Positions 1 through 64,000 of a stretch of 64,000 bases of DNA are shown piece after piece. Numbering within the stretch: the first letter of the stretch is position 1; each line of letters begins with the position of its first letter. The notes beneath the pieces are model-generated. The model did no database searches. It was not told where the DNA came from and was given only the letters and a program-made list of their open reading frames with translations. This DNA comes from Gemmatimonadota bacterium (GTDB taxonomy: Bacteria > Gemmatimonadota > Gemmatimonadetes > Gemmatimonadales > Gemmatimonadaceae): the NCBI GenBank assembly GCA_028287235.1, contig JAQBQB010000002.1, positions 1 to 64,000 of the forward strand, written 5' to 3'. The position numbers were made by a program, and so were the translations under genes.

Positions 1-19
1 GCTGCGAGGACGCCCTGCA

Positions 20-20
<1 letters not shown>
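1..20 (-). CDS. actD: ActD (DUF3341-type) N-terminus, cut by the window edge
   Basis: Only the first six codons lie in the window, reading MQGVLA on the minus strand. The ATG shares one base with the TGA stop of actC (TGATG), so translation is probably coupled. ActD, a small membrane-anchored subunit, normally follows actC in alternative complex III operons, and a GVLA-containing start fits that family. The call rests on position and six residues. The rest of the gene lies left of the window. Confidence 0.55.
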
Positions 21-1465
<1,445 letters not shown>

Positions 1466-1481
1466 TATTTCGCGCCTCCCA

Positions 1482-4400
1482 TTAGTTCGCCGCCGGCGCT
1501 GTCGCGCCGGTCGCCGGATGGTTGACCTTCTTCAAGTAGACCACCGCGGTGTAAGTGTTGAGCTCTTCGAACACATGGTAGGCGCGCCGGTCGTGCGCGA
1601 GCTGCGCGACGCTCCAGTTTGGATCCGCCGCGTCACCGAATGTGATGGCGCGCGACGGACAGGCCTGCGCGCACGCCGACGTGAACTCGTCCGCATGCAG
1701 CTCGCGATGCTCGGCGGCCGCGCGATTCTCGCCCTCGCGGATGCGCTGCACGCAGAAGCTGCACTTTTCCATCACGCCCTTCGTGCGGACCGTGACGTCG
1801 GGGTTGAGCTGCCACTCCAACGGCTCCGGGAACGCGTACTGCTTGCGATCCTGCTCGCCGTACCCGAACCAGTTGAAGTAGCGGACCTTATACGGACAAT
1901 TGTTCGAGCAGTAGCGCGTGCCCACGCAACGGTTGTACACCTGCACGTTCAACCCGTCGGGCGCGTGGTACGTGGCGTACACCGGACACACGGGCTCGCA
2001 CGGTGCGTTGCCGCAGTGCTGGCACAGCATCGGCACGAAGCGCGTCTCGAAGTCTTCGCCGAACTTGCCGTCGGGGTTGCCTTCGAAGTAGCGCTCGAGA
2101 CGAATCCAGTTCATCTCGCGGCCGCGCTCGATGTTGAAGCCCGGGCGAGCGTCGGCGAAGAGCGTGGCATTCTGCCAGTACGCTCCCACCGTGGGGATGT
2201 TGTTCTCGGAGTAGCAGGCGGTGACGCAGGCCGAACAGCCCGTGCACCGCGCGAGGTCGATCGTCATTGCCCAACGACGCTTGGCCATGCCGCGCACGTC
2301 GTTCGGGTTGTACATGCCCTTCTCGATGCCGTGGCCCAGCGCGGTGGGCGAACCAAGATCGCCCTGCGCATCGGCCGCGACCGGCGCGCGAAGTCCCGGA
2401 AGGAATTCGTGACTCGCATCGCCCGGCAGCACTTCCACGCGCGCTTCGTCGCCGCCCGGCGCCTTGTTCAAGTCAGCCGCGTCGATGGCCTGCGCGATGC
2501 CGCGTCCGTGCTGCCGCGCCGAACCTTCGGTGCTTGGCAACACGCGATTGTCGCCGGTCTTCGAGATCGACGCCTTCGTCGCCGTCCACACGAGCCCACC
2601 CGCGCCATCGGTGCCGGCGGGAATGAGGTCGAGCGCGTTCACGCCGATGTCGCGCGAGTAGCGGCCGTAGCCCCACTGCACGTCGCCAGTGGAGTGGTGC
2701 TTGGGATCGAACAGCGCCATCGACTTCACGGCGGCGTGACCCTGCCCGATCGGGATCGCGATCGCATCCTTATGGATGCCGAGGTACGGATATGCCGGCG
2801 CGCGCACGGTGCCGGTGGCCGTCTTCACCTCGAGAATGTCGCCGCGCTCGATGCCGAGGCGCGTCGCGGTCTCGGGATGAATCTCGACCCACGAGCTCCA
2901 GCAGATCTTGGTGACGGGATCGGGCAGTTCCTGCAGCCACGGCTTGTTCGCGCCGCGCCCGTCGCCGAGCACCGGCGACGGATACGTCACGAGGAAGAAG
3001 TCGCCCGTCGTGCTGCCCATCGGCGTCGCCGTGGCGACCGGTGCGGCAGCGGGAGGAAGCGCCCGCTGCGCGATCGTGCCGCTGGTGATGCCCTTCGGAA
3101 GCGCCGCGGCCAAACCGGCGGCGCCGCCCGGGAAGTTCGCGATGAACCACGAGCGATAGTCGGCGCTCGTCGCGGCGGCGGCGGTCGGCGTGCCCTTCTT
3201 CGCCACGGCGATGAGGGCGTCGGCCGTGCCTCCCTTGATCGTGGAGAAAACCGGATCCATCACCGGTTGCTGAACGCCGATGGTGCCGCGTACCGGCTCT
3301 GCGTCGCCCCACTGCTCGAGCGAGTGCAGGTCGGGGATGATGAGATCGCACATCTCGGTCGTCTCGTCGGGATACGACGAGAAGCTCACCTTGAGCGCGA
3401 CCTTGGCGAACGCCTCGCCGAACTTGACCGACTTCGGCAGCGAGTGCGCCGGATTCGTTCCGCGCACGAACGCCACGCCCACCTGGCCGCCGCGCATGCG
3501 CTCGACGGCGGCGAGCACCTGGTCGGTGTGCGCGATGCCCTCGAACGCCGTGATCGGCGTGGCGGGCTTGATCGTGGTTCCCACGGCGCCCGACGCCTGA
3601 TTGATCGCGGCGACCGCCAGCGCGACGTCGAGCGCGTTGTCGCCGCTCGCGCCGGACACGGCGAGCACCGGCTTGGACGCACCGAGCTCGTTGACGAGCG
3701 CCTGCAAGACGTTTGCGGCGACACCGCTGTCCGTTGCCGCCTGCTGCACGCTGCCCTTGCCGGCGAGCGCGTTGGCGATCGACAGCTCGCTGCCCGGCTT
3801 ACACGCGATCCACTGATCGGCATTGAGCCCGGTGAGGGACCTGCGCGCGCCGATGTAGACGAAGCGCGGGGCGCCATCGAGCTTGGCGCGTGCGTCGGCA
3901 AAGTCGAGCTGCTGCGGAACGTTCGCGCCCCAGCTGTCGAGGAAGTCGGCGCCGAACGACAGGATCAGCTTTGCGTCCTTGAAGCTCAGGCTGGGCCACG
4001 CCACACCGTAGCTGCGGCGATTGGCCTCGATCGCGGCCGAATCGGCCTCGAAGTCGACGCTGAGGTGGGCGGGCATGCCGAAGCCGGCGAGCCAGCCGTC
4101 GAGGAAGCGCGGGAAGCTGCCGCTCTCGTGCTGGTTGAGGAACACCGCGCCGCCCTTCTGTGCCGTGCCGAGCGCCGTGCCGAGACGCGTGATCGCGTCT
4201 TCCCACGTCGTGGCGTGCCAGCCGGTGGCGTCCTTGAACAGCGGCGTGCGGAAGCGGTCCGGATTGTACAGCCCCTGCAACGCCGACTGGCCGCGCGCGC
4301 ACAGCGCGCCGCGGTTCAGCGGATGATCCGGATTGCCCTCGAGCTTGATCGAGCGTCCGTCGCGCGTCTCGGAGATGACCCCGCACGCGGCCGAGCACTC

Positions 4401-4583
4401 GCGGCAGGTCGTCGCGTAGTAGCTGGAGACGCCCGGCACGGTCTGATCGGGCGATACCAGATATGGAATGAGCTTTCCGGTATCCTCCGAGCAGGCGGTC
4501 GTGGCGATCACGGCGCTCGACGCGCCGAGCACCTTGAGGAAGTCCCGGCGCTTGACGCCAGTCTTGGAAATGTCCTGGCTCAT
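1482..4583 (-). CDS. actB: Alternative complex III subunit ActB (molybdopterin oxidoreductase-like plus ferredoxin-like iron-sulfur domains)
   Basis: 1033 aa periplasmic iron-sulfur subunit. A twin-arginine motif (KRRDFLK, residues 11-17) precedes a hydrophobic stretch ending TTAC31, so Tat export and possible lipid attachment are likely. Residues about 55-700 resemble molybdopterin oxidoreductases. C60, C63, C67 and C95 form a complete 4Fe-4S-type ligand set at the N-terminus. The C-terminal third is NrfC-like with several clusters: CTGCSACVTAC, CQHCGNAPCEPVCP, CVGTRYCSNNCP, CSFC and CAQACPS. In the characterised family this part wires electrons from quinol to the heme subunit, and no molybdenum cofactor has been found. 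It starts one base after the actA stop without its own SD, suggesting coupled translation. Confidence 0.95.
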   Translation of the reverse strand: MSQDISKTGVKRRDFLKVLGASSAVIATTACSEDTGKLIPYLVSPDQTVPGVSSYYATTCRECSAACGVISETRDGRSIKLEGNPDHPLNRGALCARGQSALQGLYNPDRFRTPLFKDATGWHATTWEDAITRLGTALGTAQKGGAVFLNQHESGSFPRFLDGWLAGFGMPAHLSVDFEADSAAIEANRRSYGVAWPSLSFKDAKLILSFGADFLDSWGANVPQQLDFADARAKLDGAPRFVYIGARRSLTGLNADQWIACKPGSELSIANALAGKGSVQQAATDSGVAANVLQALVNELGASKPVLAVSGASGDNALDVALAVAAINQASGAVGTTIKPATPITAFEGIAHTDQVLAAVERMRGGQVGVAFVRGTNPAHSLPKSVKFGEAFAKVALKVSFSSYPDETTEMCDLIIPDLHSLEQWGDAEPVRGTIGVQQPVMDPVFSTIKGGTADALIAVAKKGTPTAAAATSADYRSWFIANFPGGAAGLAAALPKGITSGTIAQRALPPAAAPVATATPMGSTTGDFFLVTYPSPVLGDGRGANKPWLQELPDPVTKICWSSWVEIHPETATRLGIERGDILEVKTATGTVRAPAYPYLGIHKDAIAIPIGQGHAAVKSMALFDPKHHSTGDVQWGYGRYSRDIGVNALDLIPAGTDGAGGLVWTATKASISKTGDNRVLPSTEGSARQHGRGIAQAIDAADLNKAPGGDEARVEVLPGDASHEFLPGLRAPVAADAQGDLGSPTALGHGIEKGMYNPNDVRGMAKRRWAMTIDLARCTGCSACVTACYSENNIPTVGAYWQNATLFADARPGFNIERGREMNWIRLERYFEGNPDGKFGEDFETRFVPMLCQHCGNAPCEPVCPVYATYHAPDGLNVQVYNRCVGTRYCSNNCPYKVRYFNWFGYGEQDRKQYAFPEPLEWQLNPDVTVRTKGVMEKCSFCVQRIREGENRAAAEHRELHADEFTSACAQACPSRAITFGDAADPNWSVAQLAHDRRAYHVFEELNTYTAVVYLKKVNHPATGATAPAAN

Positions 4584-4584
4584 A

Positions 4585-5274
4585 TTAGTAGTGGCAGTTG
4601 GCGCAGTCGTAGCGCGCCTTCTTGCGCTCGCCCGTCGCGACGGTAGCCGGTGCGGGCGACGCAGATGACGTCGTCGCCTGCTGCTGCGGCGCGTACCCCG
4701 CGGCTTCGAGTCCTTCCTTGGGGCTGTAGCCGTTCACGTGACAGCTCACGCACCAGCCCATGTTGAGGCTCGCGTACTGATAGACGCGATCCATTTTCTG
4801 GATCTGCCCGTGACACGTTTGGCAGGTGACCCCCGCCGTCACGTGCCGCGTGTGCGGAAAGTGCACGTACTCCGGCACCTTGTGGATGCGCTTCCACGGA
4901 ATGGGCTTTGCATTTGGACCCATGCCCGCGCCCGGACCGGCGGCATCAGCGAACTTATATAGCTTCGCGATCTCGTCGCTGTGGCGCTTCGGACCGAGGT
5001 CCGACGCGGGACGATCGGGCCCGATCATGTTGTGACAGCCCATACACGTCGACACGGCCGGGAGTCCCGGATCCATCGACTTGTTCGCCGCATTGTGGCA
5101 GTACAGGCAATTCATCCCGAGCTTCTGCACGTGAACCGGGTGCGGGAAGGCAATGGGTTGAACGGGTGAGCTGTGTTGCGAAGAGGAGGCGCCGCTATAT
5201 GCGGAAAGCATTACGGCGCCGACGGCCAGGGCGAGTAGCCCCGGGATGGCGGTCCACTTCCTTCGCTTGGTCAT
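4585..5274 (-). CDS. actA: Alternative complex III subunit ActA, pentaheme cytochrome c
   Basis: 229 aa from the ATG at 5274. A basic start (MTKRRKW) and a hydrophobic segment at about residues 9-27 make an N-terminal membrane anchor or signal. Five CxxCH heme sites are visible: CLYCH (56-60), CMGCH (77-81), CQTCH, CVSCH and CANCH near the C-terminus. Five hemes is the expected number for ActA. An upstream in-frame ATG at 5382 is possible, but it would add a leader that reads through the dyad at 5310-5343 and has no signal character, so I prefer 5274. There is no SD before 5274. A promoter candidate 10-20 bases upstream suggests a very short leader. Confidence 0.93.
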   Translation of the reverse strand: MTKRRKWTAIPGLLALAVGAVMLSAYSGASSSQHSSPVQPIAFPHPVHVQKLGMNCLYCHNAANKSMDPGLPAVSTCMGCHNMIGPDRPASDLGPKRHSDEIAKLYKFADAAGPGAGMGPNAKPIPWKRIHKVPEYVHFPHTRHVTAGVTCQTCHGQIQKMDRVYQYASLNMGWCVSCHVNGYSPKEGLEAAGYAPQQQATTSSASPAPATVATGERKKARYDCANCHY

Positions 5275-5287
5275 CGCGATGGGGTGA

Positions 5288-5293
5288 ATATTT
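5288..5293 (-). promoter_or_regulatory. Candidate -10 element of the act operon
   Basis: On the minus strand the AT-rich stretch reads AAATAT, the only strongly AT-rich hexamer between the dyad and the actA start. It would put transcription start near 5283, about 9 nt before the ATG. No convincing -35 is seen, as expected for a promoter that needs an activator bound near -42. Hand reading only. Confidence 0.3.
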
Positions 5294-5309
5294 GAAGAAC
5301 GTCGTGGCA

Positions 5310-5343
5310 GCGGAGGCTTGTGAACAAATTCACAAGCCTCCGC
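5310..5343. promoter_or_regulatory. CRP/FNR-type operator inside a perfect 15-bp dyad upstream of actA
   Basis: Bases 5310-5324 and 5329-5343 are perfect reverse complements around a 4-base centre. The core 5319-5334 reads TGTGA-N6-TCACA, the consensus for CRP-family regulators. The centre (5326.5) lies 52 bp upstream of the actA ATG and about 43 bp upstream of the start site implied by the -10 candidate, matching class II activator geometry. As RNA it could also be a hairpin, but no U-tract follows on the minus strand, so an intrinsic terminator for the preceding gene is less likely. The rest of the 186-bp gap up to 5460 shows nothing else I can identify. Confidence 0.65.
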
Positions 5344-5460
5344 CCGGCCGAGAAATCTGAACGGCATGGGTAGCCCACGCAAGTGAGCAAACCCGTTGTC
5401 TGGTCGTGTGTAATCCTAATTGGGGCAGGCGTGTAAGTCTGCTGGCGGTAACCGTCTTTC

Positions 5461-6249
5461 TCACCCAAACCCAGCCCCGTCTCGTGCCGCCGAACAAATC
5501 TGCTCCGCCTCCGCGAGACGCGCGCCATGCAGGTCGTCAGGCAGCAAGTCCAGGTTGGCGCGCGGTGTTTGAGTCAGCCGAAGCGGCCACTGCGTCCCAA
5601 AGACGAATCGCTCGGCACCGATCGAGCGAAAGAGCTTGGCCAGATGATCCTCCGGCGGCCCCCATATCCAGGAAATGTCCCAGAACACCCGCCGCTGCTC
5701 CTCGACGGTCAGGCCCCAGTGCACTTCCTCGATCATCTCGCGGCCTGCAGCCGTGACGACGAGGCGCACCGACTCCCCTGCCCTCGCCAACGCGCGAATC
5801 GCCGCGGCACTCAGATCGCCAGCCGAATCCATGGAATGGCGCTGGCGCAGGTCCTCGAAGCGCACGGTGAGCAGCGTCGCCATCCCCAGCTCGCCGGCGG
5901 CGATCGCGAGCTCGCGCAGGCCGGCATCGTGCGGGCCGAGCCCCCACTGCGGCGGGTAGGCGCGAATGGCCGGCGCTCCCGCCGACGTCGCGTCGCGCAG
6001 GGCTCGTTCCCACTGAGGCCAGTCGGGTCGGATCGCAGGTACCGGCCGCAGTCGCGCGGCGAGCGGCGCGAGCGCCGTGTACAGCGCCGTGTTACCGGGC
6101 GTCGGATCGCGATAGAACGCCGACGGTAGATGGCCCACCCACGCCTGGCTGATCCCCTCGCGATCGAGCACGCGCACGAGCACGTCGGCGTCGGAATGCG
6201 GAACGTGGCGGAACGGGTACGGCCCGATGAGCGTGTTGACGTCGATCAT
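5461..6249 (-). CDS. Amidohydrolase-2 fold protein with degenerate metal site
   Basis: 262 aa from the ATG at 6249, which overlaps the stop of the preceding gene as ATGA. The fold pattern follows the amidohydrolase-2 TIM barrel and can be aligned by eye to the neighbour at 6246-7106, but the metal ligands are gone. The N-terminal D-x-H-x-H is MIDVNTLIG, the histidine strand becomes LLTVRFEDLRQRH, the AHLGG loop becomes TAAGR, and the late GCD becomes GTQ. It is therefore probably not a classical metal hydrolase. It may be a binding or partner subunit of its neighbour. The reading frame is long, intact and inside an overlapping operon, so it does not look like a decaying gene. Confidence 0.75.
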   Translation of the reverse strand: MIDVNTLIGPYPFRHVPHSDADVLVRVLDREGISQAWVGHLPSAFYRDPTPGNTALYTALAPLAARLRPVPAIRPDWPQWERALRDATSAGAPAIRAYPPQWGLGPHDAGLRELAIAAGELGMATLLTVRFEDLRQRHSMDSAGDLSAAAIRALARAGESVRLVVTAAGREMIEEVHWGLTVEEQRRVFWDISWIWGPPEDHLAKLFRSIGAERFVFGTQWPLRLTQTPRANLDLLPDDLHGARLAEAEQICSAARDGAGFG

Positions 6250-7106
6250 GCCGGCTCGCTGCCCGTGACGCTTCGCGTGTCCCGAGTCGCCCGCGGAAAA
6301 CTGTTCGGGGGAAAGATGCGCGCGGCATTTCTCCACCGGATGTTCGCGATGTCGCGCGCGCTCAGGCCGATCACGTCGAGCGCGCGGAGCTTGGCGAGGC
6401 CCGTGCACATCGTCAGGTCGCACCCCCACAACAGGCGCTCGGCGCCGAGCGCTTCGATCGCCGCGTCGAGCATGCCGCGGTCGACGCCGCTCCCCGACAG
6501 ATCGGGATAGATGTTCGGGCAGTCGACCACCGCGGGGAACGTGTGCATGTAGTCGCCGCCACCACCGAGGTGCGCAAGAATGAAGTTCGCCTTCGGAAAG
6601 CGCTCGGCGAGACGCGCGAGATCGGCGCCATCAGAGATCTCTTGCGACGGCCATTCACGGCGGCGGTGCTGCCAGATGTGGTGCAGCACCGGAAGGCCGC
6701 GCGCGGCAGCGACGTCGGCGATCGGATCGAGCAGCGGATCGTCGGCGCGGCGGCTCGCGAGCAGCTTGATGCCGATGGCGCCGCGCGCGACGCAGCGGTC
6801 GATCTCGGTGAGCGCGTGCACGGGATAGTTCGGGTTGACCGTCACGAACATGCGCACGCGATCGGGCTCACGCGCGCAGAGGTCGAGCATGACGTCGTTG
6901 CCGGTCGTCACATCCTCGGGCGACGGGAAGTACGTCGGCGACGTGAAGCCATAGCTGCCGAGCACCGACGCGACGTGATAGGTGATGCCCATCTGGTCGC
7001 CGGCGCGAAAGCGCGCCGCGTTGACGTCGGCCCAGTCGGTGCGCCCTGCTCCGGCGTGGTAGAAGTGCGCGTGCGCGTCGATCAGAGGCTCGGGCGACGG
7101 CGTCAC
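6246..7106 (-). CDS. Amidohydrolase family 2 (TIM-barrel metal-dependent hydrolase)
   Basis: 286 aa. I chose the GTG at 7106 because it overlaps the aminotransferase stop as GTGA and keeps the N-terminal metal motif LIDAHAHFYH (H12, H14). Further expected ligands are LHHIWQH mid-protein, ILAHLGG, and GCDL near the C-terminus. These are the features of the ACMS decarboxylase/amidohydrolase-2 family, which acts on C-N or C-C bonds of small acids. The substrate cannot be told from sequence. It sits between a PLP aminotransferase and a metal-site-lacking relative, so these three products probably act on one compound or form a complex. A later ATG (MGITYHV) would remove the metal motif and is rejected. 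Confidence 0.85.
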   Translation of the reverse strand: MTPSPEPLIDAHAHFYHAGAGRTDWADVNAARFRAGDQMGITYHVASVLGSYGFTSPTYFPSPEDVTTGNDVMLDLCAREPDRVRMFVTVNPNYPVHALTEIDRCVARGAIGIKLLASRRADDPLLDPIADVAAARGLPVLHHIWQHRRREWPSQEISDGADLARLAERFPKANFILAHLGGGGDYMHTFPAVVDCPNIYPDLSGSGVDRGMLDAAIEALGAERLLWGCDLTMCTGLAKLRALDVIGLSARDIANIRWRNAARIFPPNSFPRATRDTRSVTGSEPA

Positions 7107-8437
7107 GCGCCGGCGTCCTCGTCGCGCAGATCGACGAATGCGTCGCTCGCGCCGCGCTCGATCTCGCGAATCGCCTCCTCGTCGTGCGCCAGCGCCGCGT
7201 AGTTGTACGCGCCGCGCTTGAACAGCACGCCATGCTGCGCGGCGAGCTCGAGGAAGCGCTGCTCGCGCGCAGGCGTGTCGAAGCGGAGCATCCACATCGG
7301 GTCGAGGCCGTCGACGCTCACACCGCCCACGCCGCTCGCCTCGATCGCGGCGGTGACGCCGCGCCGCATCTCGGCGCCGATCGTCCAGAGCGAGTCGCAG
7401 ACGTCGGCTTGGTCGTGCCACGCGAGGACCGCGCCGCATGCGGCGAGCGCCGACGCCTCGCTGGCCAGCGTCGACGAGATCCACGTCTTCCGCGCGGCGT
7501 CCATCACCTCGCGATGTCCCACCACGGCCGAGAGCGGATAGCCGTTGGCCATCGCTTTGCCGAACGCGGCGAGATCGGGCATCACGTCGGCGTACGCTTG
7601 GTAACCGCCCGTGCGGAGGCGGAAGCCCGTCTTGATCTCGTCGAAGATCAACACCGCGCCCGCCGACGTCGCGAGCTCGCGTGCACGCGCGATCCATTCG
7701 ACCGAGGGTAGACGTTCTACCACCGGCTCGAGAACGATCGCCGCGAGCTGCGAGCCGGCGTCGGACACGGCGGCTTCGAGCGCGGCGATGTCGTCGTAGG
7801 CGACGCGACGGAAGGCGCGGCGCGTGCCCTCGGGCACGCCGGCCGTGTCGTCGGCCGACCAATCGAGCCAGCCGAAATACCCGGAGCCGATTACGACGTC
7901 GCGTGCCGTGTACGTGCGCGCGATGCGCACCGCCGCGGCCATCGCTTCGGCACCGGTCTTGAGAAACTGAATGTTGTCGGCGCACGGAATCACGCCGCAC
8001 AGCCGCTCGGCGACTTCGACTTCGCGATAGCTCGACAACCCGCAGACGTTGCCCGAGGCAATCGCGTCGACCGCCGCGCGCGTGACGTTCGGTTCCGCGT
8101 ACCCCAGTGCGACGGCGCCAAGCGCCATGGTGCAGTCGAGATACTCGTTGCCGTCCGCATCGATGACGCGGCAACCGACGGCCTGCGAGAAGTGAGTTGG
8201 CCCGGTCGCGTCGGCGGAGCCGTACAGCCCCTCGGCCCGCTTGCTGCCCGTGGAGGCGCCGGTTGGCATCACGGCGCGCGCGCGCGTGCGCCAATCGGAG
8301 TCGTCGTGTTCCTCGGGAATGACCTCGGCTTCGCCCTCGTCAGCGGACTCCGACTCGACGTCGGCGTCGTGACCGGCCGGGGCGGGCTGCGCTGATGCGT
8401 CCTTCGCACCGCGATCGAAGAATCGGCGAAATGGCAT
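7103..8437 (-). CDS. Class III PLP aminotransferase (glutamate-1-semialdehyde aminomutase-like)
   Basis: 444 aa. An acidic, low-complexity N-terminal extension (residues about 15-48) precedes the class III aminotransferase fold. Visible motifs are FLKTGAEAMAAAVRIAR, the cofactor aspartate in VLIFDEIKTGFR, and the Schiff-base lysine in AAFGKAMANGYPLS. The closest group by motif is the glutamate-1-semialdehyde aminomutase-like set, but the acidic extension and a non-heme neighbourhood argue against a housekeeping hemL. The next gene overlaps its stop. Its own start is 78 bp downstream of trmJ and lacks a clear SD. Reaction and substrate are undetermined; amino sugar or amino acid conversion is plausible. 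Confidence 0.85.
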   Translation of the reverse strand: MPFRRFFDRGAKDASAQPAPAGHDADVESESADEGEAEVIPEEHDDSDWRTRARAVMPTGASTGSKRAEGLYGSADATGPTHFSQAVGCRVIDADGNEYLDCTMALGAVALGYAEPNVTRAAVDAIASGNVCGLSSYREVEVAERLCGVIPCADNIQFLKTGAEAMAAAVRIARTYTARDVVIGSGYFGWLDWSADDTAGVPEGTRRAFRRVAYDDIAALEAAVSDAGSQLAAIVLEPVVERLPSVEWIARARELATSAGAVLIFDEIKTGFRLRTGGYQAYADVMPDLAAFGKAMANGYPLSAVVGHREVMDAARKTWISSTLASEASALAACGAVLAWHDQADVCDSLWTIGAEMRRGVTAAIEASGVGGVSVDGLDPMWMLRFDTPAREQRFLELAAQHGVLFKRGAYNYAALAHDEEAIREIERGASDAFVDLRDEDAGA

Positions 8438-8515
8438 GGGGGGAAGATACCTGGTTCGAAGCCGTTGTCACCCGAGACGCAAGATTCCTCGCCGGTGCGC
8501 TCCTCGGAAGGACAG

Positions 8516-9256
8516 TTACGCTTTTCGCTTCAGGTAATTCACCACCTCGTACGCCATCGCGCGCATGAGCGAGAGCTCGCGCGCATTCGGCGCCGCGCGA
8601 AAGGTGAGGACCCGCAACGTCCGCATGATGTGCTCGGGAAAACGCGTCTTGAAGAACTCGATCGCGGCGAGCGAGCGCTCCGCGTCGGTGAAGAACTGCT
8701 CGAACTGCTCGTTGGTCGGCGGCGGCGAGTCCTTGCGCGGCGGGGCGATGGTGCGCGTGGCGTCGGCGGCGGCGAGATGCAGCTCGTAGAGCGCGATGAG
8801 CGCGGCCTGCGCGAGGTTCAGCGACGCGTGGTCCGTCGTGGGAATGTTGACCACGGCGTTCACGCGGTCGAGCACGTCGTTTGGAAGCCCGCTGTCCTCG
8901 CGCCCGAAGACCAGCGCGACGCGGCCTTCAGGCGCCACCTCGAGCAACTCGGAGGCGGCCGCTTTCGGATCGATGACGCGAACCTTGGCCGCGCGACGGC
9001 GCGCGGTGAATCCCGCGACACGGATGCAGTCGGCGACGGCCGCGTCGAACGAATCGAAATGCTCGATGCGCTCGATGAGGTCCATGGTATTGTGCGCGAT
9101 CCCCTCGAGTCGGACGACGTCGTACTCGACTGGGCGCACGAGCCGCAGCGTGGTCACACCCATGTTCTTCATCGCGCGAATGGTCGCCGCGATGTTCACC
9201 GGATCCTGCGGCTCGAACAGCACCACCACGACGGACGAGAGGAGCGACTCACTCAT
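8516..9256 (-). CDS. trmJ: TrmJ-like tRNA (cytidine/uridine-2'-O)-methyltransferase, SPOUT family
   Basis: 246 aa. The N-terminal three quarters is a SPOUT fold. NIAATIRAMKNMGV is the RNA-binding start, LVFGREDSGLPN is motif 2, and IPTTDHASLNLAQAALIALY is the knot motif that binds S-adenosylmethionine. TrmJ methylates the 2'-O of nucleotide 32 in several tRNAs. The C-terminal helical tail (residues about 180-246) fits TrmJ rather than TrmL. It overlaps the end of the heparinase-like gene by 8 bp, so it is cotranslated with what looks like a catabolic unit, an unusual place for an RNA-modification enzyme. Confidence 0.85.
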   Translation of the reverse strand: MSESLLSSVVVVLFEPQDPVNIAATIRAMKNMGVTTLRLVRPVEYDVVRLEGIAHNTMDLIERIEHFDSFDAAVADCIRVAGFTARRRAAKVRVIDPKAAASELLEVAPEGRVALVFGREDSGLPNDVLDRVNAVVNIPTTDHASLNLAQAALIALYELHLAAADATRTIAPPRKDSPPPTNEQFEQFFTDAERSLAAIEFFKTRFPEHIMRTLRVLTFRAAPNARELSLMRAMAYEVVNYLKRKA

Positions 9257-11954
9257 CGGCGGAGCGGATGCTGGTGAGCCGGCCGGCGTCGTGCCGATCG
9301 CCGCGCAGGTAGACGAACTCGCCGGCGGCGCCGCTCATCACGAGCTGCCCCCGCCGGCGCTCGCGGCCGCGCGGCATCTCGTTGATGATCACGTCGATAG
9401 CGTCGGGCGCGGGCGCAAGCGTCACGTCCATGCGATAGCCGCGCCCGACAGCGCCCCACGTCGCCTCGACGGCGTGCGGCGCATCCCAGCCCTCGATTTG
9501 GCGCGCACGAACAGCCGTCGATCCCGCGTCGGGAACCAGCACCCATGCGCTCAAGCCGCGCTCACCGCGGAGATACAGTTGCACGCCGTCACCGTTGATG
9601 TCCGCCTGTTCGTTGTCATAGCGATTGGTCGCGCTTGCCGGTGCGAAAGTCATCTCGCTCGCCGCGACTTCGATGCCGACCGCGAGTGACGATGCCTTCC
9701 GCTCCAGTACGATGCGCGCCGACGGACGGCCCGCGTCGATCCAGGTCTGCTCCGATCGCCGATAGTGTCGTTCGCCCAACTCGATCGCGACGCCGTGCCC
9801 CACGGCCGGAGTGCCAACAATTGCTTCGAGCACCGGGGGCTCGTACACGGACGCTTGGTGCATCTCGCCGAGGTGGTCGGAAATGTAGCCACCAAGCTCG
9901 ATGCTGCTGCGCGCGCTGCCCGCAACGAGCTCGATCTGCCACCCGCTCTCCGTGCGCTTGTGCGTGTGCACCGATCCGTCTCTCATCTCGACGCGAATGT
10001 GCTCGCCGAATTTCACGGCGGCGACATGATCCGACCATGCCATGAGCGTCTGATGCCGGCCCGCGGCCCCGCGGGCGCGAATGACGCGGAACGCGTGCTC
10101 GCCTCGTCCAGGCGGACCGGGTGCGACGGCCCGCCACCACTCGGTATCGCGATCGCTGCACGACCAAAGCTCGAGCTGTCGTCCATCGCTCCCCTTTGCT
10201 CGGCCGTGCACCGGCACATCGGCCAGTGCGCGCTGGCGCAGCGTGTCGCGAATGAACTGGAAGCCGTCGTCGAGCGCGGTGCCGCCCAATAGCTGCGCCG
10301 GCTCGAGTGCATTCACTCCCGACTCGAGTGCGACATCCGCATGAAATGGGAGATCGACCTGGACCTCGTTGTCGGCGCGCCACTCGAGCTCGTCGATCAG
10401 ATACTCGGTGAGCACAACGATCGTCCGCTCGGCGCGCACGTCGGGCGCGAGTCCGTCCGCCGACGCGATGATCCATCCGGCGGCGCCACGCTCGTCGTAC
10501 GCCTCGAGCGACCCATTCACGCGCTGCTGTGACTTTCCGCTGAACAAGGGCGCGTTGTGCGCGAGCGTGCTGCGATACCAGTGCAGGGACGGATCGGTGT
10601 ACGACCCGGTGCCGAAGTCCTCGAGCCAGCGCGTCGCTCCATCCATGGCGAGGAGATTCAGCCGGTCCGGATGTCCGTGTCCTCCACCGGAGTGGCCGTA
10701 GTCGAGCGCGACGTACCGTTGACCGCCGTCGCGCCGAAACACCGCGATCCCCTGCGCCTCGAGCAGCGCGGAGCGCGGAGCAACCGGCTCGAGCGGAGGG
10801 AGCACGGGCCGAGCGTAGAGCAGCGCACGCCAACTCAGATCGGCGCGCGACAGCGCGGACGGAGCCGCGTTGCGCTCCACGTCCGCCGAAGAATTTCTGC
10901 GGCCGGTGTCGCGCCGCGGCACGCCCTCCTCGTACAACCGTTGCAATGCGCCGATCAGCGCCGAATCGTCGGCGCGTGCGAGTCCGAGCTCGCAATGTTC
11001 CGCGATGCGCCACTGGCGAAGCGAGATGGCGTACTGCGAGTCGCGGCGCGACGGCAGCGTGAAGTCGGGTAGCGCCGTGGCGAACGGCGTCGCGAACCCG
11101 CGCTGAAAGCGATCGACCAACGGCGGCGGAAGCTCCAGCCCCGCGCGCTCGGCCATCGTGACGCCATACCACAGGCCGCGGTGTGCGAAGAGATGATAGT
11201 TCTCGCCCTCGTACCAGGTGCCGTCTGGCAGCAGACCTTCCCCAAGGTGCGTCGCGATACCGGACGTACCGTACACGGCGTCTTCGGCCGCCCGCTCGTC
11301 GCCGAGCACGCGGGCGGCAGCGAGCAGCGCAGCGTTGTTCCACACCTGCCGGTTCGAGCCGCCTTCATCGTACTCGGCGATGATCGCCCGGCTCGGGACG
11401 ATGATCCGATCGCGGACGCGATCGGCGAGCACCGGATCAGTGGATGTCACAAGATCGGCCGCGACGCAAAGCTGCAGCAGCCAGATCGACTCGAGGTACG
11501 TGCTGAAGAAGAGCCGCGTGGGCCCGAGCACGTTGTCGGCATTCGGGTAGCTGTCGTAGCGATCGGCGTAGCCATGCAAGATCGTCGAGGCCAATGCACC
11601 GAATCGCGGGTCGACGTCGAGCGCCGACAATACAGCGGCGTGCACCGCCCGCTCGGCGAGCCAGAGCTGGTACCAGTAGATCCAGAAGCGGTCGTGCAGC
11701 TCTCCGCGATAGACCGTGCCGCATTTCGGGCAGCGATGCTCGTGCGGATTGAACGGGTCGAAGTCGAGGAGCGTTCCATCGCGCGCACAACGACCGCCTT
11801 CGCGCGAGAGCAGCGCCTTCTGCGTTGGGAAGTAGATCTCGCGCGTCAACAGCGGCTCGAGATCCGCCGCGAGCGACGCGGCGAGGGATCGCAGCGCCCC
11901 GCCCGCGACCTCGCGCCGAACGCTCAGTGCGCCGTCGCTGAGCAACAGGCTCAT
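9249..11954 (-). CDS. Heparinase II/III-like polysaccharide lyase family protein
   Basis: 901 aa from the ATG at 11954, which overlaps the preceding stop as ATGA. The N-terminal half is alpha/alpha-toroid-like and includes a zinc-ribbon-like region (C56, H71, H73, C75, C78) and GTWYEGENYHLFAHRG, the conserved tyrosine/histidine stretch of heparinase II/III lyases. The beta-sandwich half contains YGHSGGGHGHPDRLN and a following LEDFGTGSYT, a core signature of the family. These enzymes cleave uronic-acid polysaccharides by beta-elimination. No signal peptide is visible, so it probably acts in the cytoplasm on imported oligosaccharides. Upstream is a solute-binding protein and divergently two permeases, supporting an uptake-and-degrade role. 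The exact glycan is unknown. Confidence 0.8.
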   Translation of the reverse strand: MSLLLSDGALSVRREVAGGALRSLAASLAADLEPLLTREIYFPTQKALLSREGGRCARDGTLLDFDPFNPHEHRCPKCGTVYRGELHDRFWIYWYQLWLAERAVHAAVLSALDVDPRFGALASTILHGYADRYDSYPNADNVLGPTRLFFSTYLESIWLLQLCVAADLVTSTDPVLADRVRDRIIVPSRAIIAEYDEGGSNRQVWNNAALLAAARVLGDERAAEDAVYGTSGIATHLGEGLLPDGTWYEGENYHLFAHRGLWYGVTMAERAGLELPPPLVDRFQRGFATPFATALPDFTLPSRRDSQYAISLRQWRIAEHCELGLARADDSALIGALQRLYEEGVPRRDTGRRNSSADVERNAAPSALSRADLSWRALLYARPVLPPLEPVAPRSALLEAQGIAVFRRDGGQRYVALDYGHSGGGHGHPDRLNLLAMDGATRWLEDFGTGSYTDPSLHWYRSTLAHNAPLFSGKSQQRVNGSLEAYDERGAAGWIIASADGLAPDVRAERTIVVLTEYLIDELEWRADNEVQVDLPFHADVALESGVNALEPAQLLGGTALDDGFQFIRDTLRQRALADVPVHGRAKGSDGRQLELWSCSDRDTEWWRAVAPGPPGRGEHAFRVIRARGAAGRHQTLMAWSDHVAAVKFGEHIRVEMRDGSVHTHKRTESGWQIELVAGSARSSIELGGYISDHLGEMHQASVYEPPVLEAIVGTPAVGHGVAIELGERHYRRSEQTWIDAGRPSARIVLERKASSLAVGIEVAASEMTFAPASATNRYDNEQADINGDGVQLYLRGERGLSAWVLVPDAGSTAVRARQIEGWDAPHAVEATWGAVGRGYRMDVTLAPAPDAIDVIINEMPRGRERRRGQLVMSGAAGEFVYLRGDRHDAGRLTSIRSADE

Positions 11955-13537
11955 TGCGCCAACTGCCAGCGCGCGAGCGTGACCATCTCTCCTCGGAGAT
12001 CCATGACGACATTGTGAAGACGGCGCGACAGCCCCTGCACTCCGCGCGAATGATACACCCACGCCACGGGCATCTCTTCCTCGAAGATGCGCTGGACCGT
12101 ACGCCACGCGGCAACGCGCTCGGCGTCGGTCCGCGCGCTGCGTGTCGCCGCGAACGCCGAATCGAGGCGCGGCGAGTGATAGCCGGAGTAGTCGAGAGCG
12201 CCGCCGGCTTGCCGCGATTCGAACAGCGCGGCGAGAAATGCGAGCGACACGTCGCCGGGCACGCCGGCGACGAGCACGTCGAACGACTTGTGCGCGGCGC
12301 GCGCCTGCGTGAGAAATGTCCCGAGCTCCACCTGCCGGATGTTCGCGCGAACTCCGCGCGCCGCGAGATCCGCCTGAACGAGCTGCTCCAGCGCGTTGTC
12401 GCCGCTCCCCACCGTGATCAGGTCGAGCTCGAAGCGCCGGCCGCCGCGTTGGCGCACGCCGTCGGCGCCGCGGTGCCAACCCGCGGCGTCGAACAGCGAG
12501 TCGGCAAGGAGCGTGTCGTGAACCGGCGCGCCTTCGAGCGCGAGCGGACTCTCGGGAGGTACCGGACCGGCGGCCGGACGTCCGTAACCAGCCAGCGCCG
12601 CGCGCACGATCCGGTCGCGGTCGATCGACGCGGAGATCGCGCGCCGAACACGGACGTCGTCGAAGGGCGGCTTGTGGACGTTGAACACCAGCCCCGACGT
12701 AAACAGAATCGGATAGTCGAGCACGCGGAGCGATCGATCGCGCGCCGCGAGCGCCGCCATCGTCGGCGCGATGCCGGCGACGTCGAGATCCCCGCTCGCG
12801 AGTCCCGCGAACTTCGTCGTCGGCTCGTCGACCACGCTCACGACGAATCCCGACAGCGTTGGCGGTCCGCCCAACCCGATCGGGAATCGTGGGTTGCGGC
12901 GAAAGACCCAGCGCTCGCCGGCGCGCCGCTCGACGAACTCGAACGGTCCGTTCCCAACCGGCCGCAGGTTGAACGCGGCGCGCTTCATGTCGGCGTGCGC
13001 GGTTCGTGCGAGCAGGTGGGCCGGAAGAATCGGCAGCTCGCAGAAAATGAGTGGGAGCTCCGGCTGCGGCGCATTGAAGACCACTCGTGCCGTCGAATCA
13101 TCGACCGCGATCACGCTGTCGACCGAGGCAAGGTCCGTGGCGCGCCAAAACCCCGTGACGGGATCGCGCGCCGCGTCGATCGTGAACGCGACATCGCGCG
13201 CCGTGGTCGGCTGGCCGTCGTGCCACATCAAGTCCGGCGCGAGATGCAAGACCAACGTCCGCCGATCGGGCGACCACTCCCATCGCCGCGCGGCGTAGGG
13301 CTCGGGAGCCAGCGCCGAGTCGTATTTGGCGAGCGTGACGAAGAGGGCGTAGCGCTGAATCTGCCGCGACAGCGAATGCACGGTGACGAGCGGGTTGCCC
13401 GACTCGAGGTCGGTTCCCGACGCATAGACCGCGACACCCGGTTGCCGCTGAGGCGAAAAACAGCTCGTCACTCCGGCAGCGACGAGCGCGATCAGAGTTG
13501 ACACGCGAAGGCTGCCATGCAGCTTCAACGCGTGCAT
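11951..13537 (-). CDS. Family 5 extracellular solute-binding lipoprotein (oligopeptide/nickel/oligosaccharide ABC transporter)
   Basis: 528 aa from the ATG at 13537. The signal peptide ends in a lipobox (ALVAAGVTSC), so it is a membrane-anchored periplasmic lipoprotein. The SBP_5 pattern is clear: LVLHLAPDLMWHDGQPTTARDVAFTID near residue 100 and repeated two-lobe features to the C-terminus. Members bind oligopeptides, nickel or, in several thermophiles, oligosaccharides. The ATG lies inside the divergent permease frame, since the two starts overlap by 21 bp. In-frame TTG (13528) or GTG starts would shorten this but weaken the basic N-terminal region. It heads an operon with the heparinase-like and trmJ genes. 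Confidence 0.87.
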   Translation of the reverse strand: MHALKLHGSLRVSTLIALVAAGVTSCFSPQRQPGVAVYASGTDLESGNPLVTVHSLSRQIQRYALFVTLAKYDSALAPEPYAARRWEWSPDRRTLVLHLAPDLMWHDGQPTTARDVAFTIDAARDPVTGFWRATDLASVDSVIAVDDSTARVVFNAPQPELPLIFCELPILPAHLLARTAHADMKRAAFNLRPVGNGPFEFVERRAGERWVFRRNPRFPIGLGGPPTLSGFVVSVVDEPTTKFAGLASGDLDVAGIAPTMAALAARDRSLRVLDYPILFTSGLVFNVHKPPFDDVRVRRAISASIDRDRIVRAALAGYGRPAAGPVPPESPLALEGAPVHDTLLADSLFDAAGWHRGADGVRQRGGRRFELDLITVGSGDNALEQLVQADLAARGVRANIRQVELGTFLTQARAAHKSFDVLVAGVPGDVSLAFLAALFESRQAGGALDYSGYHSPRLDSAFAATRSARTDAERVAAWRTVQRIFEEEMPVAWVYHSRGVQGLSRRLHNVVMDLRGEMVTLARWQLAQ

Positions 13538-14518
13538 CCTCCCGCCGTGCTGCGCCGGCTCGCTGGCGCGCTGCTCCTGCTCTGGCTGGTGCTGACCATT
13601 ACGTTCGCGTTGATCCGTTTGGCTCCGGGCGACGCGGCGACCTTTCTCGTCTCGCCGTCGGCGACCGCGGCCGACGTCGCGCGGACGCGCGCCGAGCTGG
13701 GCCTCGATCGTTCGATCGCCGTTCAATATGCACGCTGGGCGGTTGGCATGCTGCGGGGCGATCTGGGCGAGAGCTTTTCCCTGCACCAACCGGTGACGCA
13801 GGCGCTCGCGCAGGCGTTGCCGGTATCCGTCGGCTTGGGTGCCGCGTCGCTGTTTCTCACCTTTCTCGTTGGCGTGCCCGTAGGAATGCTTCAGGCGATT
13901 CGCCGCGGCCGCCCGCTCGACCACGTCCTCACCGTGTTGACGACCGTCGTCTACGCCGCGCCGAGCTTCTGGCTCGCGCTCGCGTTCGTGGCGGTCTTCA
14001 CCTACGGCGCCGCGGCCTGGGGGTTCCCTCAGTGGATGCGCCTCCCCGCGTTCGGCCTCAGGTCACCTGGCGCCGACCTGCACGGTGTCGCCGCGGTGAG
14101 CGACCTGCTGCGTCACGCGCTGCTGCCGGTGACCATTCTCGCCGCCGTCGGCGCGGCCGGTATCGCGCGCTACGCGCGATCGAGCGTGACGGACGTGCTG
14201 TCGCAGGATTTCGTGCGCACGGCGCGCGCGAAGGGTATGTCGCCCGCTCGCGTGTATTTCCGGCACGTGCTCATGACCGTGCTCCCGTCGTTCGTCGTGT
14301 TGTTCGCGCTGTCGCTGCCCGGCCTCGTCGCGGGCTCGATCTTCGTGGAGGCGGTGTTCGCCTGGCCGGGAATGGGGCGGCTGATGGTGAACGCGATCAT
14401 CGCGCGCGACTATCCACTCGTCATGGGCGCCGCCGGCGTGTACGCGGCGCTCGTGCTCGCGGCCAACCTGGCCGGCGACCTCGTGTTGCCGCTCATCGAT
14501 CCACGGCGGCGCGCGTGA
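13517..14518 (+). CDS. ABC transporter permease, DppB/OppB type
   Basis: 333 aa, six hydrophobic segments. The N-terminal VLTITFALIRLAPGDAA is the DppB-type entry motif, and the cytoplasmic EAA loop reads ARAKGMSPARVYFRHVLMT. The C-terminal region VEAVFAWPGMGRLMVNAI is also typical. It forms the membrane channel with the DppC-type partner that follows, overlapping by 4 bp (GTGA). Starting at 13517 overlaps the divergent solute-binding gene. GTG codons at 13532 and 13547 are alternatives that would reduce or remove the overlap. Confidence 0.92.
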   Translation: MQLQRVHPPAVLRRLAGALLLLWLVLTITFALIRLAPGDAATFLVSPSATAADVARTRAELGLDRSIAVQYARWAVGMLRGDLGESFSLHQPVTQALAQALPVSVGLGAASLFLTFLVGVPVGMLQAIRRGRPLDHVLTVLTTVVYAAPSFWLALAFVAVFTYGAAAWGFPQWMRLPAFGLRSPGADLHGVAAVSDLLRHALLPVTILAAVGAAGIARYARSSVTDVLSQDFVRTARAKGMSPARVYFRHVLMTVLPSFVVLFALSLPGLVAGSIFVEAVFAWPGMGRLMVNAIIARDYPLVMGAAGVYAALVLAANLAGDLVLPLIDPRRRA

Positions 14519-15378
14519 GATTCATCGGTCGCCTGCGAACGCCGGATCGCATCGCCGCCGGGCTCCTCGCCGCGATGACGCTCGCCGTGATCGCCGTGCC
14601 GCTACTGTCGCGACAGGATCCGTTGAACATCGGTGACGTGCTCACGCTTCGGCTCCTGCCTCCGTGGTCGCGCGACACGCACGGCGTGTTTCATCTGCTC
14701 GGCACCGACCGATTCGGCCGCGATCTGTTCGTGCGCATGATGCTCGCGGGGCGCATCTCGCTCGCCGTGGGCGTTCTGGGTTCGCTGCTTGCCGGCGCGC
14801 TTGGCACCATGGTGGGAGCGCTGTCGGCGTGGGTCGGAGGCGCGGTCGACGCGGTGCTCATGGCCATCGCGGATGCGCTCCTGGCCCTTCCCCGTCTGGT
14901 GCTCCTGCTCGTTTGCGCCGCACTCTGGCAGCCAGGATTGGCGACCGTCGTGGTCGTCCTCGTCGCGACGGGATGGATGGGCGTGGCGCGACTCGTTCGT
15001 GCCGAGTTGCTCGGCGTGAGGACGCATGCGTATGTCGATGCGGCCACGGCGCTGGGCGCGTCGTCCGCGCGAGTGCTCTGGCGCCACGCACTTCCCAACG
15101 CGCTCGGACCGGCGATCGTGGCGACGACACTCGGCGTAGGCAACGCCATTCTCCTCGAGAGCGGACTCTCTTTCCTCGGCCTCGGCATCCAGCCGCCGCG
15201 GCCGAGTTGGGGAAACATGATCGCCGGTGGCCGCGATCTGATCGTCGCCGCGCCGTGGGTGGCCATTGCGCCCGGACTGGCGCTCATCGTGACCGTGTTG
15301 GCGTGTACGCTGCTCGGCGATGCGCTTCGCGATCGGCTGGCGGGGGAGATGGGGACAACGTTGAGGGATCGGGCGTAG
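14515..15378 (+). CDS. ABC transporter permease, DppC/OppC type
   Basis: 287 aa from GTG 14515, which overlaps the upstream stop. An N-terminal helix is followed by the family motif LLGTDRFGRDLFVRM, then five further helices. The EAA loop is DAATALGASSARVLWRHALPNA, and SGLSFLGLGIQPPRPSWGNM follows. It pairs with the DppB-type permease. No DppD/DppF ATPase gene follows: the next gene is convergent and ends 8 bp away. Energising subunits must come from elsewhere in the genome or be shared with another importer. Confidence 0.92.
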   Translation: MRFIGRLRTPDRIAAGLLAAMTLAVIAVPLLSRQDPLNIGDVLTLRLLPPWSRDTHGVFHLLGTDRFGRDLFVRMMLAGRISLAVGVLGSLLAGALGTMVGALSAWVGGAVDAVLMAIADALLALPRLVLLLVCAALWQPGLATVVVVLVATGWMGVARLVRAELLGVRTHAYVDAATALGASSARVLWRHALPNALGPAIVATTLGVGNAILLESGLSFLGLGIQPPRPSWGNMIAGGRDLIVAAPWVAIAPGLALIVTVLACTLLGDALRDRLAGEMGTTLRDRA

Positions 15379-15386
15379 CGGAACTG

Positions 15387-18020
15387 TCATCGAATCAGAA
15401 TCGTCACGATCGCCCGACTTGCCGCAACGAACTCGACGTCGCGCCCGATCGTTACCATTTCACTAATTATCGTTTCATCAAGTCTCGCCGTCCGTGCCTC
15501 GCGGACTACGAACGGCAACCGCCACCGCCCGGCCACCTCGTCGTCGCGGAGATTGACGCATCGCAGCACCAGCCACTCGCCGTCCTCGCTCTGCTTCATC
15601 GCCGAGAAGGCCAGCCCGGATCCAACGAGCTCAGGACCCTCGACCGTCGACGGCACGCGAAGCGCGGAACGGAGCGTCGTGCCGACGAGCGGGGACAGCA
15701 CATCGTCCGCCGCGCGCTCGATGGCGTCGATCGTCGCCGGAAGTCTCGCGCCGTGCGGCATCACGGCGAACGCCGCGTCGAACGGGCCAATGCACTGTGC
15801 GCCTGGCGTCGGCGTCGGCCATCCGGCGTGGCCCGGGCGTTCGGGAAGATCGTTCCGCGACAGCTCTCCCACGGCGCGCACGAGCGTGACGAGCACCGCT
15901 CCCTCGGCCGTCGCCTCGTACTCGGCGAGTCCGTCGCTGAACACCGTGAAGCCAGCGCCGTCCCTGAACAGCGAGACGTACCGGTGCAGCGGCGCCGTCG
16001 GCGGCGGCGCTTCCACCGCGGCTTCCGCGTCGCCGACTTCGATTGATTCGCGGCGAACGACGCCGAACGCGGCGTCAGCCCAGACCTCGGGAGTCACGAG
16101 GTCGCTGCGCAACACCAGTCGCAGGCGGTGATTCTCGCCGCGATTCTCGCCCGACACGCGAACGCGCAGGAACGGCGCCCCGGCCTCGAGCGTGAGGTGG
16201 ACCGTGACGTCCGAACCGTGACGTCGGTCGCGGCCGTTTCCATCGATGATCCGATACCGCAGGGCGAGCTCGCCGTACAGCGCGCCGCGGTGAGCGGGAC
16301 GGACGGTGCGGAACTCGGCTCGCGTCTCACGCCGCCGGGGCGCGGGCGTGTACAGGTCGCCGGCATCGCCCTCGTCGACGAAATCGATCAAGGAGGCGAT
16401 TCGCCGGCCACTCTCCACGTGCCCGAGTGAGATCTCACCAGATTCGCCGACCGTGACGTCGAGAATTTCGTTTCGCAGCGAGTGCCGGTTTGTGGTGACC
16501 GGGTGATCCGGAAAGCGGCGGCGTACGTCGCCCGCCCCGATCGCGTACGAGTTGATGCCATACGGCGCAGCATCGGGAATCCAGGCCGCGGCGCGTGTCA
16601 CCACGACGAGGTCGTCGTCGGGGTAGTGGCGCGGCGACTCCGTGCGCGAGTGCCGCACGCTCCGCGACAGTATCTGCAGCGCGCCCAGCGCCGGAACGCG
16701 CGGTTTGGGCTTCGAGACAGCCGGCGCCGCTGGCGCGAGCGCCGCGGAGCCTGGGCCAACGGCGATGTCGGCGAGGAATTCCTCGATCTCGAGGATCGCC
16801 ACGCCGGCGCGCTTCCGCGGCGCGGCATTGCGCACGATGACGATCGGCTGCCACTCGCTCTTCGCCTCGCGCGCCGCGACCGGATCGTGCCCAACGAGCT
16901 GGGCGATCGCGTCGTCGCGGATCCCGACACCCTGATTGATCGCCGAGCGCAGGCGGAGCTCCATCGCGTCGGCGACGTCGTCAATCGAGCAGCCGCACAA
17001 GGTGTCGTGCGGATGCGCAGCGAGAAGCGTCTTCCACGCCTGCTCGAGCAGCGGACGTCGGGACGCGCCCTCGCGGGCGGCGAGCGCCGCCCACGGTTCG
17101 GCGTCGCGTAACAGCGTCCGTTCGGCGCGAGCGTTGAGCCGCTTCTCGTGTGCCCGCGTTCCGAACGTGCCTTGCAGTGTCCACGTGTAGCCGTACGAGT
17201 CGCGCAGCTCGCCGCGCACGAGCGGCAGCGACTGCAACGCACTGCGCTCGATGAGGCGCTCGGCGAACTGCGTCAACGAACTGCGCTGGACTCCGTCGTC
17301 CGCGCCGGCGCGCTCGAGCATCGTCAGTGCGTCGCCCAGCCGCGGTTGGCGTGCATGATGATCGGCGCCGTTCGGGATGAGCATCACGCCTGCCGTGGAG
17401 CGCGGAACGAGCTCGCCGCGCATATGCAGCCATCGTGCGCGCGCGCCATCCTCGTCGAGTGGGAGATGCGAGCCGAACTCGTAGCCGTCGCGCGGCAGAT
17501 GGAAAAGGAGCGCGTCGTCGCCGGATGGCGACCGCCAGCGGACCGTATCGCCCGCGGGCCAGCGCGCGCCGCCGTAGCCGCGCCACACGATGATCAGCGG
17601 CAGCCCGAAACCATGCGCGATCGACGGAAGCGCCGCCGGGTGGCCGAACGAGTCCGGCGAATACAACACCGGCGGCGACGCCGCACCGAGCCGCCCAAGC
17701 ATGCGTCGGCCGGCGAACAGATTCCGCACGATTGCTTCGCCGCTCGGGATCAGCTCGTCGGCGAGCACGTACCACGGACCGGCTTCGAGCCTGCCCTCGC
17801 GGAGCAGCGCCGCGAGCGCGTCGGCACGGTCAGGACGAACGCCGAGATAGTCCTCGAGGATGATCGCCTGTCCGTCGAGCAAGAAACTTTCGCGCGACGA
17901 CGGCGGATCGTCGAGCAACTCGTCGACGAGCGCGACGAGGCGCTGGCGAAAGCGCTCGAGCGGATGGTACCACTCGCGATCCCAGTGGGTATGCGTGACG
18001 ATGTGCGCTTCGAGGGCCAT
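15387..18020 (-). CDS. Alpha-mannosidase, glycoside hydrolase family 38
   Basis: 877 aa. The N-terminal catalytic domain begins with THTHWDREWYHP (zinc ligands H12 and D14) and contains SPDSFGH with the predicted nucleophile D123. A second GH38 zinc histidine lies in AHPHDTLCGCSIDD. The middle and C-terminal parts are the beta-sandwich domains of the family. GH38 enzymes remove alpha-linked mannose with retention. No signal peptide is seen, so cytoplasmic action on imported oligosaccharides is likely, as in bacterial MngB-type enzymes. Its 3' end faces the permease operon with 8 bp between stops. The neighbourhood supports glycan catabolism. A substrate other than mannose-glycerate or N-glycan fragments cannot be excluded. 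Confidence 0.93.
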   Translation of the reverse strand: MALEAHIVTHTHWDREWYHPLERFRQRLVALVDELLDDPPSSRESFLLDGQAIILEDYLGVRPDRADALAALLREGRLEAGPWYVLADELIPSGEAIVRNLFAGRRMLGRLGAASPPVLYSPDSFGHPAALPSIAHGFGLPLIIVWRGYGGARWPAGDTVRWRSPSGDDALLFHLPRDGYEFGSHLPLDEDGARARWLHMRGELVPRSTAGVMLIPNGADHHARQPRLGDALTMLERAGADDGVQRSSLTQFAERLIERSALQSLPLVRGELRDSYGYTWTLQGTFGTRAHEKRLNARAERTLLRDAEPWAALAAREGASRRPLLEQAWKTLLAAHPHDTLCGCSIDDVADAMELRLRSAINQGVGIRDDAIAQLVGHDPVAAREAKSEWQPIVIVRNAAPRKRAGVAILEIEEFLADIAVGPGSAALAPAAPAVSKPKPRVPALGALQILSRSVRHSRTESPRHYPDDDLVVVTRAAAWIPDAAPYGINSYAIGAGDVRRRFPDHPVTTNRHSLRNEILDVTVGESGEISLGHVESGRRIASLIDFVDEGDAGDLYTPAPRRRETRAEFRTVRPAHRGALYGELALRYRIIDGNGRDRRHGSDVTVHLTLEAGAPFLRVRVSGENRGENHRLRLVLRSDLVTPEVWADAAFGVVRRESIEVGDAEAAVEAPPPTAPLHRYVSLFRDGAGFTVFSDGLAEYEATAEGAVLVTLVRAVGELSRNDLPERPGHAGWPTPTPGAQCIGPFDAAFAVMPHGARLPATIDAIERAADDVLSPLVGTTLRSALRVPSTVEGPELVGSGLAFSAMKQSEDGEWLVLRCVNLRDDEVAGRWRLPFVVREARTARLDETIISEMVTIGRDVEFVAASRAIVTILIR

Positions 18021-18060
18021 GAACGATCAGTGAGCTGTGAGCAGCCGAGCGCCGCGAGGG

Positions 18061-18099
18061 GAAAAGGAGACGGCCGCGGCGATATTCGCCGCGGCCGTC
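18061..18099 (-). terminator. Rho-independent terminator of the small membrane-protein operon
   Basis: A 14-bp perfect GC-rich stem (18069-18082 with 18086-18099, loop TAT) is followed on the minus strand by CTCCTTTTC. It lies 23 bp after the stop of the 50-residue gene and just before the mannosidase, separating the two units. Confidence 0.8.
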
Positions 18100-18121
18100 C
18101 CTCATGCGCAAGTGTCGCTGG

Positions 18122-18274
18122 TCAGACGACGGGTCGGCGGCCCGTGACGAGGCGAATGACGATGACGATCAGTGCGATGACCAGCAGGATGTGAATCAGT
18201 CCGCTGGTGACGTGGAACGCGAGAAATCCTAGCGCCCACAGGATGATAAGTACAACAGCGAGCGTGATCAGCAT
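18122..18274 (-). CDS. Small hydrophobic protein, lmo0937/DUF5670-like
   Basis: 50 aa: starts MLITLAVVLIILWALGFL, a second hydrophobic stretch follows from about residue 27, and the end is basic (VTGRRPVV). Two closely spaced membrane helices with an FHVTSGLIHILL turn match the small lmo0937-type membrane proteins found in many soil bacteria, function unknown, sometimes stress-induced. A good SD (GGAG) lies 10 bases before the ATG, and a strong terminator follows. It sits 81 bp downstream of the two-helix protein gene and may be cotranscribed with it. Confidence 0.85.
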   Translation of the reverse strand: MLITLAVVLIILWALGFLAFHVTSGLIHILLVIALIVIVIRLVTGRRPVV

Positions 18275-18355
18275 GTTCTGTTTCTCCGTTGACAGTTCGT
18301 ACCGCGCCTCGGCTCGCCAGAAAGCAACAGTCGTACCGAACTAAACGTTCGCACG

Positions 18356-18949
18356 TCAAGGAATTGGCGGCCCGTCTTCGTCCGAGTCGATTCTATCGGC
18401 GAGAGTGCGCCGCGGCACGGCCGGCCGATCCGCCAGCGGCGTGTCGCTTCTCGCGGTTTCGGCGTTGCGCTCGGTCACCAGCATGTTGCGCTCCGCCGCC
18501 GTGCGCGGCACCGACAACGGCGCCACCTTGGCGGCGTGCGCCACTCGAGCGACCAGAATGCGCGCCGCCCGCACGTCGTGTCCCACGTCGATGAGCAGGT
18601 GCGCGAGATCGCCCGTGCCCCACAGCACGCCCGCGAGCACGATCAGCCGGCTCGCCTCACCGAGGAGCGTGGGGACCGACGCCGTGCCCTGCGTGTAGAT
18701 GCCCGTGGCCACTTCGGCCACCAGCAGCAGCACCAGGATGACCGCCATGAACCGGAAGAGCTTGGATAGATACCGTAATCCGGTGTAGGGCTCGATGTCG
18801 CTCGCGCGCACTTCCTTGATCTCGGTGCTTTGGGCGCGCTCCGGCTTGGCATCGCGCGCTTCGCCTCTCGGCTCGCCCCTGGGCTCGCCTTTGGGCTCGC
18901 GATCTTCCGTCACAATGCCACCGTCCGACCCTCTCCGTAGATCCGCCAC
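18356..18949 (-). CDS. Two-helix membrane protein of unknown function
   Basis: 197 aa from a GTG one base after the upstream stop; a GTG twelve codons later is an alternative. Residues about 13-60 are charged with short GEPRGEPRGEA repeats and are probably disordered. Two hydrophobic helices follow (FMAVILVLLLVAEVATGIY and RLIVLAGVLWGTGDLAHLLI). The C-terminus is polar, with many Arg and Asp residues. I do not recognise a family. The close spacing to the M15-like peptidase gene suggests the two are cotranslated and perhaps act together at the envelope. Confidence 0.75.
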   Translation of the reverse strand: MADLRRGSDGGIVTEDREPKGEPRGEPRGEARDAKPERAQSTEIKEVRASDIEPYTGLRYLSKLFRFMAVILVLLLVAEVATGIYTQGTASVPTLLGEASRLIVLAGVLWGTGDLAHLLIDVGHDVRAARILVARVAHAAKVAPLSVPRTAAERNMLVTERNAETARSDTPLADRPAVPRRTLADRIDSDEDGPPIP

Positions 18950-18950
18950 G

Positions 18951-20174
18951 TCAGCCTCCTGAAGTCCCCGACCACCGCGCGCGATAGCCGCGCGTGTCGA
19001 TATGTATGAAAGGTCCGTGCCCAGGCGCGGCCGTATAAACGCCGGCACCCCCAACAAGCTCCGGATGCGCTGCCTCCACCCGGTCCACCGCCGCCTCGAT
19101 CACCCGGGAATCATCGATCGTGATCTTCCCGTCATGGTTGAGGTCGTCCATCTGTCCGTCGTGGTTGCTGTCGATGTAGATGTCCGATGCATCGCCAAAC
19201 ATGTGCCTGCTGAGGTTGGCTCGTCCTCCGGTGTTTCCGCCGGTGTAGTTGTACTGCGGCGTACGGAAGCCGCTCATCACCGTGACGCCGCTGATGTCGA
19301 CGCCGTGGGCTTGCAGGTCCGCCAAGACGAGCTCGAGCTTGTCCACGAGCTTCTGCTGCAAGACCAGGTACTTCGGCCAGACGTTCGGCTGATCGTGCGT
19401 CAGGAAATTCCGCAGCTTGAAGTGCTCCGACACAGGCGTGTCGGCGTTTTGCTGCGTGACCTCGATGAACCCGGCGGGATTCGCGTACGCGGCCCCCGGC
19501 GCCTTTTTCGGACCCGTCGCGCCGTGCTCGCTCGGCCAGTTGCCGACGAAGTACAATCCGACGCGTCCGTTCTTCTTCGCGCTGAACGGCAGCAGCGTGA
19601 TGATGTTGAAGTCCGCCACCGGCCGCACGGCGTTGCCGATGGCGAGCAGCACATTCCAGATCCCTGCTCCTTTCGGCGCCGCGGCCACTTCTCCACCCCG
19701 CGCGTACTGCAGCGTGGCTCCCGGCGGGAGCGTGTCGGTGGCGAGCGGCGCCGGTGCCGCCTGAATGTTCGCCTTCAGCTTGCCGCTTGCCCCGCGCGAC
19801 CCATCGATGATTCGGTTGGCGATCGCGTTGAGCGCCGCGTCGGTCACATACGCGGCCTTGGGCGCGTCGGGGCTCGTGAGGGCGCTGGTGAACGAGGCCG
19901 TGGGTGAAACCACCTCACCCGAGGCGATCGCCGCCGCCCGCGCCGGCGCGGAAAAAATGGAATAGCCCCAGCCGAGCGCAAACAGCACCAACACGACCCG
20001 GCTGACGATCTCGAACAGGCGCTCCCCCTCGGGCGTCATCCCCGGACTGCTCCATCCACGGCGTTCGGGCGCGGAAGGCAGTACGAGCGCCTCCTCGAAC
20101 AGGTGCGGCCAGTGGAGGCCCTCGTCGTCCGCGGTTGCCTCCGGCGGCAGCGGCGTAGAACTTCCGGTGCTCAT
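18951..20174 (-). CDS. Membrane-anchored M15-like (D-Ala-D-Ala carboxypeptidase fold) peptidase
   Basis: 407 aa. One transmembrane helix near residues 60-85 (VLVLFALGWGYSIFSAPARA) places the rest outside the cytoplasm. The C-terminal domain has the M15/DUF882 zinc pattern: SRHMFGDASDIYID, then HGPFIHIDTRGYRARW, giving H-x(6)-D and a later H-x-D. Between them sits DSNHDGQMDDLNHDGKI, two Dx(D/N)xDG calcium-loop-like motifs in tandem, followed by a helix. Members cleave or bind peptidoglycan peptides. The middle (about residues 90-240) is a non-catalytic region I cannot name. It is divergent from the DedA gene (31 bp between starts). Confidence 0.78.
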   Translation of the reverse strand: MSTGSSTPLPPEATADDEGLHWPHLFEEALVLPSAPERRGWSSPGMTPEGERLFEIVSRVVLVLFALGWGYSIFSAPARAAAIASGEVVSPTASFTSALTSPDAPKAAYVTDAALNAIANRIIDGSRGASGKLKANIQAAPAPLATDTLPPGATLQYARGGEVAAAPKGAGIWNVLLAIGNAVRPVADFNIITLLPFSAKKNGRVGLYFVGNWPSEHGATGPKKAPGAAYANPAGFIEVTQQNADTPVSEHFKLRNFLTHDQPNVWPKYLVLQQKLVDKLELVLADLQAHGVDISGVTVMSGFRTPQYNYTGGNTGGRANLSRHMFGDASDIYIDSNHDGQMDDLNHDGKITIDDSRVIEAAVDRVEAAHPELVGGAGVYTAAPGHGPFIHIDTRGYRARWSGTSGG

Positions 20175-20205
20175 TGGCTCACCCCACCACTCCAGGCCTC
20201 ACCGC

Positions 20206-20847
20206 ATGCACACGCTGCTCGACCTCTTTCATCAAATTCGAGACGTTCGCGCCATCATCGCGTGGGGCGGCTATGTGGGACTCACGGCGATCATCTTCGC
20301 CGAGACGGGCCTGTTGATCGGCTTCTTTCTGCCGGGCGATTCGCTGCTCGTCACCGCTGGACTGCTGGCCGCGACAACGGGCGTTTTCAACGTCTGGCTG
20401 CTCGGACTCCTGCTCACCGTGGCGTCGATCCTGGGCAACACGGTGGGTTACGCCATCGGACAGACCGCCGGCCCCCGGCTGTTTTCTCGCGAAGATTCGT
20501 TGCTGTTCAACAAGAAGCATCTATTCCGCGCTCGCGAGTTCTATGAACGACACGGGGGCAAAACCGTGATCATTGCGCGATTCATGCCCATCGTGCGGAC
20601 GTTCGTGCCCGTCGTGGCCGGTATGGGGCAAATGGGATACCGCCGGTACACCATTTACAACGTTGTCGGCGGGATTGGCTGGATTTGGAGCATGCTGTTC
20701 ATCGGCTACTTCCTGGGTCGCTACATTCCGAGAATCGATCAGCACATCGAGACCGTGATCATTCTCGTCGTGTTGATCTCCCTGCTGCCGGGGATCATCG
20801 GCTGGCTGAAAAGCCGGTCGTCCAGCCCCGAACCGAGCACCAAATAG
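20206..20847 (+). CDS. DedA family (SNARE-associated/VTT-domain) membrane protein
   Basis: 213 aa from ATG 20206; an upstream ATG at 20167 would overlap the divergent gene and adds no family sequence. The DedA pattern is complete: [17 protein letters not shown] early, [13 protein letters not shown], and [19 protein letters not shown] with the conserved arginine and proline, plus terminal helices. DedA proteins are inner-membrane transporters or scramblases; some flip undecaprenyl phosphate, others affect proton-motive force and drug tolerance. The next gene, sod, starts 10 bp after its stop, so cotranscription is likely. Confidence 0.92.
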
Positions 20848-20857
20848 GAGAATTCCC

Positions 20858-21460
20858 ATGGCGTTCACGTTGCCCCCGCTGCCGTATGCGTACGATGCGC
20901 TCGAGCCGCACATCGATGCAAAGACGATGGAAATCCACCACACCAAGCACCATCAGGCGTACGTCAACAACTTGAATGCGGCGATCGAGAAAGCGCCGGA
21001 GCTTCAGGGCAAGTCGCTCGACGAATTGATGCGCGGCATCAACACGGTGCCCGAAGCCGTGCGCACCGCGGTTCGCAACAACGGCGGCGGCCATTGGAAC
21101 CATTCGATGTTCTGGGAACTGATGGGCGCGAACAAGGGCGGAGAGCCGACGGGCAAGCTCGCCGACGCGATCAAGAGCGCGTTTGGGGATTTCGCGAAGT
21201 TCAAGGAGCAGTTCGGCGCCGCGGGCGTCGGTCGGTTCGGCTCGGGCTGGGCATGGCTGATCAACGACGGCGGCAAGCTCTCGATCACGAGCACGCCGAA
21301 CCAGGACAACCCGCTGATGGAAGGCAAGAACGCGATCCTCGGCCTCGATGTCTGGGAGCATGCGTACTACCTCAAGTACCAGAACAAGCGACCCGACTAC
21401 ATCGCGGCGTGGTGGAATGTCGTGAACTGGGACAACGTCAGTCAGCGATACGGGGCCTGA
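20858..21460 (+). CDS. sodA: Superoxide dismutase, Mn/Fe family, probably Mn type
   Basis: 200 aa, full family length. Metal ligands are H27 (MEIHHTKHH), H82 (HWNHSMFW), D164 and H168 (LDVWEHAYY). Q149 in STPNQDNP is the second-shell glutamine position typical of Mn enzymes, while the Fe-type glutamine position near residue 77 is glycine, so Mn is favoured. It dismutates superoxide, and no export signal means it is cytoplasmic. A strong SD (AGGAG) lies 8 bases upstream, and a rho-independent terminator follows the stop by 17 bp. Confidence 0.96.
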
Positions 21461-21477
21461 TCAGCTCGAAGTAATCG

Positions 21478-21508
21478 AACGGCTCCTGAGAGGGGGCCGT
21501 TTTTCTTT
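21478..21508 (+). terminator. Rho-independent terminator of sod
   Basis: A 9-bp stem AACGGCTCC / GGGGCCGTT (one G-U pair) with loop TGAGAG is followed by TTTTTCTTT. It sits 17 bp downstream of the sod stop. Confidence 0.85.
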
Positions 21509-21532
21509 CGCGGCACGTACGCGCTGAGCGTC

Positions 21533-21809
21533 GGGACGATTCCGTCGTTTTTTTCTCACGGATGACGCGGAAAGGGCCGCGGAAACGGCCGGATCGGTCC
21601 GTGCGGAGAGACAGCGCCTCTTGCAACGAGCCCGGACGAACATTTTTTTTGGCACCGCCGCCCGGCAAGCTACATGAAGCACCCCGAGCGTCAGTTTCAA
21701 AGAAAAATTCGTCCGGGCTCGTTGCGTTTGGAATCTTCGATGCGCACGGAGCGATCCGGCTTTTTCCGCATGATCCGCGTCATCCGTGTGAAAACGACGG
21801 AATCGTCCC
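21533..21809. repeat. Large imperfect inverted-repeat element in the 379-bp sod-amidohydrolase gap
   Basis: Left arm 21533-21640 and right arm 21708-21809 are close reverse complements. Shared blocks include GGGACGATTCCGTCG, ACGGATGACGCGG, CGGATC-GTCCGTGCG and GCAACGAGCCCGGACGAA, around a 67-bp centre. No transposase frame or obvious target-site duplication is seen. Transcribed from either side it would fold into a long hairpin. It lies between convergent genes and looks like a dispersed MITE- or REP-type element rather than a simple terminator. Apart from it and the sod terminator, the gap holds nothing recognisable. Confidence 0.8.
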
Positions 21810-21839
21810 GGCATGGCAGCCAGTCCCCTGCCGCCCCAC

Positions 21840-23069
21840 CTACTTGAAGACGTTTCCGCCACGCATCACGAACATCACTTTCCGCAACGCGAAAATATCT
21901 GTTGACGGATCCCCTCGCACCGCGATGATGTCGGCATCCATGCCTGGAGCTATCGCTCCGAGGTGATCCGCCAATCCAAGAGCGACCGCCGTCGCCGATG
22001 TGGCCGACGTTATCGCGTCCATCGGCTTCTGGCCCGCGCGCACGCGACAGAATAGCTCGTCGGCGTTGTGTCCGTGCGCGAGCGCGACGGCGTCGGTTCC
22101 GAAAATGAGCTTGAGGCCCGGTGTCGCGAGCGCGCGCTTGAACATCGCAGAGGCCGTGGGCAGCGCGTCGGCCAAGCCCTTGAACGACTGGTCGGTGAAC
22201 CCCGAGCGTGTGTACACGTCGCGGTTGTCGATGTAGTTCTGGAAGACGAGACAGATCTGCGGATCGAAGAACGTTCCGTGATCGGCCATGAGCTTGAGCT
22301 CCGCGTCGGTCACGAAGATGCCATGTTCGATCTCGGTGCACCCGGCGAGCGCCGACGCGCGCACGCTCGCGGCGCTGATCGCATGTACCACGGTGCGCAG
22401 CCCTTGCGCCTTCGCTTCGCCGCAGATGGCGCCGATCTGCTCGTCGGACAACGTCTGCGCGCCACCCGCGCCCAGTCCGGCCGACGCGAACAGCTTGATC
22501 AGGTCGGCACCTTGCGCCTTCAACGCGCGCACGAGCCCGCGCAGCGAGTCGGGCGACAACTTCGCGTCGTTGATCGGCGTGGACGACGTGAGGATCCGCG
22601 GTCCGGGAATCTGCCAACGGTTCACGGCGTCGCGCAGATCCAGATCCTCCGGTCCGCCGACGCTCTGCACGGTCGTGAATCCCGCCATCAGTGTGGCGTA
22701 GAGATTTCCGGCGCGCGATAGGGCGGCCTGCGCCGGCGTATCGCCGTCGCGCGGCGTGTGCAGCGCGCCCTGTCGATTGATGTACCAGCCGGGATGGACG
22801 TGTGCATCGATCAAGCCCGGGAGCAACGTCGCCGGGCCGAGCTCGTATGTCGCACCGCGGCCGCGGGCGCCGACGTTCTCTTCCACACGCTCGATTCGAC
22901 CGCGTCGCACCGTGACGAGCACATCACGCTGCGTACGGCCGTGGCCGTCGATGAGCATGCCCGCATGAATCGTGACCGGTGCGCTGTCGACGGGCACGAG
23001 CGGAGAATACTGCGCGGCCACCGACCGCGAGGCGAGCGCGACGACGAACAGGGTGGGCAAAATCTTCAT
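21840..23069 (-). CDS. Secreted imidazolonepropionase-like amidohydrolase
   Basis: 409 aa from ATG 23069, chosen because it begins a signal peptide (MKILPTLFVVALASRSVAAQ); an ATG at 23123 only adds an uncharacteristic leader. The metal-dependent hydrolase barrel shows LIDAHVHPGW, VVHAISAAS, EIEHG and the late aspartate region GTDAVALAHG, with a C-terminal beta-domain typical of imidazolonepropionase/prolidase-type amidohydrolases. Secreted members in this phylum are often annotated as Xaa-Pro dipeptidases; the true substrate is unknown. It is related to the product at 33787-35049. The inverted-repeat element abuts its 3' end. Confidence 0.88.
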   Translation of the reverse strand: MKILPTLFVVALASRSVAAQYSPLVPVDSAPVTIHAGMLIDGHGRTQRDVLVTVRRGRIERVEENVGARGRGATYELGPATLLPGLIDAHVHPGWYINRQGALHTPRDGDTPAQAALSRAGNLYATLMAGFTTVQSVGGPEDLDLRDAVNRWQIPGPRILTSSTPINDAKLSPDSLRGLVRALKAQGADLIKLFASAGLGAGGAQTLSDEQIGAICGEAKAQGLRTVVHAISAASVRASALAGCTEIEHGIFVTDAELKLMADHGTFFDPQICLVFQNYIDNRDVYTRSGFTDQSFKGLADALPTASAMFKRALATPGLKLIFGTDAVALAHGHNADELFCRVRAGQKPMDAITSATSATAVALGLADHLGAIAPGMDADIIAVRGDPSTDIFALRKVMFVMRGGNVFK

Positions 23070-23175
23070 GATGAGGTCGAAGGTTTTGGGAGTGAAGTAG
23101 CGCACGGCACTATTGCTGCGCATGCCACAGGAGCGTGCGCATCCGGCGCAACGCTACCCGTTGGCGGAGGAGTCT

Positions 23176-23592
23176 ATGAAGGACCTGCGGAAATTGATCG
23201 TTCTTGGTGCAGCCACCACGATGCTCGGTGCCTGCATGCACCACAAGACTTACGGCGAATCGGCTGGCGACGTCACCGTCGACTCGCTCAGTGCCACGCG
23301 CACCGCGTTGCTGCGCATCGACAATTCGTCGCCGACGGCCGTCCGCGTGTACACAGTCATCGACGGCAAGGCGAACTACGTCGCCAAAGCGATGCCGGGA
23401 CAAGTCCGCACCTGGGTGCTCGATCCCGCACTCTTCCCCGCGAGCTCCATCTCGTTCGAAGAACGCCCAACCGACGGCTCGGCCTCGCGGACGTTCGGAC
23501 CGTACAAAGTCAACAAGAACGAGACGGTGGACGTAGTGATTGCCGCCGATCCGATGTCGTCGCGAGCGGTGGTGCATCGGTCCACGCCGTAA
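23176..23592 (+). CDS. Small lipoprotein of unknown function
   Basis: 138 aa from ATG 23176, which has an excellent SD (GGAGGAG). The signal peptide MKDLRKLIVLGAATTMLGAC ends in a lipobox. The mature part (about 118 residues) starts MHHKTYGES and is beta-rich, with phrases like TALLRIDNSSPTAVRVYTVI that suggest a small immunoglobulin-like sandwich. No family is recognised. It is transcribed away from the amidohydrolase and toward speA, ending in a shared hairpin. Confidence 0.85.
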   Translation: MKDLRKLIVLGAATTMLGACMHHKTYGESAGDVTVDSLSATRTALLRIDNSSPTAVRVYTVIDGKANYVAKAMPGQVRTWVLDPALFPASSISFEERPTDGSASRTFGPYKVNKNETVDVVIAADPMSSRAVVHRSTP

Positions 23593-23623
23593 GAGCAGCA
23601 AAGGCGGGCGAAAAGCGACAAGC

Positions 23624-23659
23624 GCGGACCGAGCGAGACAGATTCTCGCACCGGTCCGC
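23624..23659. terminator. Bidirectional terminator between lipoprotein gene and speA
   Basis: A composite stem: GCGGACC (23624-23630) with GGTCCGC (23653-23659), and inside it GCGAGA with TCTCGC around CAGAT. T-rich sequence follows on the plus strand (CTTGCTTGCTTGTTT) and on the minus strand (CTTGTCGCTTTTC). It sits between convergent stops. Confidence 0.65.
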
Positions 23660-23699
23660 ACTTGCTTGCTTGTTTCCGTGTGTCCGCGTTAGTGCCGTT

Positions 23700-25658
23700 C
23701 TACTGAGCCGCCTCGCCCTCGAGATACGTGTACCCCTCGAGGCCGGCCACGTAGTCCGCGATGAACGTGTTCGCCTCCTGCCGGCTGATGTGCTTGGCCG
23801 ACGCCACCTTGCGGCGGAAGGTCTGTAGCAGGTCGGACGCACGGAACTGCACGTAGTTCAACACCTCGGTCACCGTGTCGCCGTGCACGAGGTCGGTGAC
23901 CTCATAACCGCCCGTTGGACCCAAGCGGATGTGCACCGCGTTCGTGTCCCCGAACAGGTTGTGCAGGTCGCCGAGAATCTCCTGGTACGCACCGGTGAGA
24001 AACACGCCGAGCATGTACGGCTCGCCGTCGCGGAACTCGTGGAGCTCGAGACTTGGCCGGCCATTCTTGTCGCCGACAAACCGGTCGATCTTCCCGTCGG
24101 AATCGCAGGTCACGTCCTGGATCGTGCCACGCCGCACTGGCTCTTCATCCAGCCGATGGATCGGCATGATCGGGAAGAGCTGATCGATGGCCCAGCTGTC
24201 AGGCAACGACTGAAAAAGCGAGAAGTTGCAGAAGTACCGATCCACGAGCGTCGCGTCGAGATCGGTGTTGATGTCCTCGAAGTCGTCGCGGTTCTTGCCG
24301 ACGTGCCGGCCAAGGACGTTCACCGTGGAGTAGTAGATCTGCTCCGACAGCGCGCGTTCGCGGAGCGAGAACACACCGCTGTTGAAGAATTCCTGTGCGC
24401 GCTCCTTGTCGAACGTCAGATCGTGAAAGATCTCGCGAATTCGGCGCTTCGACACGTTCTTCCGCGACGCATCCCGATAGTCGGCGAGCATCTCGTGCAA
24501 CAGCTGGTGGTCCTCGTCGGTGACGTCGGGTATGGGGCGGTCGCCCTGCGACTCGACGTCGATCACCTTGATCAGCAGCAGCGCGTGGTGCGCCGTGAGC
24601 GCGCGCCCCGACTCGCTGATGATGTGCGGCATCGGGATCTCGTGCTCGCGGCACGCTTCGGCCAGTGTGTACACCACGTCGTTCGCGTACTCCTGCAGGG
24701 AGTAGTTGACGCTCGCGTCCGACGTCGAGTTCGTGCCGTCGTAGTCCACGCCGAGGCCACCGCCGACATCCACGTGCGTGATGTCGAGGCCGATGTTCCG
24801 CAGCTCCACGTAGAAGCGCGTCAGCTCCTGCAGTCCCAGCTTCACGAAGCGAATGTCCGTGATCTGCGAGCCGAGATGGAAGTGAATCAGCTTGATGATG
24901 TCGAGCTTGTCGGCCGCGCGAAGCTTGTCGATCGCCTGGACGAGCTGCGCGGCATTGAGCCCGAACTTGGACTTCTCGCCGCCGCTCTCCTTCCACCGCC
25001 CGAACCCGCGCGACGCGAGCTTCACCCGCACGCCGGCGGTGGGCGTCACGCCGAGCTCCGCGGCGACGCGCAACAGCACGTCGATCTCGCTGAGCTGCTC
25101 GATCACGATGTACACTTGGTGCCCGAGCTTCTGGCCCATGAGGGCGAGGCGCATGAACTCCTCGTCCTTGTACCCGTTGCAGATGATCATGTGCTCGGTG
25201 TTCTCCGCCAAGCCCAGGATCGCCTGCAGCTCCGGCTTGCTGCCGCACTCGAGACCCACGTTGTGCGCCTTGCCGAACTCCACGATCTCTTCGACGACGT
25301 GGCGCTGCTGGTTCACCTTGATCGGGTAAACCGTGGTGTAGCCGCCGGTGTAGCCGAACTCCTCGCGCGCCTGCTCGAACCGCGTCGTCAGCGCTTCGAT
25401 GCGGGAGCGAAGGATGTCGGAGAAGCGCAGCAGCACCGGAAGGGCGATACCCTGCTCCTCGAGATCGTTTGTGATCTCGAAGAGATCGACGACGTGGTCG
25501 GTGTGCTCTTTGTCGGGGCGCACGATGACGTGGCCCTTCTCGTTGATGTCGAAGAAACCGGCGCCCCAGCCCTCGACGTTGTACAGCGCGCGCGCCGCGT
25601 CGATCGACCACGGGTTCCCAGATTCAGCCGGCAGATTCTCGGCAATTCGTGTAGCCAT
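23700..25658 (-). CDS. speA: Biosynthetic arginine decarboxylase
   Basis: 652 aa, full length for SpeA. The fold III PLP enzyme converts arginine to agmatine for polyamine synthesis. The cofactor lysine K114 sits in TTVYPIKVNQ, the HLGSQ motif in HFHLGSQITDIR, and the glycine-rich phosphate loop in HVDVGGGLGVDYDG. The second active-site region (FCNFSLFQSLPDSWAIDQLFP) is also conserved. It begins 32 bp after pdxH, whose product supplies PLP, so cotranscription is plausible and functionally sensible. No agmatinase or agmatine deiminase gene is seen in the window. Confidence 0.96.
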   Translation of the reverse strand: MATRIAENLPAESGNPWSIDAARALYNVEGWGAGFFDINEKGHVIVRPDKEHTDHVVDLFEITNDLEEQGIALPVLLRFSDILRSRIEALTTRFEQAREEFGYTGGYTTVYPIKVNQQRHVVEEIVEFGKAHNVGLECGSKPELQAILGLAENTEHMIICNGYKDEEFMRLALMGQKLGHQVYIVIEQLSEIDVLLRVAAELGVTPTAGVRVKLASRGFGRWKESGGEKSKFGLNAAQLVQAIDKLRAADKLDIIKLIHFHLGSQITDIRFVKLGLQELTRFYVELRNIGLDITHVDVGGGLGVDYDGTNSTSDASVNYSLQEYANDVVYTLAEACREHEIPMPHIISESGRALTAHHALLLIKVIDVESQGDRPIPDVTDEDHQLLHEMLADYRDASRKNVSKRRIREIFHDLTFDKERAQEFFNSGVFSLRERALSEQIYYSTVNVLGRHVGKNRDDFEDINTDLDATLVDRYFCNFSLFQSLPDSWAIDQLFPIMPIHRLDEEPVRRGTIQDVTCDSDGKIDRFVGDKNGRPSLELHEFRDGEPYMLGVFLTGAYQEILGDLHNLFGDTNAVHIRLGPTGGYEVTDLVHGDTVTEVLNYVQFRASDLLQTFRRKVASAKHISRQEANTFIADYVAGLEGYTYLEGEAAQ

Positions 25659-25690
25659 GCGCGGAAGTTAATCGGCGTGGAAGCCAGCCG

Positions 25691-26299
25691 TTACGGGTAC
25701 AGCCGCTCCGTCGCCCACGAAGCTCCGCGCCGCGTGTACACGTTCCGCACGTGCAGCCGGCTCGGCATTCCCTTCCAGAACTCGATCCGGTCGGGAATGA
25801 CTCGGAAGCCCGACCAGTATGGCGGCCGCGCGACCGCGCGGTCGGTGAAGCGCGCCTCCACTTCGGCGAGGCGCGCGTCGAGCTCCGCAGGACTGGCCAT
25901 GACACGGCTCTGTAACGACGCCCACGCCCCGAGTTGGCTGCCGCGCGCACGCGACGCGAAATACGCATCGGCCTCGCTCGCCGTCACCTGCTCCACCACG
26001 CCCTCCACCCGCACCTGGGTCTCCATGAGCTGCCAGTGGAAGCACATCGCCGACCGCTTGGAGGCGAGCAGCTCGCGGCCCTTCCGGCTCTCGTAGTTCG
26101 TGTAGAACACGAAGCCGCGCGCGTCCACGCCCTTGAGCAGCACGATCCGTACGCTCGGCTGCCCCTCCTCGTTCACCGTCCCGAGCGCGAACGCCGTCGG
26201 CTCGGGAAGGACATCGCGCGGAATGCGGTTCGCTTCCTCGAGGAGCGCCTCGAAGCGCGCGATCGGATCGTCGTTGGCGGAAGTGGTCAGACTCGTCAT
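25691..26299 (-). CDS. pdxH: Pyridoxamine 5'-phosphate oxidase
   Basis: 202 aa from ATG 26299, overlapping the permease stop as ATGA. FMN- and substrate-binding motifs are present: PSVRIVLLKGVDARGFVFYT, YESRKGRELL, and the C-terminal WSGFRVIPDRIEFWKG with RLHVR. PdxH makes pyridoxal 5'-phosphate from the pyridoxine or pyridoxamine phosphates. It is placed between an ABC exporter and the PLP enzyme SpeA. Confidence 0.95.
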   Translation of the reverse strand: MTSLTTSANDDPIARFEALLEEANRIPRDVLPEPTAFALGTVNEEGQPSVRIVLLKGVDARGFVFYTNYESRKGRELLASKRSAMCFHWQLMETQVRVEGVVEQVTASEADAYFASRARGSQLGAWASLQSRVMASPAELDARLAEVEARFTDRAVARPPYWSGFRVIPDRIEFWKGMPSRLHVRNVYTRRGASWATERLYP

Positions 26300-27099
26300 C
26301 CGATAGCGCGTTTGTAGAAGGCTCGCATTCCGAAGGTCCAGAAGGTTCCGGCGATCACCACGAGCGCGACGTACACCACGCTCAGCGGCATGTGGGGCAC
26401 TCCGGGAGTCAGCGCGCCGCGCATTCCTTCCGCGACGTAGACCATCGGGTTCACTAGCACGACGTACTTGAGCACCGGCACCACGTCGAGTCCCTTCCAC
26501 GGGTAATATGCGCAGCCGAAGAAGAGCATTGGCGCAATGATGACGCTGAACATCAGCCCGATCTGTTGTGGGGCGATCGCCGTGCCGAGCCACATGCCGA
26601 GCGATGAGAACGCAAGCGAGCCAAGCAGCACGATGAGGAGCACCTCGCCGCCGTGCGACAGCGTGAGCCCCGAGATCGGTCCCATGAGCAGTCGCGCGAT
26701 GGGCAGCACGAACGCGACCGAGATGAACCCCTGCAGCATCCCGGCGACAATCTTTTCCGCCGCGATGAGCTGCGTCGACACCGGCGCGAGCAGCCGGTCC
26801 TCGATCTCCTTCGTCCACCCGAAGTCCTGCACCATGGGCAGCGCGACGGATTGAATCGCCGAGAGACTCAGGCTCACCGCGAGAATGCCCGGCAGCAACG
26901 CCGCCTGGTAGCCCTTGGCCATGAAGTTCATCTTCGGCAGCAGATAACCGAAGACGATGAGGAAAAGCAGCGGCTGCATCGTGGTGCGCACGAGAAAGAA
27001 GGCGAGCTCCTTCCGCGCGACGAGCACGTCGCGCCGCAGCAGGGCGAAGAATACGGTAGACGCGCGAACGGGATGGGGATCTGCGGTCGTCGCGTTCAA
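26296..27099 (-). CDS. ABC-2 type transporter permease
   Basis: 267 aa with six hydrophobic segments. It has the ABC-2 layout: a cytoplasmic start, FLVRTTMQPLLFLIVFGYLL as first helix, and PWKGLDVVPVLKYVVLVNPMVYVAEGMRG before the last helix, as in DrrB/NodJ-type exporters. The start is a TTG overlapping the ATPase stop (TTGA). With the upstream ATPase it makes a probable exporter, cargo unknown. Confidence 0.9.
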   Translation of the reverse strand: MNATTADPHPVRASTVFFALLRRDVLVARKELAFFLVRTTMQPLLFLIVFGYLLPKMNFMAKGYQAALLPGILAVSLSLSAIQSVALPMVQDFGWTKEIEDRLLAPVSTQLIAAEKIVAGMLQGFISVAFVLPIARLLMGPISGLTLSHGGEVLLIVLLGSLAFSSLGMWLGTAIAPQQIGLMFSVIIAPMLFFGCAYYPWKGLDVVPVLKYVVLVNPMVYVAEGMRGALTPGVPHMPLSVVYVALVVIAGTFWTFGMRAFYKRAIG

Positions 27100-28124
27100 T
27101 CGAGCTTTCTCCCGGTGCGCGAGACGAACAACGTCTCCAGGCTCGGCTCCGTGAGACTGATGTTGGTAACCGCGGCGCCGTTGTCCTCCGCGATTTGGAT
27201 GACCGGCGAGATGACGCGTCCGCCGCGGTCGCTGTAGACGCGCAGCAGCGGCCCCTTGGCTTCGACGCGCAATACGCCGTCGAGCCCCCGCACCGCGTCG
27301 ACGATCGCTGCCGCGTCACCGGCCAGCGTGACCTCCACGAGCGTCCCGCCCGGCGCGCGTTGCTTGAGTGACGCCGGCGTGTCGAGCTCGAGCAGTTGGC
27401 CGTGGTCGACGATCGCGATGCGGTCGCAGAGCTTGTCCGCTTCGTCCATGTAGTGCGTCGTCATGACGATCGTGCGCCCTTCGTTGTGGAGCACGCGAAG
27501 GATTTCCCAGAGTGAGAGGCGCGTCTGCGGGTCGAGTCCCACCGTGGGCTCGTCGAGGAAGATGACTTGCGGCTCGTGGATCAACGCGCGCGCGATCATG
27601 AGCCGCTGCTGCTGCCCACCCGACATCTCGTCGACCTTCGCGTGCGCCTTGTCGGAGATGCCGAGCTGTTCGAGCAGCTGGCCGGCGCGGGGCGCGGCGA
27701 CCGCCGCGGGAATGCCGAAGTACGCGGCGTGAAAAAGCAGATTCTCGAGCGCGTTCAACGCGCGATCGGGGTTCGGCCGTTGCGGCACGACGCCGATGCG
27801 CTGGCGCACCCGCACCGCCTCGCTGGTCACATCGGCGCCGCCCACGCGCGCAGTGCCGGCGGTCGGTTTGACGCGCGTGGTGAGAATGCCGATCGTGGTC
27901 GTCTTCCCCGCCCCGTTCGGCCCGAGCAACCCGAAGAACTCTCCCTCGCGCACTTCGAGATCGAGTCCCTGCAGCGCGACGATCTCGCCGCGCGGCGCGC
28001 CAAACGCCCCAGGCGCGCTGGGGGGCCCGCCCATGCCGGGCGGACCGGCGGCCCTGCCGCGCTTCTTCGGCGGCGGCGGGGCGGGATAGACTTTTCGGAG
28101 ACCGTGGGTTTCGATGGCAGCCAA
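27096..28124 (-). CDS. ABC transporter ATP-binding protein (ABC-2/DrrA type)
   Basis: 342 aa, apparently from a TTG start 10 bp after the AIM24-like stop. Motifs are Walker A GPNGAGKTT, signature MSGGQQQR, Walker B VIFLDEPTVGLD and the switch histidine in TTHYMDEADKLCDRI. The C-terminal 90 residues are the DrrA-type regulatory region. Unusual is a Pro/Gly-rich insertion at residues about 15-45, between the first two strands of the nucleotide-binding domain. It pairs with the overlapping permease. Confidence 0.93.
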   Translation of the reverse strand: MAAIETHGLRKVYPAPPPPKKRGRAAGPPGMGGPPSAPGAFGAPRGEIVALQGLDLEVREGEFFGLLGPNGAGKTTTIGILTTRVKPTAGTARVGGADVTSEAVRVRQRIGVVPQRPNPDRALNALENLLFHAAYFGIPAAVAAPRAGQLLEQLGISDKAHAKVDEMSGGQQQRLMIARALIHEPQVIFLDEPTVGLDPQTRLSLWEILRVLHNEGRTIVMTTHYMDEADKLCDRIAIVDHGQLLELDTPASLKQRAPGGTLVEVTLAGDAAAIVDAVRGLDGVLRVEAKGPLLRVYSDRGGRVISPVIQIAEDNGAAVTNISLTEPSLETLFVSRTGRKLD

Positions 28125-28134
28125 GAACGGAAAC

Positions 28135-28950
28135 CTAACGATCGCCGTCGATCATCGATCCCAGCACGCCGCCGATGATCCCGGCCGCACCGAGGTTGCC
28201 GAGGCCTTCGCGATGGCCGCCGCCGCGCATGTGTGCCGACGCCGCGAGGATGCGGTCGGCGAGGCGGGAGAACGGCAGCGTCTGCAGCAGCACGCGTCCG
28301 GGGCCGCGCAGCCGCGCGAAGAAGAGCCCTTCGCCGCCGAACAGCGCCGTCTTGATCCCGGGCACCATCTCGATGTCGTAGTCGATCTGCTCTTCCATCG
28401 CCACGAGACAGCCCGTGTCCACGCGCAGCGTCTCGCCCGCCGCGAGATGCATCTCGTGCAGCGCGCCGCAGGCATGGAGGAAGGTCATGCCGTCGGTGCC
28501 TTCGATGCGCTGGAGGATGAACCCCTCGCCGCCGAAGAACCCGGCGCCGATGCGCTTCGTGAACGCGATCGTGACGTTGATGCCGCGCGCCGCGCAGAGG
28601 AAGCAATCCTTCTGCGCGATGATGGTGCCGCCCCAATCGCGAATGTCGACGGGGAGAATCTTGCCCGGGAAGTGCGACGAGAACGCGACGTCCTGCCGCA
28701 CGTTCGCGGCGTTGGCGAACGTCGTGACGAAGAAGGTGTCGCCCGAGAGCGCGCGCTTGGCGCCCTGGAACAACCGGCCCATCAATCCCCCGCCCTGTGC
28801 GTTGGGATCGAGAGTGGTGTTCATCACGATGCCGTCCTGCATGTACATCATCGCGCCGGCCTCGGCCTGCACCATCTCGCCCGGATCGAGCGTGATGATC
28901 ACGGCCTGCAGGTCACCGCCGATCAGCTGATAGTCGATTACGTCGGACAT
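28135..28950 (-). CDS. AIM24/TIGR00266 family protein
   Basis: 271 aa. It matches the AIM24 beta-helical family: EMVQAEAGAMMYMQDGIVMNT near the start, GFFGGEGFILQRIEG, TGCLVAMEEQIDYDIEMVPG, and a glycine-rich C-terminus (GGGHREGLGNLGAAGIIGG) that could insert in a membrane. Function is unknown in bacteria. It leads a tight run with the ABC-2 pair, pdxH and speA, with only 10 bp to the ATPase, so an association with the exporter is likely. No SD is visible. Confidence 0.9.
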   Translation of the reverse strand: MSDVIDYQLIGGDLQAVIITLDPGEMVQAEAGAMMYMQDGIVMNTTLDPNAQGGGLMGRLFQGAKRALSGDTFFVTTFANAANVRQDVAFSSHFPGKILPVDIRDWGGTIIAQKDCFLCAARGINVTIAFTKRIGAGFFGGEGFILQRIEGTDGMTFLHACGALHEMHLAAGETLRVDTGCLVAMEEQIDYDIEMVPGIKTALFGGEGLFFARLRGPGRVLLQTLPFSRLADRILAASAHMRGGGHREGLGNLGAAGIIGGVLGSMIDGDR

Positions 28951-28962
28951 GGGGGGACGGGC

Positions 28963-29070
28963 GCGGGGGAAGGAGGAGGCGGACGGGAGACCAGGGACAC
29001 CCGATAGCGTACAACAGAAAACGGAAAGGGGGAAGCAGGTCGTCCCTGCGTCCCCCCTCCCTCTTCCCGC
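28963..29070. repeat. Polypurine/polypyrimidine imperfect inverted repeat in the S9-AIM24 gap
   Basis: Arms 28963-28998 (purine-rich, GCGGGGGAAGGAGG start) and 29042-29070 (GTCCCTGCGTCCCCCC start) are imperfect reverse complements and occupy most of the 135-bp gap. It may terminate the S9 peptidase transcript, although no clear U-tract follows. Confidence 0.45.
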
Positions 29071-29085
29071 CTGCGGCTTCTCCCG

Positions 29086-32000
29086 TTACGGCGTCACGAC
29101 GCCGGCCTGCACCGGCGCTGGGGAGAGCTGATCCTTGCCCTTTGCGACGTATGGAATTCCATGCACCATCCAGTCCGGCGCCGGCGCGCCCTTCAACTTG
29201 TTGTCGAAGAACTGCTGCATGCGCATCGCGATGTCCTTCTGGTTCGCGCGGCTCGCCGGGTTATGCACGTCGTTGTTGTAGGAGATCATGTAAACCTCCT
29301 TCCCAAGCCGGCGCATGCCCACGAAGAACTCGATACCCTGGTACCAGGGCACCGCATCGTCCATGTCGTTGCTCATGATGAACAGCGGCGTGGTGACGCG
29401 GTCGAGCCAGAAGAGCGGCGAGTTCTGGATGTAGAGGTTCGGCGCTTCGATGAGCGATTTGCCGATGCGGCTCTGGCCACTCTCGTACTGGCCGGAGCGC
29501 GCGATGCCCGAGCCCCAGCGAATGCCGCCGTAGGCGCTCGTCATGTTCGCCACCGGCGCGCCCGCCATCGCCGCCGCGAACATGTGGGTCTGCGTGATGA
29601 GGTACGCCGTCTGGTAACCGCCCCACGACTGGCCCTGCAGGCCGAGCTTCGTCTCGTCGACGTAGCCGCGGCGCACGAGCGACTGCACACCCGGCACGAT
29701 CGACTTGTAGGCGCTCGGACCAGGATAGCCGTCCTCGTACACGATGTCCGGCTCGAACACGAGATAGCCGTTCGACACGTAGTGCGTCGGGTTGATGACG
29801 TTGCGGCCGGTGGGCGCGACGTAGCTGTACAACCCGTTCGAGAGGATCTCGTAGAAGTACGAGATCATCGGGTACTTCTTGTTCGGGTCGAAATTTTCCG
29901 GCTTGAACAGCATGCCCTTGAGCGGCTTGCCGTCCTCGCTCGTCCAGTGCACGAGCTCCGCCGTGCCCCAGTTGTAGTCCTTCTGCTGGGGGTTGGCGTC
30001 CGTGATCTTCGTGAGGCTCGTCAGCGACGGGCCGACCCAGAGATTCGGGAAGTCGACGAAGGTGCTCTTCGTCGTCATCACGACGTCGGCGTTGGCGGCC
30101 TTGATCATCGGACCGTACGCGAGATCGGACATCACGATCTTCTCAGGATCCTTCTTCACGCCGAGCTGGTCGCGGTAGAAACCGCTCGCCATGGTCTCGG
30201 TGTTGATCGCGCGGAGGATGAGCGGCTCCGCGGGATCGATCACTCCGCGATCGTCACCGCCGGCCGCGCCGCCACGGCCGCCACCACCGCCGCCGCCACG
30301 TCCGCCGCGGCCACCGCCCGCGAGCTCGACGCGGAATTGAATCGTGTTGCGACGCCCAACCGAATCGGTGACCACCACCGGCGCCTTCGCGCCGTTCGGG
30401 TCGAACTCCCACACGTCGTACCGATCGTAGATCAGCACCGACTTGTCGCCCTTCGTCCAGCCGGCGAGGCCCCACGCCGGATCCGCCGACGGGTGATCGT
30501 CCGTCTCGTTCTCGAAGTGCACGCCTTTCGCGGCGCCGGTGAGATCGAGTGTCTTCCCCGTTGCCGTGTTGTACGTGAACCAATGGTTCTTGTCATAGAA
30601 CGACACGAACTTCGCGTCGGGCGAGAGCTGCGCGTTGCCGCTGATCTTTTCGCGAATGAGCTTGTGCGTGCCGGTGATCGGGTCGATGACGTACACGTCG
30701 GTGCCGCCGTCACCCCACATCTGCTCGATCATGTACCGCTCGCGCGAGTTGGCGACGGCGAGCTTGCCGTCCTCCGACACGCTGACCGTCGGAATTGAAT
30801 CGTTCGCGAGCTGCACGAGCTTCTTCGTCGCCGGGAAGTAGATCGCCTCGTAGGACTTGTTGCGATCGCGCGCCGCGTTGAGCTTCTGCGTCGGCTGCAG
30901 CACCGGATCCTTGTAGTGCCATAGGTCGAACACCGCCTTTCCGACGAGCGAGTCCGTGGGGACCGAATCGATGGCCGGCGGCGCAATGTTGAACGTGATC
31001 GCGGTGCCCGAGCGCGTGAACGCCAGCGGGCCGGTGTCGGCGATGTGTAGTCCCGTCGCAACCTGCGACGGCGTCACGAGCGCCTGCGCGGCGCCGCCCT
31101 TCACGGAGGCCTGATACAGCGTGTAGCGCGGCTTGTCGCCGCGGCCGAACTCGTCGCGGTCCGACAGGAACACGACCTGCGACGCCGAATGGTCGAAGGC
31201 GAGTCCCTTGTAGTCGCCGTGGCCGCTCAGCAGCGTCGTCGTCGTTCCCGTCGCGAGATTGCGCAGGAACGCGCCATCCTTGGTCGAGTCGTGCGAGACG
31301 ACGGTGTAGCCGAACGCCTTCGCGCTGTCGTCGAAGACGTACGCGAGCACGTCGGGGATGCGCTCTTCAGCACCCGTGCTCAAGTTGCGCAGCACGAGCG
31401 TGGCGCCGAACTGGCGCCGGCCGCCTGGCGCAGCACCGCCGCCACGACCACCGCGGCCGCCGCGACCAGCACCGCCCGCGGCCGGAGCCGCTGCCGCGCC
31501 CGTTGCACCAGCAGCGCCGCCCGCTGCCGCGCCCGAGTCAGGCTCCGGCGAGTAGGCGAGCCAGGTGCCGTTGTCCTTGGCCACGCGGAACGAACGTGCG
31601 CCAGGAATCGTCGTGACTTTGCCGTCGGCCAGGCTCACGATGGCGAGCGACTGCCGGTTGCCAGCCGCCGCGCCGCGACCGCCGCGCGTGGCCGCTTGCA
31701 CTTCGGCCTGCGTCGGCTGCGTGGCAACGAGCACGTAGCGGCTATCAGCGGTAATCTGCGCCGGCGTCGCCGTGGGACCGGTGGGGTCCGCCTCGCCGGT
31801 TCCGCCCGCGGGGCCGCGAAGGCCGCCGGGAATGTTGTTCGGACGGCCGATGAAGCCGCGGGGCACTCGGTATTCCGTGCTGCCCGTGGTCGACCGGATG
31901 ACGAGCTCTCCGTCGCCAACCTGAGGGATCAGCGTGTACACGGCCCATTTGCCGTCGTTCGATAGCGCTGGCGCGTTGATCGACTTCCACTTGTCCCAGT

Positions 32001-32097
32001 CAGCCTGCGTCAGCGCCTTCTTCTGCGCTTGGGCCGCGACAGGCGCGGCAACGAGGACGAGGGACAGGCGAATCATGATCGAGCGACTCACTCTCAT
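29086..32097 (-). CDS. Secreted S9 prolyl-oligopeptidase family peptidase
   Basis: 1003 aa from ATG 32097, which has an AGGTGA SD; an upstream in-frame ATG at 32139 is less likely. The signal peptide ends AAPVAAQAQ. A long beta-propeller (about residues 30-700) precedes an alpha/beta-hydrolase domain with nucleophile motif GLQGQSWGGYQTAYL, acid in MSNDMDDAVPW and histidine in YNNDVHNP. S9 enzymes cleave peptides after proline or act as acyl-aminoacyl peptidases. Two Arg/Gly-rich low-complexity stretches (near residues 205-240 and 615-640) interrupt propeller blades, a feature repeated in other secreted enzymes here. Confidence 0.92.
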   Translation of the reverse strand: MRVSRSIMIRLSLVLVAAPVAAQAQKKALTQADWDKWKSINAPALSNDGKWAVYTLIPQVGDGELVIRSTTGSTEYRVPRGFIGRPNNIPGGLRGPAGGTGEADPTGPTATPAQITADSRYVLVATQPTQAEVQAATRGGRGAAAGNRQSLAIVSLADGKVTTIPGARSFRVAKDNGTWLAYSPEPDSGAAAGGAAGATGAAAAPAAGGAGRGGRGGRGGGAAPGGRRQFGATLVLRNLSTGAEERIPDVLAYVFDDSAKAFGYTVVSHDSTKDGAFLRNLATGTTTTLLSGHGDYKGLAFDHSASQVVFLSDRDEFGRGDKPRYTLYQASVKGGAAQALVTPSQVATGLHIADTGPLAFTRSGTAITFNIAPPAIDSVPTDSLVGKAVFDLWHYKDPVLQPTQKLNAARDRNKSYEAIYFPATKKLVQLANDSIPTVSVSEDGKLAVANSRERYMIEQMWGDGGTDVYVIDPITGTHKLIREKISGNAQLSPDAKFVSFYDKNHWFTYNTATGKTLDLTGAAKGVHFENETDDHPSADPAWGLAGWTKGDKSVLIYDRYDVWEFDPNGAKAPVVVTDSVGRRNTIQFRVELAGGGRGGRGGGGGGGRGGAAGGDDRGVIDPAEPLILRAINTETMASGFYRDQLGVKKDPEKIVMSDLAYGPMIKAANADVVMTTKSTFVDFPNLWVGPSLTSLTKITDANPQQKDYNWGTAELVHWTSEDGKPLKGMLFKPENFDPNKKYPMISYFYEILSNGLYSYVAPTGRNVINPTHYVSNGYLVFEPDIVYEDGYPGPSAYKSIVPGVQSLVRRGYVDETKLGLQGQSWGGYQTAYLITQTHMFAAAMAGAPVANMTSAYGGIRWGSGIARSGQYESGQSRIGKSLIEAPNLYIQNSPLFWLDRVTTPLFIMSNDMDDAVPWYQGIEFFVGMRRLGKEVYMISYNNDVHNPASRANQKDIAMRMQQFFDNKLKGAPAPDWMVHGIPYVAKGKDQLSPAPVQAGVVTP

Positions 32098-32197
32098 GAC
32101 AGAATCACCTGAAAGGGGTATAGGGGGACTCAAAGTCATACGCAGCGAAGCGGCGGGTCGCTGAAGGTCTTGTGGTGGCTGAGGTTGGCGTAGATTT

Positions 32198-32352
32198 AGG
32201 GGCTAGGGTTTGGGGTTTGGGTTATAGGGGAGGTACGTCGCGCCGTTGGCGCGACTTGATACGTAGACCTCGCCGAGTCCTAACAAAGAGCGGGCGCGCC
32301 CACGGCGCGCTCGCGCACCTTCCCTAGACCCTATACCCAAGACCCTATCCCC
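32198..32352. repeat. G-rich telomere-like inverted repeat with nested hairpins upstream of the MBL-rhodanese gene
   Basis: The left arm 32199-32230 has runs GGGG, GGG, GGGG, GGG, GGGG separated by CTA/TTT/TTA, so both strands could form a G-quadruplex or i-motif pair. The right arm 32322-32352 is an imperfect reverse complement (CCCTAGACCCTATACCC start). Between them is a perfect 8-bp stem GTCGCGCC-GTT-GGCGCGAC (32237-32255) and a second GC hairpin near 32290-32312. The right arm ends 2 bases before the next start codon. With no other gene in the 257-bp gap, it likely also carries the promoters of both neighbours. Confidence 0.7.
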
Positions 32353-32354
32353 TG

Positions 32355-33794
32355 ATGTTGTTCGAGCGCCTCTTCGACGATACCCTGGCTCAGTCGAGCT
32401 ATCTGCTCGGCTGCCAGTCTACGGGTATCGCGATCGTCGTCGATCCGAACCGGGACGTCGACAAGTACCTGCGCGCGGCGGAGCGCGAGCACCTCACCAT
32501 TGCGTTCGTCACCGAGACGCATATCCACGCCGACTTCGTTTCCGGCGCGCGCGATCTGGTGCGGCGGTCCGGGGCCAAGCTCCTGCTCTCGGCGGAGGGG
32601 GGAGACGACTGGCAGTATCGCTTCGCCGAGTCCGATGGCGCGCGGTTGCTGCGTCACGGCGACCGCGTCGACGTCGGACAGGTGCACCTCGAGGTGCGGC
32701 ACACGCCCGGACACACGCCCGAGCATATCTGTTTCGTCGTCACCGACCTCGCGACCAACGACCGGCCGCTCGGAATGTTGTCCGGCGACTTCCTCTTCGT
32801 CGGCGACGTAGGGCGGCCGGATCTGCTCGAGCGCGCCGCCGGCGCCGCGGGATCGATGGACACGCTGTCGCGCACGCTCTTTGGCTCGCTGCGCGCGCTA
32901 CACGATCTCCCCGACTATCTGCAGATCTGGCCGGGACACGGTGCGGGTTCGGCGTGTGGCAAGGCCCTCGGCGCGATGCCGTCGTCGACGCTCGGCTACG
33001 AGCGACTCGCCAACTGGGCGTTTCAACTCGACGACGAAGACGAGTTCGTGCGGCAGGTGCTCGCCGGGCAGCCCGAGCCGCCGAGGTACTTCGCGGTCAT
33101 GAAGGCGATGAACCGCGACGGTCCCCCGCCCGCCCGCGTCGATCAACACCTGCCGGAGCTCGACGTGGCGGGATTGAAGCGCGCGATCGCCGCCGGCGCG
33201 TCGATCGTCGACGTGCGGCCGACCGCGGAATTCGCCGCCGGCCACATTCCGGGCGCGCTCAATCTGCCGGCCGGGTCCTCGCTCGCAACGTGGGCGGGAT
33301 CGCTACTCGGCTACGACCGGCAGATCGTGCTGCTGGCCGACAACGCCGGCCATCTCGCGCGGGCACGCCATGCGCTCACGTTGATCGGTCTCGATCGCGT
33401 CATCGGCTGGGGCGGCGCGGCGCTCCGCACCGAATGGCAACGCGACGAGGGCCCGGTGCGTACCGTACAGCAAATCGCCATGGAGACGCTGGCCACACAC
33501 ACCGGCCGCGTGGTATTCGACGTGCGCAGCCGCGCGGAATGGAACGCGGGGCATCTGCCGAACGCGGTGCACCGTTTTCTCGGCGATCTCCTCGAGCGCA
33601 CGCGGAACGTGGCGCGCGATACGCCGATCGCCGTACACTGTCAGGGCGGCACGCGCTCGGCGATCGCGGCGAGCCTCCTGCAGGCGCATGGATTCACCAA
33701 CGTGGCAAACGTCGTCGGCGGGTATCGCGCGTGGGAAGCGGCGGGCCTTCCGATCGAGCACACTTCACCGGACCGGAGCGAAGCAGATGCGTAA
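32355..33794 (+). CDS. Metallo-beta-lactamase/double-rhodanese fusion (persulfide dioxygenase-like)
   Basis: 479 aa. The N-terminal glyoxalase-II-like metal domain shows THIHADFVSG, VRHTPGHTPEHICF and FVGDVGRPDL. Two rhodanese domains follow. The first (about 265-350) begins VDVRPTAEFAAGHIPGA, but its active loop reads LLADNAGH with no cysteine. The second (about 375-470) has VFDVRSRAEWNAGHLPN and an active HCQGGTRS loop. Such fusions oxidise glutathione or other low-molecular-weight persulfide and handle sulfane sulfur. The start lacks an SD and directly follows a C-rich arm. It overlaps the next gene by 8 bp. Confidence 0.93.
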   Translation: MLFERLFDDTLAQSSYLLGCQSTGIAIVVDPNRDVDKYLRAAEREHLTIAFVTETHIHADFVSGARDLVRRSGAKLLLSAEGGDDWQYRFAESDGARLLRHGDRVDVGQVHLEVRHTPGHTPEHICFVVTDLATNDRPLGMLSGDFLFVGDVGRPDLLERAAGAAGSMDTLSRTLFGSLRALHDLPDYLQIWPGHGAGSACGKALGAMPSSTLGYERLANWAFQLDDEDEFVRQVLAGQPEPPRYFAVMKAMNRDGPPPARVDQHLPELDVAGLKRAIAAGASIVDVRPTAEFAAGHIPGALNLPAGSSLATWAGSLLGYDRQIVLLADNAGHLARARHALTLIGLDRVIGWGGAALRTEWQRDEGPVRTVQQIAMETLATHTGRVVFDVRSRAEWNAGHLPNAVHRFLGDLLERTRNVARDTPIAVHCQGGTRSAIAASLLQAHGFTNVANVVGGYRAWEAAGLPIEHTSPDRSEADA

Positions 33795-35049
33795 GACTTC
33801 TCTAATCGTGTTGGGTCTCGCCGCACTTCCCGCGGCGGCATGGGCGCAGGGCCGCGGCGCGGCGGGTGGCCGGGGTGCGGCGCAAGCCGGACCGCCGACG
33901 CTGTTGGTGCCCGACCGCGTCTGGGACGCCGTCGACGCCGCGCCGCACGACGGATGGGCCGTGCTGGTGCGCGGCGACCGCATCGAAGCCGTGGGTCCAC
34001 GCGCGCAGATGACGGTGCCCGCCGACGCGACGACGATCGCGCTCCCGGGCACGACGCTGATGCCCGGACTCATCGAGGGACATTCGCATCTGTTGCTGCA
34101 TCCGTACAACGAGACGTCGTGGAACGACCAGGTGCTGCACGAGTCGCTCGCGCTCCGGGTGGCGCGCGCCACCAACCACGCGCGCGCCACGCTGATGGCG
34201 GGCTTCACGACCGTGCGCGACCTCGGCACCGAGGGTGCCGGCTACGCGGACGTGGGATTGAAGGACGCGATCGCTCAGGGCATCATCCCCGGTCCGCGCA
34301 TGTGGGTCGTGACGAAAGCGATCGTCGTCACGGGGGAGTATGCGCCAAAGGGCTTCTCGACGGAGTACATGGACGAGATTCCGCAGGGCGCGGAAGAGGC
34401 GGACGGCCCTGACAAGATCTCGCATGTCGTGCGCGACCAGATCAAGCATGGCGCCGACTGGATCAAGGTCTACGCGGACTATCGCTGGGGTCCGAACGGC
34501 GAAGCGATGCCGGGCTTCACGCTCGATGAGCTGAAGCTCATCGTCGACATCGCGAAGAGCTCCGGCCGCAACGTCGCCGCGCACTCGACGACCGCCGAAG
34601 GCATGCACCGCGCCACACTCGCCGGCGTCGCGACGATCGAGCATGGCGACAACGGAACACCCGAGGTCTTCAAGTTGATGGCGGAGCATGGCGTGTGTTA
34701 CGTGCCCACGGTGTCGGTCGGCGGCCGCAACAAGCAGGCGGTGCTCAAGATGGCGGTGGACGCCGGTGTCACCATCTGCAACGGCAGCGACTCCGGTCCG
34801 GTGGCGCACGGCGACAACGCGCGCGAGCTCGAGGGGTTGGTCGCCAACGGCCTCACGCCGCTGCAGGCGTTGCGCGCCGCGACGGTGAACGACGCGAAGA
34901 TGCTCGGCGTGGGCGACAAGATGGGCGCCGTGAAGACCGGCTACTGGGCCGACCTCATCGCCGTGCGCGGCGATCCCACGAAGGACATCTCGGCGATCCG
35001 GCAGGTGCAGCTCGTCATGAAGGGCGGCACGGTGTACAAGCAGCCGTAG
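33787..35049 (+). CDS. Secreted imidazolonepropionase-like amidohydrolase
   Basis: 420 aa from ATG 33787, chosen for its signal peptide (MRKTSLIVLGLAALPAAAWA). The mature N-terminus is Gly/Arg/Ala-rich (QGRGAAGGRGAAQAG). The hydrolase barrel has LIEGHSHLLLHP, VAAHSTTAEG, TIEHGDNG and the catalytic aspartate in ICNGSDSGPVAHG. It is related to the 21840-23069 product. It overlaps the sulfur enzyme by 8 bp and ends 12 bp from the convergent plug-like gene. Confidence 0.9.
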   Translation: MRKTSLIVLGLAALPAAAWAQGRGAAGGRGAAQAGPPTLLVPDRVWDAVDAAPHDGWAVLVRGDRIEAVGPRAQMTVPADATTIALPGTTLMPGLIEGHSHLLLHPYNETSWNDQVLHESLALRVARATNHARATLMAGFTTVRDLGTEGAGYADVGLKDAIAQGIIPGPRMWVVTKAIVVTGEYAPKGFSTEYMDEIPQGAEEADGPDKISHVVRDQIKHGADWIKVYADYRWGPNGEAMPGFTLDELKLIVDIAKSSGRNVAAHSTTAEGMHRATLAGVATIEHGDNGTPEVFKLMAEHGVCYVPTVSVGGRNKQAVLKMAVDAGVTICNGSDSGPVAHGDNARELEGLVANGLTPLQALRAATVNDAKMLGVGDKMGAVKTGYWADLIAVRGDPTKDISAIRQVQLVMKGGTVYKQP

Positions 35050-35061
35050 CGCCGGCGGGAT

Positions 35062-37506
35062 TTACCGCGTCCAGATCGCGATCAGCCCGCACATCTTCCC
35101 GGCCCCGACGCCGCCATACTGGAGCGGAATCGTCGCCGCGCCGGCAAACACCTCCACGCCGTGGATCTCCTCGGGCCGCGGCAGCTTGCGCAGGTCGTAC
35201 GACATCGCACCAGGATCGTTCCGCATCAACAGGCCGTCGACCATCACCGACATGAAGCACGGATCGCCGTTCTTGTTGGCCAGCATCGTCCGTCCCGACA
35301 CGGCGACCACCCGATCGATGCGATCGGTGACCGTCATCGACGGCACACCCGTCAGCATCTGCCAGATTTCGGTGGGATTCCGCTTGACGATGTCCGCGCG
35401 CGAGAAGGAGGCGGCCGCCGCGTGATTCAGACGCCGCGTCTCGAACTCCTCGAGGCGTGGGAAGACCCGCCGGTCGCCGACGATGCGAACGGTGTCCAGC
35501 GTCGGCGCCGCGGCGGCGCTCAAGATGATCGGCACGGTGTTTCGCCCGGCCTCCACCGTGGCGGCAACGAGTCCGGCCGTGAACCCGACTCGTCGCGCGC
35601 GTACGCTCACGACGCCCGGTGCGACGTCGGCCAGGAGCGCCTTTCCGCCTGCACCGGTGACGAGCGTGCGCGCCGCGCCGCTTTGCGGCGTGACTTCGAG
35701 TGTCACGTCCGGCAGCGGCGTTCCACTCGCGTTGACGACGGCGAGCTCCACGAGCGCGCTCGCGCGGTTCTCGCGTCCCAACATGAGATCGAGCTGGCGC
35801 TGCGCCTCGGACGAGCTGTGTAGCACGAGGTCGACTGCGCCGAACGGGACCCCGTCCAACCGCGCTTTCTGAATGTCCGCCCCGGCGTCTGCAACGCCGC
35901 GAACGGAGAGGACTCGCTGTTGAGGAACGCCGCAGGCCTGCCAGTAGCCGAAGTCGTCGGTGAGCACGCCGACCGTGCGAGCGCGCCCGGCGATGTGGCC
36001 GTTCACGTTCGTGACGTCGCTGTCCCACCCGATCGTGACGGCAGCTTGTTTGATGACTCGCCCTTGTTCATCGCTGACGCGGCCGCGCAACATCCCCTCT
36101 CCATTGGCGATGGAATCGCGCGGGCACGCCTTGGCCAACGCGTCACGCGCGCTGGGTAGAAATAGCGAATCGACGTGAGTGTCCTGCCGAGCCTCCACCT
36201 CGCGCACCGTTGGGGGCACGCCGAGCGAGTCCATGAAAGGGGTTCGCACGCGGGCGCGATACCGACCCTCGAGCACCGGCGTGAGCTGAATGCGCCCGAG
36301 CGGATCGGCCGCCGCGGTGTAGTCGGTGCCGTCGAGCGTGAGCGTGGCGCCAGTCGCCTTGAGCAGCGTGTCGCGCGTCAGTACTTGAACGGCAACGTCC
36401 GCGCCGGCCGCCTGGTAGACAAGGCTGTCGTGCCGCAGCACTCGCGTCACTTCGCCACCGTTCGTTTGCACCGACCGAAGCACGAGGGGCGTCAGCGACA
36501 TGAGCGTGCGCCGTGTGCCGTCGGCGGACCGGCGCGCGCTCGCGACGAGCTGCGGCATGCGAACGTTCCAACGGCTCACCAGCCAGATCCCGTCCATCAC
36601 ACGCAGGAAGTCCACGCGTCCGCCCGGGTTGGCTGCCATCGCGGCGTCGGGAAGGCTCGTATACCGAAACTCTAACGTGCGCAGCTCGGCGCTCGTACGA
36701 TCGAGCCACAGCGTTCCCTCGATGTCGTGCTTGTCGCGGCGCTCGCGCGTCGGTTGAAACGCCACGCCGATGAGTCCCGCGTCTCCTGCCGGCGCTGTCG
36801 CGAGCCGGAAGCAGTGCTCGGAGACGAACTCCTCCGACAACAGCACGTCGGCATCGGGGGCGAAGAACATCGTCGCACCGCTGTCCTCGGCGACGTAGCC
36901 ACGTTCGCTCAGTGTCCGCGCCGGCAAGCTGCGAAATGCGTGCGTCGTCGGGTGGCGCGAGGTGCGTACGTGCTGCTCGCGCACGAGGCGCGCCGTCGAA
37001 TCGAGCGTTCGCTCGTATTCGATCCACTCGGCGAACAGCGGCGCGGCTTCCTCGCTGAGTTGGCTCGAGAGCATCGCCTTGCGCGCCTCTTCCCAGACGC
37101 GCGCCACCGCCAGTCCCGAATCGGCGTTCACACGGCAGGTCTCTCGCTCTCGTACGTTGACGGCAGTGAGCGCAACGGGCTCGGCGGCGAAGAAGATGTG
37201 GATCGTTTGCGTCGCGCCAGCGGCGACGGTCACCGACGGGCCCTGAGTTGGGCGATAGCCGATGCGGAGCACCTCGAGGTTGTACTGACCGGCCGATGGC
37301 AGGCGAAGCACGAAGGTGCCGCGGGCGCTCGTGAGCGTGCGCGCAGCCGTCGCTCCGTGTGCGTCGGTCGCGAAGACGATGGCGCCGGCGACGTACGTCG
37401 TGCTGTCGCGCAGCACGACCGAGCCCTCGATGACCTGTGCGGTGAGCACCCGCGCGGTCATCGTGAATAGAGCGAGCACCTTCAGGATGCGCAGTGGCCG
37501 CCCCAT
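35062..37506 (-). CDS. Secreted carboxypeptidase-regulatory-like protein with TonB-plug-like C-terminus, no barrel
   Basis: 814 aa with a signal peptide (MGRPLRILKVLALFTMTARV, cleavage after LTAQ). Beta-sandwich CarboxypepD-regulatory repeats occur near residues 25-110, about 475-560 and about 590-670. The middle (about 120-330) has the conserved RDKHDIEGTLWLDRTSAEL region followed by DGIWLVSRWNVRMPQL. The C-terminal 130 residues are a TonB plug-like domain ending EVFAGAATIPLQYGG and CGLIAIWTR. No outer-membrane beta-barrel follows. An AGGAG SD sits 6 bases before the ATG. Role unknown; it shares its C-terminal signature with the gene at 39802-40617. Confidence 0.8.
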   Translation of the reverse strand: MGRPLRILKVLALFTMTARVLTAQVIEGSVVLRDSTTYVAGAIVFATDAHGATAARTLTSARGTFVLRLPSAGQYNLEVLRIGYRPTQGPSVTVAAGATQTIHIFFAAEPVALTAVNVRERETCRVNADSGLAVARVWEEARKAMLSSQLSEEAAPLFAEWIEYERTLDSTARLVREQHVRTSRHPTTHAFRSLPARTLSERGYVAEDSGATMFFAPDADVLLSEEFVSEHCFRLATAPAGDAGLIGVAFQPTRERRDKHDIEGTLWLDRTSAELRTLEFRYTSLPDAAMAANPGGRVDFLRVMDGIWLVSRWNVRMPQLVASARRSADGTRRTLMSLTPLVLRSVQTNGGEVTRVLRHDSLVYQAAGADVAVQVLTRDTLLKATGATLTLDGTDYTAAADPLGRIQLTPVLEGRYRARVRTPFMDSLGVPPTVREVEARQDTHVDSLFLPSARDALAKACPRDSIANGEGMLRGRVSDEQGRVIKQAAVTIGWDSDVTNVNGHIAGRARTVGVLTDDFGYWQACGVPQQRVLSVRGVADAGADIQKARLDGVPFGAVDLVLHSSSEAQRQLDLMLGRENRASALVELAVVNASGTPLPDVTLEVTPQSGAARTLVTGAGGKALLADVAPGVVSVRARRVGFTAGLVAATVEAGRNTVPIILSAAAAPTLDTVRIVGDRRVFPRLEEFETRRLNHAAAASFSRADIVKRNPTEIWQMLTGVPSMTVTDRIDRVVAVSGRTMLANKNGDPCFMSVMVDGLLMRNDPGAMSYDLRKLPRPEEIHGVEVFAGAATIPLQYGGVGAGKMCGLIAIWTR

Positions 37507-37584
37507 CCAGCTCCTACCCAGAAGTTAGAGCTTGTATATGCACGGGCCGCGGGCTTTCGTCCAGACCGGCGCGACCGCGCGCCG

Positions 37585-39801
37585 TCACGACGTATTTCGA
37601 TGCCCGTCGAGATCGGCGATCGCGCGAACCGCCAGCGGATAGTGAGGTGCCACCTCGAGTGCGCGCCGAAATAGGCGCCGAGCCAGCTCACCATTCCCCA
37701 TCGACGCATTGGTGATGCCCAATCGCGTCAGGGCCTGTGGATCGGCGGGGCTCAACCGTACGGCTCGCTCGAGCGACTGCTTCGCATCGGCGAACCAACC
37801 GATCGTTTGCAGCGCACGGCCCACGAGGACGTATACCGTGGGATCGCTGGAGTTGGTCGACAATGCGGTTCCAGCGGCCTGGTTGGCGTGATCGACCTGA
37901 CCCGCCTGCGCGTACGCCAAGCTCAATAGCGCGATGACCGCGGGCGCCGGCTCGAGACGAACGGCACGCTCGAGATACGGAATGGCCTCTGCGCCGCGCT
38001 CCTGTTCTACCAGCGCCGCTCCCAGATACCGGCGCGTGTCGATCCGTGTGGAGTCCAGCGCGGCAGCCCGCTTCAGCTGAACGATCGCCGAGTCGATCTG
38101 ACGCAGAAGCAGAAGGTCGAGGCCCAGCGTGGTCAATGATTCGCCGCCGGGGCTGAGCGCGGCGATCTGCCGTACATAGGGCAGCGCGCGATCCGGCCGG
38201 CCCAGAGCGAGCTGCACCTTGCCCATCTTGTCGGTTGCCGCGGAATCCGCGGGGTGAAGACGCAGCGCCTGTCCGAGAAGATCTTCCGCGTCGCGCAGCC
38301 GGTGCTGTTCCATCGCGATCGCCGCGCTTCGAATGCGCGCCGGCGCATACGCCGGATCGACGGCCATCGCGCGGCGCAACAGGCTATCCGCCGACGACAG
38401 GCGCGGCGGATTCTCACGCATGCGGACGGCAGCGAGGTTGTCGTACGCCCGCGCGTTCAATGGATATCTCTCGATCGCGTCTCGCCACAGCGCGTCGAGG
38501 TCGAGATACATGCTGCTTCGGCGATGGCTGGCGGCGGTCAACGAAGCGAGCAGCACCACCAGCCCAGCCAACGCGACGTACCGACGGCCGGCGCCCGGAT
38601 TGCGTGCCACAGTGGTGGCACCCGTGGCCCTGCGTCTCAGCCACTCGGCGCCGACGACCGCGAGCACGATGACCGCCGCGAGCGCGAGATAGATCCGCCG
38701 CTCCGCCGCGATCTCGGTGCGAATGGGAACGATGCTCGACGACGGCGCGAGCAGCAAGAAGAACCACGCGCCCAGGAAGCCGAGCCACCGCCAGGCGGCG
38801 TGTCGCCATGCGACAATGGTTGCGATGCCGGCCGCCGTCAACAACAGCAGTCCTGGCACGCCAATCAAGCCGTTCACTGGATCACGGCCGTAGTCGAACG
38901 ACAACCCGCTTGGCCACACCGCGAGGCGGAGGTAGTGGGAGATCGCCCACGCCTGACTGTAGAAATAGCGGTACCACGACATGCCGGCTCCGAAGCCGGC
39001 AGTTTGCGCGCGCGCGCCGCTGACGACGAGCGCCACCGACCATGCGGCGGTTGCGAGCAGCGCCACGTAGAGCCACCGGCGAGCGCGATGCCGCCAGCCT
39101 TCCGTCCAACTCGAAGTCAGGAACGCGCGATCGTAGAGGATCACCATGATCGGCGCCGTGATCATGACTTCCTTGCTGCCCATGCCCACCAGACTGAACG
39201 TCACCGCGAGCACGGACCACTTCAGCGTGCGCGCCGGCTCGTCCCACGCGCGTATCGCGGCGTAGAGCGTCGCGAGATAACAGACGGAGACGAGGAGCTC
39301 GGTACGTTGGCTGACGTAGTCGACGGCTTCGGTCTGTATCGGATGCACCAACCAGACGAGCGCGGAGACAAGGGCAACGCGGTCGGCTGCGTCGCGCCAA
39401 CTCTCAGGTATTGCGCCGAGCCGCATCGTCAGCCGGATCACCGCGAAGAGCAGCAGCGCGGCGAGGACGTGAAGCGCGATGTTGACGGCGTGATAGCCGA
39501 CGGTCTGCTCGGGAGCGACCGCGTCGGGGCTCTGTGCAATGCCGAGCGAACGATTGAGCGCGTAGTTCAGCGCGAATGAGTAGTTCGCGATCGGACGTCC
39601 GGATGCCGCCGTCCCGAGCGCGGGAGTGTGCAGCAGCGCGGACGGCGGCCAGAGCGTTCGAATCGTCGTGTTGGACGCAATGGCCGGCCCGTCGTCAAAG
39701 TCGAAGGGCGCCTTTAGTGCCGGCCCAAACGCCAGATACGCGAGCGTCAGGAAGAGCGCGAGAAGTCCAACTCGCCGCATCGCGCGCGACGCAACCGCCA
39801 C
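37585..39801 (-). CDS. TMTC-like multi-pass membrane protein with C-terminal TPR repeats
   Basis: 738 aa from a GTG one base after the upstream stop, with an AAGGA SD; an ATG at 39780 is an alternative. About ten transmembrane helices fill residues 10-430. The first extracytoplasmic loop has the acidic motif FDFDDGPAIASN, and WLVHPIQTEAVDYVSQRTELL follows further on, as in the TMTC/PMT-type (GT-C) protein family, whose animal members are O-mannosyltransferases. ERRIYLALAAV precedes the last helices. The C-terminal 300 residues are tetratricopeptide repeats, about eight units. It may glycosylate exported proteins. It lies between two plug-only genes with tight spacing. Confidence 0.85.
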   Translation of the reverse strand: MAVASRAMRRVGLLALFLTLAYLAFGPALKAPFDFDDGPAIASNTTIRTLWPPSALLHTPALGTAASGRPIANYSFALNYALNRSLGIAQSPDAVAPEQTVGYHAVNIALHVLAALLLFAVIRLTMRLGAIPESWRDAADRVALVSALVWLVHPIQTEAVDYVSQRTELLVSVCYLATLYAAIRAWDEPARTLKWSVLAVTFSLVGMGSKEVMITAPIMVILYDRAFLTSSWTEGWRHRARRWLYVALLATAAWSVALVVSGARAQTAGFGAGMSWYRYFYSQAWAISHYLRLAVWPSGLSFDYGRDPVNGLIGVPGLLLLTAAGIATIVAWRHAAWRWLGFLGAWFFLLLAPSSSIVPIRTEIAAERRIYLALAAVIVLAVVGAEWLRRRATGATTVARNPGAGRRYVALAGLVVLLASLTAASHRRSSMYLDLDALWRDAIERYPLNARAYDNLAAVRMRENPPRLSSADSLLRRAMAVDPAYAPARIRSAAIAMEQHRLRDAEDLLGQALRLHPADSAATDKMGKVQLALGRPDRALPYVRQIAALSPGGESLTTLGLDLLLLRQIDSAIVQLKRAAALDSTRIDTRRYLGAALVEQERGAEAIPYLERAVRLEPAPAVIALLSLAYAQAGQVDHANQAAGTALSTNSSDPTVYVLVGRALQTIGWFADAKQSLERAVRLSPADPQALTRLGITNASMGNGELARRLFRRALEVAPHYPLAVRAIADLDGHRNTS

Positions 39802-40617
39802 TCAATATCCGTCCTTCGTCCAGACCAGGATCACGCCGCATCCACGATTGTAGCCGTTGAACTGCGGAGGAATCGTCGACGATCCGGCGTACACCTCGAT
39901 AGCCGCAATCTCCTTGGGCGACGGCAGGAGGTCGAGATTGAACGGCGTCGGCAGCGGCACCTGGTCGAGATACACCTGCATCGGACACGCGCCAAGCTGC
40001 GGATTGCCGCCCTCGCGCTGGCTCAATGCGTAGTACTCTGGCATCGAGCTCGTGAGACTCGGTGACACGTTCACCGACATGAACTTTCGAAATAGCTCGG
40101 TGGCAAACACGGTGTTCGCCTTGTCGATCTCCTCACTGCCCAGGAACTGGCCCTGGCCCAACCGCCGCCGGGCTTCGAATTCGCGCATCTTGGTCGACAG
40201 CGCCTTTTCCGTGACCACGACCGCGCCAAGCGTCTGCACGGCCGGAGTCAGGGTGTACGACAGGCGCAGCGTATCGGACTTCGGCACTTCCACGACGCCG
40301 GACGTGGGACTGAATCCCACGCGTTTCACGATGACCAAATACTGACCGGGCGGAACGTTGGTGATTCGAAACCGGCCGTTCGGCCCCGTGCCCACGCGAA
40401 TCTTCGTGCTGAGAATGGACACGAACGCCGCGTGAATCGGCACGAGGTTCGTATCGCTGACGATTCCGTCGATCGTGCCGAACACACGCGCGTTGCGGAT
40501 GGTGTCGCCGCTCGCCCGCGGGAACGGCGGCCTTCCCGTCTGCGCGTCGATCGGCTGTGCGAGCAGCGCGGCGGCCAGGGCGAGCGGAAGCAGGCGGAGA
40601 GTCAAGGGTCGATGCAT
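39802..40617 (-). CDS. Short secreted CarboxypepD-regulatory/TonB-plug protein without barrel
   Basis: 271 aa with a signal peptide (PLALAAALLAQPIDAQ). A CarboxypepD-like sandwich follows (residues about 45-130, with NVPPGQYLVIVKRVGFSPT), then a plug-like domain (about 150-265). The C-terminus reads IEVYAGSSTIPPQFNGYN, then CGVILVWTKDGY, matching the end of the 35062-37506 protein. Most TonB receptors continue with 22 strands here; this one stops. It has no ligand-binding motif I can name. It starts a compact three-gene minus-strand unit downstream of a hairpin that closes the SusCD operon. Confidence 0.82.
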   Translation of the reverse strand: MHRPLTLRLLPLALAAALLAQPIDAQTGRPPFPRASGDTIRNARVFGTIDGIVSDTNLVPIHAAFVSILSTKIRVGTGPNGRFRITNVPPGQYLVIVKRVGFSPTSGVVEVPKSDTLRLSYTLTPAVQTLGAVVVTEKALSTKMREFEARRRLGQGQFLGSEEIDKANTVFATELFRKFMSVNVSPSLTSSMPEYYALSQREGGNPQLGACPMQVYLDQVPLPTPFNLDLLPSPKEIAAIEVYAGSSTIPPQFNGYNRGCGVILVWTKDGY

Positions 40618-40662
40618 ACGCGAAACTAAATCGAAAGAGACGGGAAACGAGAGGCCGGAAAC

Positions 40663-40705
40663 CAGAAGCCGGAGGACCGGATCCAGCTCCGGCCTCCGGC
40701 TTCTG
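40663..40705 (-). terminator. Hairpin closing the SusCD operon
   Basis: The outer 13-bp stem CAGAAGCCGGAGG / CCTCCGGCTTCTG (40663-40675 with 40693-40705) encloses an inner CCGGA / TCCGG stem around TCCAGC. On the minus strand GTTTCC follows, a weak U-tract, so termination is likely but not certain. It sits in the 125-bp gap after SusD. Confidence 0.65.
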
Positions 40706-40742
40706 TATTACACCCGCGATGTTGAGCGTTCCTGCCCGCCGG

Positions 40743-42194
40743 TTATGGCGCGCAGTTGTTCTGTCCGTTGGGTCCGAGCAGATCGCCCGTCGCGCCGACA
40801 CGCACCAGGCACTCGCCCTGGGGAATCGGATTGACCTTGGCCACGAAGTTCTTGTTCGGCCCCGAGGCGATGTCGAGCGGCAGTTGGCTCAGGCGCCCAT
40901 AGCGGCGCATGTCGATCCAGCGATCGCCTTCCATCATGAGCGAGTAGCGCTTCTCGTACAGGATGCCCGTGAGGATGTCGTCGGTCGACGACGCCGCCGT
41001 CAGGGTGGACGCCGGCAGATTGCCGGAGTTCTGGCGCACCGTGTTCAGGTCCGCGATGGCACCGGCCTTGTCGCCGGTGCCGAGCCGGGCCTCGGCGCGA
41101 ATCAGGATCAATTCTTCGTTCCGGATGAGCGGGATCGCCGAGGACGTCGTCGGCCAGTTGCTGAATCCGAGCGTCGACGACCCGGTCGTGGGCCCGTCAG
41201 TGGTCGACGGTCCAGTGCGCGACGGGAGCCCGGCGCGGATCTTCGCCGCGTAGCGATCATCCGGCTTGCCGTCTGCCTTGAGCTGCACGTCCGACTGGAA
41301 CGACATGTGGGCGTAGAGGTTCGTATTCGTCGCCTGCGTCAGCGGATTCGGCGTATCCGGCGCGGGCGCATATGGATCGTACACACCGACGTCGAACGCT
41401 GCCCGGCTGGTCGCGCCTGCGTTGAGGAATGACGCAGACAGCGCCGTCAATGACGACTGCCACGCTGCCGCTCCCCCGCCAGACGTCGCATAGTGCGCCG
41501 CCGCCTTCGCCTTGAGGGCCCGATTGAACTGCGCGAAGGTGGTCGGGGTGTTGAATCCAGCGAACCCAGTGTGGAGTGTGAACGGGAACGCCGCGCCCCC
41601 TGCGGCAAGGTTCGTTGCCGCAGCGTCGAGCGTTCCGAGAATGAACTTGTACGCCGAATCGCGCGATACGAACGGCGACAATTTGGCCGGGTCGTCCTTG
41701 ACCTCGACGATCGCGCCCAAGGTATCGTGCGTCTGGACGATCTCGAAGACCATCAACGCTTCGAGGGTCTGTGCAAAGCCCAGCGACGACGCCTTCTGCG
41801 CTGCCGTCAACGTCGCACTCGCGGCGATGTTGTTCTTGAAGTTGAAGATGTCCCGAAGGGCGCCGTATTCTCCGCCCCAGGGGCCGGTGGCGAAGCCCGA
41901 TGGATCGAGCTTCGTGACGCCGCCGATCGAAATTCCGAGCAGCGGGTGCGTCACGTTTCGCCCTTCCTGTGGCGTGAACGTGTACGACTCGCGGCCGAGT
42001 ACTCCGGCGTTGGTGATGAATCCGCTGCGCGTCGATCGCTGGTCTGCCAGCAACCCCGTTGCGAACAGCTGCAACGCCGTGGGATCCGCGCTCGCGCCGC
42101 TCACCGTGGCGGTGTTGGGATTCGTGATGTTGAGATCGGACGCTCTGCACGAGGCCACCGCCACGAGCAGAGTCGCGCCAAGCAGCTTGCGCAT
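40743..42194 (-). CDS. SusD/RagB family outer-membrane lipoprotein
   Basis: 483 aa from ATG 42194, chosen for its lipoprotein signal MRKLLGATLLVAVASC and an SD (GGAG, 10 bases upstream); an ATG at 42245 is rejected. The mature protein starts with the SusD-type LNITNPNTATVSG and is helix-rich throughout. Late motifs SNWPTTSSAIPLIRNEELIL and EKRYSLMMEGDRWIDMRRY are typical of SusD/RagB. SusD proteins cap the SusC porin and capture glycans or peptides. It lies 54 bp downstream of the SusC gene. Confidence 0.95.
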   Translation of the reverse strand: MRKLLGATLLVAVASCRASDLNITNPNTATVSGASADPTALQLFATGLLADQRSTRSGFITNAGVLGRESYTFTPQEGRNVTHPLLGISIGGVTKLDPSGFATGPWGGEYGALRDIFNFKNNIAASATLTAAQKASSLGFAQTLEALMVFEIVQTHDTLGAIVEVKDDPAKLSPFVSRDSAYKFILGTLDAAATNLAAGGAAFPFTLHTGFAGFNTPTTFAQFNRALKAKAAAHYATSGGGAAAWQSSLTALSASFLNAGATSRAAFDVGVYDPYAPAPDTPNPLTQATNTNLYAHMSFQSDVQLKADGKPDDRYAAKIRAGLPSRTGPSTTDGPTTGSSTLGFSNWPTTSSAIPLIRNEELILIRAEARLGTGDKAGAIADLNTVRQNSGNLPASTLTAASSTDDILTGILYEKRYSLMMEGDRWIDMRRYGRLSQLPLDIASGPNKNFVAKVNPIPQGECLVRVGATGDLLGPNGQNNCAP

Positions 42195-42248
42195 CTGATG
42201 CGTTCTCCGGTTATCGCTGAAACGAGGGGTATGAGTCGTAGTCATGGC

Positions 42249-45200
42249 TCAGTACCCGAGGTCGATGCTGAAGAAGAACTGGCGGTTGCTCGGGTACGGT
42301 CCGAGGTCGATGAAGCGATTGAAGTTCGCGTTGCCGAAGTTGTTGAACTCCGGATCGAAGCTCCAATAGTTGGTCTTGGTGAACAGGTTGCGTCCCTGGA
42401 CCGAGATGCGCATGTCGCGCGCGCGCACCACGTTCGCGAACTTCGCCGGCGCCTGGTACGAGACGTTCACTTCGCGCAGCTTGACGAACGTGCCGTTGTC
42501 GATGTACGGCGCGATGTTGTTCGCGCTCCAGTTGCTGTAGCGGAACTGGCCGAGCGTCTGCTTCGGATCGGGCGACGGCGCGGTGTAATCGCGAGAATTA
42601 CCACCCTCGTCCCAGATCTGGTTGGTCATGTCGGCCGTGTAGCCGCCCACGCGCCAGTCCACGAGTCCGGTGATCGTGATGCTCTTGTAGCGGATCGTGT
42701 TGAGGAACGACGTCTGGCCAAGCGGGTTGGCGTCGGCGATGATCGAATCGCGCACCGTGCTGCCGGCAACCGTCTGCCCCGGCGCAACGCGATGGCAGGG
42801 CTGTCCGTCCGAACCCGTGCCGACCACCAGCTGGCCCGAGGCATTCGTCGTGTTGATGCAGCTGAACGGCACGTTGCCCCAGATGTACGTGGGGCGGCTG
42901 CCGAGCGCGATACGGTTACGGCCGAACGTCGCGCCGAACGAGCCGCCGACGGCGAACGACGGAACCGACAGCTTGTCGATGTACTGAACGTTGTGCTGAT
43001 ACGTCGTGCGGAAGGTCCACTCCAGGTTGCGCGTGCTGATCGGCACGAGGTTCAATCCAGCCTCGAAGCCGCGCGTGGACATCTGCCCGCCGTTGATCGT
43101 CTGGCTCGGCAATCCGGAGCTGGCCGGCAGCGGGAACGTCACCAGCAAGTCCTTGATCACTCGCTCATAGTGCGTGAGCTCGACTGACGCCCGTCCACGG
43201 AACAGCGACGCGTCGACTCCATACTCCTGCTCGTTCATGACTTCCGGCTTGATCGCCGGATTGCCGACCGACGTCACACTCGAACCGGAGAGTGAGCCCA
43301 AGCCGCCGATGACGCCGCCGGTGGCCAGTGTCACATCGCGGACGCCGTAGTTCGGGCGGTTGCCTGACTTACCGAACGAGGCGCGGAACTTCACCTCGTC
43401 GAGCGCCGACGTGAACCGACCGAGCGGCTCCACGAACCGATAGCTCGCCGAGTACTTGGGGAACGTATAGAACTTTTCGCGATCGCCGTTCGCGCTGCCA
43501 CGGTCGGCACGGACGCCGACGGAGAGCGCGAGCTTTTCATCGAGACCGATGATCTGCTCGTTGAAGTATCTCGATTGATCGAGGAATTGTTGGATCGCGT
43601 TGCTTTCGGCGACATCCGTTCCGTTCGTGGCGACCTGACGAGTGGGGGTCAGCCCGCGAAGGCGGATGTTGTAGCTGTTCAGCTTCTGCGACTCGAGGGT
43701 GCCGCCGACCGACGTCTGTGCTGAGTTCAACCAACGCATGTTCGGCGAATACGTCCACACGCCGTTGATGCTTTGATTGAGGAATTTGCTGTCCGCGCTG
43801 AGCACCTGCGACGTGCCGTTGAATCCGTCTGCCGGCTCGAACTGAAGGTAGTTCGGCGAATACTGCGTGCCTTCGAGCTGGAAGCGATCGACACCGCCGA
43901 TATAGGTCAGCTGGACGGTGTTGTGCACCGTCGAGAGGGCGGAGTACCCGAGGCGGATGTTGGCGCTCTGCCGCCAAGTATCCTCGTTGTTCGTGATTTG
44001 GCTAATGACGTCGAACGGATTGGCCGTTCCTGAACCGCCGCCGTTCATCCACATGAACACCGGGCGACCGGTGAGCGGATCGATCTGCCGAATGTCGTAG
44101 ATCGCCGGCGCGTACCCGAGCGCATACGTGGGACTGATGCCCGCGTTGTCGTTGTTGCCAAGTCCGTCCTGCACGAAGTTGTGCGTGAAGTCCACGCCCA
44201 CGCTCACGGTGAACTTGTCCCCGAGCGTCTGATCGAGATTGATGCGTCCGGACGTGCGGCGCGCACCCGTGTTCATCTCGACGCCCTTACTCTGCTTGTC
44301 GTTCAGGGAAGCAAAGAACTTGGCCGTTCCCACGCCGCCCGACGACGACAGCACCGTTTCCGTGCTCGGATCGTGGTTGCCGTAGAATTGGCCCTGCCAG
44401 TCGTATAGCGGGCAGGTCGTGGCGCAGTTGACCTTGGCGAGCGAATCCGCATGCACGGATGAACCAATCCACGGCTTCACGTCCGCATAGTTCGTGAACT
44501 GGCGCGAGCCCAGCAGGCGCGTGGCCTGCTGCGTCCCGACGCGCTGCGTGAAGTTGAAACGCGGTGCGCCCGCCTTACCCTTCTTGGTCGTGATGACGAC
44601 CACGCCGTTGGTGGCGCGCGAGCCGTAGATGGCCGTAGCCGCCGCCGACTTCAGGACCTCGATGTTCTCGACGTCGTTCGGGTTCAGGTCGGCCAACCGA
44701 TTGACCACCTGATCCTGCGCCGTCGCCTGCGAGCCGCTCGAGCGCGAGATCGAGGCGAGACCGCCAGGGATCGACGCATTGGACATGATGATGCCGTCCA
44801 CCACGTAAAGCGGATCGCCCTGCCCCAGGATCGACGTGGCGCCGCGGATCTGGATCTGCATTCCGCCGCCCGGCACGCCGCTGTTCTCGAAGATGGAAGC
44901 GCCGACGACCTTACCCGCAAGGTTGCCCTCGATGGACTTGGCCGGCACGGTCAGCAGCTCTTCCGCCGACACCGACGCGATCGCCGTCGAGGCGTTGCGC
45001 TTGTCGACCGTGGTGGCCTGACCGGTGACGGTCACGCCCTCGAGCTGCAGCACGTCCTTGTCGAGCGCGAAGTCCGCCGTCGACTGGCTGGCCGTCACCT
45101 GCACCGTCACGCGCTTGAAGCCGATCGCGCGCGCGAGCAACGTCGCACCACCGTTGGGGATCTTGAGGCGATACTCGCCGCGCTCGTTCGTGCGCACGCC

Positions 45201-45356
45201 GAGCTGCGCTCCAACGATGCCGACGGTCGCCTCCGTGACGGGCGTACCCGTGCCGGCCTGCGTGACCTTTCCTGTGATCTCGCGAGTCTGCGCCGCGAGC
45301 AGCGCGGGCACGGACGCGAGAACGAGGGCAAGCGATACCACTATTCGACGACGCAC
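42249..45356 (-). CDS. SusC/RagA family TonB-dependent outer-membrane receptor
   Basis: 1035 aa from GTG 45356, preceded by GAGGTG; further upstream starts lie outside the signal peptide. Signal VVSLALVLASVPALLAAQ. Domains in order: CarboxypepD-like (about 25-100), TonB box/plug (about 105-240, with GNLAGKVVGASIFENSGVPG and DPLYVVDGIIMSN), then a barrel ending in FFFSIDLGY with terminal aromatic. SusC proteins import glycans or peptides with SusD and TonB energy. Substrate is unknown: no glycoside hydrolase lies next to the pair. Confidence 0.96.
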   Translation of the reverse strand: MRRRIVVSLALVLASVPALLAAQTREITGKVTQAGTGTPVTEATVGIVGAQLGVRTNERGEYRLKIPNGGATLLARAIGFKRVTVQVTASQSTADFALDKDVLQLEGVTVTGQATTVDKRNASTAIASVSAEELLTVPAKSIEGNLAGKVVGASIFENSGVPGGGMQIQIRGATSILGQGDPLYVVDGIIMSNASIPGGLASISRSSGSQATAQDQVVNRLADLNPNDVENIEVLKSAAATAIYGSRATNGVVVITTKKGKAGAPRFNFTQRVGTQQATRLLGSRQFTNYADVKPWIGSSVHADSLAKVNCATTCPLYDWQGQFYGNHDPSTETVLSSSGGVGTAKFFASLNDKQSKGVEMNTGARRTSGRINLDQTLGDKFTVSVGVDFTHNFVQDGLGNNDNAGISPTYALGYAPAIYDIRQIDPLTGRPVFMWMNGGGSGTANPFDVISQITNNEDTWRQSANIRLGYSALSTVHNTVQLTYIGGVDRFQLEGTQYSPNYLQFEPADGFNGTSQVLSADSKFLNQSINGVWTYSPNMRWLNSAQTSVGGTLESQKLNSYNIRLRGLTPTRQVATNGTDVAESNAIQQFLDQSRYFNEQIIGLDEKLALSVGVRADRGSANGDREKFYTFPKYSASYRFVEPLGRFTSALDEVKFRASFGKSGNRPNYGVRDVTLATGGVIGGLGSLSGSSVTSVGNPAIKPEVMNEQEYGVDASLFRGRASVELTHYERVIKDLLVTFPLPASSGLPSQTINGGQMSTRGFEAGLNLVPISTRNLEWTFRTTYQHNVQYIDKLSVPSFAVGGSFGATFGRNRIALGSRPTYIWGNVPFSCINTTNASGQLVVGTGSDGQPCHRVAPGQTVAGSTVRDSIIADANPLGQTSFLNTIRYKSITITGLVDWRVGGYTADMTNQIWDEGGNSRDYTAPSPDPKQTLGQFRYSNWSANNIAPYIDNGTFVKLREVNVSYQAPAKFANVVRARDMRISVQGRNLFTKTNYWSFDPEFNNFGNANFNRFIDLGPYPSNRQFFFSIDLGY

Positions 45357-45635
45357 TGAGGCACCTCTGGAGGGAGGATGGTGGGGAAAGCGTTTGCGTC
45401 TTGACTTCGGCCCTGCGGGAACGCGTGCAGCCTGGGGGTGTGGCGTGCACCTGTATGCGTTTTCAACCCAGCAGAATGCCTTTTCGTCACACAACTTGCG
45501 CTCCCACGCAGTGTTCGTCAAATGTTCGTCCCATTCCTGTATCCACTGGAATCAGTCGAAAATTGGATCCAATCGCGGCCTGACGCGGTGGTGCCGTCGC
45601 AATCCCGACCGCTCCAAGCGAGATTCCATGCGCCC
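45357..45635. promoter_or_regulatory. Divergent leader between SusC and thrB
   Basis: 279 bp between the SusC GTG and my chosen thrB GTG. It should hold promoters for both. I could not pick convincing -35/-10 pairs by eye, and no operator-like dyad or riboswitch stood out. If thrB starts further left, part of this stretch is coding. Confidence 0.4.
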
Positions 45636-46616
45636 GTGCCGATTAAACCACCCGCTCACACCAATTCCCCGCCCCGCGTCGTCCGCGCATTTACGCCGGG
45701 CGGCATCGGCAACGTGGGCCCCGGCCTGGACATTCTCGGCTGCGCGGTCACCGGCCCGGGCGACGCCGTCACTGCGTCGCTGATCGAGGCGCCCGGTGTT
45801 CGGATCGACGACCCCGGACATCCCGACCTCCCGTCCGATCCGAATCGTCATGCGTCCGGCATCGCCGCGCAGGCGGTGCTGCGAAGCGCACACGCGACGT
45901 CCATCGGAGTGGCGCTGCGCGTCGAGAAGGGGTTACCACTCGCCGGCGGGCAGGGCGGCAGCGCCGCATCCGCGCTCGCCGGCGCCGCCGCGACGAACGC
46001 GCTCATCGGCAGTCCGCTCTCGACCACCGGTGTGCTCTACGCGGCGCTCGTCGCGGAGGAGCAACTCGCCGGCCGGCACATCGACAACCTGGCGCCGGCG
46101 CTGTTCGGCGGCATCCTGTTGATCCGCTCGATCGACCCGCTCGATTTCGTGCGCATTCCCGTACCGCCGCGGCTGCGCGTGGTGCTCGTGCAGCCGCACA
46201 TGCAGCTGCGCACGGCGGACGCGCGGGCCGTGCTTCCCGCGTCGGTCGATCGCGCCACCGCGTTCGCGCAGGCCGTCGCCGTCGCGACGATGATCGCGGC
46301 CTTCTACTCCGGCGACCTCGAGCGCCTGCGCGGCGCCGTCGACGATCGCATCGCCGAGCCGGCGCGCGCGCCGCTGCTGCCGGGGTTCATCGCCGCGAAG
46401 CAAGCCGCGCTGAACGCCGGTGCGCTCGGATGCTCGATCTCCGGCGGTGGACCGTCGGCGTTCGCGCTCGCCGACGGCGACGACTCCGCGCAGGCCGTGA
46501 TGGCCGCGATGATCGAGGCGTATCGCGTCAGTGGCATCGCCGCGTCGGGGCGCGTCGCGCAGATCGACGAGCGCGGGACGCGCGTCGAAGATTCATTCTC
46601 CGTCTCTCATACATGA
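45636..46616 (+). CDS. thrB: Homoserine kinase (GHMP family)
   Basis: 326 aa from GTG 45636, just before the conserved GHMP start RAFTPGGIGNVGPGLDILGC. The phosphate-binding loop is GLPLAGGQGGSAASALAG, and SISGGGPSAFAL near the C-terminus is the third GHMP motif. It phosphorylates homoserine on the threonine pathway. The frame is open back to about 45438, so another start is possible; none has a strong SD. Its stop overlaps thrC as ATGA, which supports cotranslation. Confidence 0.93.
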   Translation: MPIKPPAHTNSPPRVVRAFTPGGIGNVGPGLDILGCAVTGPGDAVTASLIEAPGVRIDDPGHPDLPSDPNRHASGIAAQAVLRSAHATSIGVALRVEKGLPLAGGQGGSAASALAGAAATNALIGSPLSTTGVLYAALVAEEQLAGRHIDNLAPALFGGILLIRSIDPLDFVRIPVPPRLRVVLVQPHMQLRTADARAVLPASVDRATAFAQAVAVATMIAAFYSGDLERLRGAVDDRIAEPARAPLLPGFIAAKQAALNAGALGCSISGGGPSAFALADGDDSAQAVMAAMIEAYRVSGIAASGRVAQIDERGTRVEDSFSVSHT

Positions 46617-47914
46617 CTCCCGTGGAAACGATCGTCGAATCGAGACAGCGGTGCGAGCAGTGCGGCACGACCATCGGTGAGCTCGACCTCGCGCCGGCCT
46701 GTCCGCAGTGCGGCGGACTGCTCGAGATGGTGAACCCGATCGTCGAAAGCGCCGTCGCGCTGCGCGCTCGCTTCGCCGGCCGGCGTGCCGCGCTGCGCGG
46801 GCCGGACGCGTCGGGTGTGTGGCGCTACCGCGAACTGGTGATGCCGTCGGTGCAGCCCAGCGCCATCGTGTCGCATCCCGAGGGAAACACGCCGCTCCTG
46901 TCGCGCGCGGCGTTGAGCGAATGGACGGGCGTTGAGGATTTGCTCATCAAGCACGAGGGGCACAATCCGACGGGGTCGTTCAAGGACCGCGGCATGACGG
47001 TCGCAACGACGCAGGCAGTGCGCACGGGCGCGCGCGCCGTGGCGTGCGCCTCGACGGGCAACACGTCGGCGTCGCTCGCCGCGTACGCCGCGCAGGCCCG
47101 GCTGCCGGCATTCGTTTTCGTGCCGGCCGGCAACGTGGCGCTCGGCAAGCTCGCGCAGACGCTGGCGTATGGCGCCAAGACGCTGCTCGTGCGCGGCAAC
47201 TTCGACGCGTGTCTCACGCTGGCGCGCGAGGCGAGCGCCGCGCTGGGCATCGCGCTGCTGAACTCCATCAACCCGTTTCGTCTCGAGGGCCAGAAGACGA
47301 TCGTCTTCGAGTTGCTCGAGCAGCTGGACTGGCAGCCGCCCGATTGGATCGCGCTGCCGGCCGGCAACCTCGGCAACACCTCGGCGTTCGGGAAAGCGCT
47401 GCGCGAGGCCCACCAGATCGGCTTGATCGATCGCATGCCGCGGATCGCGGCGGTGCAGGCGCGTGGCGCGGCTCCCTTCTCACAGAGCTTTCAGCGGGGG
47501 TTCGGCGAGCGCATACGCGTCGAGCCGGACACGATCGCGACGGCGATCCGCATCGGCGACCCCGCCTCATGGGACCGTGCCGTCCGCGCGATCCGGGAGA
47601 CGAACGGCGTCGTCACCGACGTCTCGGACGCCGAAATTCTCGAGGCGAAGGCCGTGATCGACGCGGCGGGCGTGGGGTGCGAGCCGGCGAGCGCCGCGAG
47701 CGTCGCCGGCGTCGCGCGGTTGCGGCGCGAGGGCGTGATCGCGGCCAACGAGCGCGTCGTGGCGGTGCTCACCGGCAACCTGCTCAAGGATCCCGGCGCG
47801 ATCGTGAAATACCACCAGGAGACGGAACCCGCGCCGGCGCGCGCCAATCGCCCGATCGAGATCGACGCGAGGTTGTCCGAAGTGGAGCGCGTCCTCGAGT
47901 TGACCCGCACCTGA
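46613..47914 (+). CDS. thrC: Threonine synthase
   Basis: 433 aa from ATG 46613. An N-terminal zinc ribbon (C14, C17, C30, C33) precedes the PLP fold II domain. The cofactor lysine lies in NPTGSFKDRGM, with ASTGNTSASLAAYAA and later PAGNLGNTSAFGKALREA as phosphate and substrate loops. It converts O-phosphohomoserine to threonine, the step after ThrB. The zinc-ribbon extension is common in class-2 bacterial and archaeal enzymes. Confidence 0.96.
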   Translation: MTPVETIVESRQRCEQCGTTIGELDLAPACPQCGGLLEMVNPIVESAVALRARFAGRRAALRGPDASGVWRYRELVMPSVQPSAIVSHPEGNTPLLSRAALSEWTGVEDLLIKHEGHNPTGSFKDRGMTVATTQAVRTGARAVACASTGNTSASLAAYAAQARLPAFVFVPAGNVALGKLAQTLAYGAKTLLVRGNFDACLTLAREASAALGIALLNSINPFRLEGQKTIVFELLEQLDWQPPDWIALPAGNLGNTSAFGKALREAHQIGLIDRMPRIAAVQARGAAPFSQSFQRGFGERIRVEPDTIATAIRIGDPASWDRAVRAIRETNGVVTDVSDAEILEAKAVIDAAGVGCEPASAASVAGVARLRREGVIAANERVVAVLTGNLLKDPGAIVKYHQETEPAPARANRPIEIDARLSEVERVLELTRT

Positions 47915-48044
47915 CGTGCCTATGAACCGCGGTTCGATGACGTACTCTTTCACGGCATCGGAGGTTGCGACGGAGCACTCCTCGATGGAGTTTATTCGAG
48001 CAACGCATCGCCTCATCGATCCGTCCTTCTCCCTAAGAGTCTCT

Positions 48045-49724
48045 ATGCGTCAGTTGCCTCTTCGCATTGCCACGGCCGCGCTCCTCGGCGTGGTGTTCGC
48101 CCTTCCCTCGCACGCGCAACGCGGCGGCGGCGGTGGGCCAGATACTCGGCCTGAAGTCACGTTCAAGGTCGATCTTCCCGCCGACGATGCGCGCATCGCC
48201 GGCCTCAAGAAAGAAGCGATCCGTATGGTCGACAGCATGGCCACGTTCACCCAACAGATGGTGGACCAAGTCTTCAGCTTCGGCGAGCTCGGCATGCAGG
48301 AGGAGGAGACGACGAAGTATCTCACCGGCATCCTCGAGAAGAACGGCTTCAAGGTGACGCGCGGGTATGCCGGCATTCCCACGGCATGGGTCGCGACGTG
48401 GGGCTCGGGCAAGCCGAAGATCTCCCTTGGCTCCGACGTGGACGACATCCCGCAGGCGAATCAGAAGCCGGGCGTCGGCTATCACGAGGCGCTCGTCAGC
48501 GGCGCACCCGGACACGGCGAAGGCCACAACTCCGGCGTGCCGCTCAACATCACCGCCGCGATCGCCGTGAAGAAGCTCATGGAGCGCGACCACATCCCGG
48601 GCACGCTGCAGCTCTGGCCGGGCATCGCCGAAGAGCAGATGGCGGCCAAGGCGTACTTCGTTCGTGAAGGATTGTTCAAGGACGTGGATGCCGTGCTGTT
48701 CACGCACGTCGGCGCGGGCTTCAGTGTCTCATATGGAACGGGCGGACAGAACGCGCTGATCAGTGCGCGCTTCAACTTTCAGGGCTCGAGCGCCCACGCC
48801 GCCGGCGCACCGTGGGCCGGACGCAGCGCGCTCGACGCCGTCGAGCTGATGGATGTGGGCTGGAACTTCCGGCGCGAGCATCTTCCGCTCACGCAGCGGT
48901 CGCACTACGTGATCACCGACGGCGGCGACCAGCCGAACGTCGTGCCGCCCACGGCCACGGTGTGGTATTTCTTCCGCGAGACGGACGCGCCCAAGACGCA
49001 ATCGCTGTTCGCGCTCGGCGACACGATGGCGCTCGCCGCGGCGATGATGACCAGCACGCGCCTGGCGTCGGTCGACATCCTCGGCTCCGGCTGGGCCGGC
49101 CACTTCAGCAAGCCGATCGCGATGGACATGTTCGAGAACATCAAGGCCGTCGGCATGCCGACGTGGAGCGAAGCAGATCAGACGTTGGCGCGCGGCATTC
49201 AGCGCGAGCTGGGCGAGAAGAATCCGCGCGGGCTGTCGGCGACCATCCCGACGCAGCTCGGCACCCCGCCGCGCCAGGAAGACCTGCGCGGCGGCGGCAG
49301 CGACGACATCGGCGACGTGTCGTGGAACGTGCCGACCGTGACGCTGAGCTACCCCGCGAACATTCCGGGATTGCCCGGGCACAACTGGGCCAACGCCATC
49401 TCCATGGCCACGCCCATCGCGCACAAGGGCGTGACGGCCGGCGCCAAGGCGCAGGCGATGACGGTGATCGACCTGATGCTCAAGCCCGCGGTCGTGTCGC
49501 AGGCATGGGACTATTTCCGCACCGTCCAGACGAAGGACATCAAGTACTTCCCGCTCATGCGTGCCGAAGACAAGCCGGCGATCTGGCTCAACAAGGCGAT
49601 CATGGACAAGTACCGCCCAGAAATGCGGAAGTACTATTACGATCCCACCAAGTACAAGACGTATCTCGAGCAGCTCGGCATCAAGTATCCCACGGTGCGC
49701 GACACGACCAAGCCCGTTCCTTGA
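48045..49724 (+). CDS. Secreted M20-family amidohydrolase/peptidase (AbgB-like)
   Basis: 559 aa from ATG 48045, which gives a signal peptide (RIATAALLGVVFALPSHAQ) and a Gly-rich mature start (RGGGGGPD). The M20 metal motifs are ISLGSDVDDIP, GHGEGHNSG, a glutamate pair in GIAEEQMAAK, and a dimerisation-domain SSAHAAGAPWAGRSALDAVE. The late histidine lies in GLPGHNWANA. It resembles AbgB, which hydrolyses p-aminobenzoyl-glutamate and similar amides, but here it is exported. Two lipoprotein genes follow immediately (0 bp gap). Confidence 0.9.
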   Translation: MRQLPLRIATAALLGVVFALPSHAQRGGGGGPDTRPEVTFKVDLPADDARIAGLKKEAIRMVDSMATFTQQMVDQVFSFGELGMQEEETTKYLTGILEKNGFKVTRGYAGIPTAWVATWGSGKPKISLGSDVDDIPQANQKPGVGYHEALVSGAPGHGEGHNSGVPLNITAAIAVKKLMERDHIPGTLQLWPGIAEEQMAAKAYFVREGLFKDVDAVLFTHVGAGFSVSYGTGGQNALISARFNFQGSSAHAAGAPWAGRSALDAVELMDVGWNFRREHLPLTQRSHYVITDGGDQPNVVPPTATVWYFFRETDAPKTQSLFALGDTMALAAAMMTSTRLASVDILGSGWAGHFSKPIAMDMFENIKAVGMPTWSEADQTLARGIQRELGEKNPRGLSATIPTQLGTPPRQEDLRGGGSDDIGDVSWNVPTVTLSYPANIPGLPGHNWANAISMATPIAHKGVTAGAKAQAMTVIDLMLKPAVVSQAWDYFRTVQTKDIKYFPLMRAEDKPAIWLNKAIMDKYRPEMRKYYYDPTKYKTYLEQLGIKYPTVRDTTKPVP

Positions 49725-50870
49725 GTGAACGGTGAAGTGATCGGCCGCAACACAATCGCCGTACTGCTGGTTGGATGTGCAATGACACTGGGGGCGTGCC
49801 GTTCGACGTCCCCAGCGTCGCTTGCGCCGGCGCCGAATTCGGATTCAACACGCGCGCCGAAGGTCACGGCGCAGTTCTACGCGAACCGGCCCTATGGCAG
49901 CGAGTCGCAGTTCAATCCGTTCTCGCTGATCGTCAACGGCGGGTACGACCAGCTGCGCACCGCCGAGAACCGGCAGGTCTTCTCCCTGCCCTATCGCAGC
50001 GCGTTTCACACGGTGCTCTATACCGTCACCCATCCGGAGCCGGTGCTGCGGCACTACGGCTATAAGGATTGGCTGACGCACGAAGTCTTTCCGCTGTCGC
50101 TCAAGGGCTCGGGCGGCGGGCAGTGGTATCCGAACTACCAGTTGCACCTCTTCGCCGGCGGCATGACGTACTACCGCACCGTCGAGTGGTACGAGCAGCA
50201 CGGCGCGACGCACCCCCGCCTCGCTGCCGGATTCACCGTCTATGCGTGGCATCTCCTCACCGAGATGGTCGAGAGCAACGGCGTCTGCTGCGAGGACGAG
50301 GACGGACTCACGGACCTCTACATCTTCGACGCCGCCTCCATTCTGCTCTGGAACCAGGGCTGGATGCGCCGCGCGTTCAGCGGCCGCGTCGAGTTCACCG
50401 ACTGGCCCGGCCAACCGACCATCTCGCGTCCGAAGAACTCGATTGAGAACGCGTACATGATGGCGATGCTCCGCGTCCCGTTGCCGCGAACGGACGATTG
50501 GAAATTGATGACGACGATGGGCAACGCTTTTCTCTTCGGCGTGTCGGGGCGCGTCGGGAGAGACATGTGGCTGTCGGCGTCGGGAGGGTTCGACCCGTCG
50601 GACAATCCGGTGATCGATAGTCGAACGGGCGCGAAGACGGCGACGCTTCTGCCGAACGCTGGGTTGTTTCTCGACCGCCACGGCTCGCTGCTCGTCTCGT
50701 TCATCACGAAGGGCGGCAGCAGCAACGGGCCCACGTTGAACGTGTACCCCGGGGTTGTCGGATCGGGGGCGTGGTCGCCCGGGCTGTGGGCGCAGGGCGT
50801 ACGCGGCGGCGGTCTTCGGTTCGGCGTGGTCTCGAAATTCGGCATCGGGCTCGGCGGAGCTCGGCGCTAG
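49725..50870 (+). CDS. Lipoprotein of unknown function, tandem paralogue 1
   Basis: 381 aa from GTG 49725, directly after the M20 stop; a GTG at 49737 is an alternative, but the first matches its paralogue (MN start). The lipobox is MTLGAC. Conserved between paralogues are FNPFSLIVNGGYDQLR, YTVTHPEPVLRHYGY, LHLFAGGMTYYRTVEWYEQ, VYAWHLLTEM, CCEDEDGLTDLY and the Gly-rich beta tail GRVGRDMWLSASGG. No family is recognised. The histidine/tyrosine-rich core and acidic Cys-Cys segment suggest a folded, possibly metal- or ligand-binding surface protein. Confidence 0.82.
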   Translation: MNGEVIGRNTIAVLLVGCAMTLGACRSTSPASLAPAPNSDSTRAPKVTAQFYANRPYGSESQFNPFSLIVNGGYDQLRTAENRQVFSLPYRSAFHTVLYTVTHPEPVLRHYGYKDWLTHEVFPLSLKGSGGGQWYPNYQLHLFAGGMTYYRTVEWYEQHGATHPRLAAGFTVYAWHLLTEMVESNGVCCEDEDGLTDLYIFDAASILLWNQGWMRRAFSGRVEFTDWPGQPTISRPKNSIENAYMMAMLRVPLPRTDDWKLMTTMGNAFLFGVSGRVGRDMWLSASGGFDPSDNPVIDSRTGAKTATLLPNAGLFLDRHGSLLVSFITKGGSSNGPTLNVYPGVVGSGAWSPGLWAQGVRGGGLRFGVVSKFGIGLGGARR

Positions 50871-50879
50871 CACAATGGA

Positions 50880-52025
50880 GTGAATGACGTGACGCTCAAG
50901 TGGACCGCCCTATTGCCGATCGCGCTTCTCGTGGCCGCGTGCCAATCGGCGTCTCCACCGTCGCTTGGCCCCACACCGCAGCCGGACTCGATGTGTGACT
51001 CGGTGCGTGACTCGGTGACGCATCAGTTCTACTCCGGCAAGTCCTACGGAACGGAATCGCAGTTCAATCCGCTGTCGCTCATCATCAACGGCGGGTTCGA
51101 CGAGCTGCGCGTCAAGCAGAACCGGGACATTTTCAATCTTCCGTACGGCAGCATGTTCCACACGGTGTTCTACACCGTGACGCATCCGGAGCCCGTGCTG
51201 CGCCACTACGGCTATCAGAACTGGCTCACGCACGAAGTCTTTCCGCTCTCGCTCAAGCACGCCGGCGGCGGCCAGTGGACGCCGAACTACGAGCTGCATC
51301 TGTTCGCCGGCGGCATGACGTACTACCGCACCGTGGAGTGGTACGAGCAGCACGGCATTGGGCACCCGCGGCTGGCGGCGGGTTTCACCGTGTATGCCTG
51401 GCACCTGCTCACCGAGATGATCGAGAGCGATGGCCGGTGTTGCGAAGACGAGGACGGGCTCACCGACCTCTACCTCTTCGACTCGGGCTCGATCCTGCTC
51501 TGGAACCAGGCGTGGGTTCGGCGGCTGCTTCGCGACCGCGTGGAGTTCACCGACTGGCCGGGCCAGCCGACGCTGGCGCTGCCGTCGCATCGTTTAGAGA
51601 ACGCGTATATGCTAGCGATGCTGCGTGTCCCGGTACCGCGCGTCGACGAGCTCAGGCTCATGACGGTGATGGGGAGCGCATTTCTCATCGGGCCGTCGGT
51701 GCGCGTTGGCCACGAACTGTGGTTCTCCGCGGCGGGCGGCTACGATCCCGCGGAGAACCCGATCATCGATCCGCGCACGGGCGCACGGACGGCGACGCTG
51801 CTCCCGAGCGGCGGGCTGTTCCTCGATCGCAACGGATCGCTCCTCGCCTCGTTCGTCACGCGCGGCGGCGCCTCGAACGGACCCACGTTCAATCTCTACC
51901 CGGGCGTCATCGGATCCGGGCGCTGGTCGCCTGGGCTCTGGGCCCAGGCGGTGCGCGGAGGTGGGTATCGGTACGGTGTGGTGTCCAAGCTCGGCATCGG
52001 GCTTGGCGGGATTCGAGCGCGTTAA
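50880..52025 (+). CDS. Lipoprotein of unknown function, tandem paralogue 2
   Basis: 381 aa, the same length as paralogue 1 and similar over its whole length, by eye clearly above half identical. The signal ends ALLVAAC. It differs in an early insert, SMCDSVRDSVTHQFYSG, with an extra cysteine. It keeps VTHPEPVLRHYGY, LFAGGMTYYRTVEWYEQHG, CCEDEDGLTD and TDWPGQPT. It starts 9 bp after paralogue 1 with only a weak SD. Function is unknown; it probably acts with its neighbour at the outer membrane. Confidence 0.82.
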   Translation: MNDVTLKWTALLPIALLVAACQSASPPSLGPTPQPDSMCDSVRDSVTHQFYSGKSYGTESQFNPLSLIINGGFDELRVKQNRDIFNLPYGSMFHTVFYTVTHPEPVLRHYGYQNWLTHEVFPLSLKHAGGGQWTPNYELHLFAGGMTYYRTVEWYEQHGIGHPRLAAGFTVYAWHLLTEMIESDGRCCEDEDGLTDLYLFDSGSILLWNQAWVRRLLRDRVEFTDWPGQPTLALPSHRLENAYMLAMLRVPVPRVDELRLMTVMGSAFLIGPSVRVGHELWFSAAGGYDPAENPIIDPRTGARTATLLPSGGLFLDRNGSLLASFVTRGGASNGPTFNLYPGVIGSGRWSPGLWAQAVRGGGYRYGVVSKLGIGLGGIRAR

Positions 52026-52052
52026 GAAACTGTCATTCGTTCGTGAGACGCA

Positions 52053-55274
<3,222 letters not shown>

Positions 55275-55313
55275 GAATAACTCTCCGGGTGATGAAACGC
55301 TGACGTTTACGAT

Positions 55314-55406
55314 GTCATCCCGAGCCGAAGGCGAGGGATCTATTGGAACTTGCGCGCGGCGGCGGCGCGACACGGACTGCCGATTTTTCGCTGCGCTCGG
55401 AATGAC
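55314..55406. repeat. Short inverted-repeat element (GTCATcCCGAGC ... GCTCGGAATGAC)
   Basis: The ends 55314-55325 (GTCATCCCGAGC) and 55395-55406 (GCTCGGAATGAC) are inverted copies with one mismatch. The inside includes GCGAGGGATCT and GATTTTTCGCTGCGCTCGG. I recall near-identical strings as intergenic repeats in several soil bacteria. It fills the gap between paaZ and the BNR/VPS10 gene. Confidence 0.65.
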
Positions 55407-55422
55407 CGGCTTCGACATCCGC

Positions 55423-57591
55423 TTACCGTCCGTCCGTATCCGCGACTATCCCCGGCGTCTGCGTCGCGATCGTCGCCGGGTCGGCGCCCTCGGCTGGCGC
55501 GTCCTGGCGCCGCACCAGCGTGAGAATCGTATAGACGGCCACCGGCTCGTCGTTCTGATTCTTCACCTCGACGTCCCACGCGACCACGCCTTGCGGCACC
55601 TGGTCCTCCTTCTTCTCCTTCGCCGTCTTCTGCTTGACGGTGAGCGTCGCCTGGATCGTGTCGCCGGGATACACAGGCTTCACGAAGCGCAGCGACTCCA
55701 ACCCGTAGTTCGCCAGCACGGGACCCGGCGCGGGATCGACGAACAACCCCGCCGCCGCCGACAGCACGAAGTAGCCATGCGCCACGCGCTTCTCGAAGAT
55801 CGAATCGCGCGCCGCGATGTCGTCCATGTGCGCGTAGAAAAAGTCGCCGCTGATTCCGGCGAAATTCACGATGTCCGCTTCGGTCACCGTACGTCGCGGG
55901 CTCACGAGCGACGCGCCGATCTCGAGCTCGTCGAAATACTTTCGGAATGGATGCACGCGATCGGTCGTTCGCTCGGCACCCTGCGTGTATTCGTTGGTAA
56001 CGTGCATGAGCGTCGTCGGCGAGCCCTGGAGCGCCGTGCGCTGCATGTAGTGCATCACGCCGCGCACGCCGCCCATCTCTTCGCCCCCGCCCGCCCGTCC
56101 CGGTCCACCGTGCACGAGGTGCGGCAGCGGCGAGCCATGCCCGGTCGACTCCTTCGCGCTGTGCCGGTTGGCGAGCAGCAAACGACCGTGATAGGCCGCC
56201 GTGCCGAACGCGACGTCGCGCGCCACGCGATCGTCGGCCGTGAAGAGCGAGCCGACGAGACTCCCCTTCCCCTTTTTCGCCAGCGCGATCGCGTCGTCGA
56301 CCGACGCGTACGGCATGATGGTGTTCACCGGGCCGAACGCTTCGATGTCGTGCGGCTCGGACACGCCGAACGGATCCTTCGAGTAGAACAACAGCGGCGG
56401 GAAGAACGCGCCTCGCTCGCGATCGGCCCCCACGACGGCATAGTCATCGGCATTGCCGTACACCAGCTCCGTCGCGCGCGCGATCGCCTCCACGCTCTTC
56501 CGCACTTCGCCCACCTGGCCGCGTCCCGCGAGAGGACCCATGCGAACGCCGTCCACCGACGGGTCGCCGATCGTCACCGTCTCGAGCCGCTTCTTGAGCG
56601 CGCTCATGACGTCCTGCAACATGGAGTCGGGCACGAAGGTGCGGCGGATGGCTGTGCACTTCTGCCCCGCCTTCACCGTCATCTCGCGCGCGACTTCCTT
56701 GATGAACAGGTCGAACTCCGGCGTACCCGGCGCGGCGTCGGGCCCGAGCATCGAGTAGTTCAACGAGTCCGCTTCCATGTTGAAGCGCACGTTGTTCTCG
56801 AGGATCGACTTCGACGACTTGAGCATCTTGCCCGTCGACGCCGAGCCGGTGAAGGCCACCGCGCTCTGGCAGTCGAGATGATCGAGCAGATCGCCCGTGC
56901 TCCCGCAGAGCAATTGGACGACACCGTCGGGGAAGATCCGCGACTCGATCATCGCGCGGAACACGGCTTCCGTGAGATACGACGTCACTGTCGCCGGCTT
57001 CACGATCGCCGGCATGCCCGCGAGAACCGTCGGCGCGAGCTTCTCCAACATGCCCCACACCGGGAAGTTGAAGGCGTTGATGTGCACCGCGACGCCCTCG
57101 AGTGGCACGCAGATGTGCCGGCCGACGAACGTGCCGCCCTTCGACAGCGCCTCCACCGGACCGTCGACGTAGAACGTCTCGTTGGGAAAGTCGCGACGGC
57201 CGCGCGATGCGTACGCGAAGAACGTCCCGATGCCGCCCTCGATGTCGATCCACGAATCCTGCTTCGTCGCGCCGGTCGCCGCGGAGACGACGTAGAACTC
57301 GTCCTTCCGCGCCATGAGATACTGCGCCATCGCCTTGAGCATCAGCGCGCGCTGATGGAAGGTCATGCGCCGCAGCGCCGGACCGCCGACCCGCTTCGCG
57401 TAGTCGACCATGGCGGCGAAGTCGATACCGCCCGTCGTGGCGTCGCCGATCTGCTCACCCGTCACCGCGTGGAACAGTTCGACGGCCTTGCCCGTGCCCG
57501 TCACCCACTCGCCTCGTACGTAGCTCTGCAGCCGGCGCGGCTCGGTGCCCGAGAGCCCGAATGGGCGAATCATCGTCGAAGTCGTCGTCAT
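55423..57591 (-). CDS. paaZ: PaaZ, oxepin-CoA hydrolase/3-oxo-5,6-dehydrosuberyl-CoA semialdehyde dehydrogenase
   Basis: 722 aa from ATG 57591, overlapping the paaY stop (ATGA). The N-terminal 520 residues form an aldehyde dehydrogenase with [11 protein letters not shown], the glutamate in NMEADS and the catalytic cysteine in [13 protein letters not shown]. The C-terminal 150 residues are a MaoC/R-hydratase domain with catalytic [15 protein letters not shown] and [10 protein letters not shown]. This two-domain layout defines PaaZ, which opens the oxepin ring and oxidises the resulting aldehyde. Last gene of the operon. Confidence 0.96.
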
Positions 57592-58184
57592 GTCTCTCTC
57601 GTCTCGTGCCAGGTCCGAAAGCTCATCTGTTGCTCGCGTCGATCCGCCGGAATTTCCCGCAGCGGCTCGCACGGCTGGAGCGTGGCGTACAGTTGTTTCG
57701 GGAGCGCCTGGTAGAGCGCCGTCCCCTGCGACTTCCACGCGATCATCTCGTCGCTCACGTCCTTCACGATCTTCGCCGGGTTGCCCACGACGACTTTCCG
57801 CGGCGGAATCTGCATCTCCGCCGGCACGAAGGTCAGCGCGCCGACCACGCACCCGGCGCCCACGGTCGCGTTGTCCATGATCACGGCATTCATGCCGATC
57901 AACGCGTTCCGTCCGATGCGCGCACCATGCACGATCGCACCGTGTCCGATGTGCGCGCTCGCCTCGAGCACCACGGTCACACCGGGAAACATGTGGATGA
58001 CGCAGCTCTCCTGCACATTGCATCCGTCTTCGATGACGATGGCGCCCCAGTCGCCGCGAATCGCCGCGCCGGGCCCGACGTACACGTCGCGCCCGATCAC
58101 GACATTCCCCGTCACCGTGGCGTTCGGATGAACGAACGCCGACTCGTGGATCACGGGGCGAAAGCCGTCGAACTCGTAGATCAT
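57588..58184 (-). CDS. paaY: PaaY, gamma-carbonic-anhydrase-type hexapeptide repeat thioesterase
   Basis: 198 aa from ATG 58184 (ATGA overlap with the thiolase stop). Left-handed beta-helix repeats start VHPNATVTGNVVIG, and histidines in CVIHMFPG and SAHIGHGAIVHG fit a metal site. The tail (about residues 150-198) is the PaaY-type helix with WKSQGTALYQALP. PaaY hydrolyses the toxic 2-hydroxycyclohepta-1,4,6-triene-1-formyl-CoA side product in phenylacetate breakdown. Confidence 0.92.
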   Translation of the reverse strand: MIYEFDGFRPVIHESAFVHPNATVTGNVVIGRDVYVGPGAAIRGDWGAIVIEDGCNVQESCVIHMFPGVTVVLEASAHIGHGAIVHGARIGRNALIGMNAVIMDNATVGAGCVVGALTFVPAEMQIPPRKVVVGNPAKIVKDVSDEMIAWKSQGTALYQALPKQLYATLQPCEPLREIPADRREQQMSFRTWHETRET

Positions 58185-59401
58185 ACCCTCTCGATGATCG
58201 TCGCCATGCCCTGCCCCACGCCGATGCACATCGTACAGAGCGCGTAGCGCCCGCCGCGTTCCTGCAGCTCGTGCGCCGCGGTGAGCAGCAGCCGCGCCCC
58301 CGACATCCCGAGCGGATGCCCGATCGCGATCGCGCCGCCGTTCGGATTCACGCGCGGATCGTCGTCGGAAATTCCCAGCTCGCGAACGCAGGCCAGCGAC
58401 TGTGACGCGAACGCCTCGTTCAGCTCGATCACATCCATCTGCTCGATCGTCAGTTTCGCGTGCGCCAGCGCGCGCCGCGACGCCGGCACCGGTCCCATGC
58501 CCATGATTCGCGGCTCGACTCCCGCCACCGCCGTTGCGACGATGCGCGCGAGCGGCTTCGCGTTCAGCTGACGCACGCCCTCGTCCGACGCGATCAGCAG
58601 CGCCGCCGCGCCGTCGTTCAGCCCCGACGAGTTGCCGGCGGTCACCGAACCGCCGTCGGCACGAAACACCGGCTTCAATTTCCCGAGCGTCTCCACCGTC
58701 GTGTCGGGACGGAGAAACTCGTCCTGCGCAAATCGCTTCGGATCGCCTTTGCGTTGCGCGATTTCGACGGGCACGATCTCGCGCTCGAAGCGGCCCCGCT
58801 CGCGCGCCGCCGCGGCCTTCTGCTGCGAGCGCATCGCGAACGCGTCCTGATCGCCGCGGCTCACCTCGAACTGCTCGGCCACGTTCTCCGCGGTCTGTCC
58901 CATCGAGTCGGTACCGTACATCGCGCGCATCTTCGGATTCACGAAGCGCCAGCCCAGGCTCGTGTCGAACAGCTCGATGTCGCGAGCGAACGGCTTGCTG
59001 CCTTTCGACATGACGTACGGGGCGCGCGTCATGTTCTCTACGCCGCCAGCGATGTAGTAATCCCCTTCACCCAGCTTGACCGACCGCGCCGCGTCGGCAA
59101 CGGCGCTCATTCCCGAGGCACAGAGGCGGTTGACCGTTTCCCCCGGCACCGTCACGGGCAATCCCGCGAGCAACAGCGCCATGCGCGCCACGTTGCGGTT
59201 GTCGTCGCCCGCCTGGTTGGCGCAGCCGAGGATGACGTCGGTGACGAGCGCCGGATCGAGCGCGGTGTTTCGCCGCACGACTTCGGCGATGACGTGCGCC
59301 GCGAGATCGTCCGCGCGCACCTCGCTCAGCGCTCCGCCGATGTTCCCCACCGGCGTTCGCACGCCGTCCACGATATATGCGTTGCTATGGGTGTTGCTCA
59401 T
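58181..59401 (-). CDS. paaJ: PaaJ/PcaF-type thiolase
   Basis: 406 aa. The acylated cysteine lies in NRLCASGMSAVADAAR, and the second cysteine and histidine in YALCTMCIGVGQG and NPNGGAIAIGHPLGMSGAR. In this operon it should cleave 3-oxo-5,6-dehydrosuberyl-CoA and 3-oxoadipyl-CoA. Its ATG overlaps the paaI stop, so translation is coupled. Confidence 0.93.
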   Translation of the reverse strand: MSNTHSNAYIVDGVRTPVGNIGGALSEVRADDLAAHVIAEVVRRNTALDPALVTDVILGCANQAGDDNRNVARMALLLAGLPVTVPGETVNRLCASGMSAVADAARSVKLGEGDYYIAGGVENMTRAPYVMSKGSKPFARDIELFDTSLGWRFVNPKMRAMYGTDSMGQTAENVAEQFEVSRGDQDAFAMRSQQKAAAARERGRFEREIVPVEIAQRKGDPKRFAQDEFLRPDTTVETLGKLKPVFRADGGSVTAGNSSGLNDGAAALLIASDEGVRQLNAKPLARIVATAVAGVEPRIMGMGPVPASRRALAHAKLTIEQMDVIELNEAFASQSLACVRELGISDDDPRVNPNGGAIAIGHPLGMSGARLLLTAAHELQERGGRYALCTMCIGVGQGMATIIERV

Positions 59402-59838
59402 TCGCTCTCAGGAAAGAAAGGCTGATGCGTTTTGTAGACCGTACCGGTGAACAGCGCCACGATCTCGTCCGCGGCGCGCCGCACCGTCACGCGATAGAAG
59501 CCGAGCCGGTTCGTGCCGCTTTCTTCGTCGGCCGTCGCGGTGAGCACGTCACCCACCGCGATCCCTTTCGGGTACGCGATGGTGTTCTCGATGCTCACCG
59601 TCACGTGTCCGTGCGTGTTCGACGCGAACGCCAGCGCGCTGTCCGCGAGCGAGAACGTCACGCCGCCGTGACACGCGCCGAACCCGTTCACCATGTCGCC
59701 CCGCACGGTCATGCGCACCGTCGCACCGCGCGGGCGCACGCCGACCACCTCGATCCCGAGCCACCGGCTGAACGAATCCTTCGCCACCATGCCCGCCACG
59801 ACCCGCTCGGCCAACGCCTGTTCGTCGCTCACCGTCAT
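59398..59838 (-). CDS. paaI: PaaI hotdog-fold acyl-CoA thioesterase
   Basis: 146 aa from ATG 59838 (ATGA with paaH). The hotdog core is MVNGFGACHGGVTFSLADSA, with the catalytic aspartate in that helix and the HGG turn. PaaI rescues CoA from stalled phenylacetate intermediates. The earlier in-frame ATG (59970) lies inside paaH and is rejected. Confidence 0.94.
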   Translation of the reverse strand: MTVSDEQALAERVVAGMVAKDSFSRWLGIEVVGVRPRGATVRMTVRGDMVNGFGACHGGVTFSLADSALAFASNTHGHVTVSIENTIAYPKGIAVGDVLTATADEESGTNRLGFYRVTVRRAADEIVALFTGTVYKTHQPFFPESE

Positions 59839-61034
59839 TCGAAGAACCGGCGCCCGTCGCGCGCCATCCGTCGCAGGAGTGGGCTCGGGCGATAGCGATC
59901 CTCGCCATACTCGGCCTGCAACGCTTCGAGGCGATCGAGCACGCGCGACAGCCCGATCTCGTTCCCCCACGCGAGCAACCCCTTGGGATAATTTACCCCC
60001 TTGGTCATCGCGAGATCGATGTCTTCGGGCGACGCGACGCGCATGAGGACGGCATCGACCGCCTCGTTGATCAACATCGCGAGAATACGATCGAATATCG
60101 CCGCTCCGACCGCCGCGTCATTGCTCGGTTCCGAGAGCGGCGTCGCCGCCACGCCGTCGCGATAATCGTAGTATCCGCGCCCACTTTTCTTCCCGAGGAA
60201 GCCCGCCTCGACGAGACGACGCTGCGTAAGCGACGGTTTGTACCGCGGGTCGTAGAAAAAGGCCTCGAACACGGAGCGCGTGACCGCGTAGTTGATGTCG
60301 TTGCCGATGAAGTCCATGAGCTCGAACGGCCCCATGCGAAATCCGCCGAGCTCTTTCATTGCCCGGTCGATCGCGGGCACGTCGGCGATGCCCTCTTCCA
60401 TGATCCGCAGCGCTTCCCCGTAAAACGGGCGCGCGATCCGGTTCACGATGAACCCCGGTGTGTCCGAGGCGAGGACCGGCGTCTTCTTCCATTGTCGCAT
60501 CAGCGCGTACGCCGCCGGCGCGAGCGACGGATCTCCCCCGAGCCAAGGTACGATCTCGACGAGCGGCATCAGCGGCGGCGGATTGAAGAAGTGAATTCCC
60601 ACCACGCGCTCCGACGCCTCGCACGCCGACGCGATCGACGCGACCGACAGCGACGACGTGTTCGTCGCCAGTACCGACTCGCGCGCCACCGAGTGCTCGA
60701 GCCGCCGGAACAACGTCTGCTTGATGCCGAGATCTTCGACCACCGCTTCGATGATCAGGCCGCACGGCCGGTACACCGACAGATCCTCGCCGAGCGGCTC
60801 CCAGTGGTATTCGATGCGCGACATCAGCGCGTCCGCCGCGTTCCGCTCGATGCGTCCCTTCTGAACCTCGCGGTCCATCGCCTTGAAGATGTTCCCCTGC
60901 GCCTTGCGCGCCGCGCCCTCGAATGCGTCGGCGAGGATGACGCGATGTCCCGCCGCGGCGGCCACCTGCGCGATTCCCGTCCCCATCGCCCCCGCGCCAA
61001 CTACGCCGACGACGGTGGTGTGGTCTAACGGCAT
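59835..61034 (-). CDS. paaH: PaaH 3-hydroxyacyl-CoA dehydrogenase
   Basis: 399 aa. The NAD fold starts GVVGAGAMGTGIAQVAAAAG, the catalytic histidine is in GIHFFNPPPLMPLVE, and NTSSLSVASIA is the acyl-CoA loop. Two 3HCDH C-terminal domains follow, the second (about 300-399) ending RRMARDGRRFFE. It oxidises 3-hydroxyadipyl-CoA to 3-oxoadipyl-CoA. It starts 18 bp downstream of paaG. Confidence 0.94.
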   Translation of the reverse strand: MPLDHTTVVGVVGAGAMGTGIAQVAAAAGHRVILADAFEGAARKAQGNIFKAMDREVQKGRIERNAADALMSRIEYHWEPLGEDLSVYRPCGLIIEAVVEDLGIKQTLFRRLEHSVARESVLATNTSSLSVASIASACEASERVVGIHFFNPPPLMPLVEIVPWLGGDPSLAPAAYALMRQWKKTPVLASDTPGFIVNRIARPFYGEALRIMEEGIADVPAIDRAMKELGGFRMGPFELMDFIGNDINYAVTRSVFEAFFYDPRYKPSLTQRRLVEAGFLGKKSGRGYYDYRDGVAATPLSEPSNDAAVGAAIFDRILAMLINEAVDAVLMRVASPEDIDLAMTKGVNYPKGLLAWGNEIGLSRVLDRLEALQAEYGEDRYRPSPLLRRMARDGRRFFE

Positions 61035-61052
61035 GTAGTTCCCCTCGCCATC

Positions 61053-61835
61053 TCATTTCCCCTTGAACACAGGCTTTCGCTTCTCGAGAAAGGCCTGCAC
61101 CCCTTCCGAGTAGTCCGACGTCGCTCCGGCTTCGCGCTGGAGCTCCTCTTCATAGTCGAGCTGCTCGTCGAGATCGACGCCCAGCGATTTATTGAAGCCG
61201 CGCTTGATCAACCCAAGCGCACGCGTTGGTTGCTTGGCCAACTGGCGCGCCGTCCCCACCGCCGTCTCGAGCAACACCTCGGGCTGGACCACCATATAGA
61301 CCAGCCCCCACTCGCGAGCCTGGTCGGCGGTCATCTTCTCGGCAAGCATCGTCATCACGGTCGCGCGGTGAAGGCCGACGATGCGCGGCAGAATGAACGT
61401 GCCGCCGCTGTCGGGGATCACACCGATCTTCGCGAACGACTGAATGAACGTCGCACCCTCCGACGCGAAGAGAATGTCGCACGCGTACGCCAGGTTGGCT
61501 CCCGCGCCCGCCGCCACGCCGTTCACCGCGCAGATCACCGGCTTCTCGAGCGTGCGAATCGCCCGGATGACGGGGTTGTAGCTGTCTCGCACGATGTCGC
61601 CGAGGTCGGGCGTGGCGCCACCGCTCGGCATCGCCTCCGACAGATCCTGACCGGCGCAGAAGCCGCGGCCCGCGCCGGTGAGGACCACGGCACGAAGCTC
61701 GTCGTCGGCAGCGACCCGCGCCAACGCGTCGCGAAGCTCCCCGGCCATCGATCGGGTAAAGCTGTTTAGCACGTCGGGCCGGTTCAGCGTGATCGTGGCC
61801 ACGCCCTCGGCCGTCTCGAACAGGATGTCGCTCAT
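61053..61835 (-). CDS. paaG: PaaG-type enoyl-CoA isomerase/hydratase
   Basis: 260 aa from ATG 61835, with a G-rich SD (GAGGGGG) just upstream. Crotonase motifs are GAGRGFCAGQDLSEAM, CAVNGVAAGAGANLAYACD and FAKIGVIPDSGGTFILPR, where the aspartate in IPDSGG fits PaaG isomerases better than glutamate-using hydratases. It isomerises the ring epoxide of phenylacetyl-CoA to oxepin-CoA. It heads the operon; the divergent gene starts 106 bp away, so the promoters share that gap. Confidence 0.9.
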   Translation of the reverse strand: MSDILFETAEGVATITLNRPDVLNSFTRSMAGELRDALARVAADDELRAVVLTGAGRGFCAGQDLSEAMPSGGATPDLGDIVRDSYNPVIRAIRTLEKPVICAVNGVAAGAGANLAYACDILFASEGATFIQSFAKIGVIPDSGGTFILPRIVGLHRATVMTMLAEKMTADQAREWGLVYMVVQPEVLLETAVGTARQLAKQPTRALGLIKRGFNKSLGVDLDEQLDYEEELQREAGATSDYSEGVQAFLEKRKPVFKGK

Positions 61836-61941
61836 TCCCCCTCGTGTAATTGGCTCGACGGCGGAAGATAGCCACGGATGGGGCCGAGTTGGCAGGGTTC
61901 GACGCTGGCCTCGCGCGTTCTCTTCCGACAGATTACAGCGC

Positions 61942-64000
61942 GTGACTACCCTCCCAATACCTCGCGGCTCCAAAGCTCGCGACGCAGCCAAGACCGGGGC
62001 TCAGAAAGCCGGCGAACCCGGCGCACCCGACGCGCGCTTCGACTGGCGGAAGATCGCCTACAACGCCCTGGCGTCGCGCGCGCTCGACGACGCCGAAGAG
62101 CTCACCAACAAGAATCGGACGACCGTTCCGCGCGAGCACGTCGTGCTCTACCAGTTCTCGGCGCGCGGCCACGAGGTGGCGCAAGTCATCCTCGGCTCGC
62201 TGGTCGATCACCGGCACGACGGCGCGAGCGCGTACTATCGCTCGCGCCCCCTGCTGCTCGCCCTCGGCCTCACCCTCGAGGATGCGTTTGGCAGCCCGCT
62301 CGGCCGCGCCGGCGGGTTCAGCGACGGTCGCGACATCGGAGTCGTCTGCAACCTCCCGAATCGCGACGGACCGGTCGTGTTGCCGATGTCGGGTGACGTC
62401 GGCTCCCAGTACACGCCGCTCGCGGGCTGGTCGCAATCGATCCAGTACCACCGTGACGTCCTAGGCGACGACTCGTGGCGCGGCGCCATGGGCGTCGTAC
62501 TCGGCGGCGAAGCGTCGGTTGCGACCAACGGCTTCTGGTCGGCGCTCACGATGGCGACGACTTTGTCGCTCCCGATGTTGTTCTACATCGAAGACAACGG
62601 GCTCGGCATCTCCGTGCGCAGCGACATGCAGACGCCGGGCGGCGACATCGCGGAGAACCTCGCGTCGTTCAAGAATCTGCTGATTCGCAACGGCGACGGG
62701 ACGAATCCCGGCGAGGCCGCGGCGCTGCTCGCCGAGTGCGCGGACTACGTGCGTGCCGGAAAGGGGCCGGCGCTGGTGCGCCTGACCGTTCCGCGACTCT
62801 GCAGCCACTCCGGTCCCGACAACCAGCGCGGCTATCGCACGGAAGCGGAGATCGCGTCCGACTCCGCGCGCGATCCGCTCCCGCGGCTCCGCGCGCACCT
62901 CGTGCCGTCGATGATGTCCGAGGCCGAGTGGACCGAGCTCGAGGCGACGGTCGCACGCGACATTCAAGCCGCGCTCGACGCCGCGCGCGCGCGGCCCACG
63001 CCGAACCCCGCGACAGTCGCTCGCTGGATCTACGCCGACGATTCTGCCGGTTCGCCGGAAGCCCTCGGCGGACTGTCGCGCGACGAACGTGCCGCACTCG
63101 CGGGCAGCGAGACGCCCGCCGAGACGGGCGACGTCGTGCGCTTCGCGGAAGCCGTGCGGCGCACGCTGCGCCACGAGCTCGCGGTGAATCCAAAGGTCGT
63201 GGTGTTCGGCGAAGACGTGGGACGCAAAGGCGGCGTGCACCTCGTGACCGAGGGATTGCAAAAGCAATTCGGCGACAAGCGCGTGTTCGACACGAGCTTG
63301 TCGGAGGAAGGCATCATCGGCCGCGCAGTCGGGCTGGCGATCTCGGGCCTCGTGCCTGTCGCGGAAATTCAATTTCGAAAGTACGCCGACCCGGCCACCG
63401 AGCAGCTGAACAACACCGGCACCATGCGCTGGCGAACGGCCAACCGTTTCGCGGCGCCAATCGTCGTGCGCATGCCCGGCGGATTCGGCAAGGACGTAGG
63501 CGACCCGTGGCACAGCCTCAGCGACGAGGTGCGCTTCGCCCACGCCTATGGCTGGCAGGTGGCGATGCCCTCGAACGCCGCGGACGCGGTCGGTCTCCTG
63601 CGCACGGCGATGCGCAGTCCCAATCCGTCGATCTTTTTCGAGCACCGCTCGCTGCTCATGACGAGCGACGGCAGCGCGCGCTATCCGGGTGACGACTACG
63701 TCGTGCCCTTCGGCAAAGCGTCCGTCGTACGCGAGGGCACCGGCGTCACACTGGTGACGTGGGGCGCACTCGTCCATCGATGTGTGGAAGCGGCGGACCG
63801 CTTGGGAGAGCGCGTGGTGGAAGTGATCGACCTGCGGTCAATCGCCCCATGGGATCGGGGGCGTGTGCTGGCGTCCGTCGAAAAGACGGGACACTGCGTG
63901 ATCGTTCATGAGGACAATCTCACGGCGGGGTTCGGCGCCGAGATCGCGGCGACTCTCGCGAAAGAGGCGTTCTGGTATCTCGACGCACCGATCGACCGGA
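61942..64000 (+). CDS. 2-oxoacid dehydrogenase E1, alpha-beta fusion, cut at the right edge
   Basis: At least 686 codons from GTG 61942, with no stop before the window end. The N-terminal 350 residues are E1-alpha-like: YYRSRPLLLALGL, then a thiamine-diphosphate region reading GEASVATNGFWSAL in place of the usual GDG-type motif, and YIEDNGLGIS. From about residue 395 an E1-beta domain follows: VVFGEDVGRKGG, FDTSLSEEGIIGRAVG, VRMPGGFG. It likely decarboxylates branched-chain or related 2-oxoacids with E2/E3 encoded elsewhere. The SD is weak. The far C-terminus is outside the window. Confidence 0.9.
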   Translation, partial: MTTLPIPRGSKARDAAKTGAQKAGEPGAPDARFDWRKIAYNALASRALDDAEELTNKNRTTVPREHVVLYQFSARGHEVAQVILGSLVDHRHDGASAYYRSRPLLLALGLTLEDAFGSPLGRAGGFSDGRDIGVVCNLPNRDGPVVLPMSGDVGSQYTPLAGWSQSIQYHRDVLGDDSWRGAMGVVLGGEASVATNGFWSALTMATTLSLPMLFYIEDNGLGISVRSDMQTPGGDIAENLASFKNLLIRNGDGTNPGEAAALLAECADYVRAGKGPALVRLTVPRLCSHSGPDNQRGYRTEAEIASDSARDPLPRLRAHLVPSMMSEAEWTELEATVARDIQAALDAARARPTPNPATVARWIYADDSAGSPEALGGLSRDERAALAGSETPAETGDVVRFAEAVRRTLRHELAVNPKVVVFGEDVGRKGGVHLVTEGLQKQFGDKRVFDTSLSEEGIIGRAVGLAISGLVPVAEIQFRKYADPATEQLNNTGTMRWRTANRFAAPIVVRMPGGFGKDVGDPWHSLSDEVRFAHAYGWQVAMPSNAADAVGLLRTAMRSPNPSIFFEHRSLLMTSDGSARYPGDDYVVPFGKASVVREGTGVTLVTWGALVHRCVEAADRLGERVVEVIDLRSIAPWDRGRVLASVEKTGHCVIVHEDNLTAGFGAEIAATLAKEAFWYLDAPIDR

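Follow-up and report, generated by a model that had tools for sequence, protein, structure and literature searches.

The window, a 64,000-nucleotide stretch of DNA from a Gemmatimonadota bacterium, contains a gene, designated plugS, whose secreted product is, by sequence and predicted fold, the front half of a SusC protein cut at the plug/barrel junction. This gene adjoins one orthologous SusC/SusD pair (SusCD) in most of the loci where that pair occurs within the bacterial family. On balance, we favour the view that one SusCD importer, likely for peptides, has plugS as a conserved third component, a soluble and probably periplasmic protein. Its identity and its linkage to SusC and SusD are well supported, and from these we infer how it might act.

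Table 1. Location of the genes, domains and residues discussed, in window positions
Feature	Position	Strand	Description
plugL	35062-37506	-	Secreted, 814 aa; CarboxypepD_reg repeats and C-terminal plug; lineage-specific neighbour
TMTC-like gene	37585-39801	-	738 aa; multi-TM GT-C-like N-terminus and C-terminal TPRs; likely start ATG 39780 (gene caller)
plugS	39802-40617	-	Secreted, 271 aa; SusC-type NTE, TonB-box-like segment and complete plug, without barrel
plugS plug domain, residues 150-270	39808-40170	-	Extends up to the plug/barrel junction (predicted fold)
plugS Cys260	39838-39840	-	Invariant in plug-only proteins (138/138); mostly N in receptors
plugS Cys211	39985-39987	-	Invariant in plug-only proteins (138/138)
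plugS TonB-box-like segment LGAVVV, residues 130-135	40213-40230	-	From family columns
plugS NTE, residues 45-127	40237-40485	-	CarboxypepD_reg-like, PF13620/PF13715 (Pfam and predicted fold)
13-bp perfect inverted repeat between SusD and plugS	40663-40705	-	Probable terminator or processing hairpin
SusD/RagB-family lid lipoprotein	40743-42194 (ORF start up to 42245)	-	PF07980, 1.7e-12
SusC/RagA TonB-dependent receptor	42249-45341 (ORF start up to 45521)	-	Own plug and barrel; TIGR04056, 1.1e-135

plugS and its SusC/SusD partner

The original prediction described plugS, the TMTC-like gene and plugL as a gene trio. The three ORFs are present on the minus strand, with gaps of 78 and 0 (or 21) bp, and the C-terminal signatures common to both plug proteins are exact (IPLQYGG..CGLIAIWTR and IPPQFNG..CGVILVWT). 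The CarboxypepD stretches and plug end ascribed to plugL were recovered in Pfam as three CarboxypepD_reg matches and a Plug match (6.8e-6, above the curated cut-off). For plugS, the CarboxypepD_reg assignment held in Pfam, and the plug had no Pfam match and was recognized by profile search and in the predicted fold. Both proteins are truly barrel-less, as had been proposed; no missed barrel frame is present, because plugL stops 12 bp from a converging amidohydrolase gene and plugS stops at the start of the TMTC-like gene. The original prediction did not mention the complete SusD and SusC genes that lie directly upstream of plugS, on the same strand.

The NTE of plugS was detected as CarbopepD_reg_2 (6.4e-11, Pfam), and its predicted structure superimposed on the NTE of SusCdex (9hfj; Z 12.4, rmsd 1.8, 80 residues). 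The TonB-box-like segment is in a position equivalent to that of the TonB box of Bt1763, VDEVVV (PMC7782687), and its L..V.V pattern is looser across the plug-only family (L 85%, V 66%, V 59%) than in receptors. The plug was modelled separately because the full-length model returned mostly NTE-like matches; AlphaFold2 without templates yielded a pLDDT of 87.5 for the whole protein and of 88.9, with a pTM of 0.82, for the isolated plug. The predicted plug matched that of Bt1763 (6z9a; Z 10.0, rmsd 3.5, 111 residues), and its 50 best solved matches were all TonB-dependent transporters; it resembled the plugs of SusC, FyuA, BtuB and RagA. Likewise, a profile built from 49 plugS relatives (A3), compared with PDB sequences, matched solved receptors from the N-terminal NTE domain through the end of the plug (9gbc residues 24-233, E 2.5e-18; RagA, 1.9e-6), and BtuB in its plug portion only (2e-3). 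No beta barrel follows the plug of plugS, with the next gene beginning immediately, and members of the family set mostly have 0-2 residues after the plug, the maximum of 39 being imposed by selection. It is on these profile matches and predicted NTE and plug folds that the assignment of plugS as a SusC front half rests. Compared with SusC/RagA transporters such as Bt1763 and RagA, plugS is alike in the order of NTE, TonB-box-like segment and plug, and in having SusC and SusD alongside, but it lacks the barrel and contains an invariant cysteine pair, a Trp and a Pro near the plug's end, and a conserved F..R(R)..G.G.F segment located between the box and the plug.

Orthologues of plugS were found in 56 of the 179 genomes of the bacterial family, and orthologues of the window SusD (identity of 51% or more) in 52. 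plugS adjoins SusCD in 46 of the 52 SusD-orthologue loci, which strongly supports the earlier proposal that a plug-only protein is linked to another receptor. Both genes occur in 51 genomes, SusD alone in one, plugS alone in five and neither in 122 (n = 179), a co-occurrence with a Fisher p of ~1e-37, although these genomes share ancestry and the counts are not independent. The 46 linked loci comprise 16 with plugS co-directional, after SusD, 26 convergent and four with plugS divergent from SusC; that the genes have stayed together despite rearrangement points to a functional link between plugS and SusCD. The linked SusC was at least 50% identical to the window SusC in every case compared, with the next paralogues at no more than 43%, and judged by these identities it is one orthologue throughout. 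In another genome of the same genus (G005, locus L067), the amidohydrolase gene lies directly after plugS, and the TMTC-like gene and plugL are absent. It is well supported that the real partner of plugS is SusCD, rather than the TMTC-like gene. This SusC has its own plug (Plug match 5.1e-15, Pfam), which rules out that plugS replaces a missing one.

An inverted repeat separates SusD from plugS (Table 1); of 14 co-directional SusD-plugS gaps, 12 contain stems of 8-17 bp that differ in sequence. Expression of the two genes may therefore be uncoupled, perhaps through separate transcription units; a sigma-70 promoter scan returned no match.

Peptidase genes recur near the plugS-SusCD module, with an S9 peptidase in the window, S15 in loci L124, L126 and L128, and M1 in L130; in L124, the plugS and S15 genes overlap. 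With these neighbours as the sole basis, the imported substrate is likely peptides and the importer would resemble RagAB.

The plug-only family

plugS belongs to a large, unannotated family of secreted proteins, which we name plug-only and which has ~20 genes in its own genome, beside ~45 full receptors (counted by eye). A pattern scan of 84,980 species yielded 248 relatives, the best 80 of which were gemmatimonadotal by record title, with one titled just 'bacterium'; by these best 80 of 248 the family looks gemmatimonadotal, and so far it has been seen only in Gemmatimonadota. A plasmid search located remote members on megaplasmids of Gemmatirosa kalamazoonensis, and a receptor match in Spirosoma. 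Barrel-less plug proteins were not described in the titles and abstracts that we searched, which lay outside the subscription literature.

The two family cysteines (Table 1) are mostly replaced by N at the same positions in eight full receptors compared, and are lacking in SusC plugs. Similarly, Pro133 and Trp149 (HMM columns) are 99% conserved among 139 unique plug-only proteins, whereas the eight receptors contain G and mostly T. Exactly two cysteines are present in the mature part (after residue 35) of 68 of the 84 short members. The natural reading is that the two invariant cysteines form a disulphide, which would stabilize a free periplasmic plug without a barrel. The surface location put forward in the original prediction was not indicated, with a lipobox in none of 65 full-length short members and an AxA-type signal peptide in 52 of them (crude rule). 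Most of the ~20 paralogues in the genome of the window are without an adjacent SusCD, so that the family overall need not work with one.

Several further arrangements were observed. Locus L243 (7704-12961) contains four same-strand plug-only genes in ~5 kb, of which three are consecutive. In five loci from soil Gemmatimonadetes (L248, L251, L273, L275 and L276), a plug-only gene is divergent from a SusC of a different clade, constituting a second SusC-linked group. Downstream of SusC/SusD-like genes, L088 (4133-4945) encodes a CarboxypepD and plug-like protein that ends in WGAILIVTR and is missing the final cysteine, and which may be another kind of barrel-less plug. Lastly, a receptor-like frame truncated by the end of the locus (L075, 3-1937) has two separate plug-like matches.

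The TMTC-like gene and plugL

Homologues of the TMTC-like protein (E up to 1e-50) were found as 17 copies in 10 of the 179 family genomes, and most copies lie elsewhere, several of them between trmD and rplS or close to rnhB, which speaks against the trio as a functional unit. All three genes occur together again only in genome G314 (locus L117), in the order plugL-SusC-SusD-plugS-TMTC, with plugL across SusC; the trio as a conserved system was consequently rejected. The TMTC-like gene thus adjoins plugS in two genera, those of the window and of G314. A plug-family gene lies at most 4 kb from 5 of ~18 TMTC-like copies, as compared with ~0.6 expected from the gene density of the own genome, in a post hoc and suggestive comparison.

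The original prediction further proposed that the TMTC-like protein may modify the plug proteins. The TMTC-like protein has a DD motif in its first external loop (D36-D37), invariant in 14 homologues, in which R166-x-E168 (M3), the KExxxT pattern of M4 and E367-R368-x-x-Y371 (M7) are also invariant or nearly so; its M4 reads K210-E211-V-x-x-T215, with V in place of T/Q (motifs RxD, KE(T/Q)xxT and ERxxY as defined for M3, M4 and M7 in PMC7801869). It shares with the eukaryotic O-mannosyltransferases TMTC1-4 (GT-C/PMT clan, PMC7801869) a membrane N-terminus, C-terminal TPRs, detected here by Pfam, and the motifs DD, RxD/E, KE..T and ERxxY, but lacks the SHK of motif M2 and is not a conserved partner of plug proteins. 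DUF1736 was not matched among the families listed for 14 members, PMT_2 was weak in two of the 14 (best 3.9e-4), and the N-terminal half of the family found no match among PDB sequences up to E 10. As the DD, RxE, KE..T and ERxxY motifs are carried, a GT-C-type glycosyltransferase is a fair guess. Its substrate is probably unrelated or broader, and the gene an occasional neighbour. Glycosylation of plug proteins by this enzyme has little support: the TMTC-like gene is absent from most plugS-bearing genomes, and only two of the ~20 plug-only proteins of the own genome adjoin one.

A second TMTC-like gene of the same genome (G000:C31:107515-109674, L034), 50% identical, is located between trmD and rplS, and G004 has one at the same site. 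G314 contains five copies (L194, L195, L196 and L117), one at a site resembling that of L034 and two in tandem on contig C414.

Orthologues of plugL are mostly solitary, and stand beside the same SusC in G314 and G315, preceding it. We take plugL to be a larger paralogue recruited to the SusCD locus in a few genomes.

Possible functions of plugS

In the levan SusCD of Bacteroides (Bt1763), a closed lid is always accompanied by a barrel without its plug. TonB-driven removal of the entire plug has been proposed; the spontaneous expulsion observed in detergent was, in the authors' view, probably not physiological. No function is known for the NTE (PMC7782687). The retention of a free NTE-box-plug protein alongside one SusCD is consistent with an accessory role, either at the mouth of SusC on the periplasmic side or on TonB. 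In our model, a SusC ancestor would have kept its front half (NTE, TonB-box-like segment and plug) and lost the barrel. The resulting protein would be exported to the periplasm, where its disulphide-stabilized plug could fold without a barrel, and it would act on the periplasmic side of SusC. Its target there would be either the barrel, at the stage of transport in which SusC's own plug is displaced, or TonB. In a more specific version, which we regard as quite doubtful, plugS would be a disulphide-locked spare plug in trans that inserts into the SusC barrel or guards it after TonB extracts the resident one, making a two-plug importer; other plug-only members would then be free plugs of other receptors. 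The Plug of the type 9 secretion protein SprA (PMC7463736), a periplasmic protein that has its own gene and seals a barrel in the outer membrane, provides an analogy, but with a different pore and transport direction, and we claim no homology.

The association of plugS with SusCD suggests an undescribed extra part of this machine. As a free, conserved NTE and plug partner of one SusCD, plugS is a natural soluble reagent for testing how a wide pore opens without leaking and how its plug returns, and also offers a test of the role of the NTE in SusC.

Other roles are compatible with part of these results. plugS could be a soluble ligand-binding protein, whose free plug takes up the imported peptide and hands it to peptidases or inner-membrane transporters. 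Such a role agrees with the linkage of plugS to a single SusCD and to peptidases of types S9, S15 and M1, including the gene overlap in L124, and the isolated plug of the FepA receptor reportedly retains ligand binding. Nevertheless, the most conserved residues (the Cys pair, Pro and Trp) look structural and a conserved ligand pocket is not apparent in the plug-only family, making a hand-off function rather unlikely. Similarly improbable is that plugS regulates on the TonB side, with its NTE and TonB-box-like segment competing for TonB and limiting the futile energizing of the neighbouring SusC. The NTE and L..V.V segment do follow the SusC order, and the NTE has been suggested to confer TonB specificity (PMC7782687), but conservation is lower in the box than in the plug body, a part that competition would not itself require.

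We consider it very unlikely that the plug proteins are surface adaptors O-mannosylated by the TMTC-like enzyme, as originally predicted. The adjacency of plugS and the TMTC-like gene in the window and L117, together with the post hoc excess of plug-family genes near TMTC-like copies, is outweighed by the disparity in their distribution (10/179 family genomes for the TMTC-like gene and 56/179 for plugS), the mostly unrelated contexts of the TMTC-like copies and the failure to find a lipobox or surface signal. Finally, a receptor-derived sequence halting at the plug/barrel boundary might be expected of decaying remnants of TonB-dependent receptors. This origin was rejected, as conservation contradicts it: the frames are open throughout in a family with 139 distinct members, carrying invariant residues absent from receptors, and synteny is conserved across genera.

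Elsewhere in the window, positions 49782-52025 contain an adjacent same-strand gene pair with similar starts (TAQFYANRPYGSESQFNPFSLIVNGGYD and HQFYSGKSYGTESQFNPLSLIINGGFD), apparently a tandem duplication.
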